Positions 1 through 64,000 of a DNA stretch of 64,000 nucleotides are shown piece after piece. Every line of letters begins with the position of its first letter. Positions within the stretch are counted from its first letter, which is position 1. Source of the stretch: Pedobacter sp. R20-19 (GTDB taxonomy: Bacteria; Bacteroidota; Bacteroidia; Sphingobacteriales; Sphingobacteriaceae); assembly GCF_000708265.2 (NCBI RefSeq), contig NZ_JCKI01000004.1:310001-374000 (forward strand). Direction: 5' to 3'. The notes under the pieces were generated by a model. That model saw only the letters and a list, made by a program, of their open reading frames with translations. It searched no databases and was not told where the DNA came from. The position numbers and the translations under genes are program-made.

Positions 1-1
1 T

Positions 2-304
2 GATGGGGAAAATTTAGTTACTATAGCCAAAGCTTATTCAGGCTTAACAGATAAGGAAATTAAAGAGGTAAATTCATTTGTAACCAGAAACGCTATAGAA
101 AAATTCGGACCAGTGCGCACAGTTAAACCAGAACTGGTTTTTGAAATCGCATTTGAAGGAATTGCCGAGAGTAAAAGACATAAAGCTGGCTTGGCTCTTC
201 GTTTTCCAAGAATTTTACGCTGGCGAAAAGATAAAAAAGCAGCCGAAATTAATACACTTGAAGATTTACGCCAGCTGCTGGAATCAACGTTTATAAATGG
301 CTAG
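2..304 (+). CDS. ATP-dependent DNA ligase, C-terminal end (partial)
   Basis: The reading frame is open from base 2 to the stop at 302-304, so the gene enters from outside the window; only about the last 100 residues are seen. The segment ends with the OB-fold type tail of ATP-dependent ligases: a VKPELVFEIAFEGI stretch, then SKRHKAGLALRFPRILRWR, in which the basic residues close the DNA ring and contact the nucleotide. In Bacteroidota this ligase is encoded with a DEXH helicase and the PdeM endonuclease, and both follow here. Role (family knowledge): nick sealing in a repair pathway separate from the NAD-dependent LigA. The internal ATG at 113 is not the start, because conserved sequence continues upstream of it. 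Confidence 0.85.
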   Translation, partial: DGENLVTIAKAYSGLTDKEIKEVNSFVTRNAIEKFGPVRTVKPELVFEIAFEGIAESKRHKAGLALRFPRILRWRKDKKAAEINTLEDLRQLLESTFING

Positions 305-348
305 AAATCTTATAAGCCCTGAAAAAAATATAAAATACGAAACTGTAC

Positions 349-2826
349 ATGGATCAAACCAAAACCAAAGGTTACAAAAAGATAAAAGCATGGCTTAAGC
401 AAAACAAGCGTAAACCTTTTAAATTTCAGGAAGATGCCTGGCAATATTATCTTAATGGCTATAGTGGTTTGGTAAATGCTCCAACTGGTTTTGGAAAAAC
501 TTTTTCTTTATTTTTAGCTGTAGCCATCGAAGCTTTAAATGCATCAGAGGCTAGTAATAAAAAGGCAAAAGATCGTTTACAATTAATCTGGATTACACCG
601 CTACGTTCGCTGGCTAAAGATTTAGCAAGAGCCATGAGGGAAACTTTAATTGAACTTGAGTTAGACTGGCATGTAGGTGTTAGAAATGGAGATACATCAC
701 AGGCAGAGAAAGTTCAGCAAAAGAAATCAATGCCAGAAATTTTATTGATAACACCAGAAAGTCTGCATTTACTCCTCGCGCAGAAAGGTTCCTCTACCCT
801 ATTTAAAAACCTGAAATGTATTGTTGCAGATGAATGGCATGAGCTTTTAGGTAGTAAACGGGGCGTGTTGGTAGAACTTGCAGTATCAAGAATAAAGGGA
901 CTACAGAAGTTGGAACAAAATCAATTTTTAAGAGTCTGGGGAATTTCAGCAACCATTGGAAATATAGAAGAGGCCCTGGATGTTTTAGAGCCCAATGAGG
1001 AAGCAAAAAGAATTATTGTAAAAGCCGATCTGGAAAAGAAAATTATAATTAAGTCTATTCTGCCAGATGATATTGAAACCTTACCATGGGCCGGCCATTT
1101 GGGCTTAAAATTAGCCTACAAGCTGTTGCCCATTATTGAAAAAAGTAAAACGACTTTAATTTTCATTAACACACGTGGCCAGTCTGAGATGTGGTATCAG
1201 CATCTGTTAAATATAGAACCAGAATTGGCGGGCCGAATTGCAATTCACCATGGATCTATAGATTTTGAGTTGAGAAACTGGATTGAAGATGCTTTACATA
1301 CTGGTCAGCTAAAGGCTGTAATTGCAACTTCTTCTTTAGATTTAGGCGTAGATTTTAAACCTGTAGATACCGTTGTGCAAGTTGGATCGCCAAAAGGTGT
1401 AGCCAGGTTTTTGCAACGTGCGGGCCGTTCAGGACACTCACCTAATGAAGTTTCCAAGATCTATTTTCTGCCTACCCATGCACTGGAATTGGTTGAAGCC
1501 GCTGCAATTAAGGAAGCAGCAAAAACCAATAATATTGAAAGCAGAGAACCTTTTATTATGGTCTTTGATACCTTAGTACAATATTTGGTTACCCTTGCCA
1601 TCGGCGATGGTTTTAATGATAAAATCATTTATGAAGAAATCAAAAATACGCATGCTTTCAAATTAATTTTGCCTGAAGAATGGACTTGGGTGATGCAGTT
1701 TATTACATCAGGTGGTGACAGTTTAGGCGCTTACAATGAGTTTAAAAAGGTTACTAAAGATGAAGATGGCCTTTGGAAAGTAAAGAGCCGGCAATTGGCT
1801 ATGCGGCACCGTTTGCATATCGGCACAATTGTTAGTGATGCCATGCTGAAGGTTAAATTTCTTTCGGGTGGTTACATTGGCATGGTTGAAGAGTATTTTG
1901 TAACTCGTTTAAAAGCCGGTGATAATTTTCGTCTGGCAGGTCGTGTTTTGGAATTTGTACATGTCAAAGATATGACGGTAATTGTTAGAAACAGCAAGCA
2001 GCATAATGCCATATCACCCAGCTGGAATGGTGGCAGGCTACCTTTATCATCCAATTTAGGATCGGTTTTAAGAAAAAAATATAATGAAGCATTGGATAAA
2101 ACACATCAGGATGAGGAATTAGACTCTGTTTATCCGCTATTTCTATTACAGGAAAAGCGGTCACATGTACCTAGAAATGATGAATTATTAATTGAACTGA
2201 TCAATAATAAAGAGGGATTTCATCTTTTTGCATACCCCTTTGAAGGAAGACTGGTACATGAGGTTTTAGCTGCATTGGTAGCCTACAGACTAAGTAAATT
2301 ATTACCAATCAGTTTTTCTATCGCTATGAATGACTATGGCTTTGAATTACTTAGTGAAACAGAAATCCCAATGGATGAATCGATTGCTTATGAAGTTTTC
2401 TCACCAAAAAATTTAACTGAAGATATTACTTTAAGCATCAATTCAACAGAAATGGCCAGAAGAAAATTCAGGGATATTGCTTGTATTTCCGGATTGGTAT
2501 TTCAAGGTTATCCAGGCAAATATGTTGCGAATAAACACTTGCAGTCATCTGCAGGTTTGTTTTTCAATGTTTTTAGTGATTATGATAAACATAATTTACT
2601 TTTGCGACAGGCTTACGATGAGGTATTTTATCAGCAATTGGAAGAGCCCAGATTAGGTGCAGCTTTGGAAAGAATTCAAAATAGCGAGGTTATTATTACA
2701 AATCCTAAAAGTTTTACACCATTATCGTTTCCAATTAAAGTTGATAGTTTGAGGGAAAACATGAGTTCTGAAGAATTAGAACATCGCATTGCCAGAATGA
2801 AAGCAGAATCGGAGAAAATAAAATAA
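349..2826 (+). CDS. Ligase-associated DEXH-box DNA helicase (Lhr-like)
   Basis: An 825-residue superfamily 2 helicase. Walker A is APTGFGKT at about residues 44-51, the Walker B box is DEWH at 161-164, motif III is SAT near 200, and motif VI is QRAGRSGH near 360. The long C-terminal part resembles Lhr proteins. Its place 44 bp after a ligase gene and upstream of a PdeM-type nuclease matches the ligase-associated DNA damage response helicase family, which is thought to act with these partners in DNA repair. The ATG at 349 fits the family N-terminus. It is probably co-transcribed with the ligase. The substrate is inferred from the family, not from this sequence. Confidence 0.93.
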   Translation: MDQTKTKGYKKIKAWLKQNKRKPFKFQEDAWQYYLNGYSGLVNAPTGFGKTFSLFLAVAIEALNASEASNKKAKDRLQLIWITPLRSLAKDLARAMRETLIELELDWHVGVRNGDTSQAEKVQQKKSMPEILLITPESLHLLLAQKGSSTLFKNLKCIVADEWHELLGSKRGVLVELAVSRIKGLQKLEQNQFLRVWGISATIGNIEEALDVLEPNEEAKRIIVKADLEKKIIIKSILPDDIETLPWAGHLGLKLAYKLLPIIEKSKTTLIFINTRGQSEMWYQHLLNIEPELAGRIAIHHGSIDFELRNWIEDALHTGQLKAVIATSSLDLGVDFKPVDTVVQVGSPKGVARFLQRAGRSGHSPNEVSKIYFLPTHALELVEAAAIKEAAKTNNIESREPFIMVFDTLVQYLVTLAIGDGFNDKIIYEEIKNTHAFKLILPEEWTWVMQFITSGGDSLGAYNEFKKVTKDEDGLWKVKSRQLAMRHRLHIGTIVSDAMLKVKFLSGGYIGMVEEYFVTRLKAGDNFRLAGRVLEFVHVKDMTVIVRNSKQHNAISPSWNGGRLPLSSNLGSVLRKKYNEALDKTHQDEELDSVYPLFLLQEKRSHVPRNDELLIELINNKEGFHLFAYPFEGRLVHEVLAALVAYRLSKLLPISFSIAMNDYGFELLSETEIPMDESIAYEVFSPKNLTEDITLSINSTEMARRKFRDIACISGLVFQGYPGKYVANKHLQSSAGLFFNVFSDYDKHNLLLRQAYDEVFYQQLEEPRLGAALERIQNSEVIITNPKSFTPLSFPIKVDSLRENMSSEELEHRIARMKAESEKIK

Positions 2827-2851
2827 TTTAATTTATCCTGGATTATATGAA

Positions 2852-3184
2852 ACATTTAAGAAAATACAAGTTTGAAGACTATACGCTTAAATGAACTTAC
2901 ATTTCTTTTATGATAAAACTTAACCGATAAAAATAAATAACTATTACAACCGAATTTAATCTTGACCATCTAAGACATTTAAGAAAATACAAGTTTGAAG
3001 ACTATGCGCTTAAATGAACTTACGTTTCTTACATGGTAAAACTTTATAGATACAAACCGATAACTGTTACAACCTAATTTAATCTTAACCATGTAAGACA
3101 TCTAAGAAAATATAAGCTTGAAGTCTATGCGCTTACATCAACTTACATTTCCTACATAGTAGTAGTAAAACTTTATAGATACAA
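2852..3184. repeat. Three tandem copies of a 123-bp palindromic repeat
   Basis: The phrase ACATTTAAGAAAATACAAG starts at 2852 and 2975, and a diverged copy at 3098, so the period is exactly 123 bp twice. The third copy is shortened and ends directly at the ATG of the next gene. Within each unit, CCATGTAAGA-type and TCTTACATGG-type segments (for example around 2966 and 3027-3036) can pair, with CATTTAAG and CTTAAATG as inner arms, giving a long imperfect hairpin. This gap would be transcribed if the helicase and pdeM share an mRNA. No protein is visible in it. Confidence 0.85.
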
Positions 3185-3823
3185 ATGACCATTACAAGCC
3201 ACGGGGAAGAACTAATTTTAGATAAAGAAAGGGCTTTATATTTACCCAACCATCAACTTTTAGCCATTAGCGATTTGCATTTAGGCAAGTCTGCACATTT
3301 TAGATCTGCTGGTGTTCAGGTTCCATCCACTATTGCACAAAACGATTTGCAACGATTAGGTTCATTGATCGAAAAGTATAATCCAAAAACCTTACTTATT
3401 AATGGAGACATGTTTCATCATGGTTTAAATACCGATATAGATGACTTTTCAGAATGGCAAAAGGATTATCAGCATTTAAATTTCCTCCTTGTAAAAGGTA
3501 ACCATGATAGATTGTCAAATGCAGATTATGCTTCAATGAATATTGATATACACGATACGAGTTATTGCCTTGGTCCTTTCTGCTTTATTCATGATGCCCC
3601 TAAATGTACTGAAGAAGAATTGTACCCCATTAGTGGACATATCCATCCAGGGGTTACTATCGTTGGAAAAGCAAAACAAAGACTAAAGTTTCCTTGCTTC
3701 TATTTCGGGAAAGAATATGCAGTATTACCAGCATTCAGCACATTTACTGGCCTTTACAATATCTACCCTAAAACAAATGAACAGATTTTTGCCGTGACAC
3801 CCAATACCGTTGTTGAGGTATAA
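3185..3823 (+). CDS. pdeM: Ligase-associated metallophosphoesterase PdeM
   Basis: A 212-residue calcineurin-like phosphoesterase with the full metal-binding set: DLH at residues 30-32, GD at 74-75, GNHD at 105-108 and GHIH at 151-154. Size and motifs match the small ligase-associated DNA damage response endonuclease family, which in Bacteroidota sits beside an ATP-dependent ligase and a DEXH helicase, as here. The reaction is two-metal phosphodiester cleavage, with DNA as the presumed substrate. The start codon abuts the third copy of a 123-bp repeat, so the leader derives from that repeat. It converges on thioredoxin with only two bases between the stops. Confidence 0.9.
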   Translation: MTITSHGEELILDKERALYLPNHQLLAISDLHLGKSAHFRSAGVQVPSTIAQNDLQRLGSLIEKYNPKTLLINGDMFHHGLNTDIDDFSEWQKDYQHLNFLLVKGNHDRLSNADYASMNIDIHDTSYCLGPFCFIHDAPKCTEEELYPISGHIHPGVTIVGKAKQRLKFPCFYFGKEYAVLPAFSTFTGLYNIYPKTNEQIFAVTPNTVVEV

Positions 3824-3825
3824 AA

Positions 3826-4122
3826 TTATGCGTGTGCATCAATTATTTGTTTCAATTGCGAAGCTTGTAAAACTCCACTCTGACGCCAAACTTGCTTACC
3901 ATTTTTGAACAGCATTAACGTTGGAACACTTTGAACACTATAAGCAGATGCTGCAGCTTGATTCTTATCAATATCAACTTTAATAATGGAAACTGAATCA
4001 CCAACTTGAGACTTTAACTGTTCCAGAATGGGCTTCATCATTTTACAAGGTCCACACCATTCAGCAAAAAAGTCAACCAATACAGGTTTATCGCCATTTA
4101 TTAATTCTGAAAATTTAGCCAT
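3826..4122 (-). CDS. trxA: Thioredoxin
   Basis: A 98-residue thioredoxin with the WCGPC redox centre (Cys23 and Cys26) and the cis-proline loop SVPTL. It reduces protein disulfides in the cytoplasm; no signal peptide is present. I chose the ATG at 4122 (MAKFSEL), because the longer frame from 4149 adds nine residues not expected in the family. It lies downstream of the E2 gene on the same strand, separated by a hairpin, so it may be transcribed on its own. Its 3' end nearly touches pdeM on the other strand. Confidence 0.93.
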
Positions 4123-4174
4123 AACTATATTACTTTTAGTAGAGAACAAGTGATGTTTAATTTGGTTTTAAACG

Positions 4175-4204
4175 AAAGAAGTCAAACTAAAACTTGACTT
4201 CTTT
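4175..4204 (-). terminator. Hairpin between the E2 and thioredoxin genes
   Basis: Arms AAAGAAGTCAA (4175-4185) and TTGACTTCTTT (4194-4204) are perfectly complementary around an 8-base loop. Read on the minus strand it follows the E2 stop codon by about 15 bases. The T-rich tract after it is weak, so termination may be partial. Confidence 0.55.
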
Positions 4205-4219
4205 TGTATCTCAGATGTA

Positions 4220-5560
4220 TTAAATTTCTCTGTTATAATCCCAGTTTTCCAGATAATCTGCAACTCTTCTCACAAACATCCCTCCTAATGAACCATCAAC
4301 AACTCTATGGTCATAAGAAAGCGAAAGGAACATCATATGCCGAATAGCAATAACATCGCCATGCTCGGTTTCTAAAACTGCTGGCTTCTTTTTAATGGCA
4401 CCAACAGCTAAAATAGCTACCTGAGGCTGGTTAATAATCGGCGTACCCATTACATTTCCAAATGAACCTACATTGGTGAGTGTAAATGTTCCACCCTGTG
4501 TTTCATCAGGTTTCAATTTAGAATTCCTCGCACGCAAAGCCAGATCATTAACCGCTTTGGTTAAACCTACCAAATTTAACTGATCGGCATTTCTGATTAC
4601 CGGAACAATCAAATTCCCACTCGGTAAGGCAGCAGCCATTCCAATATTAATATCACGTTTCTTAATAATTTGTGTTCCATTTACGGACACATTAATCATA
4701 GGAAAATCTTTTATGGCTTTCGCAACTGCCTCTACAAAAATTGGTGTAAAGGTTATTTTCTCATTTTCACGCTTTTCGAAATTGTTTTTTACTTTATTAC
4801 GCCATAAAACCATATTGGTCACATCAGCCTCAACAAATGAAGTGACATGCGGAGATGTTGTTTTACTCATCACCATGTGATCGGCAATCAGTTTACGCAT
4901 TCTGTCCATCTCTATAATTTCATCCACACCAGAAACTGACGTTGTTGATGTTTTATTAGGTATATGGGTTATAACTGGAGCTGCCGTAGGCTTATTCTCG
5001 ATAGGTGCACTTTGTGTTTCAGCTTTTTCAACCTGCTGTCCACCATTTCTATTAGCGATGTAACTTAATAAATCATCTTTATTTAAACGACCATCTGCAC
5101 CTGTACCTTTAATGGCATTTAATTCTAAAACAGAAATATTTTCCTGAGTGGCAATACTTTTAACCAATGGAGAATAAAAGCGTTCTGAAGTAGAAAAATT
5201 AGATTGTGGTAATTTATGATCTTCTACAGTAAGTTGTGCAATCCCTGGAATAGGCTCGGCCTTTTCTTGAGGTGTTGAAGGAGCAGTAATACTTTCTTCA
5301 ACATTTATATCATTTGGAGTTTGAGTTTCAATAATGGCAATAACATCGCCAACCTGAGCGACATCATTTTCTTGAAATAATTGTTTAACCAATTTACCAG
5401 CAACTGGCGAAGGAACTTCAGAATCAACCTTATCTGTAGCAATTTCTAAAATGGTATCGTCTAAATCGATAGCATCACCAGGTTGTTTTACCCATTTAAT
5501 TACCGTTGCTTCGGCAACGCTCTCACCCATTTTTGGTAACAATAATTCGTATTGAGCCAT
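4220..5560 (-). CDS. 2-oxoacid dehydrogenase E2 (dihydrolipoamide acyltransferase)
   Basis: 446 residues with the three usual parts. The N-terminal lipoyl domain carries the lipoylated lysine in EIATDKVDSE (Lys44). A peripheral-subunit-binding domain lies near residues 130-165 (YSPLVKSIA through GRLNKDDLL). The C-terminal acyltransferase domain has the catalytic HRVVDG (His418, Asp422). It transfers the acyl group from lipoate to CoA in the cytoplasmic multi-enzyme complex. One lipoyl domain and the overall form suggest the branched-chain 2-oxoacid type common in Bacteroidota, but pyruvate cannot be excluded. E1 and E3 are not in the window. It lies 47 bp downstream of cinA on the same strand. 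Confidence 0.92.
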   Translation of the reverse strand: MAQYELLLPKMGESVAEATVIKWVKQPGDAIDLDDTILEIATDKVDSEVPSPVAGKLVKQLFQENDVAQVGDVIAIIETQTPNDINVEESITAPSTPQEKAEPIPGIAQLTVEDHKLPQSNFSTSERFYSPLVKSIATQENISVLELNAIKGTGADGRLNKDDLLSYIANRNGGQQVEKAETQSAPIENKPTAAPVITHIPNKTSTTSVSGVDEIIEMDRMRKLIADHMVMSKTTSPHVTSFVEADVTNMVLWRNKVKNNFEKRENEKITFTPIFVEAVAKAIKDFPMINVSVNGTQIIKKRDINIGMAAALPSGNLIVPVIRNADQLNLVGLTKAVNDLALRARNSKLKPDETQGGTFTLTNVGSFGNVMGTPIINQPQVAILAVGAIKKKPAVLETEHGDVIAIRHMMFLSLSYDHRVVDGSLGGMFVRRVADYLENWDYNREI

Positions 5561-5607
5561 ATTAAATTAAAGTATATTATATTGGTATTGCGACAAAAAT
5601 ACGTTTT

Positions 5608-6861
5608 TTATTCTTTCAACCCGTCTTCCTTAAGTAGATTTAAAAGCATTGTTAGTGCAGATGCAGCTGATCTTTCTATGTTTTGAATACGTTTATTGCT
5701 GAAAGTAAATACTTTAGCTACCGTTTTATTTTTATTTGATACTGCAATCCAAACTGTACCTACTGGTTTATCCGGTGTACCACCATCTGGCCCAGCAATT
5801 CCACTTACTGCAATAGAATAGTCGGTTTTAAATTGTTTAATTGCTCCTTCAGCCATTTCAGTAATAGTCTCTTCGCTTACTGCACCAAAAGCATTTAATG
5901 TTTGCTCCTTAACCCCTAATATTGATTCTTTCAGTTCATAAGCATAAGCTACTGCCCCACCCCAATAAACTGATGAACAACCAGGATGTTGTGTAATTAA
6001 ATGGGCGATGTATCCGCCCGTACAGCTTTCTGCGGTAGATAAAGTAAGGCCACGACTTTTCATGATATTAAGAATGGCTTTTTCAAACGGAATATCTTCA
6101 TCTACCACTACAAATTTTGGAATTTTTTCCATAATCTGTTTTGCATAAGATTCAACCTCAGCGCTTAAAGCCATTTCATTAGCTCCACTGGCTGATAACC
6201 GCAAGCGTACTTGCCCTAGTTTTGGTAAGTAGGCCAATTTAATATGTTTAGGCAATTGATCTTCAATGTCCTCGATTTCTTTAGCTAAAAATGATTCTCC
6301 AATATTAGCAGTGAGAATAGTTTTATGAACGATTGACGGCAAGGTAAATTTTGATTTAATTCTTGGAAGAATTTCGTCATCCATTAAATACATCATCTCG
6401 TAAGGAACACCTGGCATTGATATAAAAATTTTATCGTGATGCTCAAACCACATACAAGGTGCCGTACCATTCTTATTTACAATAACTTCACAACCATCCG
6501 GAACATCAGCTTGCTGAATATTAATATCAAGTAATGGCCGGTTATATTTTTTGAAAATAGAGGTGACCATTTCAAGCGCACCTTCATCTCTTCGGAAACC
6601 CATACCAAAATACTTTGCCATGGTCTTTTTAGTAATATCATCTTTTGTTGGACCTAAACCTCCGGTAATAAAAATCAGATCGGCACGTTCCTGGGCTTGT
6701 GAAAGTGAAGCTAGAATATGATCTTCATCATCAGAAACCGATGTAATTTGTTTTACTGAAACGCCAATTAAATTGAGTTGCTTTGCCATCCAGGCTGAAT
6801 TGGTATCAACAATCTGACCGATGAGTATTTCATCACCAATGGTTATTATTTCCGCTAACAT
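5608..6861 (-). CDS. cinA: CinA family nicotinamide-nucleotide amidohydrolase
   Basis: 417 residues, the usual length of two-domain CinA. The N-terminal molybdopterin-binding-like domain (about 1-170) has ITIGDEILIGQIVDTNS and FITGGLGPTKDD. The C-terminal CinA domain (about 255-410) has STAESCTGGYIA and AVSGIAGPDGGTPDKPVGTV. The C-terminal domain of this family deamidates nicotinamide mononucleotide in pyridine nucleotide salvage, and the N-terminal domain acts on ADP-ribose-type compounds. It starts 4 bp after the LptD-like gene ends, so the two are almost certainly co-transcribed. Confidence 0.95.
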   Translation of the reverse strand: MLAEIITIGDEILIGQIVDTNSAWMAKQLNLIGVSVKQITSVSDDEDHILASLSQAQERADLIFITGGLGPTKDDITKKTMAKYFGMGFRRDEGALEMVTSIFKKYNRPLLDINIQQADVPDGCEVIVNKNGTAPCMWFEHHDKIFISMPGVPYEMMYLMDDEILPRIKSKFTLPSIVHKTILTANIGESFLAKEIEDIEDQLPKHIKLAYLPKLGQVRLRLSASGANEMALSAEVESYAKQIMEKIPKFVVVDEDIPFEKAILNIMKSRGLTLSTAESCTGGYIAHLITQHPGCSSVYWGGAVAYAYELKESILGVKEQTLNAFGAVSEETITEMAEGAIKQFKTDYSIAVSGIAGPDGGTPDKPVGTVWIAVSNKNKTVAKVFTFSNKRIQNIERSAASALTMLLNLLKEDGLKE

Positions 6862-6865
6862 AATT

Positions 6866-9562
6866 TTATTGATAAGTATTATAAAAGCCCTGTCTTTTGC
6901 TTAGTTTCAAGTCCTGCAGTATCGATGCTTTTACCTTAAGTGTTAATGAATAACTTTTATAGGCACCATAAGGCACCCAGTTTACACTCATATCCCAGCA
7001 ATGCAAATCACGATAAATACCAATGTTCATTGGTGTTAAACCATTATTCTGAAAATCATACCCTGAATTAAAAGTAACCTTCCATTTTGGAGTAAGATTT
7101 AGATCGCCATTAAAGTTTAAGGTATTACTGGTTCTGCTTATACCTAAATCATTTGAGTACTGAAAGCTATAAGAGAATGAAAAATTCCATGGAATATTAA
7201 AATCAACAAAAGCATTTGGATCACGGCTTATTGCTGCCAATTGTTCTGATTGCAATGGAGACAAACCTTTTTGCTTAGCTGTTTCGTTTAATTTATCGTT
7301 GGCTTCATTCTTCTTTTTTAAAGCCTCCGGATTCAAACTATAATCGAATGAGAAACCAATAGAAGTTAACCGGGCTAACCTGCCCCTTTTTAGTAAATAA
7401 TTATTACTTCTAACGTAAACCGCACTTCCATCCGCATTACGGATAACGTTATTACTCAAGTCTCTTGATACCTCTAAATCATAAGGATCAAAAGTACCAT
7501 TATAGTTTATCCCCAATTTATCTGTGAATTGCGAACGTCCGCTAAAGCCAAGGGTTGATAGTTTATTTCTGGTAGCTAAGAAATTATAGGATCCGTTAAT
7601 ACTTAAGCCCTGAATGATGGGGATTTTTCGCTCTCCCGTTCCCGTGGTATCTTTACTTGATTTTACTTTTAATTCCACGGTATTATCAACACCGAAACCA
7701 ATCGAAGCAGTTTTTGGTGCAAAGGATCCCTGGTAAGCCATTCCTTGAAAAATAGAATATGTTAAGGGAACACCATTCGCATCTCTGATGATTTTCTTAC
7801 TCCCGTCACTTTCAAATTCATTTTCAGAAACCGCCGCTAAAAATGGTCCACTACCTGCCTTTGTAAAATCAGGAGAATAACTGAAAGATACATTCGGGGT
7901 CATAACGTGCCTTAAGGCCTTAATGTTCCCCAGGTTTTTAAAAACTTTTAATCCATAAATTTTGGTAGACATGCTGGTGGAAAGATTGTAACTACCGGCC
8001 CTTTTAAAACCACTTACTGTGTCAGATCTAACTGTATAAGTATTATCAGCAAAAGTAGTATAACGATTTCTAATGGTTTGAAAATTCCAAACCTCGTTAT
8101 AAGTTCCACCCAAAGAGAAGTTTAGATACTTTAGCGCAGTGAATGACATGTTAATAGGTATGTTATGGGAGAAACCAGACTTCAATCTTTTCAAACCATC
8201 ATTCTGGAACAATAAGCTATCCTTAGTATCAATGGCATTGGTTCCCTGTAAAGCATATCCCACAGTAATTTTTTGATACCATTTCTGTTCACCAACCCTT
8301 GTTTTAGAATCAAATGGACTAAAAGTCGGTACGTTGAAAGTTGCTTCAGGTAATCTGATTGAAACATCCCTGGTACTTAAAGTTTGATTACTCGTCATCG
8401 ATAACGAGTAGTTCATATTATTAGAAAACGTTCTGGAATAACTAATACTACTGTTGGTGGTATTATTCGCTATTGCCCTGATATCGTATGATTGATTGGC
8501 CGCCGTATTTCTATAGTAACTGCTTGAAGTGATATTTACACTCGCACTAAAAGTAGTTCCAGGATTTGCATTAGCATTTTGAGAATGTGACCACCTTATG
8601 CTAAAATCTTTTTTCGGATTATCGAAAGCTTCTGTTCCTTCCAGTCCATTTTTAACGCTGGCATAGTTAATACCAATATTACCCGAATATTTATATCGTT
8701 TAATATATTGTGAGTTTACACTGGTTTCATAAGAACCGTTGGTATAAATACTACCTAAAAATTTGGCATCCCAGTAATCATTTAAACCAAGGTAATAACC
8801 TCCATTCTGAAGAAAAAACCCTCGTGTGGCATCTTCTCCGGGTGATGGCAAAATAATTCCTGAAGTTCGTTTATTGGGTTTAGGAAAAAATGCAAAAGGC
8901 AATCCCAATGGGGTTGGAATATCTTCAATGATCATGTAAACTGGGCCAGTAATAATTTGTTTTTCTGTTACAACGCCCTTAGAAATCATTAAACCAAAAT
9001 GTGGATGTGGCAGATTACAGGTAGAGTACATTACATTTTTAATGTGCAACTCATCATCAATTTGCTTTTTACTTTGTCCGCCGGAAAAGAAACCGCCTTC
9101 CTGTTCAGAAAATACCCCAAATACTTTTGCACGTGTAGTTTCTGAGTTGTAATATATAGAATCAGCTATTGCAGATCCTTCGGGACCAGATTTAAAAATT
9201 GGCTTTCCTACATACTTATTTGTTTTTGGATCTGTTCTGCCGCTGGCAAAAATTACTTTTTTATCTGAATCATATCGGATGTAATCGGCATCTAATTCAA
9301 AGTCGCCATAAAGCACTCTTGCATTTCCGTATAAATAAACAACACTCTTGTTTTTATTGAATTTTACAGAGTCTGCTTTGTACTCTACTTTTTGATCAAG
9401 ACCACTATTATTTTTGGCTACTTTTTTTGAAGTATCCTTTTTGGAAGTATCTTGTTGAACGATTTGCTGCAATGAAAAACGAGAAAACGCGTTAGCTTTA
9501 CTAACACCATGTGTTAATAAAATGACAGAAATTAGTAAAATAGAACCCTTAAGAAGTTTCAA
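6866..9562 (-). CDS. lptD: LptD-like outer membrane LPS assembly protein
   Basis: 898 residues. A signal peptide (about 1-25, MKLLKGSILLISVILL then an Ala-rich cleavage region) is followed by an OstA/LptA-like domain (SVVYLYGNARVLYGDFELDA, about 75-200) and a long beta-strand-rich C-terminal barrel with alternating aromatic residues. LptD inserts lipopolysaccharide into the outer leaflet together with LptE. The start is TTG at 9562; no in-frame ATG gives a signal peptide. It is divergent from an amidase gene with about 29 bp between the starts and is followed by cinA. The family call rests on domain order and the OstA segment; sequence in the barrel is poorly conserved. Confidence 0.8.
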   Translation of the reverse strand: MKLLKGSILLISVILLTHGVSKANAFSRFSLQQIVQQDTSKKDTSKKVAKNNSGLDQKVEYKADSVKFNKNKSVVYLYGNARVLYGDFELDADYIRYDSDKKVIFASGRTDPKTNKYVGKPIFKSGPEGSAIADSIYYNSETTRAKVFGVFSEQEGGFFSGGQSKKQIDDELHIKNVMYSTCNLPHPHFGLMISKGVVTEKQIITGPVYMIIEDIPTPLGLPFAFFPKPNKRTSGIILPSPGEDATRGFFLQNGGYYLGLNDYWDAKFLGSIYTNGSYETSVNSQYIKRYKYSGNIGINYASVKNGLEGTEAFDNPKKDFSIRWSHSQNANANPGTTFSASVNITSSSYYRNTAANQSYDIRAIANNTTNSSISYSRTFSNNMNYSLSMTSNQTLSTRDVSIRLPEATFNVPTFSPFDSKTRVGEQKWYQKITVGYALQGTNAIDTKDSLLFQNDGLKRLKSGFSHNIPINMSFTALKYLNFSLGGTYNEVWNFQTIRNRYTTFADNTYTVRSDTVSGFKRAGSYNLSTSMSTKIYGLKVFKNLGNIKALRHVMTPNVSFSYSPDFTKAGSGPFLAAVSENEFESDGSKKIIRDANGVPLTYSIFQGMAYQGSFAPKTASIGFGVDNTVELKVKSSKDTTGTGERKIPIIQGLSINGSYNFLATRNKLSTLGFSGRSQFTDKLGINYNGTFDPYDLEVSRDLSNNVIRNADGSAVYVRSNNYLLKRGRLARLTSIGFSFDYSLNPEALKKKNEANDKLNETAKQKGLSPLQSEQLAAISRDPNAFVDFNIPWNFSFSYSFQYSNDLGISRTSNTLNFNGDLNLTPKWKVTFNSGYDFQNNGLTPMNIGIYRDLHCWDMSVNWVPYGAYKSYSLTLKVKASILQDLKLSKRQGFYNTYQ

Positions 9563-9578
9563 ATTCGTATTTGAATGT

Positions 9579-9586
9579 TATTTTTG
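9579..9586 (+). promoter_or_regulatory. Promoter -7 element TATTTTTG of the first amidase
   Basis: TATTTTTG fits TAnnTTTG of Bacteroidota promoters. It ends 5 bases before the ATG at 9592, so the mRNA would have almost no leader. The -33 region (TTTC at 9557-9560, 18 bp away) is weak. The element lies inside the 29-bp divergent gap. Confidence 0.55.
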
Positions 9587-9591
9587 CACAG

Positions 9592-10500
9592 ATGTTTAAT
9601 CAGAAACGTTCAAAATTAGTGAAAAATATACCATTGATGTATCTTAAAACCATTTTAACATTTATTATTTATTTTGTTCTTAATAATGCCATTGATAATC
9701 AAGCAATTGCACAAGAATATAAAATTAAAACAATTGTAATAGATGCCGGCCACGGTGGCAAGGACGGCGCTACACACGGTGTTTATTCAAAAGAAAAAGA
9801 CGTTGCTTTAAGAACAGCCTTAAATTTAGGTCAGGCACTTCAGGATAGTATAAAAGATATTAAGGTGGTATACACCAGACAAACAGATGTTTTTATCCCA
9901 CTTTATGAAAGAATCAATATTGCCAATAATGCAAAAGCAGATCTTTTCATTTCCATTCACTTAAATGATATGCCTGTAAGGGTATCACGTGTAGTAGATT
10001 ATTATAAAAAAGTAAAAGGAAGAAGTGTTCCTGTTTACAGAACAATCGCTGCCAAAAGTACCTCAACAAAAGGCACAGAAACTTTTGTATCCGGAACAGG
10101 GCGTTTAGGTGAGCAGGATGAAGTAATCAAACGTGAAAATGCCGCGATGTTTTTAGAGGATAATTATCAAAAAAACTATGAAGGTTTTATCGCTAATACG
10201 CCTGAAAATGACATTATGCTTTCATTAATGAAGCAAACTAATCGTGACCGGAGTTTGAAGTTTGCATCATTGCTGCAACAGGAATATGTTAGTGCAGGCA
10301 GAATTAATCGTGGTGTACAGGAAAAAAGCTTAGCAGTACTGGCAAGGGCCGCAATGCCAGCCGTTTTAACGGAGATTGGTTTTGTGAGTAATCCAGACGA
10401 AGAAGATTATATGAATTCACCTGAAGGTCAGAAAGAAATTGTAGATGGTATTATTAAAGCAATTAAAAATTATAAACGCATAGCAGAAACATCATTCTAA
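9592..10500 (+). CDS. N-acetylmuramoyl-L-alanine amidase (Amidase_3), copy 1
   Basis: 302 residues: a hydrophobic N-terminal segment (about 15-40, export signal) and then a zinc amidase_3 domain. Zinc and catalytic residues sit in IDAGHGGKD, the Glu of YSKEKD, ISIHLND and LTEIGFVSN. It cleaves the bond between N-acetylmuramic acid and L-alanine in the periplasm during wall splitting and turnover. I prefer ATG 9592 over TTG 9571, because a promoter element lies between them. The next gene is a shorter paralogue 10 bp downstream, followed by an MCE protein. Compared with copy 2 it has an extra stretch of about 25 residues after the IHLND motif. Confidence 0.92.
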   Translation: MFNQKRSKLVKNIPLMYLKTILTFIIYFVLNNAIDNQAIAQEYKIKTIVIDAGHGGKDGATHGVYSKEKDVALRTALNLGQALQDSIKDIKVVYTRQTDVFIPLYERINIANNAKADLFISIHLNDMPVRVSRVVDYYKKVKGRSVPVYRTIAAKSTSTKGTETFVSGTGRLGEQDEVIKRENAAMFLEDNYQKNYEGFIANTPENDIMLSLMKQTNRDRSLKFASLLQQEYVSAGRINRGVQEKSLAVLARAAMPAVLTEIGFVSNPDEEDYMNSPEGQKEIVDGIIKAIKNYKRIAETSF

Positions 10501-10510
10501 CATCCCATAA

Positions 10511-11290
10511 ATGAAGATTAAACTTGCAGTAACATCAGTTTTTATCTTAACACTCTTTTCAGCTCAGATTTTATTTGCCCAAGGATATAAAATTAAAACC
10601 ATTGTCATTGATCCCGGACATGGTGGAAGAAAACCCGGCGCCTCTGGAAGTTATTCAAAAGAAAAAGATATCGCACTTAAAGTTGCTTTGAAACTTGGTG
10701 CTAAACTTCAGGAAGATATGCCTGGAATTAAGGTAATATACACCCGAACAAAGGATATAGATGTTGATCTGTATCGCCGTGCTGAAATTGCCAATAATGC
10801 AAATGCTGATTTATTTATTTCTGTGCATTGTAATTCTATGCCACCTGGAAATAAACATGTAAAAGGTACGGAAACACTGGTTGCTGGTTCTCATCGGTTA
10901 AAAGAACAGGATGCAGCTATTAGAGAAAATGCGGATATTAAATTGGAAAAAAACTATAAAAGTAAATATGATGGTTATGATCCAAATAAACCCGGTACAT
11001 TCATTTTAATGTCGCTATTGAAAAATACTTTTAGAGATAAAAGCATTAAATTTGCAAAACTGATACAAAACAGCTACATCAACCGAGATAACAGAGAAAG
11101 TAGAGGGGTTAAGGAACAAGGAGTTTTAGTTTTACAGCGTTGCGGAATGCCTGCAATATTAACAGAGGTTGGTTTTATTTCCAATAAGGAAGAAGAAAAA
11201 TACATCAATTCCAATAGTGGGCAAAATGAAATTGCCGAATCAATTCTTGCTGCAATAATGAAGTATAAGAAAGATATAGAGATTGATTAG
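10511..11290 (+). CDS. N-acetylmuramoyl-L-alanine amidase (Amidase_3), copy 2
   Basis: 259 residues with a clear signal peptide (about 1-23, ending LFAQG) and the same amidase_3 motifs as its upstream neighbour: IDPGHGGRK, YSKEKD, ISVHCNSM and LTEVGFISN. The pair begins its mature part almost identically (GYKIKTIVID versus EYKIKTIVID), so it arose by tandem duplication. Copy 2 lacks the insert found in copy 1 and is the more typical length. It acts in the periplasm on peptidoglycan. It starts 10 bp after copy 1 and is likely in the same operon. Confidence 0.92.
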   Translation: MKIKLAVTSVFILTLFSAQILFAQGYKIKTIVIDPGHGGRKPGASGSYSKEKDIALKVALKLGAKLQEDMPGIKVIYTRTKDIDVDLYRRAEIANNANADLFISVHCNSMPPGNKHVKGTETLVAGSHRLKEQDAAIRENADIKLEKNYKSKYDGYDPNKPGTFILMSLLKNTFRDKSIKFAKLIQNSYINRDNRESRGVKEQGVLVLQRCGMPAILTEVGFISNKEEEKYINSNSGQNEIAESILAAIMKYKKDIEID

Positions 11291-11379
11291 TTTGGCATTA
11301 TAAGTGGTATTGAATAGTATTTAAAAAATTATAACAAATACCAAACAAAAACGTTGGTGCAAACATTATGTAATTATAA

Positions 11380-11387
11380 TACCTTTG
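11380..11387 (+). promoter_or_regulatory. Candidate promoter -7 element (TACCTTTG) of the MCE gene
   Basis: TACCTTTG fits TAnnTTTG. TTG at 11354-11356 is 23 bp upstream, wider than the usual 19-20. If used, it gives a leader of about 70 bases and lets the MCE gene be transcribed apart from the amidases. Confidence 0.45.
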
Positions 11388-11458
11388 CACTACAAAAATG
11401 ATAGCGCTCATGCAGATTTTGAATTAAAACCATATTTGCAGCCAATAAATAGAAACAC

Positions 11459-12412
11459 ATGAAAATTAAGAACGAAACCAAAGTCGGTATTTTAGCTGCA
11501 TTCGCCATTGCTTTATTAATTATCGGATATAACTTTTTAAAAGGGAATTCCATATTCTCCAGTGAAACTACTTTATTCGCAAGATATACACGTGTTGATG
11601 GTTTAACTGTATCTAAACCGGTTTTAATTAATGGTTATCAAATTGGTCGGGTAGCTAAATTGCAATTAGAACCAGGTGGAACAATTCTAGCGACATTAAG
11701 CATCAATAGCAAATATGACATTCCAGAAAATAGTGTTGCACGCCTGGAAGGTACAGATCTTTTAGGGAGCAAGGCTATTGTAATGTCTCTTGGAAATTCA
11801 AAGAAAATTGCAGAAGATGGCTTTACCTTAAATGCTAACGTAGAAAAAGGTTTAATGGAACAAGTACAGCCTGTTCAAAAGAAAGCAGAATTAATTATCG
11901 GCAAAATGGATTCTATTTTGAGCAGCGTTAATTCTATTTTAAATCCGAATTTTCAGAAAAATGTAGATAAGAGTTTCAATAGTATTGCCGGAACCCTTGC
12001 TTCTTTGGAAACTACATCAAAAAAAGTTGATGGCTTAGTGGGATCTGAAAGTGCCCGTATCGAGGCTATTTTTAAAAATGTTGAAGGCATTACAGCCAAT
12101 CTTAACAACAACAATAAAAAAATTAGTGATATTCTTACCAATATCAATACAGTGACTGATAAGTTTGCAGCAGCAAACTTTAAACAAACTTTAGACAATG
12201 CCAACAATGCTATTGCAGATTTGCAAGGTGTAATTTCAGGAATTAAGGATGGCAAAGGAAGTTTAGGTTTATTATTAAATGATGATAAAATGTATAATAA
12301 CCTAAATAGTGCTTCAAAAAATCTTGATGAGTTAATGATTGATTTAAAAGCCAATCCTAAACGTTACGTGCACTTTTCCGTGTTTGGCGGTGGAAACAAA
12401 AAAGATAAGTAA
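11459..12412 (+). CDS. MCE/MlaD family lipid-transport substrate-binding protein
   Basis: 317 residues. One N-terminal membrane helix (about 9-27, VGILAAFAIALLIIGYNF) precedes an MCE domain (about 38-115: TLFARYTRVDGLTVSKPVLI through GTDLLGSKAIVM). A long helical region with many Asn/Lys repeats follows (about 130-300) and is probably coiled-coil. MlaD-type proteins sit on the periplasmic side of an ABC permease and carry phospholipids between the membranes. No permease or ATPase is in the window. Placement after LptD and two amidases suggests an envelope cluster. It ends with a clear terminator. Confidence 0.9.
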   Translation: MKIKNETKVGILAAFAIALLIIGYNFLKGNSIFSSETTLFARYTRVDGLTVSKPVLINGYQIGRVAKLQLEPGGTILATLSINSKYDIPENSVARLEGTDLLGSKAIVMSLGNSKKIAEDGFTLNANVEKGLMEQVQPVQKKAELIIGKMDSILSSVNSILNPNFQKNVDKSFNSIAGTLASLETTSKKVDGLVGSESARIEAIFKNVEGITANLNNNNKKISDILTNINTVTDKFAAANFKQTLDNANNAIADLQGVISGIKDGKGSLGLLLNDDKMYNNLNSASKNLDELMIDLKANPKRYVHFSVFGGGNKKDK

Positions 12413-12429
12413 TTAACATTATAAATGTT

Positions 12430-12463
12430 AAAGCCTTGTAATTGATATTGCAAGGCTTTTTTT
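12430..12463 (+). terminator. Terminator after the MCE gene
   Basis: Arms AAAGCCTTG (12430-12438) and CAAGGCTTT (12451-12459) form a 9-bp stem with a 12-base loop, followed by a run of T to 12463. The remaining bases up to RNase Z (about 220) show no gene or clear signal. Confidence 0.85.
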
Positions 12464-12686
12464 ATGTTTTAAATTTTCTGTACGAATACTAGTAAATAAA
12501 GGAATGACTTGAAATCATAAACATTTCCTAAAGATTATAAAAAGCATCAACAGAAAATACCTGAGATTGAAAAACTTTGTAATAGAATTTAACTGAGCGG
12601 TAAACGCTGCGCAATGAACTTTCTAGTAAACTAGATTTTACGACCTACCTCTCCTGCTTAGTATTCATTTCATAAAATGTAATAAA

Positions 12687-13595
12687 TTAAAGCTGAAAGG
12701 TTCTGCCTTCTACTGCTAATTCTGTATTCTCAAAAACTGATTGAGTTTCTTCCAAAAGCATTTGAAGTGTTTTGTAGCGAGATGAAAAGTGACCAATGAG
12801 TAATTTATTAACTCCGTTTATTTTAGCAATTTCACCCGCCTGTTTTGCGGTAGTGTGATGTGTTTCATTGGCCCTGTCTAAGAGCTCATGCATGAAGGTA
12901 GCCTCATGATATAAGGTATCGCATCCTTTAATGGTTTCAAAATAGCGTTCATCATACATGGTATCTGAACAATATGCATATGATCTTGGTGGTTCGGGAG
13001 GTGTTGTAAAATCTTCACTTCTAAGAATTTCGCCATTGGCCTGCTCTACATCCTTTCCCTTTTTTAAGGCTGCATAATAGGCCATGGGTATATCTTCAGT
13101 TTTTTCTTTAATTAATTTACGTTGCCTTGGTTTTTGCTGAAAAACAAATCCTGTGGTTGGAATACGGTGATTTAATACAACTGTTTTCACAATCAAATCC
13201 TGGTTTTCAAATATTTGTTTTGATTCATCAGCCTCGATAGGAAAAAACTCAATAGGGTATCTTAAATTGGTATCAGAGTATTTAAACTGAATTTCTAAAA
13301 TCTCTAAAAGTGGCCCAGGTGCAAAAATTTGCATGGGTTTGATTCGTCCATTAAGGTGGAGGCTGGATAGTAAACCAATTAAGCCGAAGTAGTGGTCGCC
13401 ATGCAGATGACTGATAAAAATATGATCAATCCTTGCTGCCTTTAAATTATACTTGGTTAGCTGTTGCTGCGTTCCTTCTCCACAATCAATCAGATAATAT
13501 TTTTCATTACAATTCACAAGCTGCGCAGATGGATTCCTATTAAACACAGGTGTCGCCGAACTACTTCCAAGAATAGTAACTTCAAATTTCATCAT
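12687..13595 (-). CDS. rnz: Ribonuclease Z
   Basis: 302 residues of the metallo-beta-lactamase fold with the zinc box SHLHGDH (His63, His65, Asp67, His68), an N-terminal LGSSSATP start and a C-terminal LIGHFSSRY motif. RNase Z removes the 3' trailer from tRNA precursors in the cytoplasm. The length is typical of the short form. Two adjacent ATG codons (13595 and 13592) could start it. It lies downstream of a STAS gene on the same strand, but a terminator hairpin separates them. Confidence 0.95.
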   Translation of the reverse strand: MMKFEVTILGSSSATPVFNRNPSAQLVNCNEKYYLIDCGEGTQQQLTKYNLKAARIDHIFISHLHGDHYFGLIGLLSSLHLNGRIKPMQIFAPGPLLEILEIQFKYSDTNLRYPIEFFPIEADESKQIFENQDLIVKTVVLNHRIPTTGFVFQQKPRQRKLIKEKTEDIPMAYYAALKKGKDVEQANGEILRSEDFTTPPEPPRSYAYCSDTMYDERYFETIKGCDTLYHEATFMHELLDRANETHHTTAKQAGEIAKINGVNKLLIGHFSSRYKTLQMLLEETQSVFENTELAVEGRTFQL

Positions 13596-13605
13596 GGTAT
13601 GATAT

Positions 13606-13636
13606 AAAAAACCTCGTAGGTTTAGTAACTACGAGG
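13606..13636 (-). terminator. Terminator after the STAS gene
   Basis: On the minus strand, CCTCGTAG and CTACGAGG (13629-13636 and 13612-13619) form an 8-bp stem with a 9-base loop, followed by six T (13611-13606). It lies between the STAS stop and the rnz start. Confidence 0.85.
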
Positions 13637-13662
13637 CTATATTTTAATTAAAAAAAACGTTA

Positions 13663-14040
13663 TTATTTATCGCCTCTGAACTCTTTCTCCAATTCATCCA
13701 TAAAGATGAAATCGGTAGCCTCTTCTATTGTATTAACAAACGTTACAGATTGAAATATGTTTGACAATTCGATAATAGGTTCAAGCTGATCATTAATACC
13801 GGTTACAATAAATAATCCACCAGCAGATTTACAAAGCCTGTAACCAACCAAAAGGCAGCTGAGATCCTGTGCATCATTACATTCTTTTACATCACTTAAA
13901 TCAACAATAATATTTTTAAACCCTTCTGCGTTAAGTAAATACAATTCAGATTTAATACCTGGAGCATTATCATTGGTAAACTTAGGTTCTTCTAATTTTA
14001 AGGTGACGTATTTATCGTGTTTATCTACTGAAAATTTCAT
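13663..14040 (-). CDS. STAS-domain protein lacking the usual phospho-serine
   Basis: 125 residues with the STAS fold of anti-sigma factor antagonists (NIIVDLSDVKECNDAQDLSCLLVGY at about 43-67 marks the core). In SpoIIAA-like proteins the loop reads DSSGL and the serine is phosphorylated; here the same place reads DAQDL, so the phospho-acceptor appears to be absent. A structural or constitutively binding role is therefore possible. It lies between purC and rnz on the same strand and ends at a terminator. No cognate kinase or phosphatase is nearby. The STAS call is firm; the function is unknown. Confidence 0.8.
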   Translation of the reverse strand: MKFSVDKHDKYVTLKLEEPKFTNDNAPGIKSELYLLNAEGFKNIIVDLSDVKECNDAQDLSCLLVGYRLCKSAGGLFIVTGINDQLEPIIELSNIFQSVTFVNTIEEATDFIFMDELEKEFRGDK

Positions 14041-14080
14041 TTTTATTCTGTTTTACTAATGTATAAAATTCATTCGAATT

Positions 14081-15025
14081 CTAAAGTGTTTGCAATGCGT
14101 TTGAAACATTAGCTTCAATACGTGCTGAAATGGCATCGGCTTCAGCTTTTATAAAAGCTTCACCAACAATCTGTTCATAAAGTTCAATATAACGTTCGGA
14201 TATGGAACTTACAATTTCTGGAGTCATTTCCGGTACCACCTGGCCTTCTTTACCTTGAAAACCATTTTCAATTAACCACTTTCTTACAAATTCTTTAGAA
14301 AGTTGCTTCTGAGGTTCTTCAGTTTTTTGGCGCTCCTCGTAACCTTCTGCATAAAAATAGCGTGAAGAATCTGGCGTATGAATTTCATCTATTAGGTAAA
14401 TTACTCCATCAGCCTTTCCAAATTCATACTTCGTATCCACTAAAATTAATCCGCTTTTTGCTGCAATTTCAGTCCCTCGCTGGTATAAATCAAAAGTATA
14501 TTTTTCCAATTGTTCATAATCAGAGATGGAAACAATTCCTTTGGCTAAAATATCTTCCTTCGAAATATCCTCATCATGACCAACCGATGCTTTCGTGGTA
14601 GGCGTGATAATGGGTTGTGGCAATTTGTCGTTTTCTTTTAAACCATCTGGCAATGATACGCCACAAACTGAACGTTTCCCGGCACTATATTCCCGCCAGG
14701 CATGTCCGGCTAAATAACCTCTAATTACCATTTCAACTTTAAAAGGTTCGCAAATACAACCAATGGTAACCATCGGATCCGGAACATCTAAAACCCAGTT
14801 TGGAACAATGTCCTGCGTAGCAGATAAAAATTTAGCAGCGATTTGATTCAAAACCTGCCCCTTAAAAGGAATGGCTTCAGGTAGTACAACATCGAAGGCA
14901 GAGATGCGATCTGATACCACCATAACCATTAATTTATCGGCTATGGTATATACATCACGTACTTTACCTTTGTAAAAATTACTCTGATTTGGGAAATTAA
15001 AGTGGGTTTCTTTTAGTGCTTTCAT
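14081..15025 (-). CDS. purC: Phosphoribosylaminoimidazole-succinocarboxamide synthase
   Basis: 314 residues from the ATG at 15025 ([10 protein letters not shown]). The longer frame from 15085 reads into repeat sequence and is rejected. SAICAR synthetase signatures are YKGKVRDVY near the N-terminus, [15 protein letters not shown], and [17 protein letters not shown]. The enzyme joins aspartate to CAIR with ATP in purine synthesis (cytoplasm). The length is the longer form seen in Bacteroidota and yeast rather than the 240-residue form of many bacteria. It follows phoH on the same strand across a 71-bp palindrome of heptad repeats. Confidence 0.96.
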
Positions 15026-15047
15026 GAGGGGATAAAAATAGGGAAAA

Positions 15048-15129
15048 AGTCCGAAAGTCCGAAAGTCTTTAGTCCATAGTCCCAAGTTGTTTTTGACTTA
15101 AGACTACAGACTCCCGACTTTGGACTCAG
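15048..15129. repeat. Heptad GACTNNN repeats forming a 71-bp inverted repeat
   Basis: GACT recurs exactly every 7 bases at 15095, 15102, 15109, 15116 and 15123; AGTC recurs at 15048, 15056, 15064, 15071 and 15078. The two halves (about 15056-15089 and 15095-15126) are imperfect reverse complements, so the RNA could fold into one long hairpin. It lies between the phoH stop and the purC start. Confidence 0.85.
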
Positions 15130-16089
15130 CTATTGAATATCGCCGTAGGCTTTCAGAATATCTTTCACCAATTTATGGCGAACCACATCTTCACCGCTTA
15201 AATAAATAATATCTATGCCCTTTATATCTTCCAAAATGCGTAAGCCGTTAAACAAGCCTGACATCTGTTTTTTAGGTAAATCGATCTGGGTAACATCACC
15301 GGTAACAATAAATTTCGCGGTTGGGCCCATACGCGTCAGAAACATCTTTAATTGCATATCGGTTGCATTCTGTGCCTCATCTAAAATTACAAAGCAATTA
15401 TCTAAGGTACGGCCACGCATAAATGCTAAAGGTGCGATTTCAATCGTGCGGTTTTCGATGTAGAATTTCAATTTCTCAGCAGGAATCATATCATCCAATG
15501 CATCGTAAAGCGGACGTAAATACGGGTCAATTTTTTCTTTTAAATCTCCCGGCAAGAAGCCCAGGTTCTCCCCTGCCTCAACCGCCGGACGGGTTAATAT
15601 TATGCGTTTAATCTCTTTGTTTTTTAATGCCCTAACGGCTAAGGCCACCGCAGTATATGTCTTTCCGGTTCCGGCTGGGCCAATTGCAAAAAGAATATCA
15701 TTTTTAGCAATGCTACTCACCATTCTGCGTTGGTTTGCAGTCCTTGCTTTCACCAAAAGCCCATTGTTACCAAATACAATTACCTCACCGCCTCCACCTG
15801 TAGGCTGTTCAACATCTTTTTTTGCAACATTATTTGCTTTGGCACCTAATATAGATTCTACATCATTATTAGTTAACGAGCTATATTTTTCCAGGTGCGC
15901 CACCAGCTGATTAAATTTTTCTTCAAAAGCCTTAAGTTCCTGTTCATCACCGAGAACCTTAATCTCACTTCCTCTCGCTACCAGCTTTAACTTAGCGAAA
16001 GCACCTTTAATCATTTCGTAATTCTCATTATTTGCTCCCCAAAAGTGAGCAGGATTTACGCTATCCAGAGTTAATTTTAATTCGTTCAA
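15130..16089 (-). CDS. phoH: PhoH family ATPase
   Basis: 319 residues. The P-loop GPAGTGKT is at 137-144 and the Walker B box is ILDEAQN. An N-terminal region (about 1-95) resembles the RNA-binding-like front part of YbeZ/PhoH proteins. PhoH ATPases are linked to RNA processing, often together with the endoribonuclease YbeY. The codon at 16089 is TTG, and no in-frame ATG nearby fits the family better. The last residues end just before a heptad-repeat palindrome and then purC on the same strand. The biochemical substrate is unresolved. Confidence 0.92.
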   Translation of the reverse strand: MNELKLTLDSVNPAHFWGANNENYEMIKGAFAKLKLVARGSEIKVLGDEQELKAFEEKFNQLVAHLEKYSSLTNNDVESILGAKANNVAKKDVEQPTGGGGEVIVFGNNGLLVKARTANQRRMVSSIAKNDILFAIGPAGTGKTYTAVALAVRALKNKEIKRIILTRPAVEAGENLGFLPGDLKEKIDPYLRPLYDALDDMIPAEKLKFYIENRTIEIAPLAFMRGRTLDNCFVILDEAQNATDMQLKMFLTRMGPTAKFIVTGDVTQIDLPKKQMSGLFNGLRILEDIKGIDIIYLSGEDVVRHKLVKDILKAYGDIQ

Positions 16090-16192
16090 ACTGTAGTATT
16101 TTAAAAAGTTATCGGGGTATATTAATTAAAATTTGAATATTTGCAGACGCTTAGGCCTGTACACAAGAATAAGCAATAATAATGAATTTTTA

Positions 16193-16972
16193 ATGGGGAT
16201 AATTACTTTAACAACAGATTTAGGTTCGAAAGATTTTTACCAGAGTGCCCTTAAAGGTAGCCTGCTAAGTCTTATGCCTAATGTTAATTTGGTTGATATC
16301 ACCCATGAAGTTCCTTCATTTAATATTTCCTATGCTGCATTCGTATTAAAGAATGCCTATCCTTACTTTCCAAAGAATACGGTCCACTTAATTGGGATAG
16401 ATTCTGTATATAGTGAAAGTACCAAATACATTGCCATCAAACATCGTGATCACTTTTTTGTGGGTGCAGATAATGGCATATTTTCTCTACTTTTTGATGA
16501 TGTTCCAGAAGATGTAGTTGAACTCAATATCATGCAGGATTTAAAATATCTTCACTTTCCATTGGTAGATATTTTTGTGAAAGCTGCTACACATCTGGCC
16601 AAGGGTGGCCGATTAAAAGACATTGGTTTACCTGTAGCTCAAATTGAACAAAAAATGCTTTTACACCCTGTAATTGAGCGTGATATCATTAGAGGAAGTG
16701 TGGTTTATATCGATACCTTTTGTAACGTAATTACCAACATTACTAAAGATCTTTTTACAAGGATTCAGAAAAATCGAGATTTCACTTTATATTTCCGAAA
16801 GAGTGAAACCATTACACAATTGAGCTGGCATTATAATGAAGTACAGGAAGGTGAAAAACTTTGCTTATTTGGTATAAGTAATCACCTCGAAATTGCAATT
16901 AATAAAGGTAAGGCCAGTGGATTATTGGGTTTGCACCTTGGTGATATTGTTAGAGTGGAGTTTCATTCTTAA
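16193..16972 (+). CDS. SAM hydroxide adenosyltransferase family protein (DUF62)
   Basis: 259 residues from ATG 16193 (MGIITLTTDLG). The longer start at 16133 adds 20 residues without family support. The N-terminal domain holds TLTTDLGSKDFY and LVDITHEV, and the C-terminal barrel begins near residue 165. The family hydrolyses S-adenosylmethionine to adenosine and methionine using water; fluorinase and chlorinase are relatives. The halogenase-specific insertion cannot be judged without alignment, so hydrolase is the default. It is divergent from phoH. The 3' end runs into an AAAGNNN heptad array. Confidence 0.85.
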   Translation: MGIITLTTDLGSKDFYQSALKGSLLSLMPNVNLVDITHEVPSFNISYAAFVLKNAYPYFPKNTVHLIGIDSVYSESTKYIAIKHRDHFFVGADNGIFSLLFDDVPEDVVELNIMQDLKYLHFPLVDIFVKAATHLAKGGRLKDIGLPVAQIEQKMLLHPVIERDIIRGSVVYIDTFCNVITNITKDLFTRIQKNRDFTLYFRKSETITQLSWHYNEVQEGEKLCLFGISNHLEIAINKGKASGLLGLHLGDIVRVEFHS

Positions 16973-16980
16973 GTGAGCTG

Positions 16981-17057
16981 AAAGCTAAAAGACTAAAGCT
17001 AAAAGACCAAAGCTGAAAGATTAAAGCAGAAAGATTAAAGCAGAAAGACTAAAGCTT
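16981..17057. repeat. Eleven heptads AAAGNNN
   Basis: Starting at 16981, the tetramer AAAG returns every 7 bases with a variable triplet after it (CTA, ACT, CTA, ACC, CTG, ATT, CAG, ATT, CAG, ACT, CTT). At a higher level this makes a 14-bp period with five near-identical copies. It starts eight bases after the stop of the DUF62 gene. Confidence 0.9.
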
Positions 17058-17206
17058 AAATAGCGAAACCAGAAGGCAAAATGCCAAATGAGTCACATTC
17101 TCCTCTACTAAGGTTATTATCCATTGTGCTAACTATTAAACTAGTGGCAAATGAACTAATGAACTTTCCTCCTCAAACAACTCTACTCTTTTCACGTTTA
17201 TTATAC

Positions 17207-17722
17207 ATGAAAAAATACATCTATCTCCTCTTATTGTTATTTCTTCAAATTCAAGCCAAAGCTCAGCAAGATACTTCAACTTACGCAGCTCAACGTGTAA
17301 AGGTAAATGCTTTACTGGCAGAGCGAAGTGAAAAATTTGGTCAGTACGATGAAAGCCTGAATCAACGAACCGGCATATTTGGTTGGCAAACTAAAAAAGA
17401 TATTAAAAATTCTAATGAAATTCTGCGTGAGGTGGTATTAACGGATAACAACATTTTTAAAGAATTGAAAATATTAATGGAATATAAAGATCTACAGAAT
17501 CAGCAAAAAGTTGCTGTTGCCGATCATTCACAGGAAAGGATTGAGGGCTATATGAAAACCATTAAAAAGCTACAAGATCAGAATGAAATACTTCAAAAAG
17601 AATCTAATAAAAATAGTGACGGGATATCTACTTACATCATTATTTTGCTGATTCTAACTCTGGTAGCAGTGTTTTATTTCTACAATAAGAAGATTCAAAA
17701 ATATGAAAAAGGGAATATTTAA
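17207..17722 (+). CDS. Exported coiled-coil protein of unknown function
   Basis: 171 residues from ATG 17207, preferred because it starts a clean signal peptide (KKYIYLLLLLFLQIQAKAQ). The frame is open further upstream to 17081 but without protein-like character. After the signal, a polar helical region (about 25-140) is rich in Glu, Lys and Gln and likely coiled-coil. A C-terminal membrane helix follows (about 146-162, YIIILLILTLVAVFYFY) with a basic tail. Topology would be periplasmic with the tail in the cytoplasm. It overlaps the next small gene by 20 bp. I recognise no family. Confidence 0.7.
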   Translation: MKKYIYLLLLLFLQIQAKAQQDTSTYAAQRVKVNALLAERSEKFGQYDESLNQRTGIFGWQTKKDIKNSNEILREVVLTDNNIFKELKILMEYKDLQNQQKVAVADHSQERIEGYMKTIKKLQDQNEILQKESNKNSDGISTYIIILLILTLVAVFYFYNKKIQKYEKGNI

Positions 17723-17849
17723 AGCTTTAGTAAAAATAAACAAGTTGGTTTTACCAAGTTTATATAAGAAAGATCCAAATAAGCTTAGCACTTTTCAGAA
17801 AGCGATATTAGGTTATCGGTATTGGGTATTAACTAAAGCTTTGGATTAA
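17703..17849 (+). CDS. 48-residue conserved-looking basic protein
   Basis: A short frame from ATG 17703 to TAA 17847-17849, overlapping the end of the previous gene in another frame. The protein begins MKKGIFKALVKINKLVLP and ends YRYWVLTKALD; it is basic, with no signal or membrane segment. It resembles a family of roughly 50-residue Bacteroidota proteins often labelled, probably wrongly, as SsrA-binding protein (pattern: MKK-IFK-LVKINK-LLPS, then GW/Y-R-Y-TK-LD). It is too short to be SmpB. The overlap suggests translational coupling. The coding call rests on that remembered resemblance and the overlap. Confidence 0.6.
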   Translation: MKKGIFKALVKINKLVLPSLYKKDPNKLSTFQKAILGYRYWVLTKALD

Positions 17850-17853
17850 TGAA

Positions 17854-17892
17854 ATAAAAAAGCGTTACTAGCTTTTAAAAAGTTAGTAACGC
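17854..17892 (-). terminator. Terminator after serA
   Basis: AGCGTTACTA (17861-17870) pairs with TAGTAACGCT (17883-17892). Read on the minus strand, the hairpin is followed by seven T (17860-17854). It terminates serA; the plus strand has no T-run after it. Confidence 0.85.
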
Positions 17893-17903
17893 TAAAATTC
17901 AAT

Positions 17904-18854
17904 TTATTTCTTAAAATGCTCAATAATTAACGTTGCTAATTCCGTACCAATACGTTCTTGTGCTTCGTTTGTTGATGCACCGATATGAGGTGTTAAAGAG
18001 ATTTTAGGATGTGTTAAAATTTCTGCTAATGGTGTAGGCTCATTATCGAAAACATCTAAACCAGCAAAAGAAACCTTACCAGAATTTAAAGCATCAATTA
18101 ATGCAGGCTCGTCAATGGTTCCACCACGTGAGCAATTTACAATTCCAACACCATTCTTCATTTTAGCAAATTCTTCTGCACCTAAAATTGGCTTTTCAGC
18201 AAATGGAGTATGTAAACTAAAGAAATCACTGCCCGCAATTACCTCATCTAATGAAACTGTTTTGATTGGAATACTTACTGATTTTCCACCTTGAAATTCT
18301 AAAGTAATTTCAGATTCAGAAGGGTATAAATCATAAGCCAAAACATTCATTCCTAAACCTAAGGCTACTTTTGCTGTTGCACGACCAATTCTACCAAAAC
18401 CAATAATACCAATGGTTTTACCGCTTAATTCAGTTCCTTTGGCATAAGCTTTTTTAAGGTTATTGAATTGAGTGGCCCCATCAACCGGCATTTTACGGTT
18501 TGCATCCTGCAAGAACCTGATTCCAGTAAATAAATGAGAGAAAACCAGCTCAGCAACAGATAATGAAGATGCTGCAGGTGTATTTACCACGGCAACACCC
18601 TGGCTGCGTGCATATTCCACATCAATATTATCCATACCTACACCACCTCTGCCAATTAATTTGATATTTGGCACGGCGTCAATTAATTCTTTTCTAACCT
18701 TTGTTGCACTACGAACAGTGATGGCATCGTAGTTTTTTAAAGCTTCAGCCAACTGATCCTGAGGAATTGTTTCCGTATCAACCTGGAAACCTGCTTTTTC
18801 TAATAACTCTTTTCCAATGGGATCTATTCCATCGTTTGCTAATATCTTAATCAT
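17904..18854 (-). CDS. serA: D-3-phosphoglycerate dehydrogenase, short form
   Basis: 316 residues with the NAD-binding Rossmann motif GFGRIG (152-157), RGGVGMDNID (about 69-78) and the catalytic C-terminal HIGAST. It oxidises 3-phosphoglycerate to 3-phosphohydroxypyruvate, the first step of serine synthesis in the cytoplasm. The ACT and intervening domains of the long enzymes are missing, so direct serine feedback through ACT is not expected. serC, the next enzyme, lies upstream on the same strand with a 69-bp gap, so the two likely form an operon ending at the hairpin after serA. Confidence 0.94.
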   Translation of the reverse strand: MIKILANDGIDPIGKELLEKAGFQVDTETIPQDQLAEALKNYDAITVRSATKVRKELIDAVPNIKLIGRGGVGMDNIDVEYARSQGVAVVNTPAASSLSVAELVFSHLFTGIRFLQDANRKMPVDGATQFNNLKKAYAKGTELSGKTIGIIGFGRIGRATAKVALGLGMNVLAYDLYPSESEITLEFQGGKSVSIPIKTVSLDEVIAGSDFFSLHTPFAEKPILGAEEFAKMKNGVGIVNCSRGGTIDEPALIDALNSGKVSFAGLDVFDNEPTPLAEILTHPKISLTPHIGASTNEAQERIGTELATLIIEHFKK

Positions 18855-18923
18855 AATTTGATATCACTCCTTAAATTGATTACAACAGATTGCTGTGCGA
18901 ATCAATTATCCGTTAAAATTAAT

Positions 18924-19997
18924 TTAATTTGCTTTTGCTTGTTTTTCTTCGAATGATTGCATCGCATCAATCAAAGCATGAACACTTGTAATTGGTAACG
19001 CATTATACATGGATGCACGGAAACCACCAACACTTCTGTGGCCTTTAATTCCTATAATACCTTGCTCCTCTGCAAATTTCAGAAATGGTTTTTCCAATTC
19101 TGCATTCTCCATTACGAAACAAATGTTCATTTTTGAACGATCTTCAACAGTACAGGTTCCTTTGAATAACGGATTACGGTCAATTTCTCTGTATAGCGCC
19201 TCAGCTTTCTGCTTATTCTCTTTCTCAATTTCAGCAACGCCACCTTTTGACTTTAACCAGCGAAGATTTAATAAAGCAACATAAATTGAGAATACAGGTG
19301 GTGTATTGTACATTGAACCATTATCAATATGCGATTGATAGTTTAACATTGATGGAATTTTACGGTCGATTTTACCAAGAATTTCATCTTTCACAATTAC
19401 AATCGTTAAACCTGCAGGTCCTATGTTTTTTTGCGCACCAGCATAAATTAAGTCGAATTGAGAAACATCAATTACCCGACTCATGATATCAGATGACATA
19501 TCGCAAACTATCGGAACAGTAGTTTTAGGTGCTTCAAATAATTCAGTTCCATAAATCGTATTGTTTGATGTATAATGGAAATATGCACTATCTGCCGGAA
19601 TTTCATAATCCTTAGGAATGAATGTATAGTTTGCATCTTTTGAAGAAGCAACAACATTAACATTTCCTACAAATTTGGCTTCCTTTAATGCTTTAGTAGC
19701 CCAAACACCAGAATCTAAATAACTGGCAGTTTGTCCATCTCCAAGTAAATTCATTGGAACCATTGCAAATTGTAAACTTGCACCGCCTTGTAAAAATAAA
19801 ACGGAATAACCCGATGGCACGTTTAGCAACTCCTTTACCAATTTTTCAGCTTCAGCAACAACGGCCTCAAACTCTGTTGTTCTATGCGAAATTTCTAAAA
19901 TTGATAATCCATCGTTAAAATCTAAAACTGCCTGTGCAGCTTGTTTAAACACTTCTTGAGGTAAAATACAAGGGCCTGCGCCAAAATTATGCTTCAT
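18924..19997 (-). CDS. serC: Phosphoserine aminotransferase
   Basis: 357 residues. The PLP-binding lysine is in [12 protein letters not shown] (Lys190), and the N-terminus reads [13 protein letters not shown] as in SerC. It converts 3-phosphohydroxypyruvate to phosphoserine with glutamate as amino donor. It is the first gene of the pair serC-serA. The roughly 270 bp between its start and the end of the next receptor gene are AT-rich and hold no gene that I can support. Confidence 0.96.
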
Positions 19998-20266
19998 CTT
20001 ATTATATAATGTTTTATGGGCGTAAATGTAAAATTTTTATAGGAGTTATCTTAAAAAATCGTATCCTAAAAAATCAAATATTGTTAAAATATAACAGAAA
20101 ATTGATTGATTTATTGCAGTTTTTGCAATAATATCAGTTCAGGTAAGAATATGCATTTTTGATTATTAAATAAGAAAAAAGAAGCAACTATTAGCTTGCG
20201 GTTATATTGCCATTCTCTTCAATCTTTTTCACCCGATCAGGTTTTATCAAATACCCAAATTGTGAT

Positions 20267-22696
20267 TTAATCAGATTTTGTTTTCAATTTGACAATTAAT
20301 TTAAGATTAAATTGTCTGCCGGTTAAATAATTTGGGATGGCATATTGTACCTTATCAACATCATTTAACCATAAGTAAGAAACAGTGTTATTGATATTTA
20401 ACAGATTAAAAATTTCAAAAAACAGAATCACTGAACTAAAGTTTTTATCTAAAAATTTAGGCTTATGTACTGCAACATCATCTAAAAAATCTTTAGAAAA
20501 ACCAATATCAACACGCTTATAGGATGGAATGAAAAATTTATCCAAATACTTTGGTGTTTGAGGCGGTCCGATTGGTAAACGAGAGCCATATACTGCATTT
20601 AGATGCACCTTATAAGTTGGACTATTTAACAATTTATCCTGAAAGAAAAATGAAAAATTTAACCTTTGGTCAGTTGGGCGCTTTAGAAATCCGGGATAAA
20701 TGGTTTTTCCATTTTGCACATAACTATCACCGATAATATCTTCGGTTGCCCGCATCACCGACATTCTAAAGTAGGATATTAAATCTTTAACAAATTCACC
20801 TCCAATACTAAAATCTGCCCCATAAGCATAACCTTTTGATACCTCATTAGCCAGATACCTGATTCTTAAGTTATCAATTTTATAAGGAATTAAACGGTCA
20901 GAATATTTAAAGTATGCTTCAGAAGTAAATTTTAAACGGGTACCAAAGGCATCAAATGCATAATCATATCCAAAAGAAGTATTGTAAGAACTTTGTGCTT
21001 TTTGATTGATATTTAATTTTCCAGAGAAATCGCGAATGGTTCTGTAAGATGGCGGCTGCTTATAAACACCAGCAGTAAATCGTAAAATCTTATTGTCTCC
21101 ATTCGGTCGGTAAGCAATTAACATCCTCGGACTAATAATCAATTGCCTGCTTAAAGAATTGTAACCTGCACGTGTACCTAATTGTAACTCTGCATAATCG
21201 GAAAGTGAATAACTATCCTGAATGTAGGTGCTATAGTTTTTAATATCTATGCTATTTTCTACGTTAACTACATTTTGCAATACAACATCCTTCGGCTGAT
21301 TGGCCACTATCATTCCTGTTGAATCGGCATAACTATACTCATCTAACCGATCTGCATAATGTGAGCGATCAAACTTTAAACCCCAGGAAAAAACATGATT
21401 ATTAAAATTTTGGTCTACTTTAATTTCCGAAACCAAAATCTGTGTATTTAGGCTATTGTCGCCAAAATTGTAATAATTCCCTATTGCTCTATTTTTGTTA
21501 TTCGCAACCAAATTTCCCAATGATGTACTTGGATCAACTTTATTAAAGATATAACTTCCATTAATATCAAACCGTTCCCGTTCGATAGTGTTAAAATAAC
21601 TATTTATAAATTTAATCACCAGATTTGACTTTGGAGAATAGGTTGCGGTAACTGCTGTACCAAGTGTTTGGTAGTCATCAATTTCCTGGCCTGTATAATC
21701 AACATCCAATCGAAGTGTTGTATTTAAAGTACCAAATGCTGTTTCTCTGTTTGTTGGCACCAGCTTAAACTGCCCAAGATTTAAGTTTCCCAAAAAACTA
21801 ATGTTAAACTTAGGAGAGAAATCGTATTGATACATGAATTGCCCATCAGCAAAATTTGGGCTATAACTTCCCTTGTCATCTTGTTTAATGAGCACGCTTG
21901 AATTATTTTTATATCTTAAACCTACCAGCAAAAAACTGCGTTTAAAAACCCGTTTGGCTGTTAACGAAGTATTTAAGAGACTGGTACTGATAATCGTTTG
22001 ATTACTGTCTGGCTTATCATATTTAATATCCAATACCGAAGATAATTTGTCACCATATTTGGCCTCAAAGCCTCCGGCAGAAAACTTTACTTTACTAACC
22101 AGATCAGCATTAATGAAACTTAATCCTTCTTGTTGTCCATTTCGAATTAAAACTGGCCTGTTGATTTCAACATCATTAACATAGATTAAATTTTCATCGA
22201 AATTACCCCCACGAACACTATATTGTGCGCTTAGCTCATTATTTGTTGAAACGCCTGGTAGCGTTTTCAGCATGGTTTCAAAATTCCCTGATACCAGAGG
22301 CATTGACGCCACATCAGCGATATTTATGGTAGTGGTATTGCTAAGTTGATTTTGCTTGTTCGTGATATCTATTTGTTCCAGTTCATTAATATTGGTAAAC
22401 AAATTTACCCGTTGCGTAATCCGTGCTCCTGAACGCTCATTAAACTTTAAAATCTGTGGCTGATAACCCAGCAAAGAATATTTAATATGGAATGACTTTG
22501 ATTTGGAATAAATGGTATAAACACCAAATTCATCTGTAATAGTGGATTGAGCCTGACCTAATACAATAACCGTAACATGTGCCAAAGGAAGTTGTTGCTC
22601 ATTGTAAACAATTCCTGAAATTCTAACCAATGGCTGTGCAAAAGCTAAACCACAACCGGCAATTAACAGAAAAATGATTAGCCGAATCTGGAGCAT
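20267..22696 (-). CDS. TonB-dependent receptor with carboxypeptidase-like N-terminal domain
   Basis: 809 residues from ATG 22696 (MLQIRLIIFLL); the frame is open to a TTG at 22708. A signal peptide (about 1-20) is followed by a carboxypeptidase-regulatory-like beta-sandwich (about 23-105), a plug domain (about 120-225) and a 22-strand-type barrel ending in an aromatic-rich C-terminus. Such outer membrane receptors import large or scarce substrates using TonB energy. No SusD partner or substrate-specific enzyme lies next to it, so the substrate is unknown. It follows rpe on the same strand; the 84-bp gap has no strong promoter match. Confidence 0.88.
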   Translation of the reverse strand: MLQIRLIIFLLIAGCGLAFAQPLVRISGIVYNEQQLPLAHVTVIVLGQAQSTITDEFGVYTIYSKSKSFHIKYSLLGYQPQILKFNERSGARITQRVNLFTNINELEQIDITNKQNQLSNTTTINIADVASMPLVSGNFETMLKTLPGVSTNNELSAQYSVRGGNFDENLIYVNDVEINRPVLIRNGQQEGLSFINADLVSKVKFSAGGFEAKYGDKLSSVLDIKYDKPDSNQTIISTSLLNTSLTAKRVFKRSFLLVGLRYKNNSSVLIKQDDKGSYSPNFADGQFMYQYDFSPKFNISFLGNLNLGQFKLVPTNRETAFGTLNTTLRLDVDYTGQEIDDYQTLGTAVTATYSPKSNLVIKFINSYFNTIERERFDINGSYIFNKVDPSTSLGNLVANNKNRAIGNYYNFGDNSLNTQILVSEIKVDQNFNNHVFSWGLKFDRSHYADRLDEYSYADSTGMIVANQPKDVVLQNVVNVENSIDIKNYSTYIQDSYSLSDYAELQLGTRAGYNSLSRQLIISPRMLIAYRPNGDNKILRFTAGVYKQPPSYRTIRDFSGKLNINQKAQSSYNTSFGYDYAFDAFGTRLKFTSEAYFKYSDRLIPYKIDNLRIRYLANEVSKGYAYGADFSIGGEFVKDLISYFRMSVMRATEDIIGDSYVQNGKTIYPGFLKRPTDQRLNFSFFFQDKLLNSPTYKVHLNAVYGSRLPIGPPQTPKYLDKFFIPSYKRVDIGFSKDFLDDVAVHKPKFLDKNFSSVILFFEIFNLLNINNTVSYLWLNDVDKVQYAIPNYLTGRQFNLKLIVKLKTKSD

Positions 22697-22780
22697 TTTT
22701 GATATCAATATAAGAGTACCAGGTATTAAGATGTTTGCACCTCATCCTAAAAACAATTTAGCAATAAAATATTTCACAAG

Positions 22781-23452
22781 TTAAATATTTATTGAGCTAT
22801 CCATCAGGCTTTTCATATTAGAAATGATTTCAGGTGGATTTTCAGCAACAAAAATAGCGTTACCTGCTACAAAAGCATTTGCTCCTGCAGATACCAAATT
22901 GGTTATATTTTGTAAACCTACGCCACCATCAACCTGAATAATTAAATTTTCATTTACACCCTGAATCAATTGCTTTAAATCTCTTATTTTTTTATAGGTG
23001 TTATGGATAAATTGCTGCCCGCCAAAACCCGGGTTTACTGACATAATTAATACCAAATCTAGATCTTCGATAACGTCCTGCAACAATGTAACTGGTGTAT
23101 GTGGATTTAGCGCCACTCCTGCTTTACAGCCTGAAGCTTTAATTAATTGAATGGTTCGATGTAAATGCGTACAAGCCTCGTAATGAACAGTAATCCGATC
23201 TGCCCCTGCTTCTGCAAATTCGGCAATGTATTGATCAGGGTTTATAATCATTAAGTGCACATCTAATGGTTTTGTTGCGTGTTTTTTTACAGCCGCCATT
23301 ATTGGAAAGCCAAAGGAGATATTTGGTACAAAAACGCCATCCATCACATCTACATGAAACCAATCTGCCTCACTTTTATTAATCATTTCGATATCGCGTT
23401 GTAAGTTGCCGAAATCGGCTGAAAGTATGGATGGGGCAATAATGTATTTCAT
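22781..23452 (-). CDS. rpe: Ribulose-phosphate 3-epimerase
   Basis: 223 residues from ATG 23452 (MKYIIAPSILSADFG). The longer start at 23473 lies inside an interspersed palindrome and is rejected. Metal ligands and active-site motifs are ILSADF, HVDVMDG, DVHLMI, MSVNPGFGGQ and VDGGV. It interconverts ribulose 5-phosphate and xylulose 5-phosphate in the pentose phosphate pathway. The gene upstream on this strand is pnp, but a terminator and repeat elements separate them. Confidence 0.95.
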   Translation of the reverse strand: MKYIIAPSILSADFGNLQRDIEMINKSEADWFHVDVMDGVFVPNISFGFPIMAAVKKHATKPLDVHLMIINPDQYIAEFAEAGADRITVHYEACTHLHRTIQLIKASGCKAGVALNPHTPVTLLQDVIEDLDLVLIMSVNPGFGGQQFIHNTYKKIRDLKQLIQGVNENLIIQVDGGVGLQNITNLVSAGANAFVAGNAIFVAENPPEIISNMKSLMDSSINI

Positions 23453-23468
23453 TTTTTTATTGTTTTTC

Positions 23469-23539
23469 GTCATTGTTAGGTACGAAGCAATCTTAATGCA
23501 TTCGGATTATAGTGAGATTACTTCGTGCCTAGCAATGAT
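23469..23539. repeat. Interspersed palindrome (REP-like)
   Basis: The left arm (23469-23497, GTCATTGTTAGGTACGAAGC and following) and the right arm (23511-23539) are reverse complements except for a few changes. The core TACGAAGCAATCT recurs in partial form elsewhere in the window. Its orientation puts it directly upstream of rpe. Confidence 0.8.
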
Positions 23540-23628
23540 GATTTGTTTATACAATTTACTAAGAATGCAAGTTACAAAAGAACTGTGAAAGTTTGTAGTT
23601 GGAAAGGCCGAAGTTATATTATATAAAC

Positions 23629-23662
23629 AAAAAACCCTTCCAGTAAACTGAAAGGGTTTTTA
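23629..23662 (-). terminator. Terminator after pnp
   Basis: AAACCCTT and AAGGGTTT arms (23632-23639 and 23652-23659), extended by CAG/CTG, form a stem. Read on the minus strand it is followed by six T, and on the plus strand by five, so it may work both ways. Confidence 0.8.
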
Positions 23663-23672
23663 TATATCTCCC

Positions 23673-23700
23673 GACTTCGGACTTCCGACTCCGGACTTTT
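23673..23700. repeat. Four heptads GACTNNN
   Basis: GACT occurs at 23673, 23680, 23687 and 23694, an exact 7-base period with variable triplets (TCG, TCC, CCG, TTT). It abuts the pnp stop codon and repeats the design seen beside phoH. Confidence 0.85.
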
Positions 23701-23701
23701 T

Positions 23702-25837
23702 CTACGCTTGTGGCGCAGCTGGTTTTTCTGGTCTTGGCAATAAAACTTTGCGAGAAAGTTTCATTTTACCTTGTTTATCGATGTCTAATAATTTAACCTC
23801 GATTTTATCACCTTCTTTTAATACACCATCCATAGTTTCTAAACGCTCCCATGAAATTTCAGAGATGTGTAATAAACCATCTTTACCTGGCATCACCTCA
23901 ACAAATGCACCAAATGGCATAATTGATTTTACTTTACCCTGGTAAACTTCACCAATTTCTGGTTTAGCCACAATATTACGAATACGGGTAACAGCTGAAT
24001 CGATAGCTGCTTTATTATCAGCAAAAATTTCTACAATTCCTTTACCATCAACTTCTTCGATAGAGATTGAAGCGCCAGTTTCACGTTGCATTTCCTGAAT
24101 GATTTTTCCTCCAGGGCCTATAATTGCACCAATAAATTCTTTTTCAATAGTTAAAGAAACGATACGTGGAGCATGTGGTTTATAATCTTCATTTGGCGTA
24201 CTGATGGTTTTCTTCATCTCATTTAAGATATGTAAGCGACCTTCTTTAGCCTGTAATAAAGCTTTAGTTAAAACCTCATAAGATAAACCATTGATTTTTA
24301 AGTCCATCTGACAAGCAACTATACCATGTTCAGTACCAGTTACTTTAAAATCCATATCACCTAAGTGATCTTCATCACCTAAAATATCAGAAAGGATGGC
24401 ATATTTACCAGTTTTCTCATCAGTGATTAAACCCATTGCAATACCTGAAACCGGAGATTTGATTTTAATACCGGCATCCATTAATGCCAATGTACCAGCA
24501 CAAACAGTTGCCATTGATGACGAGCCATTTGATTCTAAAATATCAGAAACGATACGGATGGTATATGGATTAGCATCACCCTGTGGCAATACCTTTTTTA
24601 ATGAGCGTTGCGCTAATGCACCGTGGCCAATTTCACGGCGACCTGCACCTCTGTTTGGTCTAACCTCTCCAGTTGAAAAACCTGGGAAATTATAGTGTAA
24701 TAAGAATTTGTTATAACCGTTGAAGAAAGCACCATCAATCATTTGCTCATCATCTTTGCTACCTAAGGTAACTGATGTTAAAGATTGAGTTTCACCACGT
24801 GTAAATACGGCTGAACCGTGAGCAGCAGGCAAATAACCAACTTCACTCCAGATTGGACGAATTTCAGTTGTTTTACGACCATCTAAACGAATACCTTCAT
24901 CTAATAATAAATTCCTGATGGCATCATACTGAACATCATGATAATAATGTTTAGCCATTGCTTTAGTTAAATCTGCAGTATCTTCTGGCATTGCTGCAAA
25001 GAAATCATTAATAATTGCAGTAAAACCTTCTTTACGAACATCTTTATTTCCACCAGCTTTTGCTACAGCATAAACTTTTTCATAGGTATCTGCATACACT
25101 TTTGCTTTTAAATCAGCATCATGATCTTCGTGGCTATATTCACGTTTAACGGTTTTGCCAGTAGCTTCTGTTAATTCTTTTTGGATCGCACATTGAATTT
25201 TAATGGCATCATGGGCAAATTTCAATGCCTCAACCATTTCATCTTCCTGAATTTCATCACATTCACCTTCAACCATGCCAATATCATTTGCAGAACCTGC
25301 AACCATGAATTCTAATGTTGCACGCTCTAAGTCACTGGCATATGGATTGATCACCAATTTACCATCAATTTTAGCTACACGTACTTCAGAAATCGGACCG
25401 TTAAAAGGAATATCTGAAACTGATAATGCAGCTGATGCAGCTAAACCAGCTAAACAATCAGGCAAAATATTTTTATCAGCAGAAATTAATGAAATCATCA
25501 CTTGAGTATCGGAGTGATAATCAGAAGGGAACATTGGGCGTAAAGCTCTATCTACTAAGCGTGAGATTAAAACCTCATAATCTGATAACCTTGCTTCACG
25601 ACGTAAAAATCCGCCTGGAATACGGCCGGTAGCCGCATATTTTTCCTGATAATCAACTGATAATGGTAAGAAATCAGTTCCTGGTTTAGCACCTACAGTT
25701 GATACTACAGTTGCTAACAACATGGTATCGCCCATTTTCACTACTACCGAACCATCAGCCTGTTTAGCTAATTTACCAGTTTCAATCTCAATTGTTCTGC
25801 CATCGCCCAAATCGAACGATTTTTTTATTACATTCAT
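23702..25837 (-). CDS. pnp: Polyribonucleotide nucleotidyltransferase
   Basis: 711 residues in the standard order: two RNase PH domains (about 10-230 and 315-545), a KH domain with [14 protein letters not shown] (about 570) and an S1 domain (about 625-700, [20 protein letters not shown]). PNPase degrades RNA from the 3' end with phosphate and is a core part of RNA turnover. The second RNase PH domain contains [13 protein letters not shown] and [14 protein letters not shown]. rpsO lies upstream on the same strand, the classical order. A 7-bp hairpin lies just before the start codon. Confidence 0.97.
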
Positions 25838-25851
25838 TTAATTAGAATTGT

Positions 25852-25877
25852 GGTGTGTTTTCCTCTTTCTACACACC
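25852..25877 (-). promoter_or_regulatory. Leader hairpin just upstream of pnp
   Basis: GGTGTGT (25852-25858) and ACACACC (25871-25877) pair perfectly around 12 bases. The hairpin lies 15-40 bases upstream of the pnp ATG, in the leader of its mRNA. Known pnp genes of gamma-proteobacteria are autoregulated through a leader stem; whether this one is comparable is inference. Confidence 0.5.
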
Positions 25878-25968
25878 GTTGTTTATATATGTTTTTGTTT
25901 TTGCAAACGAAGATAAGATTAAAAAACCCTATCTATAATAAATCCCGTCAAAATATTTAACAGGAAAG

Positions 25969-25997
25969 TAAAAAAGCCATTCTAGAGAATGGCTTTT
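25969..25997 (-). terminator. Terminator after rpsO
   Basis: AAAGCCATTCT (25973-25983) and AGAATGGCTTT (25987-25997; the junction leaves a tiny loop) form a long stem. Read on the minus strand it is followed by T residues. It separates rpsO from pnp. Confidence 0.8.
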
Positions 25998-26013
25998 AAT
26001 GATAAAATTACGC

Positions 26014-26298
26014 TTATTTTTGTTTAATGATATCACGAAGCGATAAAGCTTTAATGATAGCACGATAGCGCTCAATATCTTTTTTGTATAAGTAAGCCAA
26101 AATACCGCGGCGTTTACCTACCAATTTTTGAAGTGACAACTGAGTAGAGAAATCTTTACGATTTTTCTTTAAGTGTTCTGTTAAGTGCGCAATACGGTAT
26201 GTAAACAACGCTACCTGACCTTCAGCAGAACCCGTGTTGGTTTCTACTTCGCCGTGTGTTTTAAAAATTTCGGCTTTCTTTTCTGAACTTAAATACAT
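26014..26298 (-). CDS. rpsO: 30S ribosomal protein S15
   Basis: 94 residues, a little longer than the 88-89 of many bacteria. S15 features are FKTHGEVETNTGSAEGQVAL, IAHLTEHLKKNRKDF and LVGKRRGILAYLYKKD, the last contacting 16S rRNA helices 20-22. It is a primary binder in assembly of the small-subunit platform. The gene has a near-perfect promoter at 26342-26372 and its own terminator, so it can be expressed apart from pnp. Confidence 0.97.
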   Translation of the reverse strand: MYLSSEKKAEIFKTHGEVETNTGSAEGQVALFTYRIAHLTEHLKKNRKDFSTQLSLQKLVGKRRGILAYLYKKDIERYRAIIKALSLRDIIKQK

Positions 26299-26341
26299 TC
26301 TTGAATAATATTAAAGTGTATAAAATTAATTAATAATGCCG

Positions 26342-26372
26342 CAAAGATAAAGATTTTTTACATAGTAGCAAA
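26342..26372 (-). promoter_or_regulatory. Promoter of rpsO
   Basis: On the minus strand TTTG (26372-26369), 19 bp, then TATCTTTG (26349-26342): an exact fit to the Bacteroidota consensus TTTG-N19-TAnnTTTG. It gives a leader of about 40 bases. Confidence 0.8.
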
Positions 26373-26494
26373 GCATTGTTTAATTGCTTGATCGTTAAAA
26401 TCATTTCAAAAGTAACGCTATTTCTTAGTTTGTTACTTCAGTCATATACTCGCTGCAATATTTTTGCCTGTAGTACTTCATTTGTGGTCTTTTC

Positions 26495-26530
26495 AAGGAG
26501 GAACCACGAAGCAATCTCATTCGGAAATTG
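26495..26530. repeat. One-armed copy of the interspersed palindrome
   Basis: The segment CACGAAGCAATCTCATTCGG (26505-26524), with AAGGAGGAAC before it, matches the left arm of the palindrome at 23469. The second arm is absent or decayed. The gap between rpsO and the nucleotidyltransferase (about 290 bp) holds nothing else I can support. Confidence 0.55.
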
Positions 26531-26585
26531 CAGAAAAAGGATTTCCGCTAAGTCGGGTTTAGAAAAATAAGATTGTGCAAGAGAC

Positions 26586-27062
26586 TTAGTTTTTCTTATT
26601 AATACGCTCCAGTTCTAAAACATCTAATTGATCTTTCGGTCTATTCGTAGCGCGTTTGTTATCAAGGAGATGGTTATAATGAAGAAATCTGGCTTTGATC
26701 CCATTTATTTCATCAACAGTTGCCATTTGAAAATACTCATCAAAATTATTTTTATCCAATCCGGGAATATCTGTCATTAAATCTGCATACATCCCATCAT
26801 CCATCATCACTTCGCAATACCCTGCAATAATTGGAACATCCAATAACATCTCGTATTTGCCATAACCCATTTTATCCAGTGCATAAATTAAGTTTTGCCT
26901 GTTTTCTTTTGTATCTTTTAAATATATATCCAGGTCTCCTGTAGTACGGTTATAACCATAACGGTTTACAGCAAAGCCACCTACAATTAAATAATGTAAA
27001 TCAAACTGTTGAAAAGTTGCTAACAGCAAAAGCATTTCTGGGTTTTCTTTATCAAAAGACAT
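26586..27062 (-). CDS. Nucleotidyltransferase-fold protein (DUF6036/AbiEii-like)
   Basis: 158 residues from ATG 27062; the frame continues two codons to a TTG. Motif VGGFAVNRYGYNR is followed by TGDLDIYL. GG and the Asp pair D-L-D are the signature of the minimal nucleotidyltransferase fold. These proteins transfer nucleotides to RNA or protein, or act as sensing scaffolds; some are toxins. It follows a 67-residue gene by nine bases on the same strand, a layout seen for two-gene modules. The target is unknown. No cognate HEPN protein is present. Confidence 0.75.
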   Translation of the reverse strand: MSFDKENPEMLLLLATFQQFDLHYLIVGGFAVNRYGYNRTTGDLDIYLKDTKENRQNLIYALDKMGYGKYEMLLDVPIIAGYCEVMMDDGMYADLMTDIPGLDKNNFDEYFQMATVDEINGIKARFLHYNHLLDNKRATNRPKDQLDVLELERINKKN

Positions 27063-27071
27063 ATACAAAAA

Positions 27072-27275
27072 CTAGATAGATGGCTTACGGATGACCAGGC
27101 CTTTGCCTTGAGGAGATTTTAAAGGCCTACCGCCATTCATAACCACTGAAATATGATTGAGATGCAACACGCTAAGAAAACGTTGCTCCGGACTACGACT
27201 TAAATAAACACTTTCACGCTCTTCAGCAATTAATTCACGTGGAATTGAAGTGTCATATAATTTAAGTTTTCCCAT
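27072..27275 (-). CDS. 67-residue partner protein of the nucleotidyltransferase
   Basis: A small frame with ATG at 27275, reading MGKLKLYDTSIPRELIAEER, then RSPEQRFLSVLHLNHISVVM, and ending in a basic Gly/Pro/Lys-rich tail (GGRPLKSPQGKGLVIRKP). No signal or membrane segment. It lies nine bases before the nucleotidyltransferase, so the two are probably co-translated. The content (LSRSPEQRFLSVLHLN) looks like a helix typical of small proteins paired with nucleotidyltransferases. I cannot name the family; an antitoxin-like or substrate-adapter role is only a guess from the layout. Confidence 0.65.
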   Translation of the reverse strand: MGKLKLYDTSIPRELIAEERESVYLSRSPEQRFLSVLHLNHISVVMNGGRPLKSPQGKGLVIRKPSI

Positions 27276-27333
27276 TTTATATCAAAAATACGAAATTTGC
27301 GACGTAAAGATGTAATGACGTAAATATATATTA

Positions 27334-27341
27334 TACTTTTG
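27334..27341 (+). promoter_or_regulatory. Promoter -7 element of the thioesterase gene
   Basis: TACTTTTG fits TAnnTTTG and ends 16 bases before the TTG start at 27358. It supports that start and a very short leader. Confidence 0.6.
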
Positions 27342-27357
27342 CATAAAACATCTACCC

Positions 27358-27777
27358 TTGAAAAAGAACCAATACAGCATTTTTGAAAGCGAATTACGTG
27401 TACGTCCGGATGATATAGACATGTTTAACCATGTGCATAATAGCAAATACCTGGATTATGTGCTGGCTGCCCGCTACGAGCAAATGGAAAAATTTTATGG
27501 AATGCCCTGGGAGCACTTCACCAAACAAGGTTTAGGCTGGGTAGTTAGCCATGTAGATATTAATTTTAAACGCCCGCTTTTAATGAATGATTTAATGTTG
27601 ATCAGAACAGGAATATTAACGATGAATGATAAAGGTTGTGCTGTTCAGTTCGAAATTATCAATAAAAAAACCGGCAAAGTTGCATCCGATGGAATTTTCG
27701 ATTATGTCTTAATTGATTTAAACACCAGTCGTGGAACAAAAGTTACTGACGAAATGATTAGCGCATACAGCATATAG
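27358..27777 (+). CDS. Acyl-CoA thioesterase (hotdog fold, 4HBT type)
   Basis: 139 residues. The motif DMFNHVHNSKYLDY (about 21-34) is the 4-hydroxybenzoyl-CoA thioesterase type signature, with Asp21 the likely catalytic residue. It hydrolyses acyl-CoA thioesters in the cytoplasm; the chain specificity cannot be read from sequence. The start is TTG at 27358; no in-frame ATG is available upstream and the promoter element sits 17 bases away. The gene stands alone between a minus-strand pair and the MATE gene. Confidence 0.88.
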   Translation: MKKNQYSIFESELRVRPDDIDMFNHVHNSKYLDYVLAARYEQMEKFYGMPWEHFTKQGLGWVVSHVDINFKRPLLMNDLMLIRTGILTMNDKGCAVQFEIINKKTGKVASDGIFDYVLIDLNTSRGTKVTDEMISAYSI

Positions 27778-27845
27778 ATTCATCGTCAGGTTAAATTTAT
27801 TTCAGCATCTTTTTGAATCAACACACTAAAAATCAGTGATCATAA

Positions 27846-27875
27846 TTTGGCAATCGAAAATTTTATTTATCTTTG
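27846..27875 (+). promoter_or_regulatory. Promoter of the MATE gene
   Basis: TTTG at 27846-27849, 18 bp, then TATCTTTG at 27868-27875. It gives a leader of roughly 140 bases before the ATG at 28019, much longer than other leaders in the window. Confidence 0.65.
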
Positions 27876-27879
27876 CCCA

Positions 27880-28018
27880 TCAAAAGATCAGCGCCATGAT
27901 AGTATCTGCAATCCATTTGAGGTTCTAAGTAACTGAGGATTCCCTCCCATTTTTATTTAAGATATGTACAGCTAACCGCATATCAATTGGTCTAAATATA
28001 CATTTTACAATTTTTTAT
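27880..28018 (+). promoter_or_regulatory. Long leader of the MATE gene with a tiny open frame
   Basis: The leader has an ATG at 27896 followed by nine codons and TAA at 27926-27928 (MIVSAIHLRF), then a GAGG/CCTC stem inside GAGGATTCCCTC near 27936-27947. It does not match a riboswitch class I know. The peptide and the hairpin might act as an attenuator. Confidence 0.35.
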
Positions 28019-29443
28019 ATGTCACAGTCACTTAAGACAAAGGGCAAACTATCTTCATTTTTTGATGTCCTCATACAATCATTAAAAGGAAATGAAGTAG
28101 ATTTAACTTCAATCAGTATTAAAAGGGCTATTATATTATTAGCCATTCCGATGATGCTGGAAATGGCTATGGAATCAGTTTTCGCCTTAGTTGATTTATA
28201 TTTTGTTGGTCATCTGGAAAACAGCAGCCATGCTATACAAACAGTAGGCTTAACAGAATCAGTTCTTACGATAATTTATTCATTAGCAATAGGCTTAAGT
28301 ATGGCGGCTACTGCTGTTGTTTCGAGAAGAATTGGAGAGAAAAACCCAGAAGCAGCATCTAAAGCCGGAATGCAAACCATTGTTATTGCAGTGGCTTTAA
28401 ATATACTGATCAGCATTGCAGGCTTAATTTATGCGAGAGACATCCTTTTACTCATGGGTGCATCAACCGAAACTGCTGATCACGGAACTACATTCGTTCG
28501 CATTATGATGGGTGGAAGCATTATCATTGTGCTGCTTTTTTTAATTAATGGTATTTTCAGGGGTGCAGGTAATGCAGCAATCGCCATGCGAAGTTTGTGG
28601 ATCGCCAATATTGCAAACATTATCCTCTGCCCTGTTTTTATTAATGGCTTTGGCCCAGTACCTGCATTTGGATTAACGGGTGCAGCAATAGCCACAACAA
28701 TTGGTCGTGGTTTAGGGGTAAGCTATCAGGTTTATAATCTATTTAATGGAAAAAATGCTCTGAAGATTAGAATTAGTCATTTCATCCCTGATTTTGATCA
28801 AATCAAAGCCATCATAAAAATTGCAGCACCCGCCATTTTCCAATTCGTAATCGCAAGCTGCAGCTGGGTATTTTTGGCAGAACTGGTAGCTACCACTGGT
28901 GGAGATGAAGGTTCTGCTGGTTACCAAACCGCATTAAGGTTAATGATGTTCTTTTTATTGCCTGCCTGGGGTTTAAGCAATGCTGCTGCAACATTAGTTG
29001 GCCAAAACCTGGGTGCCGGACATATCGACAGGGCCGAAAAATCAGTTTTTCAAACCATGAAATACATTCTCGTTTTTATGGCCGTAGTGAGTGTACTCTT
29101 TCTAACTTGCGGACATTTATTTGCGGCTTTTTTTACATCCGATGAAAAAGTGATTGAAATTGCAAGCAGGGCATTAAAGATTCTAAGTATTGGCTTTGTT
29201 ATATATGGAATGGGGATGGTGTTGACCAGTGCTTTTAATGGTGCAGGTGACACGTGGACACCTACTAAAATTAATATTTTTGCATTCTGGTTATTTCAGA
29301 TTCCATTAGCTTATTTTCTGGCTAAATACTTAGAGATGGGTCCAACTGGTGTTTTCATTGCCATCCCAACAGCTGAAATAGGAATTGCCATTGCTGCCTT
29401 TATTTTATTTAAAAAAGGGAAATGGAAAAAAACGATGGTTTAA
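28019..29443 (+). CDS. MATE family multidrug/solute exporter
   Basis: 474 residues with about 12 membrane helices in two related halves (first half begins near residue 40, second near 255). Family features are the N-terminal helix IPMMLEMAMESVFALVDLYF and GAGNAAIAM near 180, repeated as GAGDTWTPT near 405. MATE proteins expel organic cations or drugs from the cytoplasm in exchange for Na+ or H+. The substrate is unknown. It has a long leader and a good promoter. Confidence 0.92.
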   Translation: MSQSLKTKGKLSSFFDVLIQSLKGNEVDLTSISIKRAIILLAIPMMLEMAMESVFALVDLYFVGHLENSSHAIQTVGLTESVLTIIYSLAIGLSMAATAVVSRRIGEKNPEAASKAGMQTIVIAVALNILISIAGLIYARDILLLMGASTETADHGTTFVRIMMGGSIIIVLLFLINGIFRGAGNAAIAMRSLWIANIANIILCPVFINGFGPVPAFGLTGAAIATTIGRGLGVSYQVYNLFNGKNALKIRISHFIPDFDQIKAIIKIAAPAIFQFVIASCSWVFLAELVATTGGDEGSAGYQTALRLMMFFLLPAWGLSNAAATLVGQNLGAGHIDRAEKSVFQTMKYILVFMAVVSVLFLTCGHLFAAFFTSDEKVIEIASRALKILSIGFVIYGMGMVLTSAFNGAGDTWTPTKINIFAFWLFQIPLAYFLAKYLEMGPTGVFIAIPTAEIGIAIAAFILFKKGKWKKTMV

Positions 29444-29527
29444 TTTAACATGATTCTATTAAAAACCGAGTGAAATTGAACTGTCTTAACATCAGATTTT
29501 CCATCTCCTATTTTCCATTAAAAACTA

Positions 29528-29535
29528 TATCTTTG
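29528..29535 (+). promoter_or_regulatory. Promoter -7 element (TATCTTTG) of lepA
   Basis: TATCTTTG lies 7 bases before the ATG at 29543, so lepA mRNA would be almost leaderless. A good -33 element is not obvious. Confidence 0.55.
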
Positions 29536-29542
29536 CGCAAAG

Positions 29543-31330
29543 ATGAAGCATATACGTAATTTTTGCATTATTGCACATATCGACCATGGCAAGAGCACTT
29601 TGGCTGATCGGTTATTAGAATATACAGCGACGATTTCGCAGCGTGAAGCGCAGGCGCAATTGCTCGATAATATGGATTTGGAGCGCGAGCGAGGCATTAC
29701 TATTAAAAGTCATGCCATACAAATGAACTATAAAGTTGGAGACATTGAATACAATTTTAACCTGATTGATACACCCGGACACGTTGATTTTTCATACGAA
29801 GTTTCGCGATCTATTGCCGCTTGTGAAGGCGCATTGCTTATTGTAGATGCATCACAGGGAATTCAGGCGCAAACCATTTCAAATTTATACTTAGCATTAG
29901 AACATGATTTAGAGATCATTCCGATTCTAAATAAAATGGATTTACCCGGAGCAATGCCAGAAGAGGTAAAAGATCAGATTATTGATCTGATTGGCTGTAA
30001 ACGTGAAGATATTATTCCTGCATCTGGTAAAACAGGTATGGGAATTCCTGATATTATCCAAGCCATTGTAGACCGTGTACCCGCTCCTGTTGGTGATCCT
30101 GAGGCACCCTTGCAAGCTTTAATTTTCGATTCTGTTTTTAATTCATTCAGAGGGATTATTGCCTACTATAAAGTGGTTAACGGAGAGATTAAAAAGGGAG
30201 ACAAAGTTAAGTTCATTAACACTGGTAAGCAATATCTGGCCGATGAAGTGGGGATCTTAAAACTGGACATGTCTCCAAGGAACGTGGTTAAAACTGGTGA
30301 TGTAGGTTATATTATTTCTGGCATTAAAGAAGCACGCGAAGTTAAAGTTGGTGATACCATCACTACCGTAGACAGGCCATCTCCTGATTCCATTCAAGGT
30401 TTTGAAGAAGTTAAGCCAATGGTATTTGCCGGAATTTATCCTGTTGATACCGATGAGTTTGAGGAACTTCGTGAAGCAATGCATAAACTACAATTGAATG
30501 ATGCTTCTATTGTTTTCGAGCCAGAAAGTTCAGCAGCTTTAGGCTTTGGTTTCCGTTGCGGATTTTTGGGGATGTTGCACATGGAAATTATCCAGGAGCG
30601 CCTGGAACGCGAATTTGATATGACGGTAATTACAACCGTACCCAACGTATCATACATTGCACATACCACTAAAGGTGATGAAATTATTGTAAATAACCCA
30701 TCTGATTTGCCAGATCCAAGTAAACTGGATTCTGTTGAAGAGCCGTTTATTAAAGCAAACATCATCACCAAAGCAGAGTTTGTTGGTCCGGTCATGTCAC
30801 TGTGTATTCAAAAACGTGGAATTATTGTAAATCAATCTTACTTAACATCTGATCGTGTTGAGTTAATTTTTGAGATGCCAATGGGCGAAATTGTATTTGA
30901 TTTTTACGATAAATTGAAAACGATTTCAAAAGGTTATGCTTCTTTTGATTATCATCAGATTGGATATCGTAAATCAGATTTGGTTCGTTTAGATATGTTA
31001 CTAAATGATGAACCTGTTGATGCATTATCTTCTCTAATTCACCGCAGTAATGCTTATGATTTTGGAAAAAAAATCTGCGAAAAATTAAGAGAACTCATTC
31101 CCCGTCAGCAGTTTGAAATCAAAATACAGGCTTCAATTGGTGCAAAAGTAATTGCCCGCGAAACGCTAAGCGCCTTACGTAAAGATGTAACTGCTAAATG
31201 TTATGGTGGTGATATTTCCCGTAAGCGTAAGTTATTAGAAAAACAGAAAAAAGGTAAAAAACGCATGCGCCAGGTTGGAAATGTAGAAATTCCACAATCG
31301 GCATTCATGGCAGTTTTGAAATTGGATTAA
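29543..31330 (+). CDS. lepA: Elongation factor 4 (LepA) GTPase
   Basis: 595 residues, the family length. GTPase motifs are AHIDHGKST (P-loop), DTPGHVDF and NKMD, followed by EF-G-like domains and the LepA-specific C-terminal domain ([20 protein letters not shown]). It binds ribosomes and is linked to subunit biogenesis and to back-translocation under stress. The promoter element directly before the ATG supports this start. It is followed by folD on the same strand with a 135-bp gap. Confidence 0.97.
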
Positions 31331-31465
31331 AAATAGAATCAAGATGCAATTATCAGGTATCAAGATTTCAAAGCAAATCAGATAATATATTTAAAAGCAT
31401 AGCGGATGATTGATGGGTTGACTATTGGTCTTAATACTTGATTATCGCTACTCGATATTATAAGA

Positions 31466-32347
31466 ATGAAATTATTAGACGGTAAATACGTATCAGAAAA
31501 AGTAAAAGTTCAGATTGCAGAAGAAGCAGCTGAATTTTTGAATAAAAGTGGTCGTAAGCCACATTTGGTAGCCATTTTAGTTGGTAATGATGGTGGCAGT
31601 GAAACTTACGTAGCCAGTAAAATGAAAAACTGCGAAAAGGTAGGTTTTAAATCTTCACTTTATCGTTATGATCATTCAGTTACAGAGGCAGAATTATTAG
31701 CCAAAATTCAAGAAATCAATCAGGATGCTGATGTTGATGGATTAATTGTTCAATTGCCTTTGCCAAAACATATTGATCCGGAAAAGGTTACAGAAACAAT
31801 CGACCATCGTAAAGATGTGGATGGATTTCACCCGGTAAATCTGGGTAGAATGATGAGGAATTTACCATGTTTTATCCCGGCAACTCCATATGGCATTATG
31901 TTAATGCTACAGGAATATGATATTGATACTACCGGAATGCACTGTGTTGTAGTAGGCAGAAGTAATATTGTGGGCAGTCCAATGAGCATTCTGATGGCTC
32001 GAAATGCCAATCCTGGTAACTGTACAGTAACACTTACACACTCTCGTACTAAAGACTTAAAAGAACAAGTTTTACAAGCAGACATCATCATTGCAGCAAT
32101 TGGTAAAAAGAATTTTATCACAGCCGATATGGTTAAGCCTGGTGCGATTATTATTGACGTGGGTATTAACAGAGAAACATCAACCGAAACAAAATCAGGC
32201 TTTAAACTCTACGGTGATGTTGATTTCGACAGCGTAGCACCAAAAGCATCTTACATCACCCCTGTTCCAGGCGGCGTTGGATTAATGACTATTGTTGGTT
32301 TGTTAAAAAATACTTTGGCATCTGCCAGAAAAGAAATTTATTCTTAA
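31466..32347 (+). CDS. folD: Methylenetetrahydrofolate dehydrogenase/cyclohydrolase
   Basis: 293 residues with the FolD motifs: [14 protein letters not shown] (catalytic Lys), [27 protein letters not shown] (Rossmann) and TPVPGGVG. It performs the NADP-dependent oxidation of 5,10-methylene-THF and hydrolysis to 10-formyl-THF, supplying one-carbon units to purine synthesis. A strong terminator follows. The start at ATG 31466 agrees with the family. Confidence 0.97.
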
Positions 32348-32390
32348 GCGAACTGCTTAAAAGTAAAACTCTTGATAAAAAAGATCAATA

Positions 32391-32432
32391 GGCAGCCGTC
32401 TCATAAGTCAATTATGAGACGGCTGCTTTTTT
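32391..32432 (+). terminator. Terminator after folD
   Basis: GCAGCCGTCTCATAA (32392-32406) pairs perfectly with TTATGAGACGGCTGC (32412-32426), followed by six T. The run ends at the glgX stop codon on the other strand, so the two genes converge here. Confidence 0.9.
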
Positions 32433-34560
32433 ATTCTTCAGATTTTAAAACCAATATTGATCTTCCGCCCACAGTAAGAATCTCAGCAGCTTCATGTAAA
32501 GATAAATCATGCTTAGAGATTTCTCCGGTACCTGTATCTAAAACCTTTCGCCATCTTTTTGCATAATCTTTTTTTGGTAATTTATAATCCAGCCCTTCGT
32601 AGTGTGCATTAAATATGATGAAGAAATGATTGTCTAGAATATCTTCTCCCATAGGTCCTTTGCTTTGAATACCTTCGCCATGAAAGTAAATCCCAATAGA
32701 TCGGGCGAAGTCACTCTCCCAGTTATAGCCTTTCATTGGATTACCATCAGGCGTAAACCAAGCGATATCTTTAACGCCATCATCTCCAACTTCCTGTCCA
32801 TTAAACCATTTTCTTCTTCTTAAACTTGGATGATTTAAGCGCAAATCTATTAACTGCTGTGTAAAATACAATAATGATTCATCTGCAGCAGCCCAGTTCA
32901 ACCAGGACAATTCATTGTCCTGACAATAGGAATTGTTATTTCCACGCTGTGTTTTACCCATTTCATCGCCAGATACCAGCATCGGAATACCCTGAGATAG
33001 AAATAATGTGGCTAGAAAATTTCGCTTTTGCTGCTGGCGTAACTGAATGATCTGCTCGTCATCGGTTTCACCTTCCACGCCGCAATTCCAGGATCTGTTG
33101 TGGTCTTCACCATCTGTATTGTGATCTAAATTGGCCTCGTTATGTTTTTCATTATAAGAAACGAGGTCATGAAGTGAAAATCCATCGTGAGCGGTAATAA
33201 AGTTTACACTGGCTGTTGGCCTTCTGTAATCCTCCTGGTATAAATCAGGGCTACCTAAAAATCGCTGTGCAAATTCGCCTAACATATTCGGATTTCCACG
33301 CCAGTAATCACGCATCACATCCCGGTACATTCCATTCCATTCGGCCCAGCCTGGCGGAAATTTACCAACCTGATAGCCCCCATCTCCTACATCCCAGGGC
33401 TCTGCAATTAATTTTACCTGAGAAATTACAGGGTCTTGATGAATGATATCAAAAAAAGCACTTAGTCTGTTTACCTCATGTAATTCTCTGGCCAGCGTAG
33501 AAGCCAGGTCAAAGCGAAAGCCATCAACATGCATTTCCTGAATCCAATACCTTAAACTGTCCATAATAAAACGAAGCACATTCGGTAACATGGAATTTAA
33601 GGTATTTCCAGTTCCTGTATAATCAGTATAATAACGTCTGTTTTCTTCCAGCCGATAATATGCACCATTATCTATTCCTTTAAAAGATAAAGTTGGCCCT
33701 AACTCATTGCCCTCGCCAGTATGGTTATAAACAACATCTAAAATCACTTCAATGCCTTCGGCATGAAGTGCCTTAACCATGTCTTTAAATTCATTTACTT
33801 GTTCTCCGCGTACATCTGATGAGGCATAGCCAGAATCAGGTGCAAAGAAACTAATGGTATTGTAGCCCCAGTAATTAGTCAGCCCTTTCTCCTGTAAGTG
33901 ATGATCAGATATAAAATGATGAACCGGCATCAGCTCTACAGCAGTAACCCCCAACTTTTTTAAGTATTGAATGGCAACCGGATGTGCTAAACCAGCATAG
34001 GTTCCACGGAGATTTTCGGGAATTTCAGGATGCATTTTCGTAAAACCTTTTACATGCATTTCGTAAATCACCGTTTCATGATAATCAGTTTTAGGATGGG
34101 TATCACCTTCCCAATTATAAGCTGGATCAATCACTACAGATTTAGGAATAAAAGCAGTATTATCACTTTCGCTAAAACTAAGATCCATCTGCGGATCTCC
34201 AAGTTTATATCCAAAGAGTGAATCGTCCCATTTAATATTTCCTGCTATCGCTTTTGCATAAGGATCAAGCAATACTTTATTTGGGTTAAATCTACATCCG
34301 TTTTCAGGTTCATATGGGCCATGCACACGATAACCATAAAGCTGGCCTGGTTTTATATCTGGAATATAGGCATGCCAGATTTCGTGAGATCGTTCCAGAA
34401 TAGTTATCCTATCTGTTTCTGTATCTGCATGTTCATGATCGTAAAAACAAAGTTCAACAGCAGTTGCATTTTCCGCAAAGAGTGCAAAATTCACTCCTTC
34501 ACCATCCCATGTGGCACCTAACGGATAAGCATCTCCTGGAAATTGTAAAATTTCTGGCAT
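32431..34560 (-). CDS. glgX: Glycogen debranching enzyme (isoamylase type)
   Basis: 709 residues: an N-terminal carbohydrate-binding module 48 (about 10-100, YPLGATWDGEGVNFALFAENA) and a GH13 barrel. Barrel motifs include ELMPVHHF, DVVYNHTGEG, DGFRFDLAS with the nucleophile Asp351, AEPWD and FITAHDGFSLHDLVSY. It removes alpha-1,6 branches from phosphorylase-trimmed glycogen in the cytoplasm; no signal peptide is present. No other glycogen genes are nearby. The 200-bp gap after its start holds nothing evident. Confidence 0.95.
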   Translation of the reverse strand: MPEILQFPGDAYPLGATWDGEGVNFALFAENATAVELCFYDHEHADTETDRITILERSHEIWHAYIPDIKPGQLYGYRVHGPYEPENGCRFNPNKVLLDPYAKAIAGNIKWDDSLFGYKLGDPQMDLSFSESDNTAFIPKSVVIDPAYNWEGDTHPKTDYHETVIYEMHVKGFTKMHPEIPENLRGTYAGLAHPVAIQYLKKLGVTAVELMPVHHFISDHHLQEKGLTNYWGYNTISFFAPDSGYASSDVRGEQVNEFKDMVKALHAEGIEVILDVVYNHTGEGNELGPTLSFKGIDNGAYYRLEENRRYYTDYTGTGNTLNSMLPNVLRFIMDSLRYWIQEMHVDGFRFDLASTLARELHEVNRLSAFFDIIHQDPVISQVKLIAEPWDVGDGGYQVGKFPPGWAEWNGMYRDVMRDYWRGNPNMLGEFAQRFLGSPDLYQEDYRRPTASVNFITAHDGFSLHDLVSYNEKHNEANLDHNTDGEDHNRSWNCGVEGETDDEQIIQLRQQQKRNFLATLFLSQGIPMLVSGDEMGKTQRGNNNSYCQDNELSWLNWAAADESLLYFTQQLIDLRLNHPSLRRRKWFNGQEVGDDGVKDIAWFTPDGNPMKGYNWESDFARSIGIYFHGEGIQSKGPMGEDILDNHFFIIFNAHYEGLDYKLPKKDYAKRWRKVLDTGTGEISKHDLSLHEAAEILTVGGRSILVLKSEE

Positions 34561-34763
34561 TATATTTTAATTTAGATTGATAAATTTTTAGCAACGGGTA
34601 AAATGAGTTGTAATGCTTACAGGTATATTTTTCCGATCAACCTATTTAAAAGTAATATATAGCGCTAAAAGTTTTAACAAAATGATTTTGCCAGCAAAAA
34701 CAATTTTATGAAGTGTAATGATAAATTAATATTGTAGTTTACAAAGAACTGTTAATAAACCAA

Positions 34764-35909
34764 TTACTTTATAAAATGATGGTACAAAGTGTTGATTGCA
34801 GCCCTGCTAAAATCTGGGAAATCTCCGGTATAGGTTGCATTAATTCCATTGGTAATAATCACGAAGCCAAACTTTTGTTTAGGATTAAAAAACATGGTAC
34901 TGTATAATCCGTAGGCAGAACCGGTATGGCCAATAAGCATTACACCAGGAATTAAATTACCCGTTTGGCGAAGTGCCAGCCCATATTCTTCTTCATCCGT
35001 GATTTTAGTTTGCATGAGTTTAGAATGTTTTTTGGAAATGATTTTTACACCATTAGCTATACCATAGTTCATGTGCATGATCATATACTTTGCTAAATCT
35101 GTTGCTGAAATTTTCATTCCGCCTGTTGGCGAAAAAATGGGTGTGCTGTAACCTATTACATAATCTCTGATTTCTGTACGCCTTGGTGCGTAAGCAGCTG
35201 GAGATGGTGTAAAACTTTTTGTATCAGTATGGTATTCATATAGCTTTACAAACCGATTGCTGTCTAAAGAATCAACGCAATAGCCACCATAAAGCCCTAG
35301 CGGTTGGAGGATATGGTTATTGACATACTGATCAAAACGTTCGCCTGACTTTTTTTCGATAATCGTACCAATAAGGTTAAAATTCAGATTACAGTACTGA
35401 TACCCTTTTCCTGGCGCATAATTGTTATAACATTTAGCATAATCCGGATTTTTATCCGGATTAATTAAATCCAGGTTCAGGTATCCTTGGCTATCATTTA
35501 AGCTGGAAGTATGCGAAAGTGCCATTTTGAGCGTAATTTTCAGATCAGGAAATTTTGGATTTCGGATTTTAAAGCCAACTAAATCACCAAAATCATCATC
35601 CAGAGATAACTTCCCAGCCTCAATTAATTGCATAATTGATGTTGCGGAGAAAGATTTTGAAATGGAAGCAATTCGGAAAATATCCTGATCCGTTAATGGC
35701 GTTTTATTCTCCAGATCCTTAAAACCAAAAGAATGGGTATAGATGATTTTACCTTCTTTCACTACGGCAACCGATGCACCAATAGCATTAAATCTGCTCA
35801 TTACTTGTTCAAAATCTGCTTCGGCACTTTCATGTTGTGCACATGCCATGTTAAATTGAAGCAGCAATAGCATCATTGTTAATAGCTTAGAAAAGAAAGA
35901 TTGCATCAT
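34764..35909 (-). CDS. Exported serine hydrolase (class C beta-lactamase/PBP-like)
   Basis: 381 residues with a signal peptide (about 1-24, ending ACAQ). The serine hydrolase S-x-x-K motif is SISK at 82-85 (Ser82, Lys85), the tyrosine motif is YCN near 168 and the third motif is HTG near 328. Family members act as D-amino-acid peptidases, esterases or beta-lactamases; the exact substrate is unclear. Two start ATGs (35909 and 35906) are possible. The residues FGFKDLENKTPLT before the SxxK match the family. No resistance context surrounds it. Confidence 0.88.
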   Translation of the reverse strand: MMQSFFSKLLTMMLLLLQFNMACAQHESAEADFEQVMSRFNAIGASVAVVKEGKIIYTHSFGFKDLENKTPLTDQDIFRIASISKSFSATSIMQLIEAGKLSLDDDFGDLVGFKIRNPKFPDLKITLKMALSHTSSLNDSQGYLNLDLINPDKNPDYAKCYNNYAPGKGYQYCNLNFNLIGTIIEKKSGERFDQYVNNHILQPLGLYGGYCVDSLDSNRFVKLYEYHTDTKSFTPSPAAYAPRRTEIRDYVIGYSTPIFSPTGGMKISATDLAKYMIMHMNYGIANGVKIISKKHSKLMQTKITDEEEYGLALRQTGNLIPGVMLIGHTGSAYGLYSTMFFNPKQKFGFVIITNGINATYTGDFPDFSRAAINTLYHHFIK

Positions 35910-35966
35910 GGTTTAAACTAGATAAGGATATTGATCAGTAAATTATTCTGGCAGTTTCCGACCTTA

Positions 35967-36419
35967 CTATTTGGCATCATTTGTTTCCAGCCAATGTCCA
36001 TCGAGATCTTTAAAATAAACCTGTTTTACGCCGTCAACTCTTGTAGTAACTGCGCCTGCCTTACCTGGCCAATCTTCAAACGGAATATTTTTAGCGGTTA
36101 ACATTTTAACGAAAATATCAATAGAGGCTACGCTAAAACAAAGGTGTTCGTTTTTATCAAAAGTTTGATTGCTTTTTGCACCTTGAATTAAGTGTAGTGC
36201 ACCGGCATTGCCTAATGAAAACCAGGTATGTTTACCATCTTTAAATGGTTCTGGAATCTCCTTAAGGTTAAAAACACTACCATAAAAAGCAGTAGATTTA
36301 CCCAAATCAGATACATAAACAGCAATATGATTTAATACAGCAGGGGCTTGTTGCGCCATAGATTTTTGAAAAAAGAAACATGAGAGCAATAAAAGCGAAG
36401 GAAAAATAATTTTTTTCAT
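35967..36419 (-). CDS. Exported VOC (glyoxalase-type) protein
   Basis: 150 residues from ATG 36419, which begins a signal peptide (KKIIFPSLLLLSCFFFQKSMAQ); the longer frame to 36482 is rejected. One VOC module follows (LNHIAVYVSDLGKSTAFYGS, then HLCFSVASID and VYFKDLDGHWLE). The His/Glu pattern of a metal site is present. VOC proteins usually act in the cytoplasm; an exported copy is unusual. The reaction is unknown. Located between a serine hydrolase and an aldo/keto reductase, all on the minus strand with sizeable gaps. Confidence 0.82.
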   Translation of the reverse strand: MKKIIFPSLLLLSCFFFQKSMAQQAPAVLNHIAVYVSDLGKSTAFYGSVFNLKEIPEPFKDGKHTWFSLGNAGALHLIQGAKSNQTFDKNEHLCFSVASIDIFVKMLTAKNIPFEDWPGKAGAVTTRVDGVKQVYFKDLDGHWLETNDAK

Positions 36420-36555
36420 TCTTAAATATCTGATTTTATCGATCAATTCTATTGAAAATTTCTGTTTTTTATGGAAACCCAATTACAAAGTTACATTCAA
36501 TGCTCGTGGTACTCATTGATGGTACTATTTAGCACACCTGGATAATATCAAAATT

Positions 36556-36590
36556 AAACCCACTTTTTGATTCATACAGAAGGTGGGTTT
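36556..36590 (-). terminator. Probable terminator after the aldo/keto reductase
   Basis: AAACCCAC (36556-36563) and GTGGGTTT (36583-36590) form the stem; on the minus strand a short T-rich stretch (AATTTTG) follows. The T-run is weak. Confidence 0.5.
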
Positions 36591-36627
36591 AAGTAAAAAT
36601 CTGCTTGTTGCAGATCCAATCACTTCA

Positions 36628-37467
36628 TTATTGATTGGATAGTGTTTTAAACTCCTCATCAGATAAATTAATATTTGCAGCCTTTAGGTTTTCTGCTAAA
36701 TGTGCAACTGATTTGGTACCAGGAATAAGCAGAATATTTTCAGAACGTTTAAGTAACCAGGCCAAAGCAATTTGAGCTGTAGTAGCCTGATGAGCTTCTG
36801 CTATAACTTTAATTTTATCTTCTAATTTAGCTGGCCCTGATGCTAAAGGGAACCAGGGAATGAAAGCCAAACCTTGCTCAGCGGTATAATCAAGAACATC
36901 CTCCCATTTTCGGTCAACCAGGTTATACATATTCTGAACCGATACAATTGGCAATAAATTTTGTACATGTTTAATTTGCTCAATGCTTACTTCAGATAAA
37001 CCTACGTGTTTAATTTTACCGGCCTTAACAGCTTCAATTACCGGAGCCAGTGTTTTTTCAATATCCGTATTTGGATCAATCCGATGCAATTGCCACAAAT
37101 CAATCTGACTTACCTGAAGTCTTTCTAAACTGCCTTCAATATCTGCCTTAATTTTTTTCGGACTTCCGTTTGGAATCCATTTGTTAGGCCCTGTTCTGTC
37201 AAAACCACCTTTAGTCGCAATAAATAATCCTGATGCGTATGGGTGTAAAGCTTCAGCAATCAATAATTCATTAAATTTAGGGCCATATGCTTCGGCAGTA
37301 TCAATAAAATTTACACCATTGGCTACGGCGGCCTGTAAGACCTTCTTTGCATTTTCACGGTCTTCCACTTCACCAAAAACGCCTTGACCGGTTAATTGCA
37401 TGGCTCCATAACCTAATCGGTTAATTTCGATATCACCAATTTTGAATGTTAAATTCGTATTTGTCAT
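36628..37467 (-). CDS. Aldo/keto reductase
   Basis: 279 residues of the NADPH-dependent alpha/beta-barrel family. Catalytic residues: Asp in FIDTAEAYG with its Tyr, Lys in FIATKGG, and His in DLWQLHRID. The C-terminal cofactor region includes IALAWLLKRSENILLIPGTK. Reduces aldehydes or ketones in the cytoplasm; physiological substrate unknown. A single-gene unit with its own hairpin downstream. The start at ATG 37467 (MTNTNLTFKI) is typical. Confidence 0.93.
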   Translation of the reverse strand: MTNTNLTFKIGDIEINRLGYGAMQLTGQGVFGEVEDRENAKKVLQAAVANGVNFIDTAEAYGPKFNELLIAEALHPYASGLFIATKGGFDRTGPNKWIPNGSPKKIKADIEGSLERLQVSQIDLWQLHRIDPNTDIEKTLAPVIEAVKAGKIKHVGLSEVSIEQIKHVQNLLPIVSVQNMYNLVDRKWEDVLDYTAEQGLAFIPWFPLASGPAKLEDKIKVIAEAHQATTAQIALAWLLKRSENILLIPGTKSVAHLAENLKAANINLSDEEFKTLSNQ

Positions 37468-37593
37468 TTCTAAAGTTTTTAATTTAAAAAAAGAGATGCT
37501 ATGGTTTATTAACTTGAAAATGATTCTTAATGTTTGTACTGAAAAAAATTATGATAATGCTGCAACATATATTCTTCCTGTTGATTTAAGAAG

Positions 37594-38340
37594 TTAATCT
37601 GTAGCGTATTTTGCTAAAAACGATTGCTTACTTATAAGCTGCAAATAACTATAATTTCCAGAAATCTGATATCTTTTTCTCAATCGGTATAAAAAATGCC
37701 CACCAAAATCGATAAAAAGAGGACAGGAAACATGCATCCAGGCTTGATGTGCATTTCGCCAGCTAAAAGCATAAAATACTGTACTTACTGGGATTGATTT
37801 TAAATCCTTGTGGTAAAAATTAAGTATGTCTGGGTTTGGGCTTTGAGCGAGCGCGTCACTTTTCCGAATCATAGAAAGATGCTCGGTATGGCAAAATTCA
37901 AAATCATTTAATGCGATATGATTGGGGTCGGGAATCGCCTTTAAAATTTTAAAACCCTTAAACTTCAATCCGTTTACGACCCAAATCAACTTAGGATAGA
38001 ATGCTTCACGAGATTGCAACTCTTTTAAAGATATGGGTGAGTTTTGAAGTTCAATGGTTACTCCGGCAGCGGTATGAATATCAGCACGGTGAAACTCCTG
38101 AAGTTGATTATCAAAAAAATTCACCTCTCGAAAGCTAGTTGGAAAGTTCTCCTTCCACTCCCGGTGCCAGATGGTTTCGTTTTCCCACCAGGAATCACAT
38201 TTTTCTGCAACAGCATGTGCCCAGTGTCTGATTTTTATAGTGCCGCATTTGGCAATTACTTTTTGTCCGCAGCCAATACAATTACCACTCGCTCCCTTTA
38301 CAGCTTCGGCTTTTATTCCGTTTACAAGGGCATATTGCAT
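37594..38340 (-). CDS. CoiA-like putative nuclease
   Basis: 248 residues. An N-terminal zinc-finger-like part (Cys21, Cys24, Cys32 with His39/His42 in RHWAH) is followed by a nuclease core: HRADIHT at 84-90 and IELQNS at 96-101, the arrangement of Asp and Glu-x-Gln/Lys in CoiA-type PD-(D/E)XK enzymes. CoiA is linked to DNA processing in competence, but here the role may be defence or recombination. It follows a 104-residue gene by eight bases on the same strand with a good promoter upstream. The nuclease assignment is by motif only. Confidence 0.7.
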   Translation of the reverse strand: MQYALVNGIKAEAVKGASGNCIGCGQKVIAKCGTIKIRHWAHAVAEKCDSWWENETIWHREWKENFPTSFREVNFFDNQLQEFHRADIHTAAGVTIELQNSPISLKELQSREAFYPKLIWVVNGLKFKGFKILKAIPDPNHIALNDFEFCHTEHLSMIRKSDALAQSPNPDILNFYHKDLKSIPVSTVFYAFSWRNAHQAWMHVSCPLFIDFGGHFLYRLRKRYQISGNYSYLQLISKQSFLAKYATD

Positions 38341-38348
38341 TTAAAGAA

Positions 38349-38663
38349 TTATTCGTTTCCTTTAAAAATATTCATCACAGCTGTTTTCCACTGAATGTAG
38401 CCTAAATCTCCACATACACGACCTACAAAATGTTCCACTTCCTCAGGCACATCATTTACAATACGCCAGCGAATTTTATATTTTGGGTTGTAGCTGATGT
38501 ATACAACCAGATCATCACTACGCTGACCAATCGCTTCCATGGCTTGTAAATGTATATCACGTAAGTCATCCGCAGCAACTTTAAGCCGCTCATTCATAAT
38601 TTTACCCAGTGAAAGATCGGGTCGAAAATCTGTTTCTAATATTGCTAAAACTGTAACAGTCAT
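38349..38663 (-). CDS. 104-residue protein of unknown function
   Basis: A complete frame (ATG 38663) with ordinary codon content and near-neutral charge. It begins TVTVLAILETDFRPDLSLGK and ends WKTAVMNIFKGNE. A central helix-rich part (DDLRDIHLQAMEAIGQRSDD) is followed by strands (LVVYISYNPKYKIRWRIV). No signal or membrane segment. It is the first gene of a pair with the CoiA-like protein and has a promoter at 38740-38770, so the two are likely produced together. I recognise no family. Confidence 0.6.
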   Translation of the reverse strand: MTVTVLAILETDFRPDLSLGKIMNERLKVAADDLRDIHLQAMEAIGQRSDDLVVYISYNPKYKIRWRIVNDVPEEVEHFVGRVCGDLGYIQWKTAVMNIFKGNE

Positions 38664-39008
38664 ATTATTCCATATTCTTCGAAAACAGAAAAAACTGCTC
38701 TCTACGCTAAATCATCAATAATCTCCTATGCGAGAAAAACAAATTTATACTAAAATATTTAGCAAACAAATATATTTGATGATATTTTCTTTAGCTGAAT
38801 GTCATTTTGAAAAATGCAGCTGTGCTTCAATAAGATAGCCAATATATTTTACAGGTAACAATATTCTTTTCTTTCAAATCAACCAATCTACATGACGTTA
38901 GCAAGCATTTTGTGCATAACATCTGCCTTAAACAACATCAGGATCAACTCAATTCTGTGCATATTTGCAAAAAATAGCGAAATGCATTCAGGAGATTAGT
39001 AAGTAAAG
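38664..39008. other. 345-bp divergent gap
   Basis: It separates the CoiA-like operon (minus) from the PIF1-like helicase (plus). It contains the promoter of the former, and for the latter only a poor match CATATTTG at 38960-38967. No open frame, RNA or repeat is apparent. Confidence 0.5.
38740..38770 (-). promoter_or_regulatory. Promoter of the 104-residue/CoiA-like operon
   Basis: On the minus strand TTTG (38770-38767), 19 bp, TAAATTTG (38747-38740). An exact fit to the Bacteroidota consensus; the leader is about 75 bases. Confidence 0.7.
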
Positions 39009-41129
39009 ATGGATAACAATCACAGTTTAGAAAATTCGAATCAAGATCAACAGCTCATCCTCGATTTTATTAAATTTACGAATCAGCCCATATTTTTAAC
39101 AGGTAAAGCTGGAACCGGAAAAACAACACTCCTGCGCAAAATCAAAGAAACCACCACTAAAAATTTTGCTGTGGTTGCACCCACTGCGGTAGCCGCCATA
39201 AATGCTGGTGGTGTTACCATTCATTCTTTTTTCCAAATGCCCTTTGGGCCAATTATTCCAACTCAGCCAGGTGAACCAAACAAGGAGCTTAAATATGCAG
39301 AAGATAAAATTAAATTACTAAAGTGCCTTGAACTTCTGGTGATTGATGAAATTAGTATGGTGAGGGCAGATATGCTCGACTTTATTGATCAGACGCTTAG
39401 AACCGTAAAGGCATCCAATTTACCATTTGGTGGTACACAGGTTTTAATGATTGGAGATCTTTACCAGCTCTCGCCAATTGCGCATGATGCCTGGCATATC
39501 CTGAAAGATTATTATTTAAGTCCTTACTTTTTTGATAGCATAATTTTAAAACGGATTTCACTGGTTACCTTCGAGCTTCAGAAAGTTTATCGCCAGTCTG
39601 ATCCCTTATTTTTAGATATTTTAAACCGGATCAGAGAAAACACACTTACCCCTGCCCTTTTAAATCAGCTGAACGAACATTACGATCCTACATTGGCTGA
39701 TGCATGGAAAGAAGATTACATTACTTTAACTACCCACAATAACCTGGTTGGACAGATTAACACGGAATGCCTTGAAAAACTGGAAGGCGAAACCCATGCT
39801 TTTGCTGCAAAGGTAACAGGCGATTTCCCTAAAGATGCCTATCCGGTTGATGAAGTGCTCCATTTAAAGGTAGGTGCACAGGTGATGTTCATCAAAAATG
39901 ATTCTTCAGGAAAAAAACTTTATTACAATGGTAAGGCAGCCAAAGTTGTCGGAATAGGAAATGATAGTGTGCGGGTGCAGTTTTTAGACGACAGTGAAGC
40001 ATTTGAAGTGGAACGTGAAGAATGGCAGAACGTTAAATATGCGCTGGATCAGGATGAAAATAAAATTAATGAAACCAATACCGGTTCATTTGCACAGTAT
40101 CCGTTTAAGCTGGCCTGGGCAATTACCATCCATAAAAGCCAAGGCTTAACTTTTGAAAAAGCCATTGTAGATATCAGCGCTTCATTTACACATGGCCAGG
40201 CTTATGTGGCATTAAGCAGGTGTAAAAGTCTTGATGGCCTGTTGCTTAAATCTCCCGTTAAGATGGAAAACATCATGACTGATAAAAGGATTATTGCTTT
40301 TACAGCCCAGGCGGTGAGTAAGAAACCTTCCCTAAATGATTTAGGCACTTTCCAAAAGCAATATGCCTGGAACCTGATTGATGATTTATTCGATTTTAGT
40401 GCCATTCAGGGCTATTGGGAGATCTTGAAAAATTCAAAATTCAGGGCTAATGATGAAAATGCTGCTTTAGATAACCTCAGGAATGCTATTGGTGATTTAC
40501 TGGAAAAAGACCTCGTTCGGATTGCCAGGAAATTCAAAGATCAGGAATTGGCTAAAATAGCTAAGGATTCAAATCTTGATGAAGATGAATCATTTTTAGC
40601 GCGACTCGAAAAGGCTGCCCAATATTTTATTCCGAAACTGGAAACGGTGACCCATGAAATGAGCAAATTTGCTACCCTGAATATTTATCTGGACGAACAA
40701 TCTGAAAAGATTCTAGCTACACTAAGTTTCTGTGCCAATGCCTTAAATGTTAAACTTGCACTTTTTAATTTTTCATGGAGTCCTTTTTCGCTTGAAGATT
40801 ACACAAAAGTTTATCTTGGAGCTGCCAACAGGTTTGATCAGCGACCTAAAAAAACAACCCAGGCGAAAACTGAATTACCTAAAGAAGTGATTAACAAAAA
40901 ATTATATCAAAGCCTGATGGATTGGAGGAAAAACTTGAGTCAGCAGCGAAATGTCCCGGCTCATTCTATTTTATCTGATCTGGCGTTGCTAAACATAGCG
41001 GCCAAACCACCAAGGTCTACCGATCAACTGGCTGCTGTAAAAGGTGTAGGTATTGGAAATGCAGTAGATTTGGGTAAAGAAATTTTAAGGATTGTGAATG
41101 ACTTTTTAGGTGCAAGCACACTATTTTAA
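39009..41129 (+). CDS. PIF1-like helicase with C-terminal HRDC domain
   Basis: 706 residues. Walker A GKAGTGKT is at 32-39, Walker B VIDEIS near 115, and the UvrD/RecD-like C-terminal motifs include AITIHKSQG (about 375) and AYVALSRC. Near residues 640-700 sits an HRDC-type helical domain (WRKNLSQQRNVPAHSILSD through LAAVKGVGIGNA), which binds DNA in RecQ-type helicases. Such proteins are usually annotated simply as AAA family ATPase. The likely role is unwinding of DNA structures in repair or replication. Its stop shares the tetranucleotide TTAA with the stop of the next gene on the other strand. Confidence 0.88.
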   Translation: MDNNHSLENSNQDQQLILDFIKFTNQPIFLTGKAGTGKTTLLRKIKETTTKNFAVVAPTAVAAINAGGVTIHSFFQMPFGPIIPTQPGEPNKELKYAEDKIKLLKCLELLVIDEISMVRADMLDFIDQTLRTVKASNLPFGGTQVLMIGDLYQLSPIAHDAWHILKDYYLSPYFFDSIILKRISLVTFELQKVYRQSDPLFLDILNRIRENTLTPALLNQLNEHYDPTLADAWKEDYITLTTHNNLVGQINTECLEKLEGETHAFAAKVTGDFPKDAYPVDEVLHLKVGAQVMFIKNDSSGKKLYYNGKAAKVVGIGNDSVRVQFLDDSEAFEVEREEWQNVKYALDQDENKINETNTGSFAQYPFKLAWAITIHKSQGLTFEKAIVDISASFTHGQAYVALSRCKSLDGLLLKSPVKMENIMTDKRIIAFTAQAVSKKPSLNDLGTFQKQYAWNLIDDLFDFSAIQGYWEILKNSKFRANDENAALDNLRNAIGDLLEKDLVRIARKFKDQELAKIAKDSNLDEDESFLARLEKAAQYFIPKLETVTHEMSKFATLNIYLDEQSEKILATLSFCANALNVKLALFNFSWSPFSLEDYTKVYLGAANRFDQRPKKTTQAKTELPKEVINKKLYQSLMDWRKNLSQQRNVPAHSILSDLALLNIAAKPPRSTDQLAAVKGVGIGNAVDLGKEILRIVNDFLGASTLF

Positions 41130-41632
41130 ACTTCATGAAAGATTTTAAAATAAGCATAAGTAATTAATATGCCTGCAAAAAAGAATAAGACCCTAATGAG
41201 CCATTTTTCTAAAATATCCTTTCCCTGCTGCGTAAGGCTATCTTCTAAACCCTTTAGCAACTGATCTTGTTTAGCAACTTTTTCCTTTAAATCCAGATTC
41301 TCATTCTGTAAATCGAAAATACTTTTACCTGTATCTTGCTCCAGTTTGTTTAGAGCATAACGGCGTTTAAAACCACCTTCACTAATAAACATGTCAACGC
41401 CTGCCTGTTTTCCCACCATGGCGGGTAATGGAACGCCATCTACCTGACCGACAAGAATAACCAGATTCATCTGAACGAGGAAATCTAAATAATCAGACGC
41501 GAGTGTTCCGTTACCTCTGAAAATTTTAAGTACACGATCTGATTTGATGTAAACTTCTTCATCAAATTCATTCAGGATGTTATCCAAAAGCTCACATTTA
41601 GCTGGAGTTAAACTTATGGAGGGATTTTTCAT
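41126..41632 (-). CDS. Coiled-coil protein with C-terminal membrane anchor
   Basis: 168 residues from ATG 41632 (MKNPSISLTPAKCELL). Residues about 1-100 look globular. A heptad-rich helix follows (about 105-145, DLQNENLDLKEKVAKQDQLL) and a single membrane helix near the C-terminus (about 150-165, WLIRVLFFFAGILITYAYF). Tail-anchored topology, soluble part in the cytoplasm. No family recognised. Its stop overlaps the helicase stop by four bases, so the mRNAs converge without room for a terminator. Confidence 0.65.
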   Translation of the reverse strand: MKNPSISLTPAKCELLDNILNEFDEEVYIKSDRVLKIFRGNGTLASDYLDFLVQMNLVILVGQVDGVPLPAMVGKQAGVDMFISEGGFKRRYALNKLEQDTGKSIFDLQNENLDLKEKVAKQDQLLKGLEDSLTQQGKDILEKWLIRVLFFFAGILITYAYFKIFHEV

Positions 41633-41826
41633 TTGTAGGAACGTTGATAATATCGGCAATAAAGCAAAAATATATTTAACCTAATAGTTTTGCAACTAAA
41701 ATAAGTACGCATTTTTAGACTAAACGGATAAAAAAAAACTAAAACGATTTTTTACATGAATTCATTTTTCTTAAAATAAAAACTTATGCCAGACTGAAAC
41801 TGTTATTTAAAGAAAAATATAAAGTT

Positions 41827-42048
41827 ATGAGAGACCAGGAAGATCAACCTAAAGACGAAAAAAAAATTGAGGATTCTGACCAGTTCCAAATGCACCGTGC
41901 AGGTGGAAACGCCGGGGAAGGTCATTTACCTAAAGAGGAAAAGGACGACTCAGAATACACCGAACAGGAAATTCCTTTTGCCGATGGCGAAGGAACGAAA
42001 CTAGACGAGTGGATAGATGACGGGGAAGAAGAAAAAACAGAAGAATAA
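41827..42048 (+). CDS. 73-residue strongly acidic protein
   Basis: A short complete gene (ATG 41827). About one third of its residues are Asp or Glu; it has no Cys and few hydrophobic residues, so it is probably disordered. Segments: DQEDQPKDEKKIEDSDQF, then MHRAGGNAGEGHLP, and an acidic end DDGEEEKTEE. A strong two-way terminator follows. Similar small acidic proteins occur in Bacteroidota without assigned function. It could be an artefact of composition, but the terminator right after the stop supports a gene. Confidence 0.55.
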   Translation: MRDQEDQPKDEKKIEDSDQFQMHRAGGNAGEGHLPKEEKDDSEYTEQEIPFADGEGTKLDEWIDDGEEEKTEE

Positions 42049-42079
42049 AAAAAGAGCGATCAGTAATGATCGCTCTTTT
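42046..42079. terminator. Two-way terminator between the acidic protein and DUF4142 genes
   Basis: AGAGCGATCA (42053-42062) and TGATCGCTCT (42067-42076) form a 10-bp stem with a 4-base loop. T-runs flank both sides (plus: to 42079; minus: 42052-42046), so it can end both converging genes. Confidence 0.85.
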
Positions 42080-42132
42080 GGGTTTATTATTATAGAAAAA
42101 TAGCTAACAGTTATTTTGACTGATTAACTTAT

Positions 42133-42813
42133 TTATGATTTATTAAGTGCAGAAACTTGCTTTAGATGTGCTTTTAAATGAGGCAAGTGTTTGGAAGCAA
42201 ACTTCCTGATTGCACTATCTTTAGATTTAGCACCTTCTTCAAATAAAGCAATCGCTTTCTGGTGGTCGCTAATCATTACGTTAACATAAGCCTGATCAAA
42301 AGAAGCACCTTTCATTTTCTTTAAATCCTCAACAGACTTTAATATATCAGCTTCGGTATCACCATCTGGATTTGAAGTGACAGAACTCGACATATTTCCA
42401 GCAGCTTCAGCCACATTTTGGTTTCTGGTGGTATCTTTCATATTTTCCAGTTGAGAATCAACCCGACCATCAGGCCTCATTCCACCAGGAAGTTTACTCA
42501 TTGGCAAACTAACGCTTTTAGTTTTTGCCAATAATTTCAGTTCCTCATTCACTTTGCTATGATCATTAATCATCATCATGGCAAAAGCCTTTATCTTGGA
42601 ATCAGTAGATTGCTCACTGGCTACGCCGCTTAGTTGTACTTCCTTCATTCCTGATAACATTGCCTGCCTGATGAATACTTCTACAGGGATATCAATCATT
42701 TTGCTTTGAATGACTAAGGGTTGATGATCATGGGCCGAGGCCAATTGATTAAAGCTGGAAACAGATAGTAAAACAACAGCTGTTTTGGCTAGGTTGGAGA
42801 AGATGTTTTTCAT
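42133..42813 (-). CDS. Exported DUF4142 (ferritin-like) protein
   Basis: 226 residues: signal peptide (about 1-27, to LASA), then an all-helical domain of the DUF4142 type with two similar halves (FIRQAMLSGMKEVQLSGVAS, MMINDHSKVNEELKLLA; and later FDQAYVNVMISDHQKAIALF). His/Glu pairs in each half (NDHSKVN, SDHQKAI) recall ferritin-like metal sites. The protein is probably periplasmic; its function is unknown. The family is common in Bacteroidota and often stress-linked. It converges on the acidic protein gene. Confidence 0.85.
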   Translation of the reverse strand: MKNIFSNLAKTAVVLLSVSSFNQLASAHDHQPLVIQSKMIDIPVEVFIRQAMLSGMKEVQLSGVASEQSTDSKIKAFAMMMINDHSKVNEELKLLAKTKSVSLPMSKLPGGMRPDGRVDSQLENMKDTTRNQNVAEAAGNMSSSVTSNPDGDTEADILKSVEDLKKMKGASFDQAYVNVMISDHQKAIALFEEGAKSKDSAIRKFASKHLPHLKAHLKQVSALNKS

Positions 42814-42986
42814 ATTTAGTTCTTTTATCTTAAATAAGAACCCTATTAGTGTAGAAAATGTTTCGTTACCATCATCCTAAAATGGGTTAAGTAGTTGAAA
42901 AAAGTTAATAACGCAACGATTGTGAAGAACTATCATAAACAACTGTAAATGAATAACGTTGAGCTTTTATACCAAAACATAAAGCG

Positions 42987-43349
42987 ATGAAAAAGTGCAT
43001 CTATGTTGTTGAAGATCATCCGGCCATCAGAGAAATTATCGAATTTCTACTCACGGAAGAATTATATGAAGTAAAAGCTTTTCCAAATTCAGCAGATTTC
43101 TGGGAAAGGATGCAGGACAATATCCCTGATATGGTTATTTTGGATATCAGGTTACCAGATGCCAATGGAATAGACATCTGCAATAAGCTTAAACAAAACG
43201 CTAAAACACATCATATCCCGGTGATGATGATGTCGGCCAACAATCATTTAAGTGAGGTAAAGGCAAAATGCACCGCAGAAGATTTTATTAATAAACCTTT
43301 TGATTTAAATGATTTTGCCAATAGGGTACAGCATTACGTAAGCAATTGA
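42987..43349 (+). CDS. Single-domain response regulator
   Basis: 120 residues forming one receiver domain and nothing else. Phospho-acceptor Asp53 (MVILDIRLPD), acidic pair near residues 10-11 (VEDH), Ser83 and Lys103 (INKPFD) complete the active site. Stand-alone receivers shuttle phosphate or bind partners such as a histidine kinase or a motor protein; no kinase is nearby. It stands alone on the plus strand, divergent from the DUF4142 gene and convergent to an ion channel with a 5-bp gap. Confidence 0.9.
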   Translation: MKKCIYVVEDHPAIREIIEFLLTEELYEVKAFPNSADFWERMQDNIPDMVILDIRLPDANGIDICNKLKQNAKTHHIPVMMMSANNHLSEVKAKCTAEDFINKPFDLNDFANRVQHYVSN

Positions 43350-43354
43350 CTTTA

Positions 43355-44194
43355 CTATCGATATAAGGAAGAACCACAAAACTTGCAAAACAGCGCATCA
43401 CTGTCATGGCCTTCCCGGCTACAGTTTGGGCATGATTCTGGTAATTCTTTTTTCTGTCTGGCCGCAATTGCTATATCGTGCGTAATAATGCCTGTTGGTA
43501 CCGCGATAATGGCATAACCAATGAGCATCACTATTGAGGCAACCAATTTACCCATTGGCGTAATGGGAGAAATATCGCCATAACCTACCGTAGTGATGGT
43601 GACAATGGCCCAATAAATACTCTCCGGAATATTAGAAAAACCATTCTCCCGCTTTTCAACCAGGTACATAATCGAACCTAGAATAATGGTAATCGTGAGC
43701 ACAGTAAGCAAAAAAATACTGATTTTTCTTAAGCTACCTTTGAGCGCCTGCGTTAAAAAATTAATCTCAGATAGAAATTGCCCGAGTTTAAATATTCTGA
43801 ATACCCGCAACAACCTTAAGGCTCTGAAAACCAGCAAAGATTGTGCGCCAATAAAAAAGATACTTAAATAAGAAGGGAGTAGTGCAATCAGATCAATTAT
43901 GCCTAGCGGACTTAGCACAAACAAAATTGGTTTTCGCACACTGATCAATCTTAGAATATACTCTACAGTAAATAGTGCGGCAAAAATCCATTCCAGGATA
44001 TTAAATAAGGTGCCATACTGCTGATGAATACTGATAACACTATCCAGCATTACGACCATAATGCTGGTGAATATGGCGATGAGTAAACCGATATCAAAAG
44101 CTTTTCCGCCAGGTGTATTGGATTCATAAATGACCTCGTGTAGCTTAAAGCGCCAATCTGTTTTGCTACCTGGCTTAATATCGTCGTATTTCAA
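43355..44194 (-). CDS. Voltage-gated K+ channel-like ion transporter with zinc ribbon
   Basis: 279 residues with six membrane helices. The fourth helix carries four arginines spaced by three (Arg124, 127, 130, 133) as in voltage sensors; the pore filter is TVGYGD at 202-207. The C-terminus has a small zinc ribbon: Cys255, Cys258, Cys270, Cys273. The TTG start at 44194 is forced by an in-frame stop upstream. Selectivity for K+ follows from the filter; gating is inferred. The end nearly touches the receiver gene. Confidence 0.9.
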   Translation of the reverse strand: MKYDDIKPGSKTDWRFKLHEVIYESNTPGGKAFDIGLLIAIFTSIMVVMLDSVISIHQQYGTLFNILEWIFAALFTVEYILRLISVRKPILFVLSPLGIIDLIALLPSYLSIFFIGAQSLLVFRALRLLRVFRIFKLGQFLSEINFLTQALKGSLRKISIFLLTVLTITIILGSIMYLVEKRENGFSNIPESIYWAIVTITTVGYGDISPITPMGKLVASIVMLIGYAIIAVPTGIITHDIAIAARQKKELPESCPNCSREGHDSDALFCKFCGSSLYR

Positions 44195-44289
44195 TTGGGT
44201 TCAGAAATTAATTTTAAAAAGAATTTAGAGGAAATAAGCGGCGTTAATCCCTCCTCAAATATAATAATAGTGATTTTTTATCTGCTAAC

Positions 44290-45141
44290 CTAGCCGTTCA
44301 CCACTTCACCACCATTTACATGGATCACCTGCCCGGTAATAAATGAAGCATCATCACTAGCTAAAAACACATAAGCTGGTCCAACTTCCGAAGGTTGCCC
44401 TGCCCTTTCCATGGCGGTTTCTGCACCAAAAGATTTAATTTTTTCTTCGTCAAAAGTTGAAACAATCAATGGTGTCCATACCGGGCCGGGTGCTACGGCA
44501 TTTACCCGAATCCCAGTTTTAGCCAGGTTGGTAGCCAGTGAACGTGTAAATGAGGTAATGGCCCCTTTGGTAGAAGAATAATCAATCAGGTTTGGCGAAG
44601 AACGGTAAGCGGTAACAGACGTGGTATTAATAATGCAATCACCTGCCTTAAAATGCTCTAGTACCTCATGAGCAAAATAGAAATAACCAAAAATGTTTGT
44701 CCGGAAAGTATCTTCAAGCTGCTGATCATCAATTTTTCCCGGGTCTTTTTGAGGAACCTGCATCCCTGCATTATTTACTAAGATATTGATCTGACCAAAT
44801 GTTTTAACCGTTTTCTGAACCGCTTTTTTGCAGAAATCAGCTTTTTTAACATCTCCTTTAATCAGTAAACATTTACGGCCTTCGTCTTCAATCATTTGCT
44901 TCGTTTGATCGGCATCAATATCTTCATTCAGATATACAATAGCGATATCAGCTCCTTCTCTGGCAAAATGCACGGCGACTGCACGTCCAATCCCACTATC
45001 ACCACCAGTAATTAAGGCAACTTTATCTTTTAGCTTTTCTGAACCGCGATAACTTGCTTTGATTACTTCGGGAGCCGGATTCATTTCGGCTTCGATTCCT
45101 GGCTGCTGATCTTGTTTGGCTGGTGTTTTTTGCTTTTTCAT
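44290..45141 (-). CDS. Short-chain dehydrogenase/reductase (glucose/ribitol dehydrogenase type)
   Basis: 283 residues. A polar N-terminal tail of about 38 residues, including KASYRGSEKL, precedes the SDR domain: TGGDSGIG (45-52), NNAG, and the catalytic YSSTK. The long tail and the overall form match the SDR proteins often tied to general stress in soil bacteria. NAD(P) dependent; substrate unknown. It stands alone with good spacing on both sides and no visible terminator. Confidence 0.9.
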   Translation of the reverse strand: MKKQKTPAKQDQQPGIEAEMNPAPEVIKASYRGSEKLKDKVALITGGDSGIGRAVAVHFAREGADIAIVYLNEDIDADQTKQMIEDEGRKCLLIKGDVKKADFCKKAVQKTVKTFGQINILVNNAGMQVPQKDPGKIDDQQLEDTFRTNIFGYFYFAHEVLEHFKAGDCIINTTSVTAYRSSPNLIDYSSTKGAITSFTRSLATNLAKTGIRVNAVAPGPVWTPLIVSTFDEEKIKSFGAETAMERAGQPSEVGPAYVFLASDDASFITGQVIHVNGGEVVNG

Positions 45142-45283
45142 ATCATCGGTTTAAGTTATCTGATCTTGATTTAACAGAGAAAACAAAGCCATGGTTTTGG
45201 TTTTATTCGGCTAATCCAATCTTTAATAGTTAATCAATTTTAAAAAAAGCCAAACATCAAAAGCAGAATAGTGTTAAGTTTAC

Positions 45284-46003
45284 ATGCGGCTAACTTTACT
45301 TCTGTTCTTAGGCATGCTTTTACATCTTGAACTGAAAGCACAATACAGCGACTCCACCAAATACCACATCGTACTTTCTTCTACCGGATCAGTTAACCGT
45401 ACCAATGAAGACAAAGCTTACCTGTTAAACAATGCCCTGAATTTAGGAATGAAAAGGGAACATTTCGTTTTAAATTCATCATCCAGCTGGCTTTATGGTA
45501 AACAAAATAACAGTTTAAGCAATAATGATTTCTCCAGTACCTTAAACTTTAACCTATACAAAACCTTTCCTCATTTTTACTATTGGGGATTACTAAATTA
45601 CAACACCAGCTATTCCTTAAAACTTAAGAACCAATTGCTTGCTGGTGGCGGAATTGCCTATAGTTTTTTAGACCGCCCCAATGCTTATGTGAATTTAAGT
45701 GATGGCGTTTTATTTGACCAAAGTAGCCTGATTGTTGGCGAAAGCTACAATACCTATCGCAACTCTTTACGCTTGCAATATCATTTTGCCATTAAAGAAA
45801 TCATTGTAATTGATGGAAGCCATTTCCTACAAAATTCGTTTAGTCGCAAAGGAGACCACATCATCAGATCAACGACTTCTGTTGGTTTGAAACTAAGAAA
45901 ATGGATTAGCCTGACCACCGCCCTCAATTATAACAAATTAAATATCACAGGAAGGGAAAACCTTAACCTCACCTATGGTTTAAGTATAGATCAGTATTTT
46001 TAG
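45284..46003 (+). CDS. Putative outer membrane protein (DUF481-like beta-barrel)
   Basis: 239 residues with a signal peptide (about 1-19, RLTLLLFLGMLLHLELKAQ). The mature part has alternating polar and aromatic residues and repeated strand-turn patterns (YYWGLLNYNTSYSLKL, RLQYHFAIKE, LTYGLSIDQYF) and ends in Phe, typical for outer membrane barrels. The similarity to DUF481 proteins is a judgement from pattern, not from a conserved motif. Role unknown. It converges on the next gene with a 4-bp gap. Confidence 0.65.
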   Translation: MRLTLLLFLGMLLHLELKAQYSDSTKYHIVLSSTGSVNRTNEDKAYLLNNALNLGMKREHFVLNSSSSWLYGKQNNSLSNNDFSSTLNFNLYKTFPHFYYWGLLNYNTSYSLKLKNQLLAGGGIAYSFLDRPNAYVNLSDGVLFDQSSLIVGESYNTYRNSLRLQYHFAIKEIIVIDGSHFLQNSFSRKGDHIIRSTTSVGLKLRKWISLTTALNYNKLNITGRENLNLTYGLSIDQYF

Positions 46004-46007
46004 CGCA

Positions 46008-46700
46008 TTAAATAAGCAGCTGTAGTCCCTTTTTAGTAAGAGGATAACGTTGTGCCAGAAAATTTTCCATAGCAGCACAAAACATGGGATAAAAGTCTTT
46101 TTTATTTAGGCCCTCCAAAAGATGGGTATGGCTGACGCTGTTCATATTTTTATTTTCAGCTAAAAACGCTGCAATAAAAATAACAGCATCCCAAACGCCA
46201 TCCATTAAGAAAAAGTCGAAAGCTTGTAAAATGGTATTCCATTGGGTATGCATGGGCCTGAGCAAAAAATATCGGGATACAGGAAGCAAATGTTTGCTGA
46301 AAAGCACATAATCTTCACCACAATCTTTAGTAATCATCATGGTGGCATCTGATGGAAAATTCGACTTTTCTATGCTGATGATTTCCTTCCCATATTGATG
46401 AATAGTGGCCGCACATACGGAAGAAATATCAATGAGCGCCAAATGATCATAAATTTTAGGATGCATGGTCTTTTTAGCATCTCTGATAAACTTAAGTCCG
46501 GCAATCCCCGCCTTCCCTTCAGGCTTGGGATGAAGATCAATGTATAGCAATTCAAATTCCTGCTGAAAATTAAGCGCCATAATATAATGCGCCGCCTCTG
46601 CAAGAAAATGCTGAAAATCGAGCAGAGGAGCATGATGCCCTTCCTGAAAAGATAAAATAGACAGTTGCAAAATAAAGTTGTTCGGTTTCCTTTGCTGCAT
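46008..46700 (-). CDS. 230-residue orphan protein
   Basis: I chose ATG 46700 (MQQRKPNNFILQLSILSF) over TTG 46718. No signal, membrane segment or known motif. Composition is ordinary with many aromatic and His residues (HHAPLLDFQHF, QYGKEIISIE, LLPVSRYFLLRPMH), so it looks like a folded soluble protein. It stands alone between a barrel protein and a small coiled-coil gene. Function cannot be suggested. Confidence 0.6.
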   Translation of the reverse strand: MQQRKPNNFILQLSILSFQEGHHAPLLDFQHFLAEAAHYIMALNFQQEFELLYIDLHPKPEGKAGIAGLKFIRDAKKTMHPKIYDHLALIDISSVCAATIHQYGKEIISIEKSNFPSDATMMITKDCGEDYVLFSKHLLPVSRYFLLRPMHTQWNTILQAFDFFLMDGVWDAVIFIAAFLAENKNMNSVSHTHLLEGLNKKDFYPMFCAAMENFLAQRYPLTKKGLQLLI

Positions 46701-46890
46701 ATTAAAATACACAGGCAAGTTGTAAATTTAGCATTTTGCCTTCATCCATCAATGATCTGAAAGCGGATTTTTCGTTGATTGCCTGCTTACAGACTGGCTA
46801 ACAGGTAAAAAAAATTAATATATATTCCTAAACAAAAATGTTGAAAAATCTTCCAGACGCTAAATAACTGTAAAACAGCAGTTAAAGAAA

Positions 46891-46948
46891 ATTATTTAAA
46901 TAATGTTTACAAAAGCATTATTTAAATAATATTCAAATCATAATTTTG
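46891..46948 (+). promoter_or_regulatory. Twin 14-bp palindromes and promoter of the 68-residue gene
   Basis: The identical palindrome ATTATTTAAATAAT is at 46891-46904 and 46917-46930, with starts 26 bp apart. The -7 element TAATTTTG at 46941-46948 follows and ends 4 bases before ATG 46953. The second palindrome covers the -33 zone, so a bound protein would block the promoter. Confidence 0.65.
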
Positions 46949-46952
46949 TGTT

Positions 46953-47159
46953 ATGGCAAATATAAACGTGAGGAAATCTATACAAACGAAGATTGAATCT
47001 TTAACCAAAGAAATTGAAAATCTTCAGTCAGAATTAGTTAAATGGGAAAAAATTGCATCAGAATATGAAGTAAATTCTGAAAGCATCGATTTAATTTTAT
47101 CGATTCAACAACCTGAAAAAGCTGAAGGTGGACGTGCAAGAAAAATTAAACAAGCGTAA
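46953..47159 (+). CDS. 68-residue coiled-coil protein
   Basis: ATG 46953 lies only 4 bases after a -7 element, so the mRNA is probably leaderless. The protein has a coiled-coil (about 8-40, SIQTKIESLTKEIENLQSEL), a middle loop, and a basic Gly/Arg/Lys tail (EGGRARKIKQA). It resembles small dimeric helices and could bind DNA or RNA through the tail. A strong terminator follows. Two identical palindromes upstream suggest regulation, possibly by the protein itself. No family recognised. Confidence 0.65.
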   Translation: MANINVRKSIQTKIESLTKEIENLQSELVKWEKIASEYEVNSESIDLILSIQQPEKAEGGRARKIKQA

Positions 47160-47178
47160 GTTTGTTCTTTTAAAGAAG

Positions 47179-47220
47179 AAGGCCGCAAAATATATTTACA
47201 TTATTTTGCAGCCTTTTTTT
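47179..47220 (+). terminator. Terminator after the 68-residue gene
   Basis: AAGGC plus GCAAAATA (47179-47192) pair with TATTTTGC plus GCCTT (47202-47215) with one bulged mismatch, followed by T to 47220. Confidence 0.85.
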
Positions 47221-47298
47221 GGTATGCCCCCCTCTATTTTATTACAACTTGCGATTGAAAAAGAGTTGAGGCCTGGCAGATGGAAGTGATTAGAACCG

Positions 47299-47329
47299 CA
47301 GGGATTCTTCGCTGCGCTCTGAATGACAA
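47299..47329. repeat. Decayed interspersed repeat
   Basis: GGGATTCTTCGCTGCGCTCTG (and GAATGAC after it) resembles one arm of the GATTGCTTCG-type palindromes common in this group. The opposite arm is not clear. It lies in the gap before the PepSY gene. Confidence 0.4.
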
Positions 47330-47368
47330 AATGATCGTAGAGATTGCAATCTTTACATCAAAATATAC

Positions 47369-48670
47369 CTAGCCTACCACATCTTCCATTTTTCGTGCTG
47401 GAATTTTAGCCCGTGGTTTACTATTTAAGTTTTTAACGGCACCCTCAGTTTTTACAGGTTCTTTAGTTTTAGCTTTTTTCTTAAACTTTCTACCATACCA
47501 AATCAGGAAACCTGTGATTGGTAAGCTTGCACCAATTAAGGAGGCAAGAAAAGCCATTACCTTTCCAGGAAAACCAAGGATACTTCCTACATGAATATCA
47601 TAGTTCATTTTTCTTAATTTTCCACCAAAACCCGAAGCTTCATATGGAATGGAATAGACTCCTTTTCCTTTAAGTTCCTGAAGGGTATGCTGATCAAAAG
47701 TATAACTTAAGTTATTATAAAACTGCCCTTTATTAGGGTAAACCGTAATATTAATGGTGGCTTTTGCTTTTGATGTATCCGGGAAATTATAATAGAAACC
47801 TTCAGATTTCGGGTGCTTTTTAATGACTGCATTCCAGGCGAGATCCATTGCTTTTTCTGGCGTGTAAAACTTACCTGTTTGCAAAGAATCAGATGCTAAC
47901 CGATCAAATTCACCTAATTTATCACCACCACTGGTTACCCAATACAAGCCTTCGCTATACCATTTGATACCATAAACCATACCTGTAAGGGCGATAAAAA
48001 GCAAAAAGATGAGCGAATAGAAACCTAATACATTATGCAAATCCAGATTAACGCGTTTGAATGATGCACCCCATTTGATTTTGAAACTTTTATCACGGGT
48101 AGATTTGTTCCATTTTTTAGGGTACCACCAGATTAAACCCGTAATCAACAGGATAACGAAGATGAGTGTTCCATAATTAACAATCGGGCGCCCAATGGCA
48201 TACGGCAACCAAAGAAAGCGATGTCCATTCAGAATAAACCTGAAGAAATCTACCTCGCCTTTCTTGTGCACCACCTTGCTGATCACTTCGCCTGTGTAAG
48301 GGTTAATGGTTAAAGTTGTTCCTCCACCGCGGCGGCCTTCCTCCTTTGCACCTTTCAGATTTAGGTTAATAGCCCTTCCCTGTTGATAATTCGCGTATAC
48401 AGGCATTTTATCGGGGAACACACTTGCTGCAATAGCGGTGAGCTGACCCGGTGTTATCACCGCTTTGTTTTGTTTTTCAATTTTGGTTTCAGGTTCCAGT
48501 AACCCGGTAATTTCCTCATTAAAAACCCAAATGCAACCTGTAAGGCATACCACCAAAACAATAAGACCAGATACCAGGCCCAGCCAAAGGTGAAGCCATT
48601 TATTAATTCTGGTAAATGTTGAATCTTTTACCTTTTTCTTTGCCGGGTTGTTTTGGTTTACTGTTGCCAT
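47369..48670 (-). CDS. PepSY-associated membrane protein (iron uptake type)
   Basis: 433 residues with four membrane helices: LGLVSGLIVLVVCLTGCIWV (about 30-50), ILLITGLIWWY (about 170), YSLIFLLFIALTGMVYGI (about 215) and a C-terminal pair near 370-390. PepSY-like segments lie between them. This family is often found with siderophore receptors and may reduce or release iron at the inner membrane. It is the third gene of the minus-strand group after the receptor and the DUF4374 lipoprotein. The haem ligand His residues expected for a reductase include those in KWLHLWLG and NGHRFLWLPY. Confidence 0.85.
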   Translation of the reverse strand: MATVNQNNPAKKKVKDSTFTRINKWLHLWLGLVSGLIVLVVCLTGCIWVFNEEITGLLEPETKIEKQNKAVITPGQLTAIAASVFPDKMPVYANYQQGRAINLNLKGAKEEGRRGGGTTLTINPYTGEVISKVVHKKGEVDFFRFILNGHRFLWLPYAIGRPIVNYGTLIFVILLITGLIWWYPKKWNKSTRDKSFKIKWGASFKRVNLDLHNVLGFYSLIFLLFIALTGMVYGIKWYSEGLYWVTSGGDKLGEFDRLASDSLQTGKFYTPEKAMDLAWNAVIKKHPKSEGFYYNFPDTSKAKATINITVYPNKGQFYNNLSYTFDQHTLQELKGKGVYSIPYEASGFGGKLRKMNYDIHVGSILGFPGKVMAFLASLIGASLPITGFLIWYGRKFKKKAKTKEPVKTEGAVKNLNSKPRAKIPARKMEDVVG

Positions 48671-48700
48671 GGTATAAGTATTGGAAATAGAAATTCTGAA

Positions 48701-49942
48701 TTAATATTGAAGTGCATTAATAGCCGTAATGGTTCCACCCACTACCTTTAAACCTTTTTTCGCTACCGCGATATTGGCATCGAAAACATATACATAACTG
48801 CCCTCGCTTGCCGTAGTAATGCCAATGTATCCGGTTCTGCCATCTTTTGGTGCATAATTATTAATGGTAGTGGTTCTGGTAATATCATTCGGCACACCAG
48901 TTACCCATTTAAATGTTTTATTAATCACATCCACAATGGCAAACTTTCTGGCGGTACCGGCAAGTGACTTAGGTTGAGCGTACATTTGCACTACAAATTT
49001 GCCCATTCCCAAATAGCTTTGCCCGGCCATGTGGTAACCTCCTGAAAGTTCTTCCACATTAAAAAAATAACTCTTATCAAATTCAGTTGTGCCTTTATTG
49101 ATTCGGATCACCGCAGATGGATTTTTTGAACTTGGAGTTCCGGAATTAGTTGCAGAAGCATATGAAAAAGCATAAGCATCGCCATTTTCAATTTCAACTA
49201 AACCATTTACAAAGTAAGCCCCAATATAACTCGTACGGTTGTCTTTTATCACTTTCTCCAGGGTTAAATCAGGATAACTGTATACAGCAACCCATGAACT
49301 ATCCGGGTAGGCAGTACCAAATACATCAGGTGCAGCACCCTTAATGCTCATATAAGGTGCAAAAAGTTTATCGCCCACTTGTGTGGCCCAGGTGAAATGC
49401 GCACGTTCGCCATTTCCGGCAAGCTTTACAATATTCACTTGTTTTTCTCCAACAATCTGATATTTACGGGCATCAATCCGAAAGAAACTCGAAAATTCAT
49501 TTCCAGATCTTGGAATTTTGGCAATAAATATATCATCCTTCACCGGGGCAAAAAGCTGAACGGTTTCCGTTTGGAAGTTGGTAAGTTTATTTAATTTACC
49601 TGTAGCATCCAACCGGTAAGTGGTTACCGCACCCGGATTTCCTTGTCCGTATAGTAAGCTAAAAAATCTATTTCTATGGGTAAGGTAATAACGGTAAGAA
49701 CCATCCTGTTCAATTCCGTTACCTTGTGTGGTCACCATTCCAGAGTCGAGGCTATTGGTGGTTAATAAATAATCGGCAATTCCGGTGGTACCAATGGGTG
49801 TTGCAGAAATGATATATTTAGTGGCCCCGGTTAGTTCCGTATCCACATCTACAATTTCAGATGAATCAAGCTCCTTATCGCAGCCGGCAAATAAAGCGAA
49901 TAAAGAAAAGCTTAAAAATGGAAGTAAATATCTTGTTTTCAT
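48701..49942 (-). CDS. DUF4374 lipoprotein
   Basis: 413 residues. Lipoprotein signal with lipobox LFAGC (Cys21), then a beta-rich domain, probably a beta-propeller, with repeated short blocks. DUF4374 proteins are almost always encoded beside TonB receptors and PepSY proteins in Bacteroidota; they are thought to sit in the periplasm or outer membrane and help in siderophore or haem use. It lies 19 bp after the receptor and 30 bp before the PepSY gene on this strand. Confidence 0.88.
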   Translation of the reverse strand: MKTRYLLPFLSFSLFALFAGCDKELDSSEIVDVDTELTGATKYIISATPIGTTGIADYLLTTNSLDSGMVTTQGNGIEQDGSYRYYLTHRNRFFSLLYGQGNPGAVTTYRLDATGKLNKLTNFQTETVQLFAPVKDDIFIAKIPRSGNEFSSFFRIDARKYQIVGEKQVNIVKLAGNGERAHFTWATQVGDKLFAPYMSIKGAAPDVFGTAYPDSSWVAVYSYPDLTLEKVIKDNRTSYIGAYFVNGLVEIENGDAYAFSYASATNSGTPSSKNPSAVIRINKGTTEFDKSYFFNVEELSGGYHMAGQSYLGMGKFVVQMYAQPKSLAGTARKFAIVDVINKTFKWVTGVPNDITRTTTINNYAPKDGRTGYIGITTASEGSYVYVFDANIAVAKKGLKVVGGTITAINALQY

Positions 49943-49961
49943 ATTTGTAAATCTTAAAATT

Positions 49962-52349
49962 TTATGATCTGTTGTTGCTAAAAAAGTATCTTACCTTGGC
50001 ATAAAAAGCCCTGCCTGGTTTTTGTAAAGAGAAATTATCATAGATGCGGTTATTCACCAGGTTTTTACATTCCAAGCCAATATTGTATCGCCCTCCGCCT
50101 AAAGTATAAACAGCATTCACGTCTTGCATCCACTGTCTTGGAATGTCATATTTGGTATCTGAAGTTCCCTGACTTGGCCATGATAGATAATAAGCATGAA
50201 CATACAGTACATTGTAACCAAGGGTTAATGTATTTCCTTTCTTACCTACGTTATTAAAGAAAAGTGATGCATCTGCATTACCAAAAAGATAAGGCATATT
50301 GGGGATACGATCTCTATACAAAGGACTTTCCATTGTTTGTCCCTGTTCAAAACGGGTATTGTTTCTTAAGTTCTGGTAAGTTAGGTTTACCCCTGCAGTA
50401 AAGAGTTGCTTATAAGAATACCGCACTTCTGATTCGAAACCTAAATTGGTTACATCCGCCAGGTTTCCCATCACCTGTTTAGTTTGATTATTATTAAGTT
50501 GCGGGCGAATAAAATCTTTCGCATCGCGATACATGACGTTACCATCAAAACTAAAACGGTGAATCTGGTTGACTTGTGCCTGATAGCTAAATCCTAAATT
50601 GTAATTATTACTCTGCTCGGGTTTAAGGCTAATGCTACCTTCCAGGTTTAAAAGATCGCCAAAAAGCTCATCAGTTTCCGGTAATCGGTAACTTTTCTCA
50701 TATGAAGCCTTTAACTGAAAATTCGGAACGATAAAATAGGTTGTCGCAATGCCATAGCCAGTTTTACTGTAGCTGTTTTCTTGTTGCAGATAAGCAACAT
50801 CGCCCCAATTACCGCTAGGATTATAGCTTTGAGCATATTTGTTTGATTGATAAAACTGCTTGGCAAAAACAGAGGTGTTCCATTTTTCCGAAGCGCTGAA
50901 TTTATACCCTAACCCTAACACATTTTTATTGTTCTTACGGGGTTGCTCGTAATTTTGGTTTTGTGGGAAGAGTTCATCAGAACCTTTTCTGTTAAACGAA
51001 TTGTAAACATTATTTAATGAAAAGGAATGACGCTCATTAAGGGTATACGTTAAGTTGGCAGTGGCCAATCCATTATTGTTACGGAATTTATACATGGAGC
51101 GTTCCCTTTCGCTTCCGGCTCCCGGGTATTGTTTATATTCCTGAAACCAGTTATATCGGCGATATACCGTATCAATATTTTGTTCTGTGCCGAAATTAAA
51201 GTTACCATTTACACGAAGATCAAGTCCTTTGGTAAATAAGTCCTTTTTCTGGTATTTTACAGTTGGCATTAAAATGCTCCCTCTTCTATGCCAATCGCCA
51301 AAAACACTTACCATTCTGGCACCCGTTTGCACTTCTGCATAGTTTTTTCCAGCGGTTAAACCAAACATCAGCTGATCTGCAAATGATTTATTAACCACCC
51401 CTGCACCTACAATTACAGTTTCGTTATGGTAAGTATCGTTAAAACGTTTCACTACCTGATTTCTGAAATAGCGTCCATCAAAAGAAGCCACATCAGTAGT
51501 TACTTTATAATCGTTATCAGAATAATTCTGGAAAGCATTTAACTGCACTTTAAATCCTGAAGGTGAGGTATAACCAGCATTGATAGCCGTTTTATGCGTA
51601 TTGAAGGAACCGTATGAATAAGAAACATCTGCATAACTTTTTGTGGTATTATCGGTAACGATGTTGATGGCACCGCCCAATGCGTCAGATCCAAGCCATA
51701 CCGGAACCACGCCTTTATACACTTCCACACGCTGAGCCAGGTTAATTGGAATATTATTAATCTGAAAGGATGAGCCAAAATTATCCATAGGCACTCCATC
51801 AATAAAAAACTTTACCTGTCTACCTGTGAATCCATTTAACGAAAAATCCATTCGTGATCCCAATCCACCAGCCTCTCTAACCCGAACACCAGATACACGA
51901 TCTAGTGCATGAGAAATATCCAATGTACTATTGTGCAATTTCTTCGCATCGATGGAGGTAACATTAAAGGCTTGCCTATTTACCTGTTGATTTGCTGTTC
52001 TACCAATTACATTAACCGTTTCCATATCTTCAGAAGAAGCAGTTAGGCTAAAACTCAATTTACTTTCCTGATTTTCGGATAGGGTTATTTCTTTTTTAAT
52101 GGTTACAAAACCGATGGCTGTAACCTGAATGTGGTAATTACCAACCTTAAGATTGGTAATTCTAAAGTTTCCACTCTCATCAGAGAAGGTACCAGAAGTG
52201 GTTTTCTGAATTTTAATGGTTGCCCCCGGTATGGGTTCGCCATTAGCACTTTTGATTTGCCCTGAGACACCGGATAGCCGGTTTTGGGCGGAGGTAAAAA
52301 TTACACAGGCACATAAGATGCCCAATAGCAAAATTTTCTTAATTTGCAT
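49962..52349 (-). CDS. TonB-dependent siderophore-type receptor
   Basis: 795 residues: signal peptide (about 1-21, to TSAQ), carboxypeptidase-regulatory-like domain (about 26-105), plug (about 125-235, with LGSDALGGAINIVTD) and a 22-strand barrel ending in aromatic residues (YAKVRYFF). Together with DUF4374 and PepSY genes this fits iron-siderophore uptake. It has a good promoter (52431-52461) overlapped by a palindrome, and a strong leader hairpin. The ligand cannot be read from sequence. Confidence 0.9.
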   Translation of the reverse strand: MQIKKILLLGILCACVIFTSAQNRLSGVSGQIKSANGEPIPGATIKIQKTTSGTFSDESGNFRITNLKVGNYHIQVTAIGFVTIKKEITLSENQESKLSFSLTASSEDMETVNVIGRTANQQVNRQAFNVTSIDAKKLHNSTLDISHALDRVSGVRVREAGGLGSRMDFSLNGFTGRQVKFFIDGVPMDNFGSSFQINNIPINLAQRVEVYKGVVPVWLGSDALGGAINIVTDNTTKSYADVSYSYGSFNTHKTAINAGYTSPSGFKVQLNAFQNYSDNDYKVTTDVASFDGRYFRNQVVKRFNDTYHNETVIVGAGVVNKSFADQLMFGLTAGKNYAEVQTGARMVSVFGDWHRRGSILMPTVKYQKKDLFTKGLDLRVNGNFNFGTEQNIDTVYRRYNWFQEYKQYPGAGSERERSMYKFRNNNGLATANLTYTLNERHSFSLNNVYNSFNRKGSDELFPQNQNYEQPRKNNKNVLGLGYKFSASEKWNTSVFAKQFYQSNKYAQSYNPSGNWGDVAYLQQENSYSKTGYGIATTYFIVPNFQLKASYEKSYRLPETDELFGDLLNLEGSISLKPEQSNNYNLGFSYQAQVNQIHRFSFDGNVMYRDAKDFIRPQLNNNQTKQVMGNLADVTNLGFESEVRYSYKQLFTAGVNLTYQNLRNNTRFEQGQTMESPLYRDRIPNMPYLFGNADASLFFNNVGKKGNTLTLGYNVLYVHAYYLSWPSQGTSDTKYDIPRQWMQDVNAVYTLGGGRYNIGLECKNLVNNRIYDNFSLQKPGRAFYAKVRYFFSNNRS

Positions 52350-52390
52350 GACTTTTAATGGAGATTAAAGGTGAGCCGATTTTCCGGTTA

Positions 52391-52415
52391 GCCACACGGG
52401 TCTGAACCGTGTGGC
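52391..52415 (-). promoter_or_regulatory. Strong leader hairpin of the siderophore receptor mRNA
   Basis: GCCACACGG (52391-52399) pairs perfectly with CCGTGTGGC (52407-52415), loop 7. It lies close to the predicted 5' end of the receptor mRNA. On the plus strand T's follow it, but no plus-strand gene ends here, so a terminator role is unlikely. Confidence 0.6.
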
Positions 52416-52430
52416 ATTTTTTATCTGCCG

Positions 52431-52492
52431 CAAATATAACCTCTATTTAGATCAAGTCCAAATAAGATTTGGTTTTAATTAGGCTTATTTGG
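52431..52492 (-). promoter_or_regulatory. Promoter and operator-like palindrome of the siderophore receptor
   Basis: On the minus strand TTTG (52461-52458), 20 bp, TATATTTG (52438-52431): a consensus promoter. The -33 part lies in CCAAATNNNATTTGG (52458-52472); the half CCAAATAAG/CTTATTTGG recurs at 52484-52492. Such an overlap suits a repressor, perhaps Fur, though it does not match the classical Fur box. The remaining bases of this 330-bp gap (52493-52679) show nothing. Confidence 0.6.
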
Positions 52493-52679
52493 CTTCCTAA
52501 AGAGGGATAATGGGATTTAGCTGGTTATTTAACCGAAACGTTACACAGCACATTTTTTTGAATAAATGTCTCAACACTTATACATGACGTCCTTCCGTCT
52601 GATCTATACCTGATAAGATTTGAAGTAATGCATCAAGTCATTAATTCAAAAAAAATCTGCAGAAAATATTCAGGATCAT

Positions 52680-53381
52680 TTATTTACAATCTACGGCCTG
52701 ACCATACATACCTGTTGGCGCAGGAGATAGAAAAGGAATGCCAAGGTTAGCTGAACGTACAATTAACAAAAAACCCATCATCAACATTAGCCAGGGGATT
52801 AGCCTTTGTGTGTTGAACGGAATATACTGTTTAATAAAAATTCCTCCCAATGAAATCATTAGCATCAGCGGTGTGGTGCCCATACCAAATAAAAGCATAA
52901 AAATACCGCCAGCTTTAAAACTCCCGGTATTCAGGGCAGTTGCAAACGCCAGGTAAACCATTCCACAAGGAATGATGCCATTGAGTGCGCCTGCAAAAAA
53001 GCCCCAGAGCGGCAACTTGAATACGTAGCCCATTAATTTACTGATAGGACGTATTAAATGGTTTTGTAACGCGGCAAAACGCTTCACATATTGCGGAACA
53101 AGTTGCAATAAGGTAAAAAAAATCAACAGTAAACCTATAATGGTACTGAGTATCTGCTGATTGCTAAAAACGGCTATACTGCCACCAAGTGCACCTGCGC
53201 ACAGGCCTAAAACCACATAAACGAAGATTCTTCCAAGCTGATATAACAGCAATTGTGAGGCAGAAGCTAAAAAATGCTGCTTCTGAAAAGGCATACCCAG
53301 CATAATTGGTCCGCACATTACTGCACAGTGTAAACTGCCAAACAGGCCCATTAAAAAAGCTAATGGCAAGAAATCTGTCAT
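52680..53381 (-). CDS. TauE/SafE-like membrane protein of the cbb3 locus
   Basis: 233 residues with about six membrane helices. Motifs HCAVMCGPI (about 18-26) and GIIPCGMVYLAF (about 135) mark the DsbD/SafE-like family found at the end of cbb3 oxidase operons; the Cys-rich helices may carry copper for the oxidase. It overlaps the FixH gene by four bases and is the last gene of the locus. The name sulfite exporter comes from the wider family and is probably not its role here. Confidence 0.85.
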   Translation of the reverse strand: MTDFLPLAFLMGLFGSLHCAVMCGPIMLGMPFQKQHFLASASQLLLYQLGRIFVYVVLGLCAGALGGSIAVFSNQQILSTIIGLLLIFFTLLQLVPQYVKRFAALQNHLIRPISKLMGYVFKLPLWGFFAGALNGIIPCGMVYLAFATALNTGSFKAGGIFMLLFGMGTTPLMLMISLGGIFIKQYIPFNTQRLIPWLMLMMGFLLIVRSANLGIPFLSPAPTGMYGQAVDCK

Positions 53382-53812
53382 AGGGTAAGGTTAGTTTTAT
53401 ACAGATAATCTTTCCCGTTGCTGCGCCATTGAATATTCAAAAACCACATCCCTTTTGGTAAATGAGACCGGCTCACGAGAATTAGGTGATTAGTTCCGAT
53501 CGTTTTACCTTCAAACTTTAAATCTTCCGCCTTATTGGATGGCCGCATCAATACGAGCTGGTAGCTGGCGCTATCTTTTAAGCTGATGACCAATTGCTTT
53601 TGATCAATCACAATTTTCGGCTGTGCATCAGCATTCAACATGTTTTGCTCTGCGTTATAAGTTGTATTATAAGTAATTCCTTTCTCATAATAATCATCTT
53701 CCACTAAAGCATCACCATCATGTTTGGCAAACATATAAATGACCATTGCGATGATGAAAAGCATGAAACAGCCCATCCCCAATAAAATTTTAGTACCCCA
53801 GTTCATTGTCAT
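53378..53812 (-). CDS. ccoH: FixH/CcoH family protein
   Basis: 144 residues. One N-terminal membrane helix (about 6-27, TKILLGMGCFMLFIIAMVIYMF) and a periplasmic beta-rich domain. The FixH family aids cbb3 assembly. The place between ccoG and the TauE-like gene, with a 4-base overlap at its 3' end, supports the call. Conserved DYYEKGITYN follows the helix. Confidence 0.88.
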   Translation of the reverse strand: MTMNWGTKILLGMGCFMLFIIAMVIYMFAKHDGDALVEDDYYEKGITYNTTYNAEQNMLNADAQPKIVIDQKQLVISLKDSASYQLVLMRPSNKAEDLKFEGKTIGTNHLILVSRSHLPKGMWFLNIQWRSNGKDYLYKTNLTL

Positions 53813-53826
53813 CTTTTTTTTTATTG

Positions 53827-55200
53827 TTATTGGTTATCAGGCTGTGCAAAAAAACTTGTGCTTGCCTGGCTTAAAACTTTTCCATCTACCACCACTTCAA
53901 ATTCGGCATCAGATTTATATTCCTTAATCTGGTTATTATTTCTGATGAGAAAGAAGGTAATTTGTGCAGATCCGTCTTTTGGAAGCACATTTGCTGCTTG
54001 TATAAATTCGATTTGATCATGTTGATCTTTCGCCCTGAATTCAAACTTTATCGTTTTATTGGTTTTATTGATCAACTCTGCATTATACAGATTGCTGGTT
54101 TGATTGCTTCCTCTATTTTGATAAAGCGTACCACTCGCCCGCAACACGGTAGTTTCAATTGATGACCTTTTATAAATGAGTGCAGAAAAAACCATGAATA
54201 CCACAAATAAAACAGCTGCATATCCATAGGCTTTGGCCCCTATTTTAAATGGCTTCTGTTGGCTAATATAATCCTGATTGAAAAATCCTATTAGCCGCTC
54301 TGGTTTGTTGATTTTTAGCATCACTTCATCGCAGGCATCAATACAGGCTGTACAATTTACACATTCCAGCTGTGTTCCCTTTCTAATGTCTATGCCCGTT
54401 GGGCAAACCTGTACGCATAATCCACAATCTATGCAATCGCCTTTAGCTTCATCTACATTTTGTCTCTGAATCTTCCCTCGGGGTTCACCTCGATTAACAT
54501 TATAGGCTACAATAAGGCTCTGGTTATCCAGCAAAACACCCTGTAACCTGCCGTAAGGACAAATTACCGTACAAACCACCTCACGCACATAGGCAAAAAC
54601 ACCATAAAACAGAAAGGTAAAAATACAGATGGAAATAAAGCCTGATACATGCTGATGAACTGGTTCTGTGATGATGCTGAATAGTTTTTCGGAACCAATA
54701 AGATAGGCTAAAAAGGTATTCGCGATGGCAAATGAAATCACTAAAAAGATAAAATGTTTAGCCGATTTTTTAAAAATCTTCTCCCTATTCCAGGGCTGTG
54801 CATTTAGTTTCTTTTGCTTCTGATTATCGCCTTCAATCCAGAATTCTATTCTCCGGAACACCAATTCCATAAAAATGGTTTGCGGGCAGGCCCAACCACA
54901 CCAAAGCCTGCCCAAAACCACTGTAAAACAGACAATAAAAATCATGAATATGAGCATCGCCAATGCGAAAAGATAAAAATCCTGCGGGGTAAAAATCAAT
55001 CCAAAGAATACAAATTTTCGTTCGATGAAATTTAATAGCACCCACTGCTCACCATTCAATTTTAAAAAAGGGCAAGAGAATAAAAGCAAAAGCAGCACAT
55101 AGCTTACCCATTTCCGGTAAGTATATAATCTTCCCGATGGCTTTTTAGGATATAGAAAATCCCTGCCCTTGCTTTCTTTTTTCTTATTATTTTGTGGCAT
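53827..55200 (-). CDS. ccoG: Cytochrome oxidase accessory protein CcoG
   Basis: 457 residues: several membrane helices in the N-terminal half, the motif CGWACPQTIFMELVFRRIE, and two [4Fe-4S] binding motifs beginning CIDCGLC (Cys256) and CVNCTAC (near 280). C-terminal periplasmic domain of IgFN type (about 350-457). CcoG reduces copper for the oxidase and is linked to the copper transfer route. It overlaps ccoP by 14 bases, showing tight coupling. Confidence 0.95.
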   Translation of the reverse strand: MPQNNKKKESKGRDFLYPKKPSGRLYTYRKWVSYVLLLLLFSCPFLKLNGEQWVLLNFIERKFVFFGLIFTPQDFYLFALAMLIFMIFIVCFTVVLGRLWCGWACPQTIFMELVFRRIEFWIEGDNQKQKKLNAQPWNREKIFKKSAKHFIFLVISFAIANTFLAYLIGSEKLFSIITEPVHQHVSGFISICIFTFLFYGVFAYVREVVCTVICPYGRLQGVLLDNQSLIVAYNVNRGEPRGKIQRQNVDEAKGDCIDCGLCVQVCPTGIDIRKGTQLECVNCTACIDACDEVMLKINKPERLIGFFNQDYISQQKPFKIGAKAYGYAAVLFVVFMVFSALIYKRSSIETTVLRASGTLYQNRGSNQTSNLYNAELINKTNKTIKFEFRAKDQHDQIEFIQAANVLPKDGSAQITFFLIRNNNQIKEYKSDAEFEVVVDGKVLSQASTSFFAQPDNQ

Positions 55201-56155
55201 TTGTTGTTTTCAAACTATCTGCGGGTTCTTTCATGGCATTATCCTGTGGATCTTTTTCTTCATACTTCTCACCCTGAGCAGCCTTAGCCCCTGCCGGATT
55301 TGTACCCGACAGCGATAAAATGTAATTGGCGACAGCACTGATTTGTTTCGGATTCAGGTTTTTCTCCCAGCTAATCATACCTTTTTCAGGCACACCGTAT
55401 TTAATGGTTTTGAAGACGTTGTTAATGCCCCCACCGTGTAACCAGTAATCATCAGTTAAATTCGGACCGATAATTCCTTGCCCTTTATCGCCATGACATA
55501 CTTTACAGTTTCCTTCGAAAATATTCTTCCCTTCAGCCAATACCGATTCTGTGATATCAACTTTCACCGTATTTTCATCAATTGCATTTGCTGATTTTTG
55601 TAAGTAGGCCGCTTTTTCAACTTGCGCCTGTGCTATTTCATTTTTATATTCCTGATCCTGGAGATCGCCATAGCCACCAATGTGGTAATAGAACAGGTAA
55701 CCTGCCGCAATAATCATGGTACCGAAAAACAAGAAGTTAAACCAGGCTGGAACCGGATTATTCAGTTCCTTAATACCATCATAGGCGTGATCAATTTCCA
55801 GATCTTTTTCCTGTTCAATGGGTTTTAAACTCAATAATTTTTCCCAGATAGAATAGCCTTTTTTCCGGCTCTTTAACCATTCATCATAGTTTAATTGTTC
55901 AGCCTTCTCTGGTGATAAATAAGGTGTAGGATTGAGCTGTTCCTTATACATCACCTTGAAAGCGTTGAGTAAGGTAAGCGACACAAATACCAGTACAACA
56001 GCAAATAGCAATAAAATAACGATCAATAATTCTGATTGCGTAAGCCCAAGTGATGGCGCTGAAGGCTTTACATTTTCAGCAACTGTTTTTTCATCTGCTG
56101 CGAATGCCAACACCTGACCGAGCAGCAACAAAATAAATAAACTAATCTTCTTCAT
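55187..56155 (-). CDS. ccoP: cbb3 oxidase subunit III, single-haem CcoP
   Basis: 322 residues. Signal-like N-terminus, membrane helix (about 43-67), a second helix near 140-155, then one cytochrome c domain with haem motif CKVCHG (217-221) and axial Met region. Standard CcoP has two haems; only one CXXCH is present here. It delivers electrons to CcoO/N. The next gene upstream, ccoQ, overlaps by 14 bases. Confidence 0.93.
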   Translation of the reverse strand: MKKISLFILLLLGQVLAFAADEKTVAENVKPSAPSLGLTQSELLIVILLLFAVVLVFVSLTLLNAFKVMYKEQLNPTPYLSPEKAEQLNYDEWLKSRKKGYSIWEKLLSLKPIEQEKDLEIDHAYDGIKELNNPVPAWFNFLFFGTMIIAAGYLFYYHIGGYGDLQDQEYKNEIAQAQVEKAAYLQKSANAIDENTVKVDITESVLAEGKNIFEGNCKVCHGDKGQGIIGPNLTDDYWLHGGGINNVFKTIKYGVPEKGMISWEKNLNPKQISAVANYILSLSGTNPAGAKAAQGEKYEEKDPQDNAMKEPADSLKTTNATK

Positions 56156-56324
56156 ACCCTTGAGTTTGATTTTCCTGGATTGGCAATTCGCTCATGACTT
56201 CGATATGCTTTTTATTTAATTTAAGGAGGTAAATGCCTACGATAATGAAAAATACCATAAACATGATCAGTGAGCTGATGAGGTAAAGTTCACCTCCGGC
56301 CAGGTCTTTTATTTGATTGAACAT
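56142..56324 (-). CDS. ccoQ: CcoQ-like small membrane protein
   Basis: 60 residues: one membrane helix (about 15-35, LISSLIMFMVFFIIVGIYLL) with a short polar tail. Size and place between ccoNO and ccoP match CcoQ, which stabilises the oxidase. It overlaps ccoP by 14 bases and starts four bases after ccoNO. The sequence itself is too short for a firm family match. Confidence 0.8.
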   Translation of the reverse strand: MFNQIKDLAGGELYLISSLIMFMVFFIIVGIYLLKLNKKHIEVMSELPIQENQTQGYEED

Positions 56325-56328
56325 AATT

Positions 56329-58467
56329 TTAGTTGGTTGGAATTTCTGCTTTATTGGCTTTAATATCAGTACCTAAGCGCTGTAGATAGGCTATAATGGC
56401 CACAATCTCCCGATCACTTTTTACTTTAATGTTGTTTTGTTTTAAATCAGCAGCAATTTGATCAGCCTGAATTTTAAGATCTTCATTAGCCTTTTGGTCA
56501 TACCCAGCTGCATATGGCACACCGAGTGTTTGCATCGCCCTAATTTTACTTGCCGTGGTGGTGATATCAAGTTGCTGTTTTACAAGCCATGGGTACGGTG
56601 GCATAATACTGCCCGGCGACATTGAAGTGGGATCTACCAGGTGATTATAATGCCATGCATCTGAATATTTTCCGCCAATGCGATGCAAATCTGGTCCGGT
56701 TCTTTTACTTCCCCATAAAAAAGGGTGATCATAAACAAACTCACCAGCCTTGCTATATTCGCCATAACGTTCTGTTTCTGAACGGAAAGGCCTAACTGTT
56801 TGGGAATGGCAGTTTACACAACCTTCGCGGATATAAAGATCTCTTCCTTGCAATTCTAAAGCAGAATAAGGTTTTACACTGGCAATAGTGGGCACGTTAG
56901 ACTGTATCGTAAATGTAGGCATCATTTCCACCATTCCACCTATCAGAATGATAATCAATGATAAAACCATAAATTTCATTGGCTTACGCTCTAAAACCCT
57001 GTGCCAGGCTTTATCCGCAGCAGAATGATCTACAATTTCTTTTGCCAGAGGCATTGCTTCTGCGGGTTCATTAGCAACCAGTTTAGCACTTCTCATGGTT
57101 TTGGCCAGGTTATAAGTCATCACAATTACACCTGCCAGATACATTGCACCACCTATTGATCGCAATACATGCATGGGAATTATCTGTAGCGTGGTGGCCA
57201 GGAAGTTTGGATACTTCAGTAAACCTTCGCCGGTAAACTCTTTCCACATTAAACCTTGGGTAAAACCTGCCCAGTACATCGGGATAGCATAAAAAAGAAT
57301 GCCGAGCGTGCCTATCCAAAAGTGAAAGCCGGCCAGTTTTTTAGAATATAGTTCCGTTTTATAAATTCTTGGAATTAACCAGTACAATACGCCGAAAGTT
57401 AAAAAGCCATTCCATCCTAATGCCCCTACGTGTACGTGGGCCACAATCCAATCGGTAAAGTGGGCCACACCATTAATTTGCTTTAAAGATAACATTGGCC
57501 CTTCGAAGGTGGCCATACCATAAGCTGTTAGAGCCACTACCATAAATTTCAGGGTAACATCTTCCCGAACTTTATCCCATGCTCCCCGAAGGGTTAGTAA
57601 ACCGTTAATCATTCCGCCCCAGCTTGGAGCAATCAGCATAATTGAAAAAGCAACGCCTAAAGATTGTGCCCAACCTGGTAAAGAGGTATAGAGTAAATGG
57701 TGCGGACCAGCCCAGATGTAAATAAAAATCAGCGACCAAAAGTGTAAAATACTTAGTTTATAAGAGTATACCGGTCTTCCAGCCATTTTTGGCAGAAAGT
57801 AATACATCATACCTAAATAAGGTGTGGTTAAAAAGAAAGCTACCGCATTGTGTCCGTACCACCATTGTACCAATGCATCCTGAACGCCTGCATACACATA
57901 ATAACTTTTCATAAAAGAGATAGGCAACTCAAATGAGTTAACAATATGCAACACTGCTATGGTTACAAAGGTGGCAATGTAAAACCAAATGGCTACGTAT
58001 AAATGCCGCTCTCTTCTTTTAAAAATGGTACCAAACATGTTCACTCCAAATACTACCCAAATGATGGTAATGGCAATATCTATTGGCCACTCCAGTTCAG
58101 CGTATTCATGCGAGGTGGTAAAACCAAGTGGAAGGGTAATCACTGCTGATACGATGATAAGCTGCCAGCCCCAGAAATGAATTTTACTTAAAATATCACT
58201 AAACATTCTGGCCTTAAGCAGGCGCTGTAAAGAATAATACACCCCCATAAAAATGGCGTTGCCTACAAAGGCAAAAATCACCGCATTGGTGTGTAAGGGC
58301 CTGATCCTACCAAAGGTGGTATACTGGTTTCCTAAATTCATTGCAGGTTTGAAAAGCTGCATCGCTGCCAGCAAACCCACCGTCATCCCAATAATCCCCC
58401 AAACGAGGGTGGCAATGCCGAAGTTTCTGACAATCTTGTTATCGTAAGTAAATCGCTCTAATTGCAT
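56329..58467 (-). CDS. ccoNO: Fused cbb3 oxidase subunits I and II (CcoNO)
   Basis: 712 residues. The first 470 or so form the 12-helix haem-copper oxidase (His ligands in RPLHTNAVIF, AHVHVGALGWNG and WYGHNAV). The rest is CcoO: one membrane helix and a cytochrome c domain with CVNCHSQ (550-554). In most bacteria CcoN and CcoO are separate; fusion is typical of Bacteroidota. It reduces O2 to water at low oxygen and pumps protons. Followed by ccoQ on the same strand. Confidence 0.96.
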   Translation of the reverse strand: MQLERFTYDNKIVRNFGIATLVWGIIGMTVGLLAAMQLFKPAMNLGNQYTTFGRIRPLHTNAVIFAFVGNAIFMGVYYSLQRLLKARMFSDILSKIHFWGWQLIIVSAVITLPLGFTTSHEYAELEWPIDIAITIIWVVFGVNMFGTIFKRRERHLYVAIWFYIATFVTIAVLHIVNSFELPISFMKSYYVYAGVQDALVQWWYGHNAVAFFLTTPYLGMMYYFLPKMAGRPVYSYKLSILHFWSLIFIYIWAGPHHLLYTSLPGWAQSLGVAFSIMLIAPSWGGMINGLLTLRGAWDKVREDVTLKFMVVALTAYGMATFEGPMLSLKQINGVAHFTDWIVAHVHVGALGWNGFLTFGVLYWLIPRIYKTELYSKKLAGFHFWIGTLGILFYAIPMYWAGFTQGLMWKEFTGEGLLKYPNFLATTLQIIPMHVLRSIGGAMYLAGVIVMTYNLAKTMRSAKLVANEPAEAMPLAKEIVDHSAADKAWHRVLERKPMKFMVLSLIIILIGGMVEMMPTFTIQSNVPTIASVKPYSALELQGRDLYIREGCVNCHSQTVRPFRSETERYGEYSKAGEFVYDHPFLWGSKRTGPDLHRIGGKYSDAWHYNHLVDPTSMSPGSIMPPYPWLVKQQLDITTTASKIRAMQTLGVPYAAGYDQKANEDLKIQADQIAADLKQNNIKVKSDREIVAIIAYLQRLGTDIKANKAEIPTN

Positions 58468-58538
58468 AAACAGAAATGTTTTGTTTGTATTGATAGGTCA
58501 AAGGTATCCTGCATGGGGCAGGTAAAGGATGATGTGGC

Positions 58539-58718
58539 TTAGCTGGAAAAGTGATCTTCTTCACTTTTTGCTTCTTCCAGCTCATCATCGAAAAGAATCC
58601 GTATACCCGGGGTGTAAACGTCGTCGTTTTGCCCCGTTTTGGCAGCCCAGATAAACGCACCCAGAAAAATGAGTGCCATTAAAACGCTGCAGCCCACTAA
58701 AAAATAGAGAATATTCAT
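58539..58718 (-). CDS. ccoS: CcoS small assembly protein of cbb3 oxidase
   Basis: 59 residues: ATG at 58718, TAA at 58541-58539. One N-terminal membrane helix (MNILYFLVGCSVLMALIFLG) and an acidic tail (DDELEEAKSEED). Helix, tail and position between ccoI and ccoNO fit CcoS, which acts with CcoI in cofactor insertion. It is followed by ccoNO after 71 bases. The overlapping longer frame in another phase is not coding. Confidence 0.9.
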   Translation of the reverse strand: MNILYFLVGCSVLMALIFLGAFIWAAKTGQNDDVYTPGIRILFDDELEEAKSEEDHFSS

Positions 58719-58775
58719 AACAGCTTGTTTTCGTTAGTAATATTTATTAGAATACCGTTTTAACAGTTTTTTTTT

Positions 58776-58834
58776 AACCACCCCGCCCTTTGGGCACCCT
58801 CCGATACATCGGAGGATGGTCGCAGACCGGGGTG
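58776..58834. repeat. GC-rich nested palindrome
   Basis: Outer arms AACCACCCCG (58776-58785) and CGGGGTGTT (58826-58834), plus an inner arm CCTCCGAT/ATCGGAGG (58798-58814), give a branched fold. It is far more GC-rich than its surroundings. T-rich sequence precedes it on the plus strand, but on the minus strand it is followed by A's, so it does not act as the usual terminator for the minus-strand genes. Confidence 0.75.
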
Positions 58835-58860
58835 TTAAAAGCGTTGAATATTAATCGAAC

Positions 58861-61251
58861 TCAGGTAAATAGTTTATTTCTACGCGCCAGAATGCGTGTA
58901 GCGAAAGTGGTAAAGCAGATGATTGTTACGGTGCTTATCGGCATGAGTACCGCAGCAACTAAGGGATAAAGCGTACCCTGAACGGCATAAAAGATTCCGA
59001 TAAAATTATACGCAGTAGCAATAGCGAAACTTGCTTTGATAATCTTAATTCCATCTTTACTCAGGCCAATAAAATTGGGCAGCAAGCTTAATGAATCGCC
59101 CTTTAAAATGGCATCGCATCCGGGGGTAAAATTGTTAATATCATCTGTAATGGCAATGCCGAAATCACTTTGTTTTAAGGCACCTGCATCATTCAGCCCA
59201 TCACCTAACATCATCACTGCCCTTCCGCTGTCTTGCAAAGCCGAAATGGCATCGAGCTTTTCATGAGGACTTTGCCTGAATCTGATTTGATTCTTTTCCG
59301 GAAAGATGGTTCTCAAATGGCGTTCATCTTTGTTGGTATCACCAGAAAGCAATTGTACATCAAATGAACGATTTAATTGTGCAATCAGCACATTGAGTTG
59401 AGGTCGCCACTCCTGTTCAATCACAAAATTCCCCATGTAAACATTATCAATCACCACATGCACACCGCTGAAAGGCTGATGATCCACCGCTTTTAAATTG
59501 GACGATAAACTTCCGGCGTAAACACTTGAGCCGTTAATAGTTGCAGATAAACCCTTACCCAGCATTTCCTGATAATTCTTCACCTGAAAAAAATCACCTG
59601 TTTTTAATTCCTTTAAAATGTGCCTGCTCAATGGATGCGCAGAATTTCTGAACAGTGAAGCCACTATTTTTTTCTCGTGATCATCCAATTTACCATTGAA
59701 ATAAACCTGCGCATTTCGGGTGGTGGTTAGTGTTCCGGTTTTATCAAAAACGATGGCATCACACTTAGCCAGCTGTTCTACAGCATCAGTATTTTTTACA
59801 TAAAAACCTTTTTTATCAAACACAGATAAAATGGCTGAAAGTGTAAATGGTGTACTTAAAGCCAGTACGCATGGGCAAGCCACAATAATTACAGCTGTAA
59901 ATGCCGACCAGGCTTTGTGGCTATCGTGTTGCAAAAGCCAGTAAGCAGTGGCTGAAAAGGCAATGGTAAATACGGCCAGGCTAAAATACTTGGCAATGCT
60001 ATCATTAAAGTTCTGCTTTTGAACATGGTTTTTATAATGATCATGGTTCCATAAACCCGTTAAATAACTTTGAGATACAGGCTTAATCACTTCTAATTCT
60101 ATAGCCTCTCCTGTTTGTCGACCTCCGGCATAGATAATTTCACCTAAAACCTTGTGTACAGGTTCAGATTCGCCAGTTACGAAACTCATATCCATCCAGG
60201 CATCACCTTTCATTAAAATCGCATCAGCAGGGAGTAATTCGCCGTTTCTAATCCATAAGCGGTCTCCAATTTTCACTTCATTGATGGAAACTGGTTTTTC
60301 CAGACCGTTAATTAATGTAGTTACCGCAATCGGGAAATAGGAACGATAATCACGATCGAAGGAAATGTGGTTATAAGTTCGTTGTTTCAACCACTTCCCC
60401 ATTAACAGCAAAAAAACCAAACCCGTCAGGGTATCAGCGAAGCCAGGTCCGGTGTTAAATATAATTTCAAATGCTGTCCGTAAAAATAGAACGGCAATGA
60501 TTAATGCTAAAGGCGTATCCAGATTTACATGCTTATGTTTTAAACTGGTGATGGCGGATATAAAATAATCTTTACCACAATAAAATGCTGCCGGAATGGA
60601 AAAAGCTAAATTCAGCCAGCCAAATAACACTTGAAATTGTTTTTCCAGGCCAGACAAACCAAAATATTCGGGAAAGCTGAAAAGCATCACATTGCCCATT
60701 AAAAATCCCGCTACAGCTATTTTCAAAATCAAACCTTTATCCAAGGCCTTTTGATGTTCCTTCACCACATCCTGAAGGCTGATTAAAGGCTCGTAGCCAA
60801 TCTGAATTAGTGTTTCTACCAAGTTCCTTAGTGAGATTTCTTTATGGCTAAAAGTGATGGTAACTTGCTTCCTGATGAAATCAATTCGTGAGCTGAAGAT
60901 GGCTTGATTGATTTTATAAAGATGCTCAAGTAACCAGATACATGAACTACAGTGAATTGCTGGAATATAAAAGGTTATGATACTGGAGTCTTTGCCAGTA
61001 TAATCAATCAGTTGGTTTATAATCTGCTGTTCATCCAGGTATTCTAACCGGGTATCGTGATTAAATCGCTGACCTGGATTATGATTATATGCATAGTAAT
61101 TACAGAGGTTATTTTCTGAAAGGATTTGATAAACTCCCTTGCAACCAGCACAACAAAATTCTTTATCATCCAATCGATGAACATGGTCTGTAACCTCTTC
61201 TCCACAATGATAACAGATGGTATAAGTTGTGGTTTGTTGTTGGTTTTTCAT
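58861..61251 (-). CDS. ccoI: Copper-exporting P-type ATPase CcoI
   Basis: 796 residues from ATG 61251 (MKNQQQTTTY). N-terminal Cys-rich zinc-finger-like part (CYHCG, CCAGC), a heavy-metal domain with CSSC (Cys101, Cys104), eight helices, the CPC ion site (459-461) and the phosphorylated Asp503 in DKTGTLT. CcoI exports or delivers copper for the oxidase. Placed between hemN and ccoS, as expected. The upstream frame from 61335 (in the hemN end) is not used. Confidence 0.95.
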   Translation of the reverse strand: MKNQQQTTTYTICYHCGEEVTDHVHRLDDKEFCCAGCKGVYQILSENNLCNYYAYNHNPGQRFNHDTRLEYLDEQQIINQLIDYTGKDSSIITFYIPAIHCSSCIWLLEHLYKINQAIFSSRIDFIRKQVTITFSHKEISLRNLVETLIQIGYEPLISLQDVVKEHQKALDKGLILKIAVAGFLMGNVMLFSFPEYFGLSGLEKQFQVLFGWLNLAFSIPAAFYCGKDYFISAITSLKHKHVNLDTPLALIIAVLFLRTAFEIIFNTGPGFADTLTGLVFLLLMGKWLKQRTYNHISFDRDYRSYFPIAVTTLINGLEKPVSINEVKIGDRLWIRNGELLPADAILMKGDAWMDMSFVTGESEPVHKVLGEIIYAGGRQTGEAIELEVIKPVSQSYLTGLWNHDHYKNHVQKQNFNDSIAKYFSLAVFTIAFSATAYWLLQHDSHKAWSAFTAVIIVACPCVLALSTPFTLSAILSVFDKKGFYVKNTDAVEQLAKCDAIVFDKTGTLTTTRNAQVYFNGKLDDHEKKIVASLFRNSAHPLSRHILKELKTGDFFQVKNYQEMLGKGLSATINGSSVYAGSLSSNLKAVDHQPFSGVHVVIDNVYMGNFVIEQEWRPQLNVLIAQLNRSFDVQLLSGDTNKDERHLRTIFPEKNQIRFRQSPHEKLDAISALQDSGRAVMMLGDGLNDAGALKQSDFGIAITDDINNFTPGCDAILKGDSLSLLPNFIGLSKDGIKIIKASFAIATAYNFIGIFYAVQGTLYPLVAAVLMPISTVTIICFTTFATRILARRNKLFT

Positions 61252-61261
61252 GGCATAGAAT

Positions 61262-62608
61262 TTAAATGGCAGCACTAAATAGCTTAGTTTCCGGTTGCCT
61301 AGCCCATAACTTCTCATCAAAAGCCATGCACACATTTCTTAAGAATGATTTACCATTTTGTGTGATGTTAATTTCCTTTCCACAAACCTGAATCAGCTGA
61401 TCTTGAATGAGCGGAGAAAGTCTTTTAACAATTGCATCGGGTATCGCTTCGGGGTAGCTGGTGTTTTCCCGGCACATGATATTTAAAATATGCTGACGGA
61501 TCTCCAGGTCTTCTTCAGAGAGCAAATGACCTTTTTCTATCGGCCATAAACCAGCATTAATTTTATCTAGATAAGCTTCAACACTTTTAGGGTTTTGTGC
61601 AAATGCAGTCCAGCTATCACTAATAGACGAAACACCTAAACCAATCAGCAAATGCGTGTGCTGATCAGTATAGCCCATAAAGTTGCGATGCAATTTTTTC
61701 TCCGCACTTGCTATAAATAGCGTATCAGTTTCTAGGGCAAAGTGATCCATTCCCACGTCTTCATATCCAGCTTCCAACAACATCTTTTTACCCATTTGAT
61801 AAAGCGCAAATTTCTCATTTCCAGCAGGAAGATCTTCAACGGTATAGTGCCTTTGACCAGGCTTAAGCCAAGGCACATGCGCATAACTATAAAACGCAAT
61901 CCGATCGGGCTTCATCTCAATTACGGCTTCAATTGTTTCTGATAAACCAACAATGTTCTGAGCAGGTAATCCATAAATTAAATCAAAATTTATAGAATCA
62001 AAACCAATTGCTCTAGCTTGACGCATGATCGAGGTTACCTGTTGTGGTGTTTGAAATCGATTGATCATCATCTGCACTTTTGGATCGAAATCCTGAATCC
62101 CCAGACTCAATCGTTTAAAGCCTAATTGATACAGGGTTTGCAAATGTGCTTCGGTGGTATTTGCCGGGTGCGCTTCAAATGAAAATGTAGCATCAGGCGA
62201 AACTTCAACCCCGGTAAGAATACCTTCAATTAATATCTTCAGGTTTTCAGCTTGAAAAAAAGTAGGCGTACCACCGCCTAGGTGCAACTCTTTTATTTTC
62301 AGCTTACTTCCCAGCAGATTTTGATACATTTTCCATTCTGCTAAAACGGCCTTGATGTAAGGCAATTCCACCGTATGGTTTTTTGTGATTCGTGTATTGC
62401 ATCCACAATAAGTACATAAGCTTTCGCAATAAGGCAGGTGAATATAAAGGCTGATTCCGCCATCTCCGTGCTCCGCATAAATGGTTTGAACAGCACTGAT
62501 CCATTTTTCGGGACTAAATGTAGTCTGATCCCAATATGGAACTGTTGGATAACTCGTATAACGTGGTGCAGCAACATTATATTTTTGAAGTAGTGCAGCT
62601 GTTTCCAT
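61262..62608 (-). CDS. hemN: Oxygen-independent coproporphyrinogen III oxidase
   Basis: 448 residues. Radical-SAM motif CESLCTYC (Cys61, Cys65, Cys68), with Cys70 also present, plus the HemN C-terminal domain. It makes protoporphyrinogen IX without oxygen, supplying haem to the oxidase at low O2. It overlaps the stop of the Cys-rich protein by one base (TAATG) and is ten bases from ccoI, so all are one operon. Other HemN-like proteins without this activity exist, but the Cys70 and length (about 450) support true HemN. Confidence 0.95.
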   Translation of the reverse strand: METAALLQKYNVAAPRYTSYPTVPYWDQTTFSPEKWISAVQTIYAEHGDGGISLYIHLPYCESLCTYCGCNTRITKNHTVELPYIKAVLAEWKMYQNLLGSKLKIKELHLGGGTPTFFQAENLKILIEGILTGVEVSPDATFSFEAHPANTTEAHLQTLYQLGFKRLSLGIQDFDPKVQMMINRFQTPQQVTSIMRQARAIGFDSINFDLIYGLPAQNIVGLSETIEAVIEMKPDRIAFYSYAHVPWLKPGQRHYTVEDLPAGNEKFALYQMGKKMLLEAGYEDVGMDHFALETDTLFIASAEKKLHRNFMGYTDQHTHLLIGLGVSSISDSWTAFAQNPKSVEAYLDKINAGLWPIEKGHLLSEEDLEIRQHILNIMCRENTSYPEAIPDAIVKRLSPLIQDQLIQVCGKEINITQNGKSFLRNVCMAFDEKLWARQPETKLFSAAI

Positions 62609-63036
62609 TATTTTAAGGCTTTAGCTACACCACAATTATTCTGACAGCAACAGGCTTTGCCTACACATTTACCGGCAGCCCATTGATCCAGATTCTTGAT
62701 AACCTGTTCCATTCGCAATTTAGGATCCTGGTTTTCATCCAGCAGTGGTACATTTGCTACTTTCATTCCGGCACGACCTGCGGCCAGTAAATCCAGGTGT
62801 CCAGTGTCGACAGATGATGTGGCGATATATCGAATCCCCAATGACTTTAATCCATCAATCATTTGCGCGTCTAAGTCGTCATGATTAAAAACCAATAACA
62901 CTTCTTTACCTGCAGAAAAAGACAAAGTATCAATAGTTAAACTATTGGCTATGATGGTAATATCATGTTTCTTATAATTTGCGAGAACCAGCCATTCTTT
63001 TTCGACAGGCTTAATATTATAGGCTATTGCTTTCAT
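62608..63036 (-). CDS. Short dehydrogenase-like protein with C-terminal cysteine cluster
   Basis: 142 residues from ATG 63036; the TTG two codons upstream is not needed. Residues 1-110 resemble the N-terminal (substrate) domain of D-lactate/2-hydroxyacid dehydrogenases (MKAIAYNIKPVEKEWL, then LKSLGIRYIATSSVDTGHLD), but the NAD-binding Rossmann part is missing. The end has five Cys in CVGKACCCQNNC (Cys124, 129, 130, 131, 135), which could hold a metal or Fe-S cluster. First gene of the hemN operon. Not an active dehydrogenase; role unknown, perhaps redox sensing. Confidence 0.7.
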   Translation of the reverse strand: MKAIAYNIKPVEKEWLVLANYKKHDITIIANSLTIDTLSFSAGKEVLLVFNHDDLDAQMIDGLKSLGIRYIATSSVDTGHLDLLAAGRAGMKVANVPLLDENQDPKLRMEQVIKNLDQWAAGKCVGKACCCQNNCGVAKALK

Positions 63037-63054
63037 GTACAATTTTTAAGTACA

Positions 63055-63062
63055 CAAAAATA
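63055..63062 (-). promoter_or_regulatory. Promoter -7 element of the hemN operon
   Basis: On the minus strand TATTTTTG (63062-63055) fits TAnnTTTG and lies 18 bases before ATG 63036. The T-run also follows the terminator hairpin of the regulator gene, so the same bases may serve both. No good -33 was found, which would suit activator control. Confidence 0.55.
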
Positions 63063-63096
63063 AAGCAGCCATCACTTGGAGAGGATGAGGCTGCTT
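63063..63096 (-). terminator. Terminator after the receiver-Crp regulator gene
   Basis: AAGCAGCC (63063-63070) and GGCTGCTT (63089-63096) form an 8-bp stem with an 18-base loop; on the minus strand T-rich bases follow. Confidence 0.7.
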
Positions 63097-63144
63097 AGAC
63101 TAAAAAGTGACATTAATTACTTTTAAAGGATAGGTGTAAATGAT

Positions 63145-64000
63145 TTATTGCTTTACATTTTTAAGATTTTTCAATGATAATATGTTGATGGCATTACCCG
63201 TTTTATCAATCAATTTTTCATCCTTAAAGTCAGCTAGCATCCGACTAACAGTCTCACTTGCAGTCCCAACCAACGCAGCAAGATCGTCTCTTGAAATTTT
63301 GATGGTACAATTATCACTTTCTACACTGCCAAATTTTTCAGCCACCTGCACCAATGCTTCAGCTACCCGCTTCCTTACCGATGAATAAGCCAATTGCAAC
63401 ATTTGTTTTCCTTTACCTTGTACATTTTCAGATAGCAAGTTGATAAACTTTTTGGATACAGACTGGTGGTTGAGCAGATATTCCATAAAATCTGTTTTGG
63501 GAATCTGGATAATTTCTGATGGTGCAAGTGTTGCCGCATTTTCAGCATAAGGTACACCATTACAAAGGCTTTCATAACCAAAGAAATCACCATCATGAAA
63601 TAAGCCGGAGGAAAGTTCCCGACCATCTTTAAAACGTTTATATGTTTTAACTTGTCCCTTCACAATATAGTAAAGATGCAAAGGTTCATCATCCTCTACA
63701 TAAATAATTTGTTTGTTTGCAACTGATCTGGCTTTGCCTTTTGCCTTAAGTTCTTCAAAAACGGCATCAATACTTCCGGCTGATGTACCCATGGTTTTTG
63801 ATTGCTGTTTCTTTTTAAAACGGCTTTCTATGGCCTTAAACAATTCTAAATCGTCAAATGGCTTTGTTAAATAATCATCTGCCCCCATTTCCATTCCCTT
63901 TCTCATATCTGCACGTTCGGTTTTAGCTGTAATGAAGATAAATGGAATATTGGCCGTTTGCGGGTTTTTATTAATCAGATATAATACGCCATAACCATCC
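63145..64000 (-). CDS. Receiver domain fused to Crp/Fnr-type regulator (partial)
   Basis: The frame stays open to the window end, so the N-terminus is missing; about 284 residues are seen. The first part is a receiver domain (FIFITAKTERAD, then MGADDYLTKPFDD with the conserved Lys); its Asp lies outside. Next comes a cyclic-nucleotide-binding-like domain and a helix-turn-helix (SRDDLAALVGTASETVSRML). No FNR-type Cys cluster is seen in this part. Such fusions stand beside cbb3 genes in Bacteroidota and probably control them. The frame's ATG at 63906 is internal, because receiver sequence continues before it. Confidence 0.85.
   Translation of the reverse strand, partial: DGYGVLYLINKNPQTANIPFIFITAKTERADMRKGMEMGADDYLTKPFDDLELFKAIESRFKKKQQSKTMGTSAGSIDAVFEELKAKGKARSVANKQIIYVEDDEPLHLYYIVKGQVKTYKRFKDGRELSSGLFHDGDFFGYESLCNGVPYAENAATLAPSEIIQIPKTDFMEYLLNHQSVSKKFINLLSENVQGKGKQMLQLAYSSVRKRVAEALVQVAEKFGSVESDNCTIKISRDDLAALVGTASETVSRMLADFKDEKLIDKTGNAINILSLKNLKNVKQ

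Follow-up and report, generated by a model that had tools for sequence, protein, structure and literature searches.

A short gene in a 64,000-nucleotide stretch of the Pedobacter sp. R20-19 genome (the window), here called X, encodes an apparently non-catalytic D-lactate dehydrogenase (LDH) domain with a conserved four-cysteine tail. Our comparisons show it within a predicted FixL-type circuit, behind a promoter element that it seems to have in common with ccoN. Our best inference is that X regulates a low-oxygen circuit, has no enzymatic activity and probably binds a metal or an Fe-S cluster. The specific reading we prefer, tentatively and with somewhat less than even confidence, is that X is a non-catalytic remnant of a Cys-tailed D-lactate dehydrogenase, recruited to a FixL-like kinase/receiver-CRP low-oxygen circuit and working there in a manner like that of Caulobacter FixT.

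Domain structure and cysteine tail of X

X runs on the minus strand from an ATG at 63036 to a stop at 62608-62610, and its TAA overlaps the ATG of hemN (TAATG), placing it, as the first-pass annotation of this DNA had noted, as the first gene before hemN and ccoI (Table 1). A search of the reference genome collection found a 98% identical protein in P. psychrotolerans. Also in line with that annotation, which saw only the substrate-like domain of a 2-hydroxyacid dehydrogenase, the match to PF00389 (2-Hacid_dh) exceeds the gathering score, and Pfam reported nothing else up to E 1, neither the NAD-binding domain PF02826 nor the receiver domain PF00072. The catalytic Arg, Glu, and His of LDH, all located in the missing NAD segment, are absent, and where LDH has the substrate loop RSxGxDHxD, X has the degenerate SSVDTGHLD.

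Table 1. Features of the window around gene X
Feature	Position	Strand	Basis
cco operon (ccoNO fusion, ccoQ, ccoP, ccoG)	53827..58467	minus	ORFs; names by sequence recognition, not family search
Second composite element copy, before ccoN, 2 mismatches	58530..58563	minus	whole-genome pattern search
ccoI-like heavy-metal P-type ATPase	58861..61251	minus	family search; ccoI name by context
hemN, oxygen-independent coproporphyrinogen III oxidase	61262..62608	minus	TIGR00538, E 1.7e-120, above cut-off
Gene X, 142 aa, LDH substrate domain + four-Cys tail	62608..63036	minus	ORF, Pfam, conservation, model
Cys tail C-x4-CCC-x3-C (C124, C129, C130, C131, C135)	62632..62667	minus	sequence, orthologue alignment
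C-terminal helix, X residues 105-120, predicted counterpart of the last LDH helix after the missing NAD domain	62677..62724	minus	model, structural alignment, sequence match to full-length relatives
PF00389 region, X residues 19-97	62746..62982	minus	Pfam, E 7.6e-9
TAnnTTTG, TATTTTTG, X promoter	63055..63062	minus	pattern count
Composite CRP/FNR-like element of X promoter, TGAYN4RTCA ... TRAN5CTCA, 1 mismatch	63086..63119	minus	pattern count
Receiver-CRP regulator, 343 aa in all, cut by window end	63145..64000	minus	domain matches

In the LDH fold the NAD domain is inserted after the first five strands and ahead of the last helix, which packs on the substrate domain. The predicted structure of X (mean pLDDT 75.5, pTM 0.70) has five strands and a helix packed in the same way. 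Structural alignment of this model with residues 1-330 of Salmonella LDH covered 131 of the 142 residues of X (Z 19.6, rmsd 1.9), and since the alignment runs along that whole range, the last helix is kept in X. X is thus best described as an internal excision of a Cys-tailed D-lactate dehydrogenase that retained the LDH C-terminal helix. Calling it truncated was right about the missing NAD domain and wrong about the end of the protein; simple truncation is contradicted by the retained helix and by full-length Cys-tailed relatives. The best structure matches were to LdhA (PF00389 plus PF02826; E. coli 5z1z, Salmonella 4cuj), whose substrate domain and C-terminal helix are like those of X, whereas X lacks the LdhA NAD domain and catalytic Arg/Glu/His, and the four-Cys tail is absent from the ordinary LDHs examined. 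The fold also matches CtBP (Z about 15), a 2-hydroxyacid dehydrogenase turned transcriptional corepressor; the matched chains, however, are by title dehydrogenase cores, several with NAD(H), while X has no NAD domain and carries a Cys tail.

The final 20 residues of X start with KCVGKACCCQNNC, containing the five cysteines. Residues 125-142 have pLDDT values under 50, the tail being disordered in the model, and it resembled no solved metal site when a profile of 17 tails was compared with the PDB (7 matches, best E 0.3, taken as chance). Conservation of the tail is nonetheless strong: all 48 aligned orthologues have C124, G126, C129, C131, and C135, and C130 is nearly invariant. The five added cysteines pointed out earlier are present, and cysteines are conserved as that proposal needed, but the conserved core consists of four, C-x4-C-x-C-x3-C, found in 118 of 133 unique loci (99 short, 19 full-length). 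The full CCC version occurs in 65 of the 133. In the other 15 loci (10 short and 5 full-length, the latter being L127, L128, L172, L176, and L205) the strict motif is absent or altered, several having few or no Cys, and given these a cluster is apparently not needed at every locus. In one Pedobacter group (L082, L083, L084, L085, and L089), His-rich ends such as HEH or HSHEHTH follow the Cys motif.

The set of 133 omits 22 ordinary LDH loci (L130-L151), the fragments L077 and L078, the full-length LDHs L087 and L088, which lack the tail and the neighbours, and any locus repeating another's last 110 residues (120 in the count of downstream hemN genes); it retains L172 and L086, a tail-less copy before another hemN. 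Within the family, 204 of 251 genomes match X at E 1e-8, ordinary LDHs included, about 189 of them more strongly than 1e-26. Matches elsewhere in the phylum have open frames of LDH length, except one of 126 aa in G498. The 22 phylum LDHs read outside the family all lack the Cys motif, and flanks of up to 1.5 kb around them show no match to the window hemN or regulator. A tail profile searched against 198 phylum genomes was found in three, all Sphingobacteriaceae; at 31 positions the profile is insensitive and gives weak evidence of absence elsewhere.

One could imagine X to be a functionless, decaying gene kept by its position between regulator and hemN, as the few tail-less or shortened copies (L086, L129, and L185) and the replacement of X by an insertion in locus L231 might suggest. 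We regard this as highly improbable. The 58 X-related loci from the reference genome collection retain 50-98% identity over full-length matches, 30 columns are invariant in the 48-sequence alignment, and X has a conserved promoter of its own; such conservation contradicts decay.

Full-length relatives and loss of the NAD domain

The slot occupied by X is filled in several other genera of the family (coded g33, g37, g41, g44, and g45) by an LDH with the same tail (e.g., KNLDLWQLDKCVGNSCVCAKNC), in open frames of 340-375 codons counted stop to stop. L166, the single full-length relative scanned, carries both PF02826 and PF00389. Because the full-length forms largely keep the catalytic Arg (23 of 24), Glu and His (24 of 24 each), and GxGxxG (22 of 24), many of them may still be enzymes.

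Several lines of comparison point to repeated loss of the NAD domain from a Cys-tailed LDH. On a tree of hemN plus regulator, built from 73 of 86 selected loci (the 13 without hemN were excluded), the distribution of full-length and short forms requires at least 5 changes, 5 being forced by starred branches, and about 9 to 11 losses can be read off the drawn tree if only loss is allowed. For g37, a single clade of short forms was rejected with a p-AU of 2e-49 (11 short rows and 17 full-length ones, of which two come from other genera). A tree of the X domain itself (38 rows, 113 columns) needed 8 changes, with a weaker rejection (p-AU 0.03). The excision junctions also differ, L201 and L199 retaining pieces of the end of the NAD domain and most others having none. 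In g37, full-length and short forms both occur with regulator and hemN, and these neighbours therefore do not account for loss of the NAD domain.

Even where it is retained, the NAD domain evolves differently. Among 23 Cys-tailed full-length LDHs (L172, counted among the 24 above, was excluded), the mean distance is 0.245 for the substrate domain versus 0.406 for the NAD domain, the latter being more diverged in 252 of 253 pairs. Ordinary LDHs behave in the opposite way, both in 22 from the phylum (0.500 for substrate versus 0.417 for NAD; NAD more diverged in 27 of 231 pairs) and in 14 from the same family (0.438 versus 0.304; 0 of 91 pairs). Although these pairs are statistically dependent and every set was collected through similarity to the substrate domain, sequence divergence points clearly to a reversed domain constraint in the Cys-tailed LDHs, with the NAD domain the faster one. 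Residues K22, N31, and K44 are present in 97-100% of 23 full-length and 60 short forms and in 0-3% of 36 ordinary LDHs; being family specific, they indicate that the X-type domain has acquired its own surface or site.

These patterns bear on another reading, in which the family serves primarily as a D-lactate dehydrogenase under microaerobic conditions, its tail working as a redox switch. The short forms would then be residual or would act on a small molecule, for instance pyruvate or lactate. An LDH would suit a low-oxygen regulon, and the intact catalytic residues of the full-length forms fit. We nevertheless judge this decidedly unlikely, as the NAD domain is relaxed relative to the substrate domain and has repeatedly been lost while substrate domain and tail were retained, and as X itself lacks all three catalytic residues and has the degenerate loop.

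Genomic context and promoter element

Directly upstream of the receiver-CRP regulator, outside the window, lies a FixL-like PAS kinase. Its PAS domain matches the FixL structure 1dp6 (E 1.8e-30), HisKA and HATPase_c domains are also present, and it carries the motif MPAPDKIKHDGY...GIGR; we take HDGY...GIGR to mark the haem His and Arg of FixL. With a FixL-type PAS joined to HisKA/HATPase, the protein is classed here as a FixL-type kinase, its haem and oxygen sensing being putative. Upstream of the kinase is a protein of 592 aa (L226 4448-6226, G000:C4) that contains a CxCxxxC stretch and matches no Pfam family, and a protein resembling it by eye is found near X in L204.

The context of X is wider than haem and oxidase genes, as kinase and regulator lie upstream in most loci. 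The regulator was seen in 111 of 133 loci and the kinase in 83 of the 100 with enough sequence; in the remaining 22 and 17 loci, respectively, none was found on that strand in the 4.5 kb upstream. Directly downstream of X, hemN is present in 121 of 133 loci, including 15 of the 17 kinase-less ones. The position of ccoNO downstream of ccoI is conserved, and ccoI follows hemN in many Pedobacter and g27/g38/g39 loci. In several genera no match to the window CcoI was detected after hemN in the fetched stretches, while X and hemN were still adjacent; a copper chaperone for CcoI was discarded on this ground.

Twelve of the 133 loci, from eleven genomes, lack hemN downstream. Nine of these genomes (all except those of L069 and L079) were searched for hemN and ccoN. 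In eight, X has kinase and regulator beside it. These eight genomes all lack an orthologous hemN, the only matches being 26-30% identical and, we guess, HemW-like; ccoN gave no match in 7 of the same 8 and a 32% partial match in the eighth, one of the genomes being only 71% complete. The ninth genome (G190) has hemN and ccoN elsewhere, with two X-family copies away from both. These orphans, L171 and L172, are also away from the regulator, one being short with Cys and the other full-length without. In five loci without hemN (L171, L181, L197, L204, and L205), the opposite strand downstream of X encodes a protein of about 120-150 aa that by eye looks alike from locus to locus.

Orthologues outside cbb3 contexts, which the annotation had named as evidence against its own proposal, accordingly do occur. 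A dedicated haem/cbb3 factor was rejected, since X is present in eight genomes that have no orthologous hemN and, in seven cases, no ccoN match either. Of the annotation's functional suggestions, an iron, copper, or haem scaffold for cbb3 gives way to a role in oxygen regulation, which fits better because kinase and regulator so often lie upstream and because X occurs without hemN and ccoN; X itself may nonetheless sense oxygen or bind a metal.

Genomes without X point to joint loss of X and hemN. Fifteen were picked, eight with no match and seven with weak matches only (E about 5e-11 to 5e-14); 14 had no hemN match at E 1e-60, and 6 had receiver-CRP matches. Three of those six contexts were read: one is an X-type locus with X replaced, and two (G226 and G071) hold a different FixL-like pair adjoining a UspA-like gene. 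In the former (L231, G095:C18, 2533-3480), a GIY-YIG-like ORF, recognized by eye, and other sequence stand between regulator and hemN, making this locus a natural X knock-out.

Upstream of X we noticed by eye, and then counted, a composite CRP/FNR-like element, so that the pattern was chosen after seeing the data. Its TGAYN4RTCA part occurs in 99 of 127 distinct X upstream stretches (shuffled mean 2.3) and TAnnTTTG, which we take to be the -7 element of Bacteroidota promoters, in 123 of 127 (shuffled mean 12), with a constant spacing between the two in 83 of the 99; all shuffled controls preserve base composition only. A plain palindrome count was modest, the best 5-bp dyad occurring in 10 of 134 stretches against a shuffled best of 2-3. 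When the Pedobacter genome was searched with the composite pattern, up to 2 mismatches being allowed, there were 3 matches and none for the reversed-pattern control; the match before X is partly by construction, that before ccoN is not. The third is on another contig (G000:C10:28206-28239, L230).

Across genomes, 52 ccoI-ccoN intergenic stretches were compared; 49 of them contain a looser box plus TAnnTTTG at the same spacing (shuffles averaged 0.06 and reached at most 1), and 26 contain a stricter pattern (shuffles averaged 10 and reached at most 16). X and the ccoN operon thus appear, from these pattern counts, to have a CRP/FNR-type promoter element in common. The element also precedes L171 and L172, copies without hemN and regulator neighbours, and at least four of the eight loci without orthologous hemN (L163, L165, L200, and L204) carry it. 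The neighbouring CRP-type regulator is the natural candidate to bind it. An inverted repeat, AAGCAGCC...GGCTGCTT (63063-63096, minus strand), overlaps the CRP-like element and ends at the X -7 box; it may terminate transcription of the regulator gene or serve as an attenuator.

Possible roles of X and comparison with known circuits

In the account we prefer, the receiver-CRP regulator would switch X on at low oxygen, and the four Cys of X would bind an Fe-S cluster or some other metal through their thiolates, a site that would stay intact only when oxygen is low. Contact with kinase or regulator would be made by the domain derived from LDH, and X might thereby damp or time the response of the circuit, including haem synthesis through hemN. 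Against X as a part of the circuit stand a second FixL-like pair in the same genome, which has no X, and the loci where no kinase (17 of 100) or no regulator (22 of 133) was found upstream. The 15 loci without the strict Cys motif, and a tail that is disordered in the model and resembles no solved metal site, speak against the proposed cluster.

Another possibility, in the direction taken by the first-pass annotation, is that X is a metal or redox carrier. It would then serve HemN as electron partner or Fe-S helper, or supply CcoI and cbb3 as a chaperone of copper or iron. The prevalence of hemN directly downstream (121 of 133 loci), the stop/start overlap in the window, and the ccoI genes that follow in many Pedobacter and g27/g38/g39 loci would agree with such a role, as would the thiolate-rich tail, the His-rich ends of some relatives, and the 15 loci that keep X and hemN without an adjacent kinase. 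It must be set against the eight of eight genomes where X remains without orthologous hemN, seven of them with no ccoN match, against the X promoter element at four or more of those eight loci, and against the several genera lacking a window-CcoI match after hemN in the fetched stretches. On balance we think a carrier role unlikely.

A FixT-like regulator, our preferred reading, invites comparison with Caulobacter. There, FixT is a receiver domain whose 4-Cys motif binds an Fe-S cluster and which inhibits FixL autophosphorylation; it also restrains porphyrin build-up, and its loss raises porphyrins (PMC7078487). X resembles FixT in its small size, in having a 4-Cys motif and in its predicted place in a low-oxygen circuit of the FixL type, and the porphyrin link of FixT has a parallel in the position of X before hemN. 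The differences are equally plain: the FixT cysteines (C53, C56, C59, and C64) are spaced differently from C-x4-C-x-C-x3-C; FixT is a receiver domain, whereas X is an LDH domain with no PF00072; and inhibition of FixL, known for FixT, would apply to X by analogy. X would at most work like FixT and lies outside the FixT family.

A bolder version holds that excision of the NAD domain has, several times independently, turned an LDH into a non-enzyme that binds Fe-S or another metal through thiolates and regulates a FixL-type sensor, in other words a FixT-like anti-kinase of unrelated origin whose regulatory role preceded the loss of catalysis. We consider this full sequence of events doubtful.

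More broadly, the locus recalls the alphaproteobacterial FixL-FixJ/FixK circuits, with a FixL-type PAS kinase, a CRP/FNR-type output, and cbb3 and hemN nearby, but the Pedobacter regulator fuses receiver and CRP domains in one protein. We know of no counterpart of X in the alphaproteobacterial circuits, and the literature searched on LDH/hemN/cbb3 in Bacteroidetes and on FixL in Pedobacter yielded no description of the protein. The parts of X are known; as far as these searches reach, their combination and the recurrent domain excision are new.

If the regulatory reading is true, an enzyme has repeatedly lost its catalytic domain while an accessory domain and a metal-like tail stayed under strong selection, and the conversion of enzyme to regulator has been caught with living intermediates. 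Low-oxygen circuits of Sphingobacteriaceae would then include a redox-responsive part for which no described counterpart was found, and which would form a natural comparison with Caulobacter FixT. The second FixL-like kinase/receiver-CRP pair of the Pedobacter genome, in split frames (L227 4618-6863, G000:C5:134000-144000), lies near genes that by eye are UspA-like.
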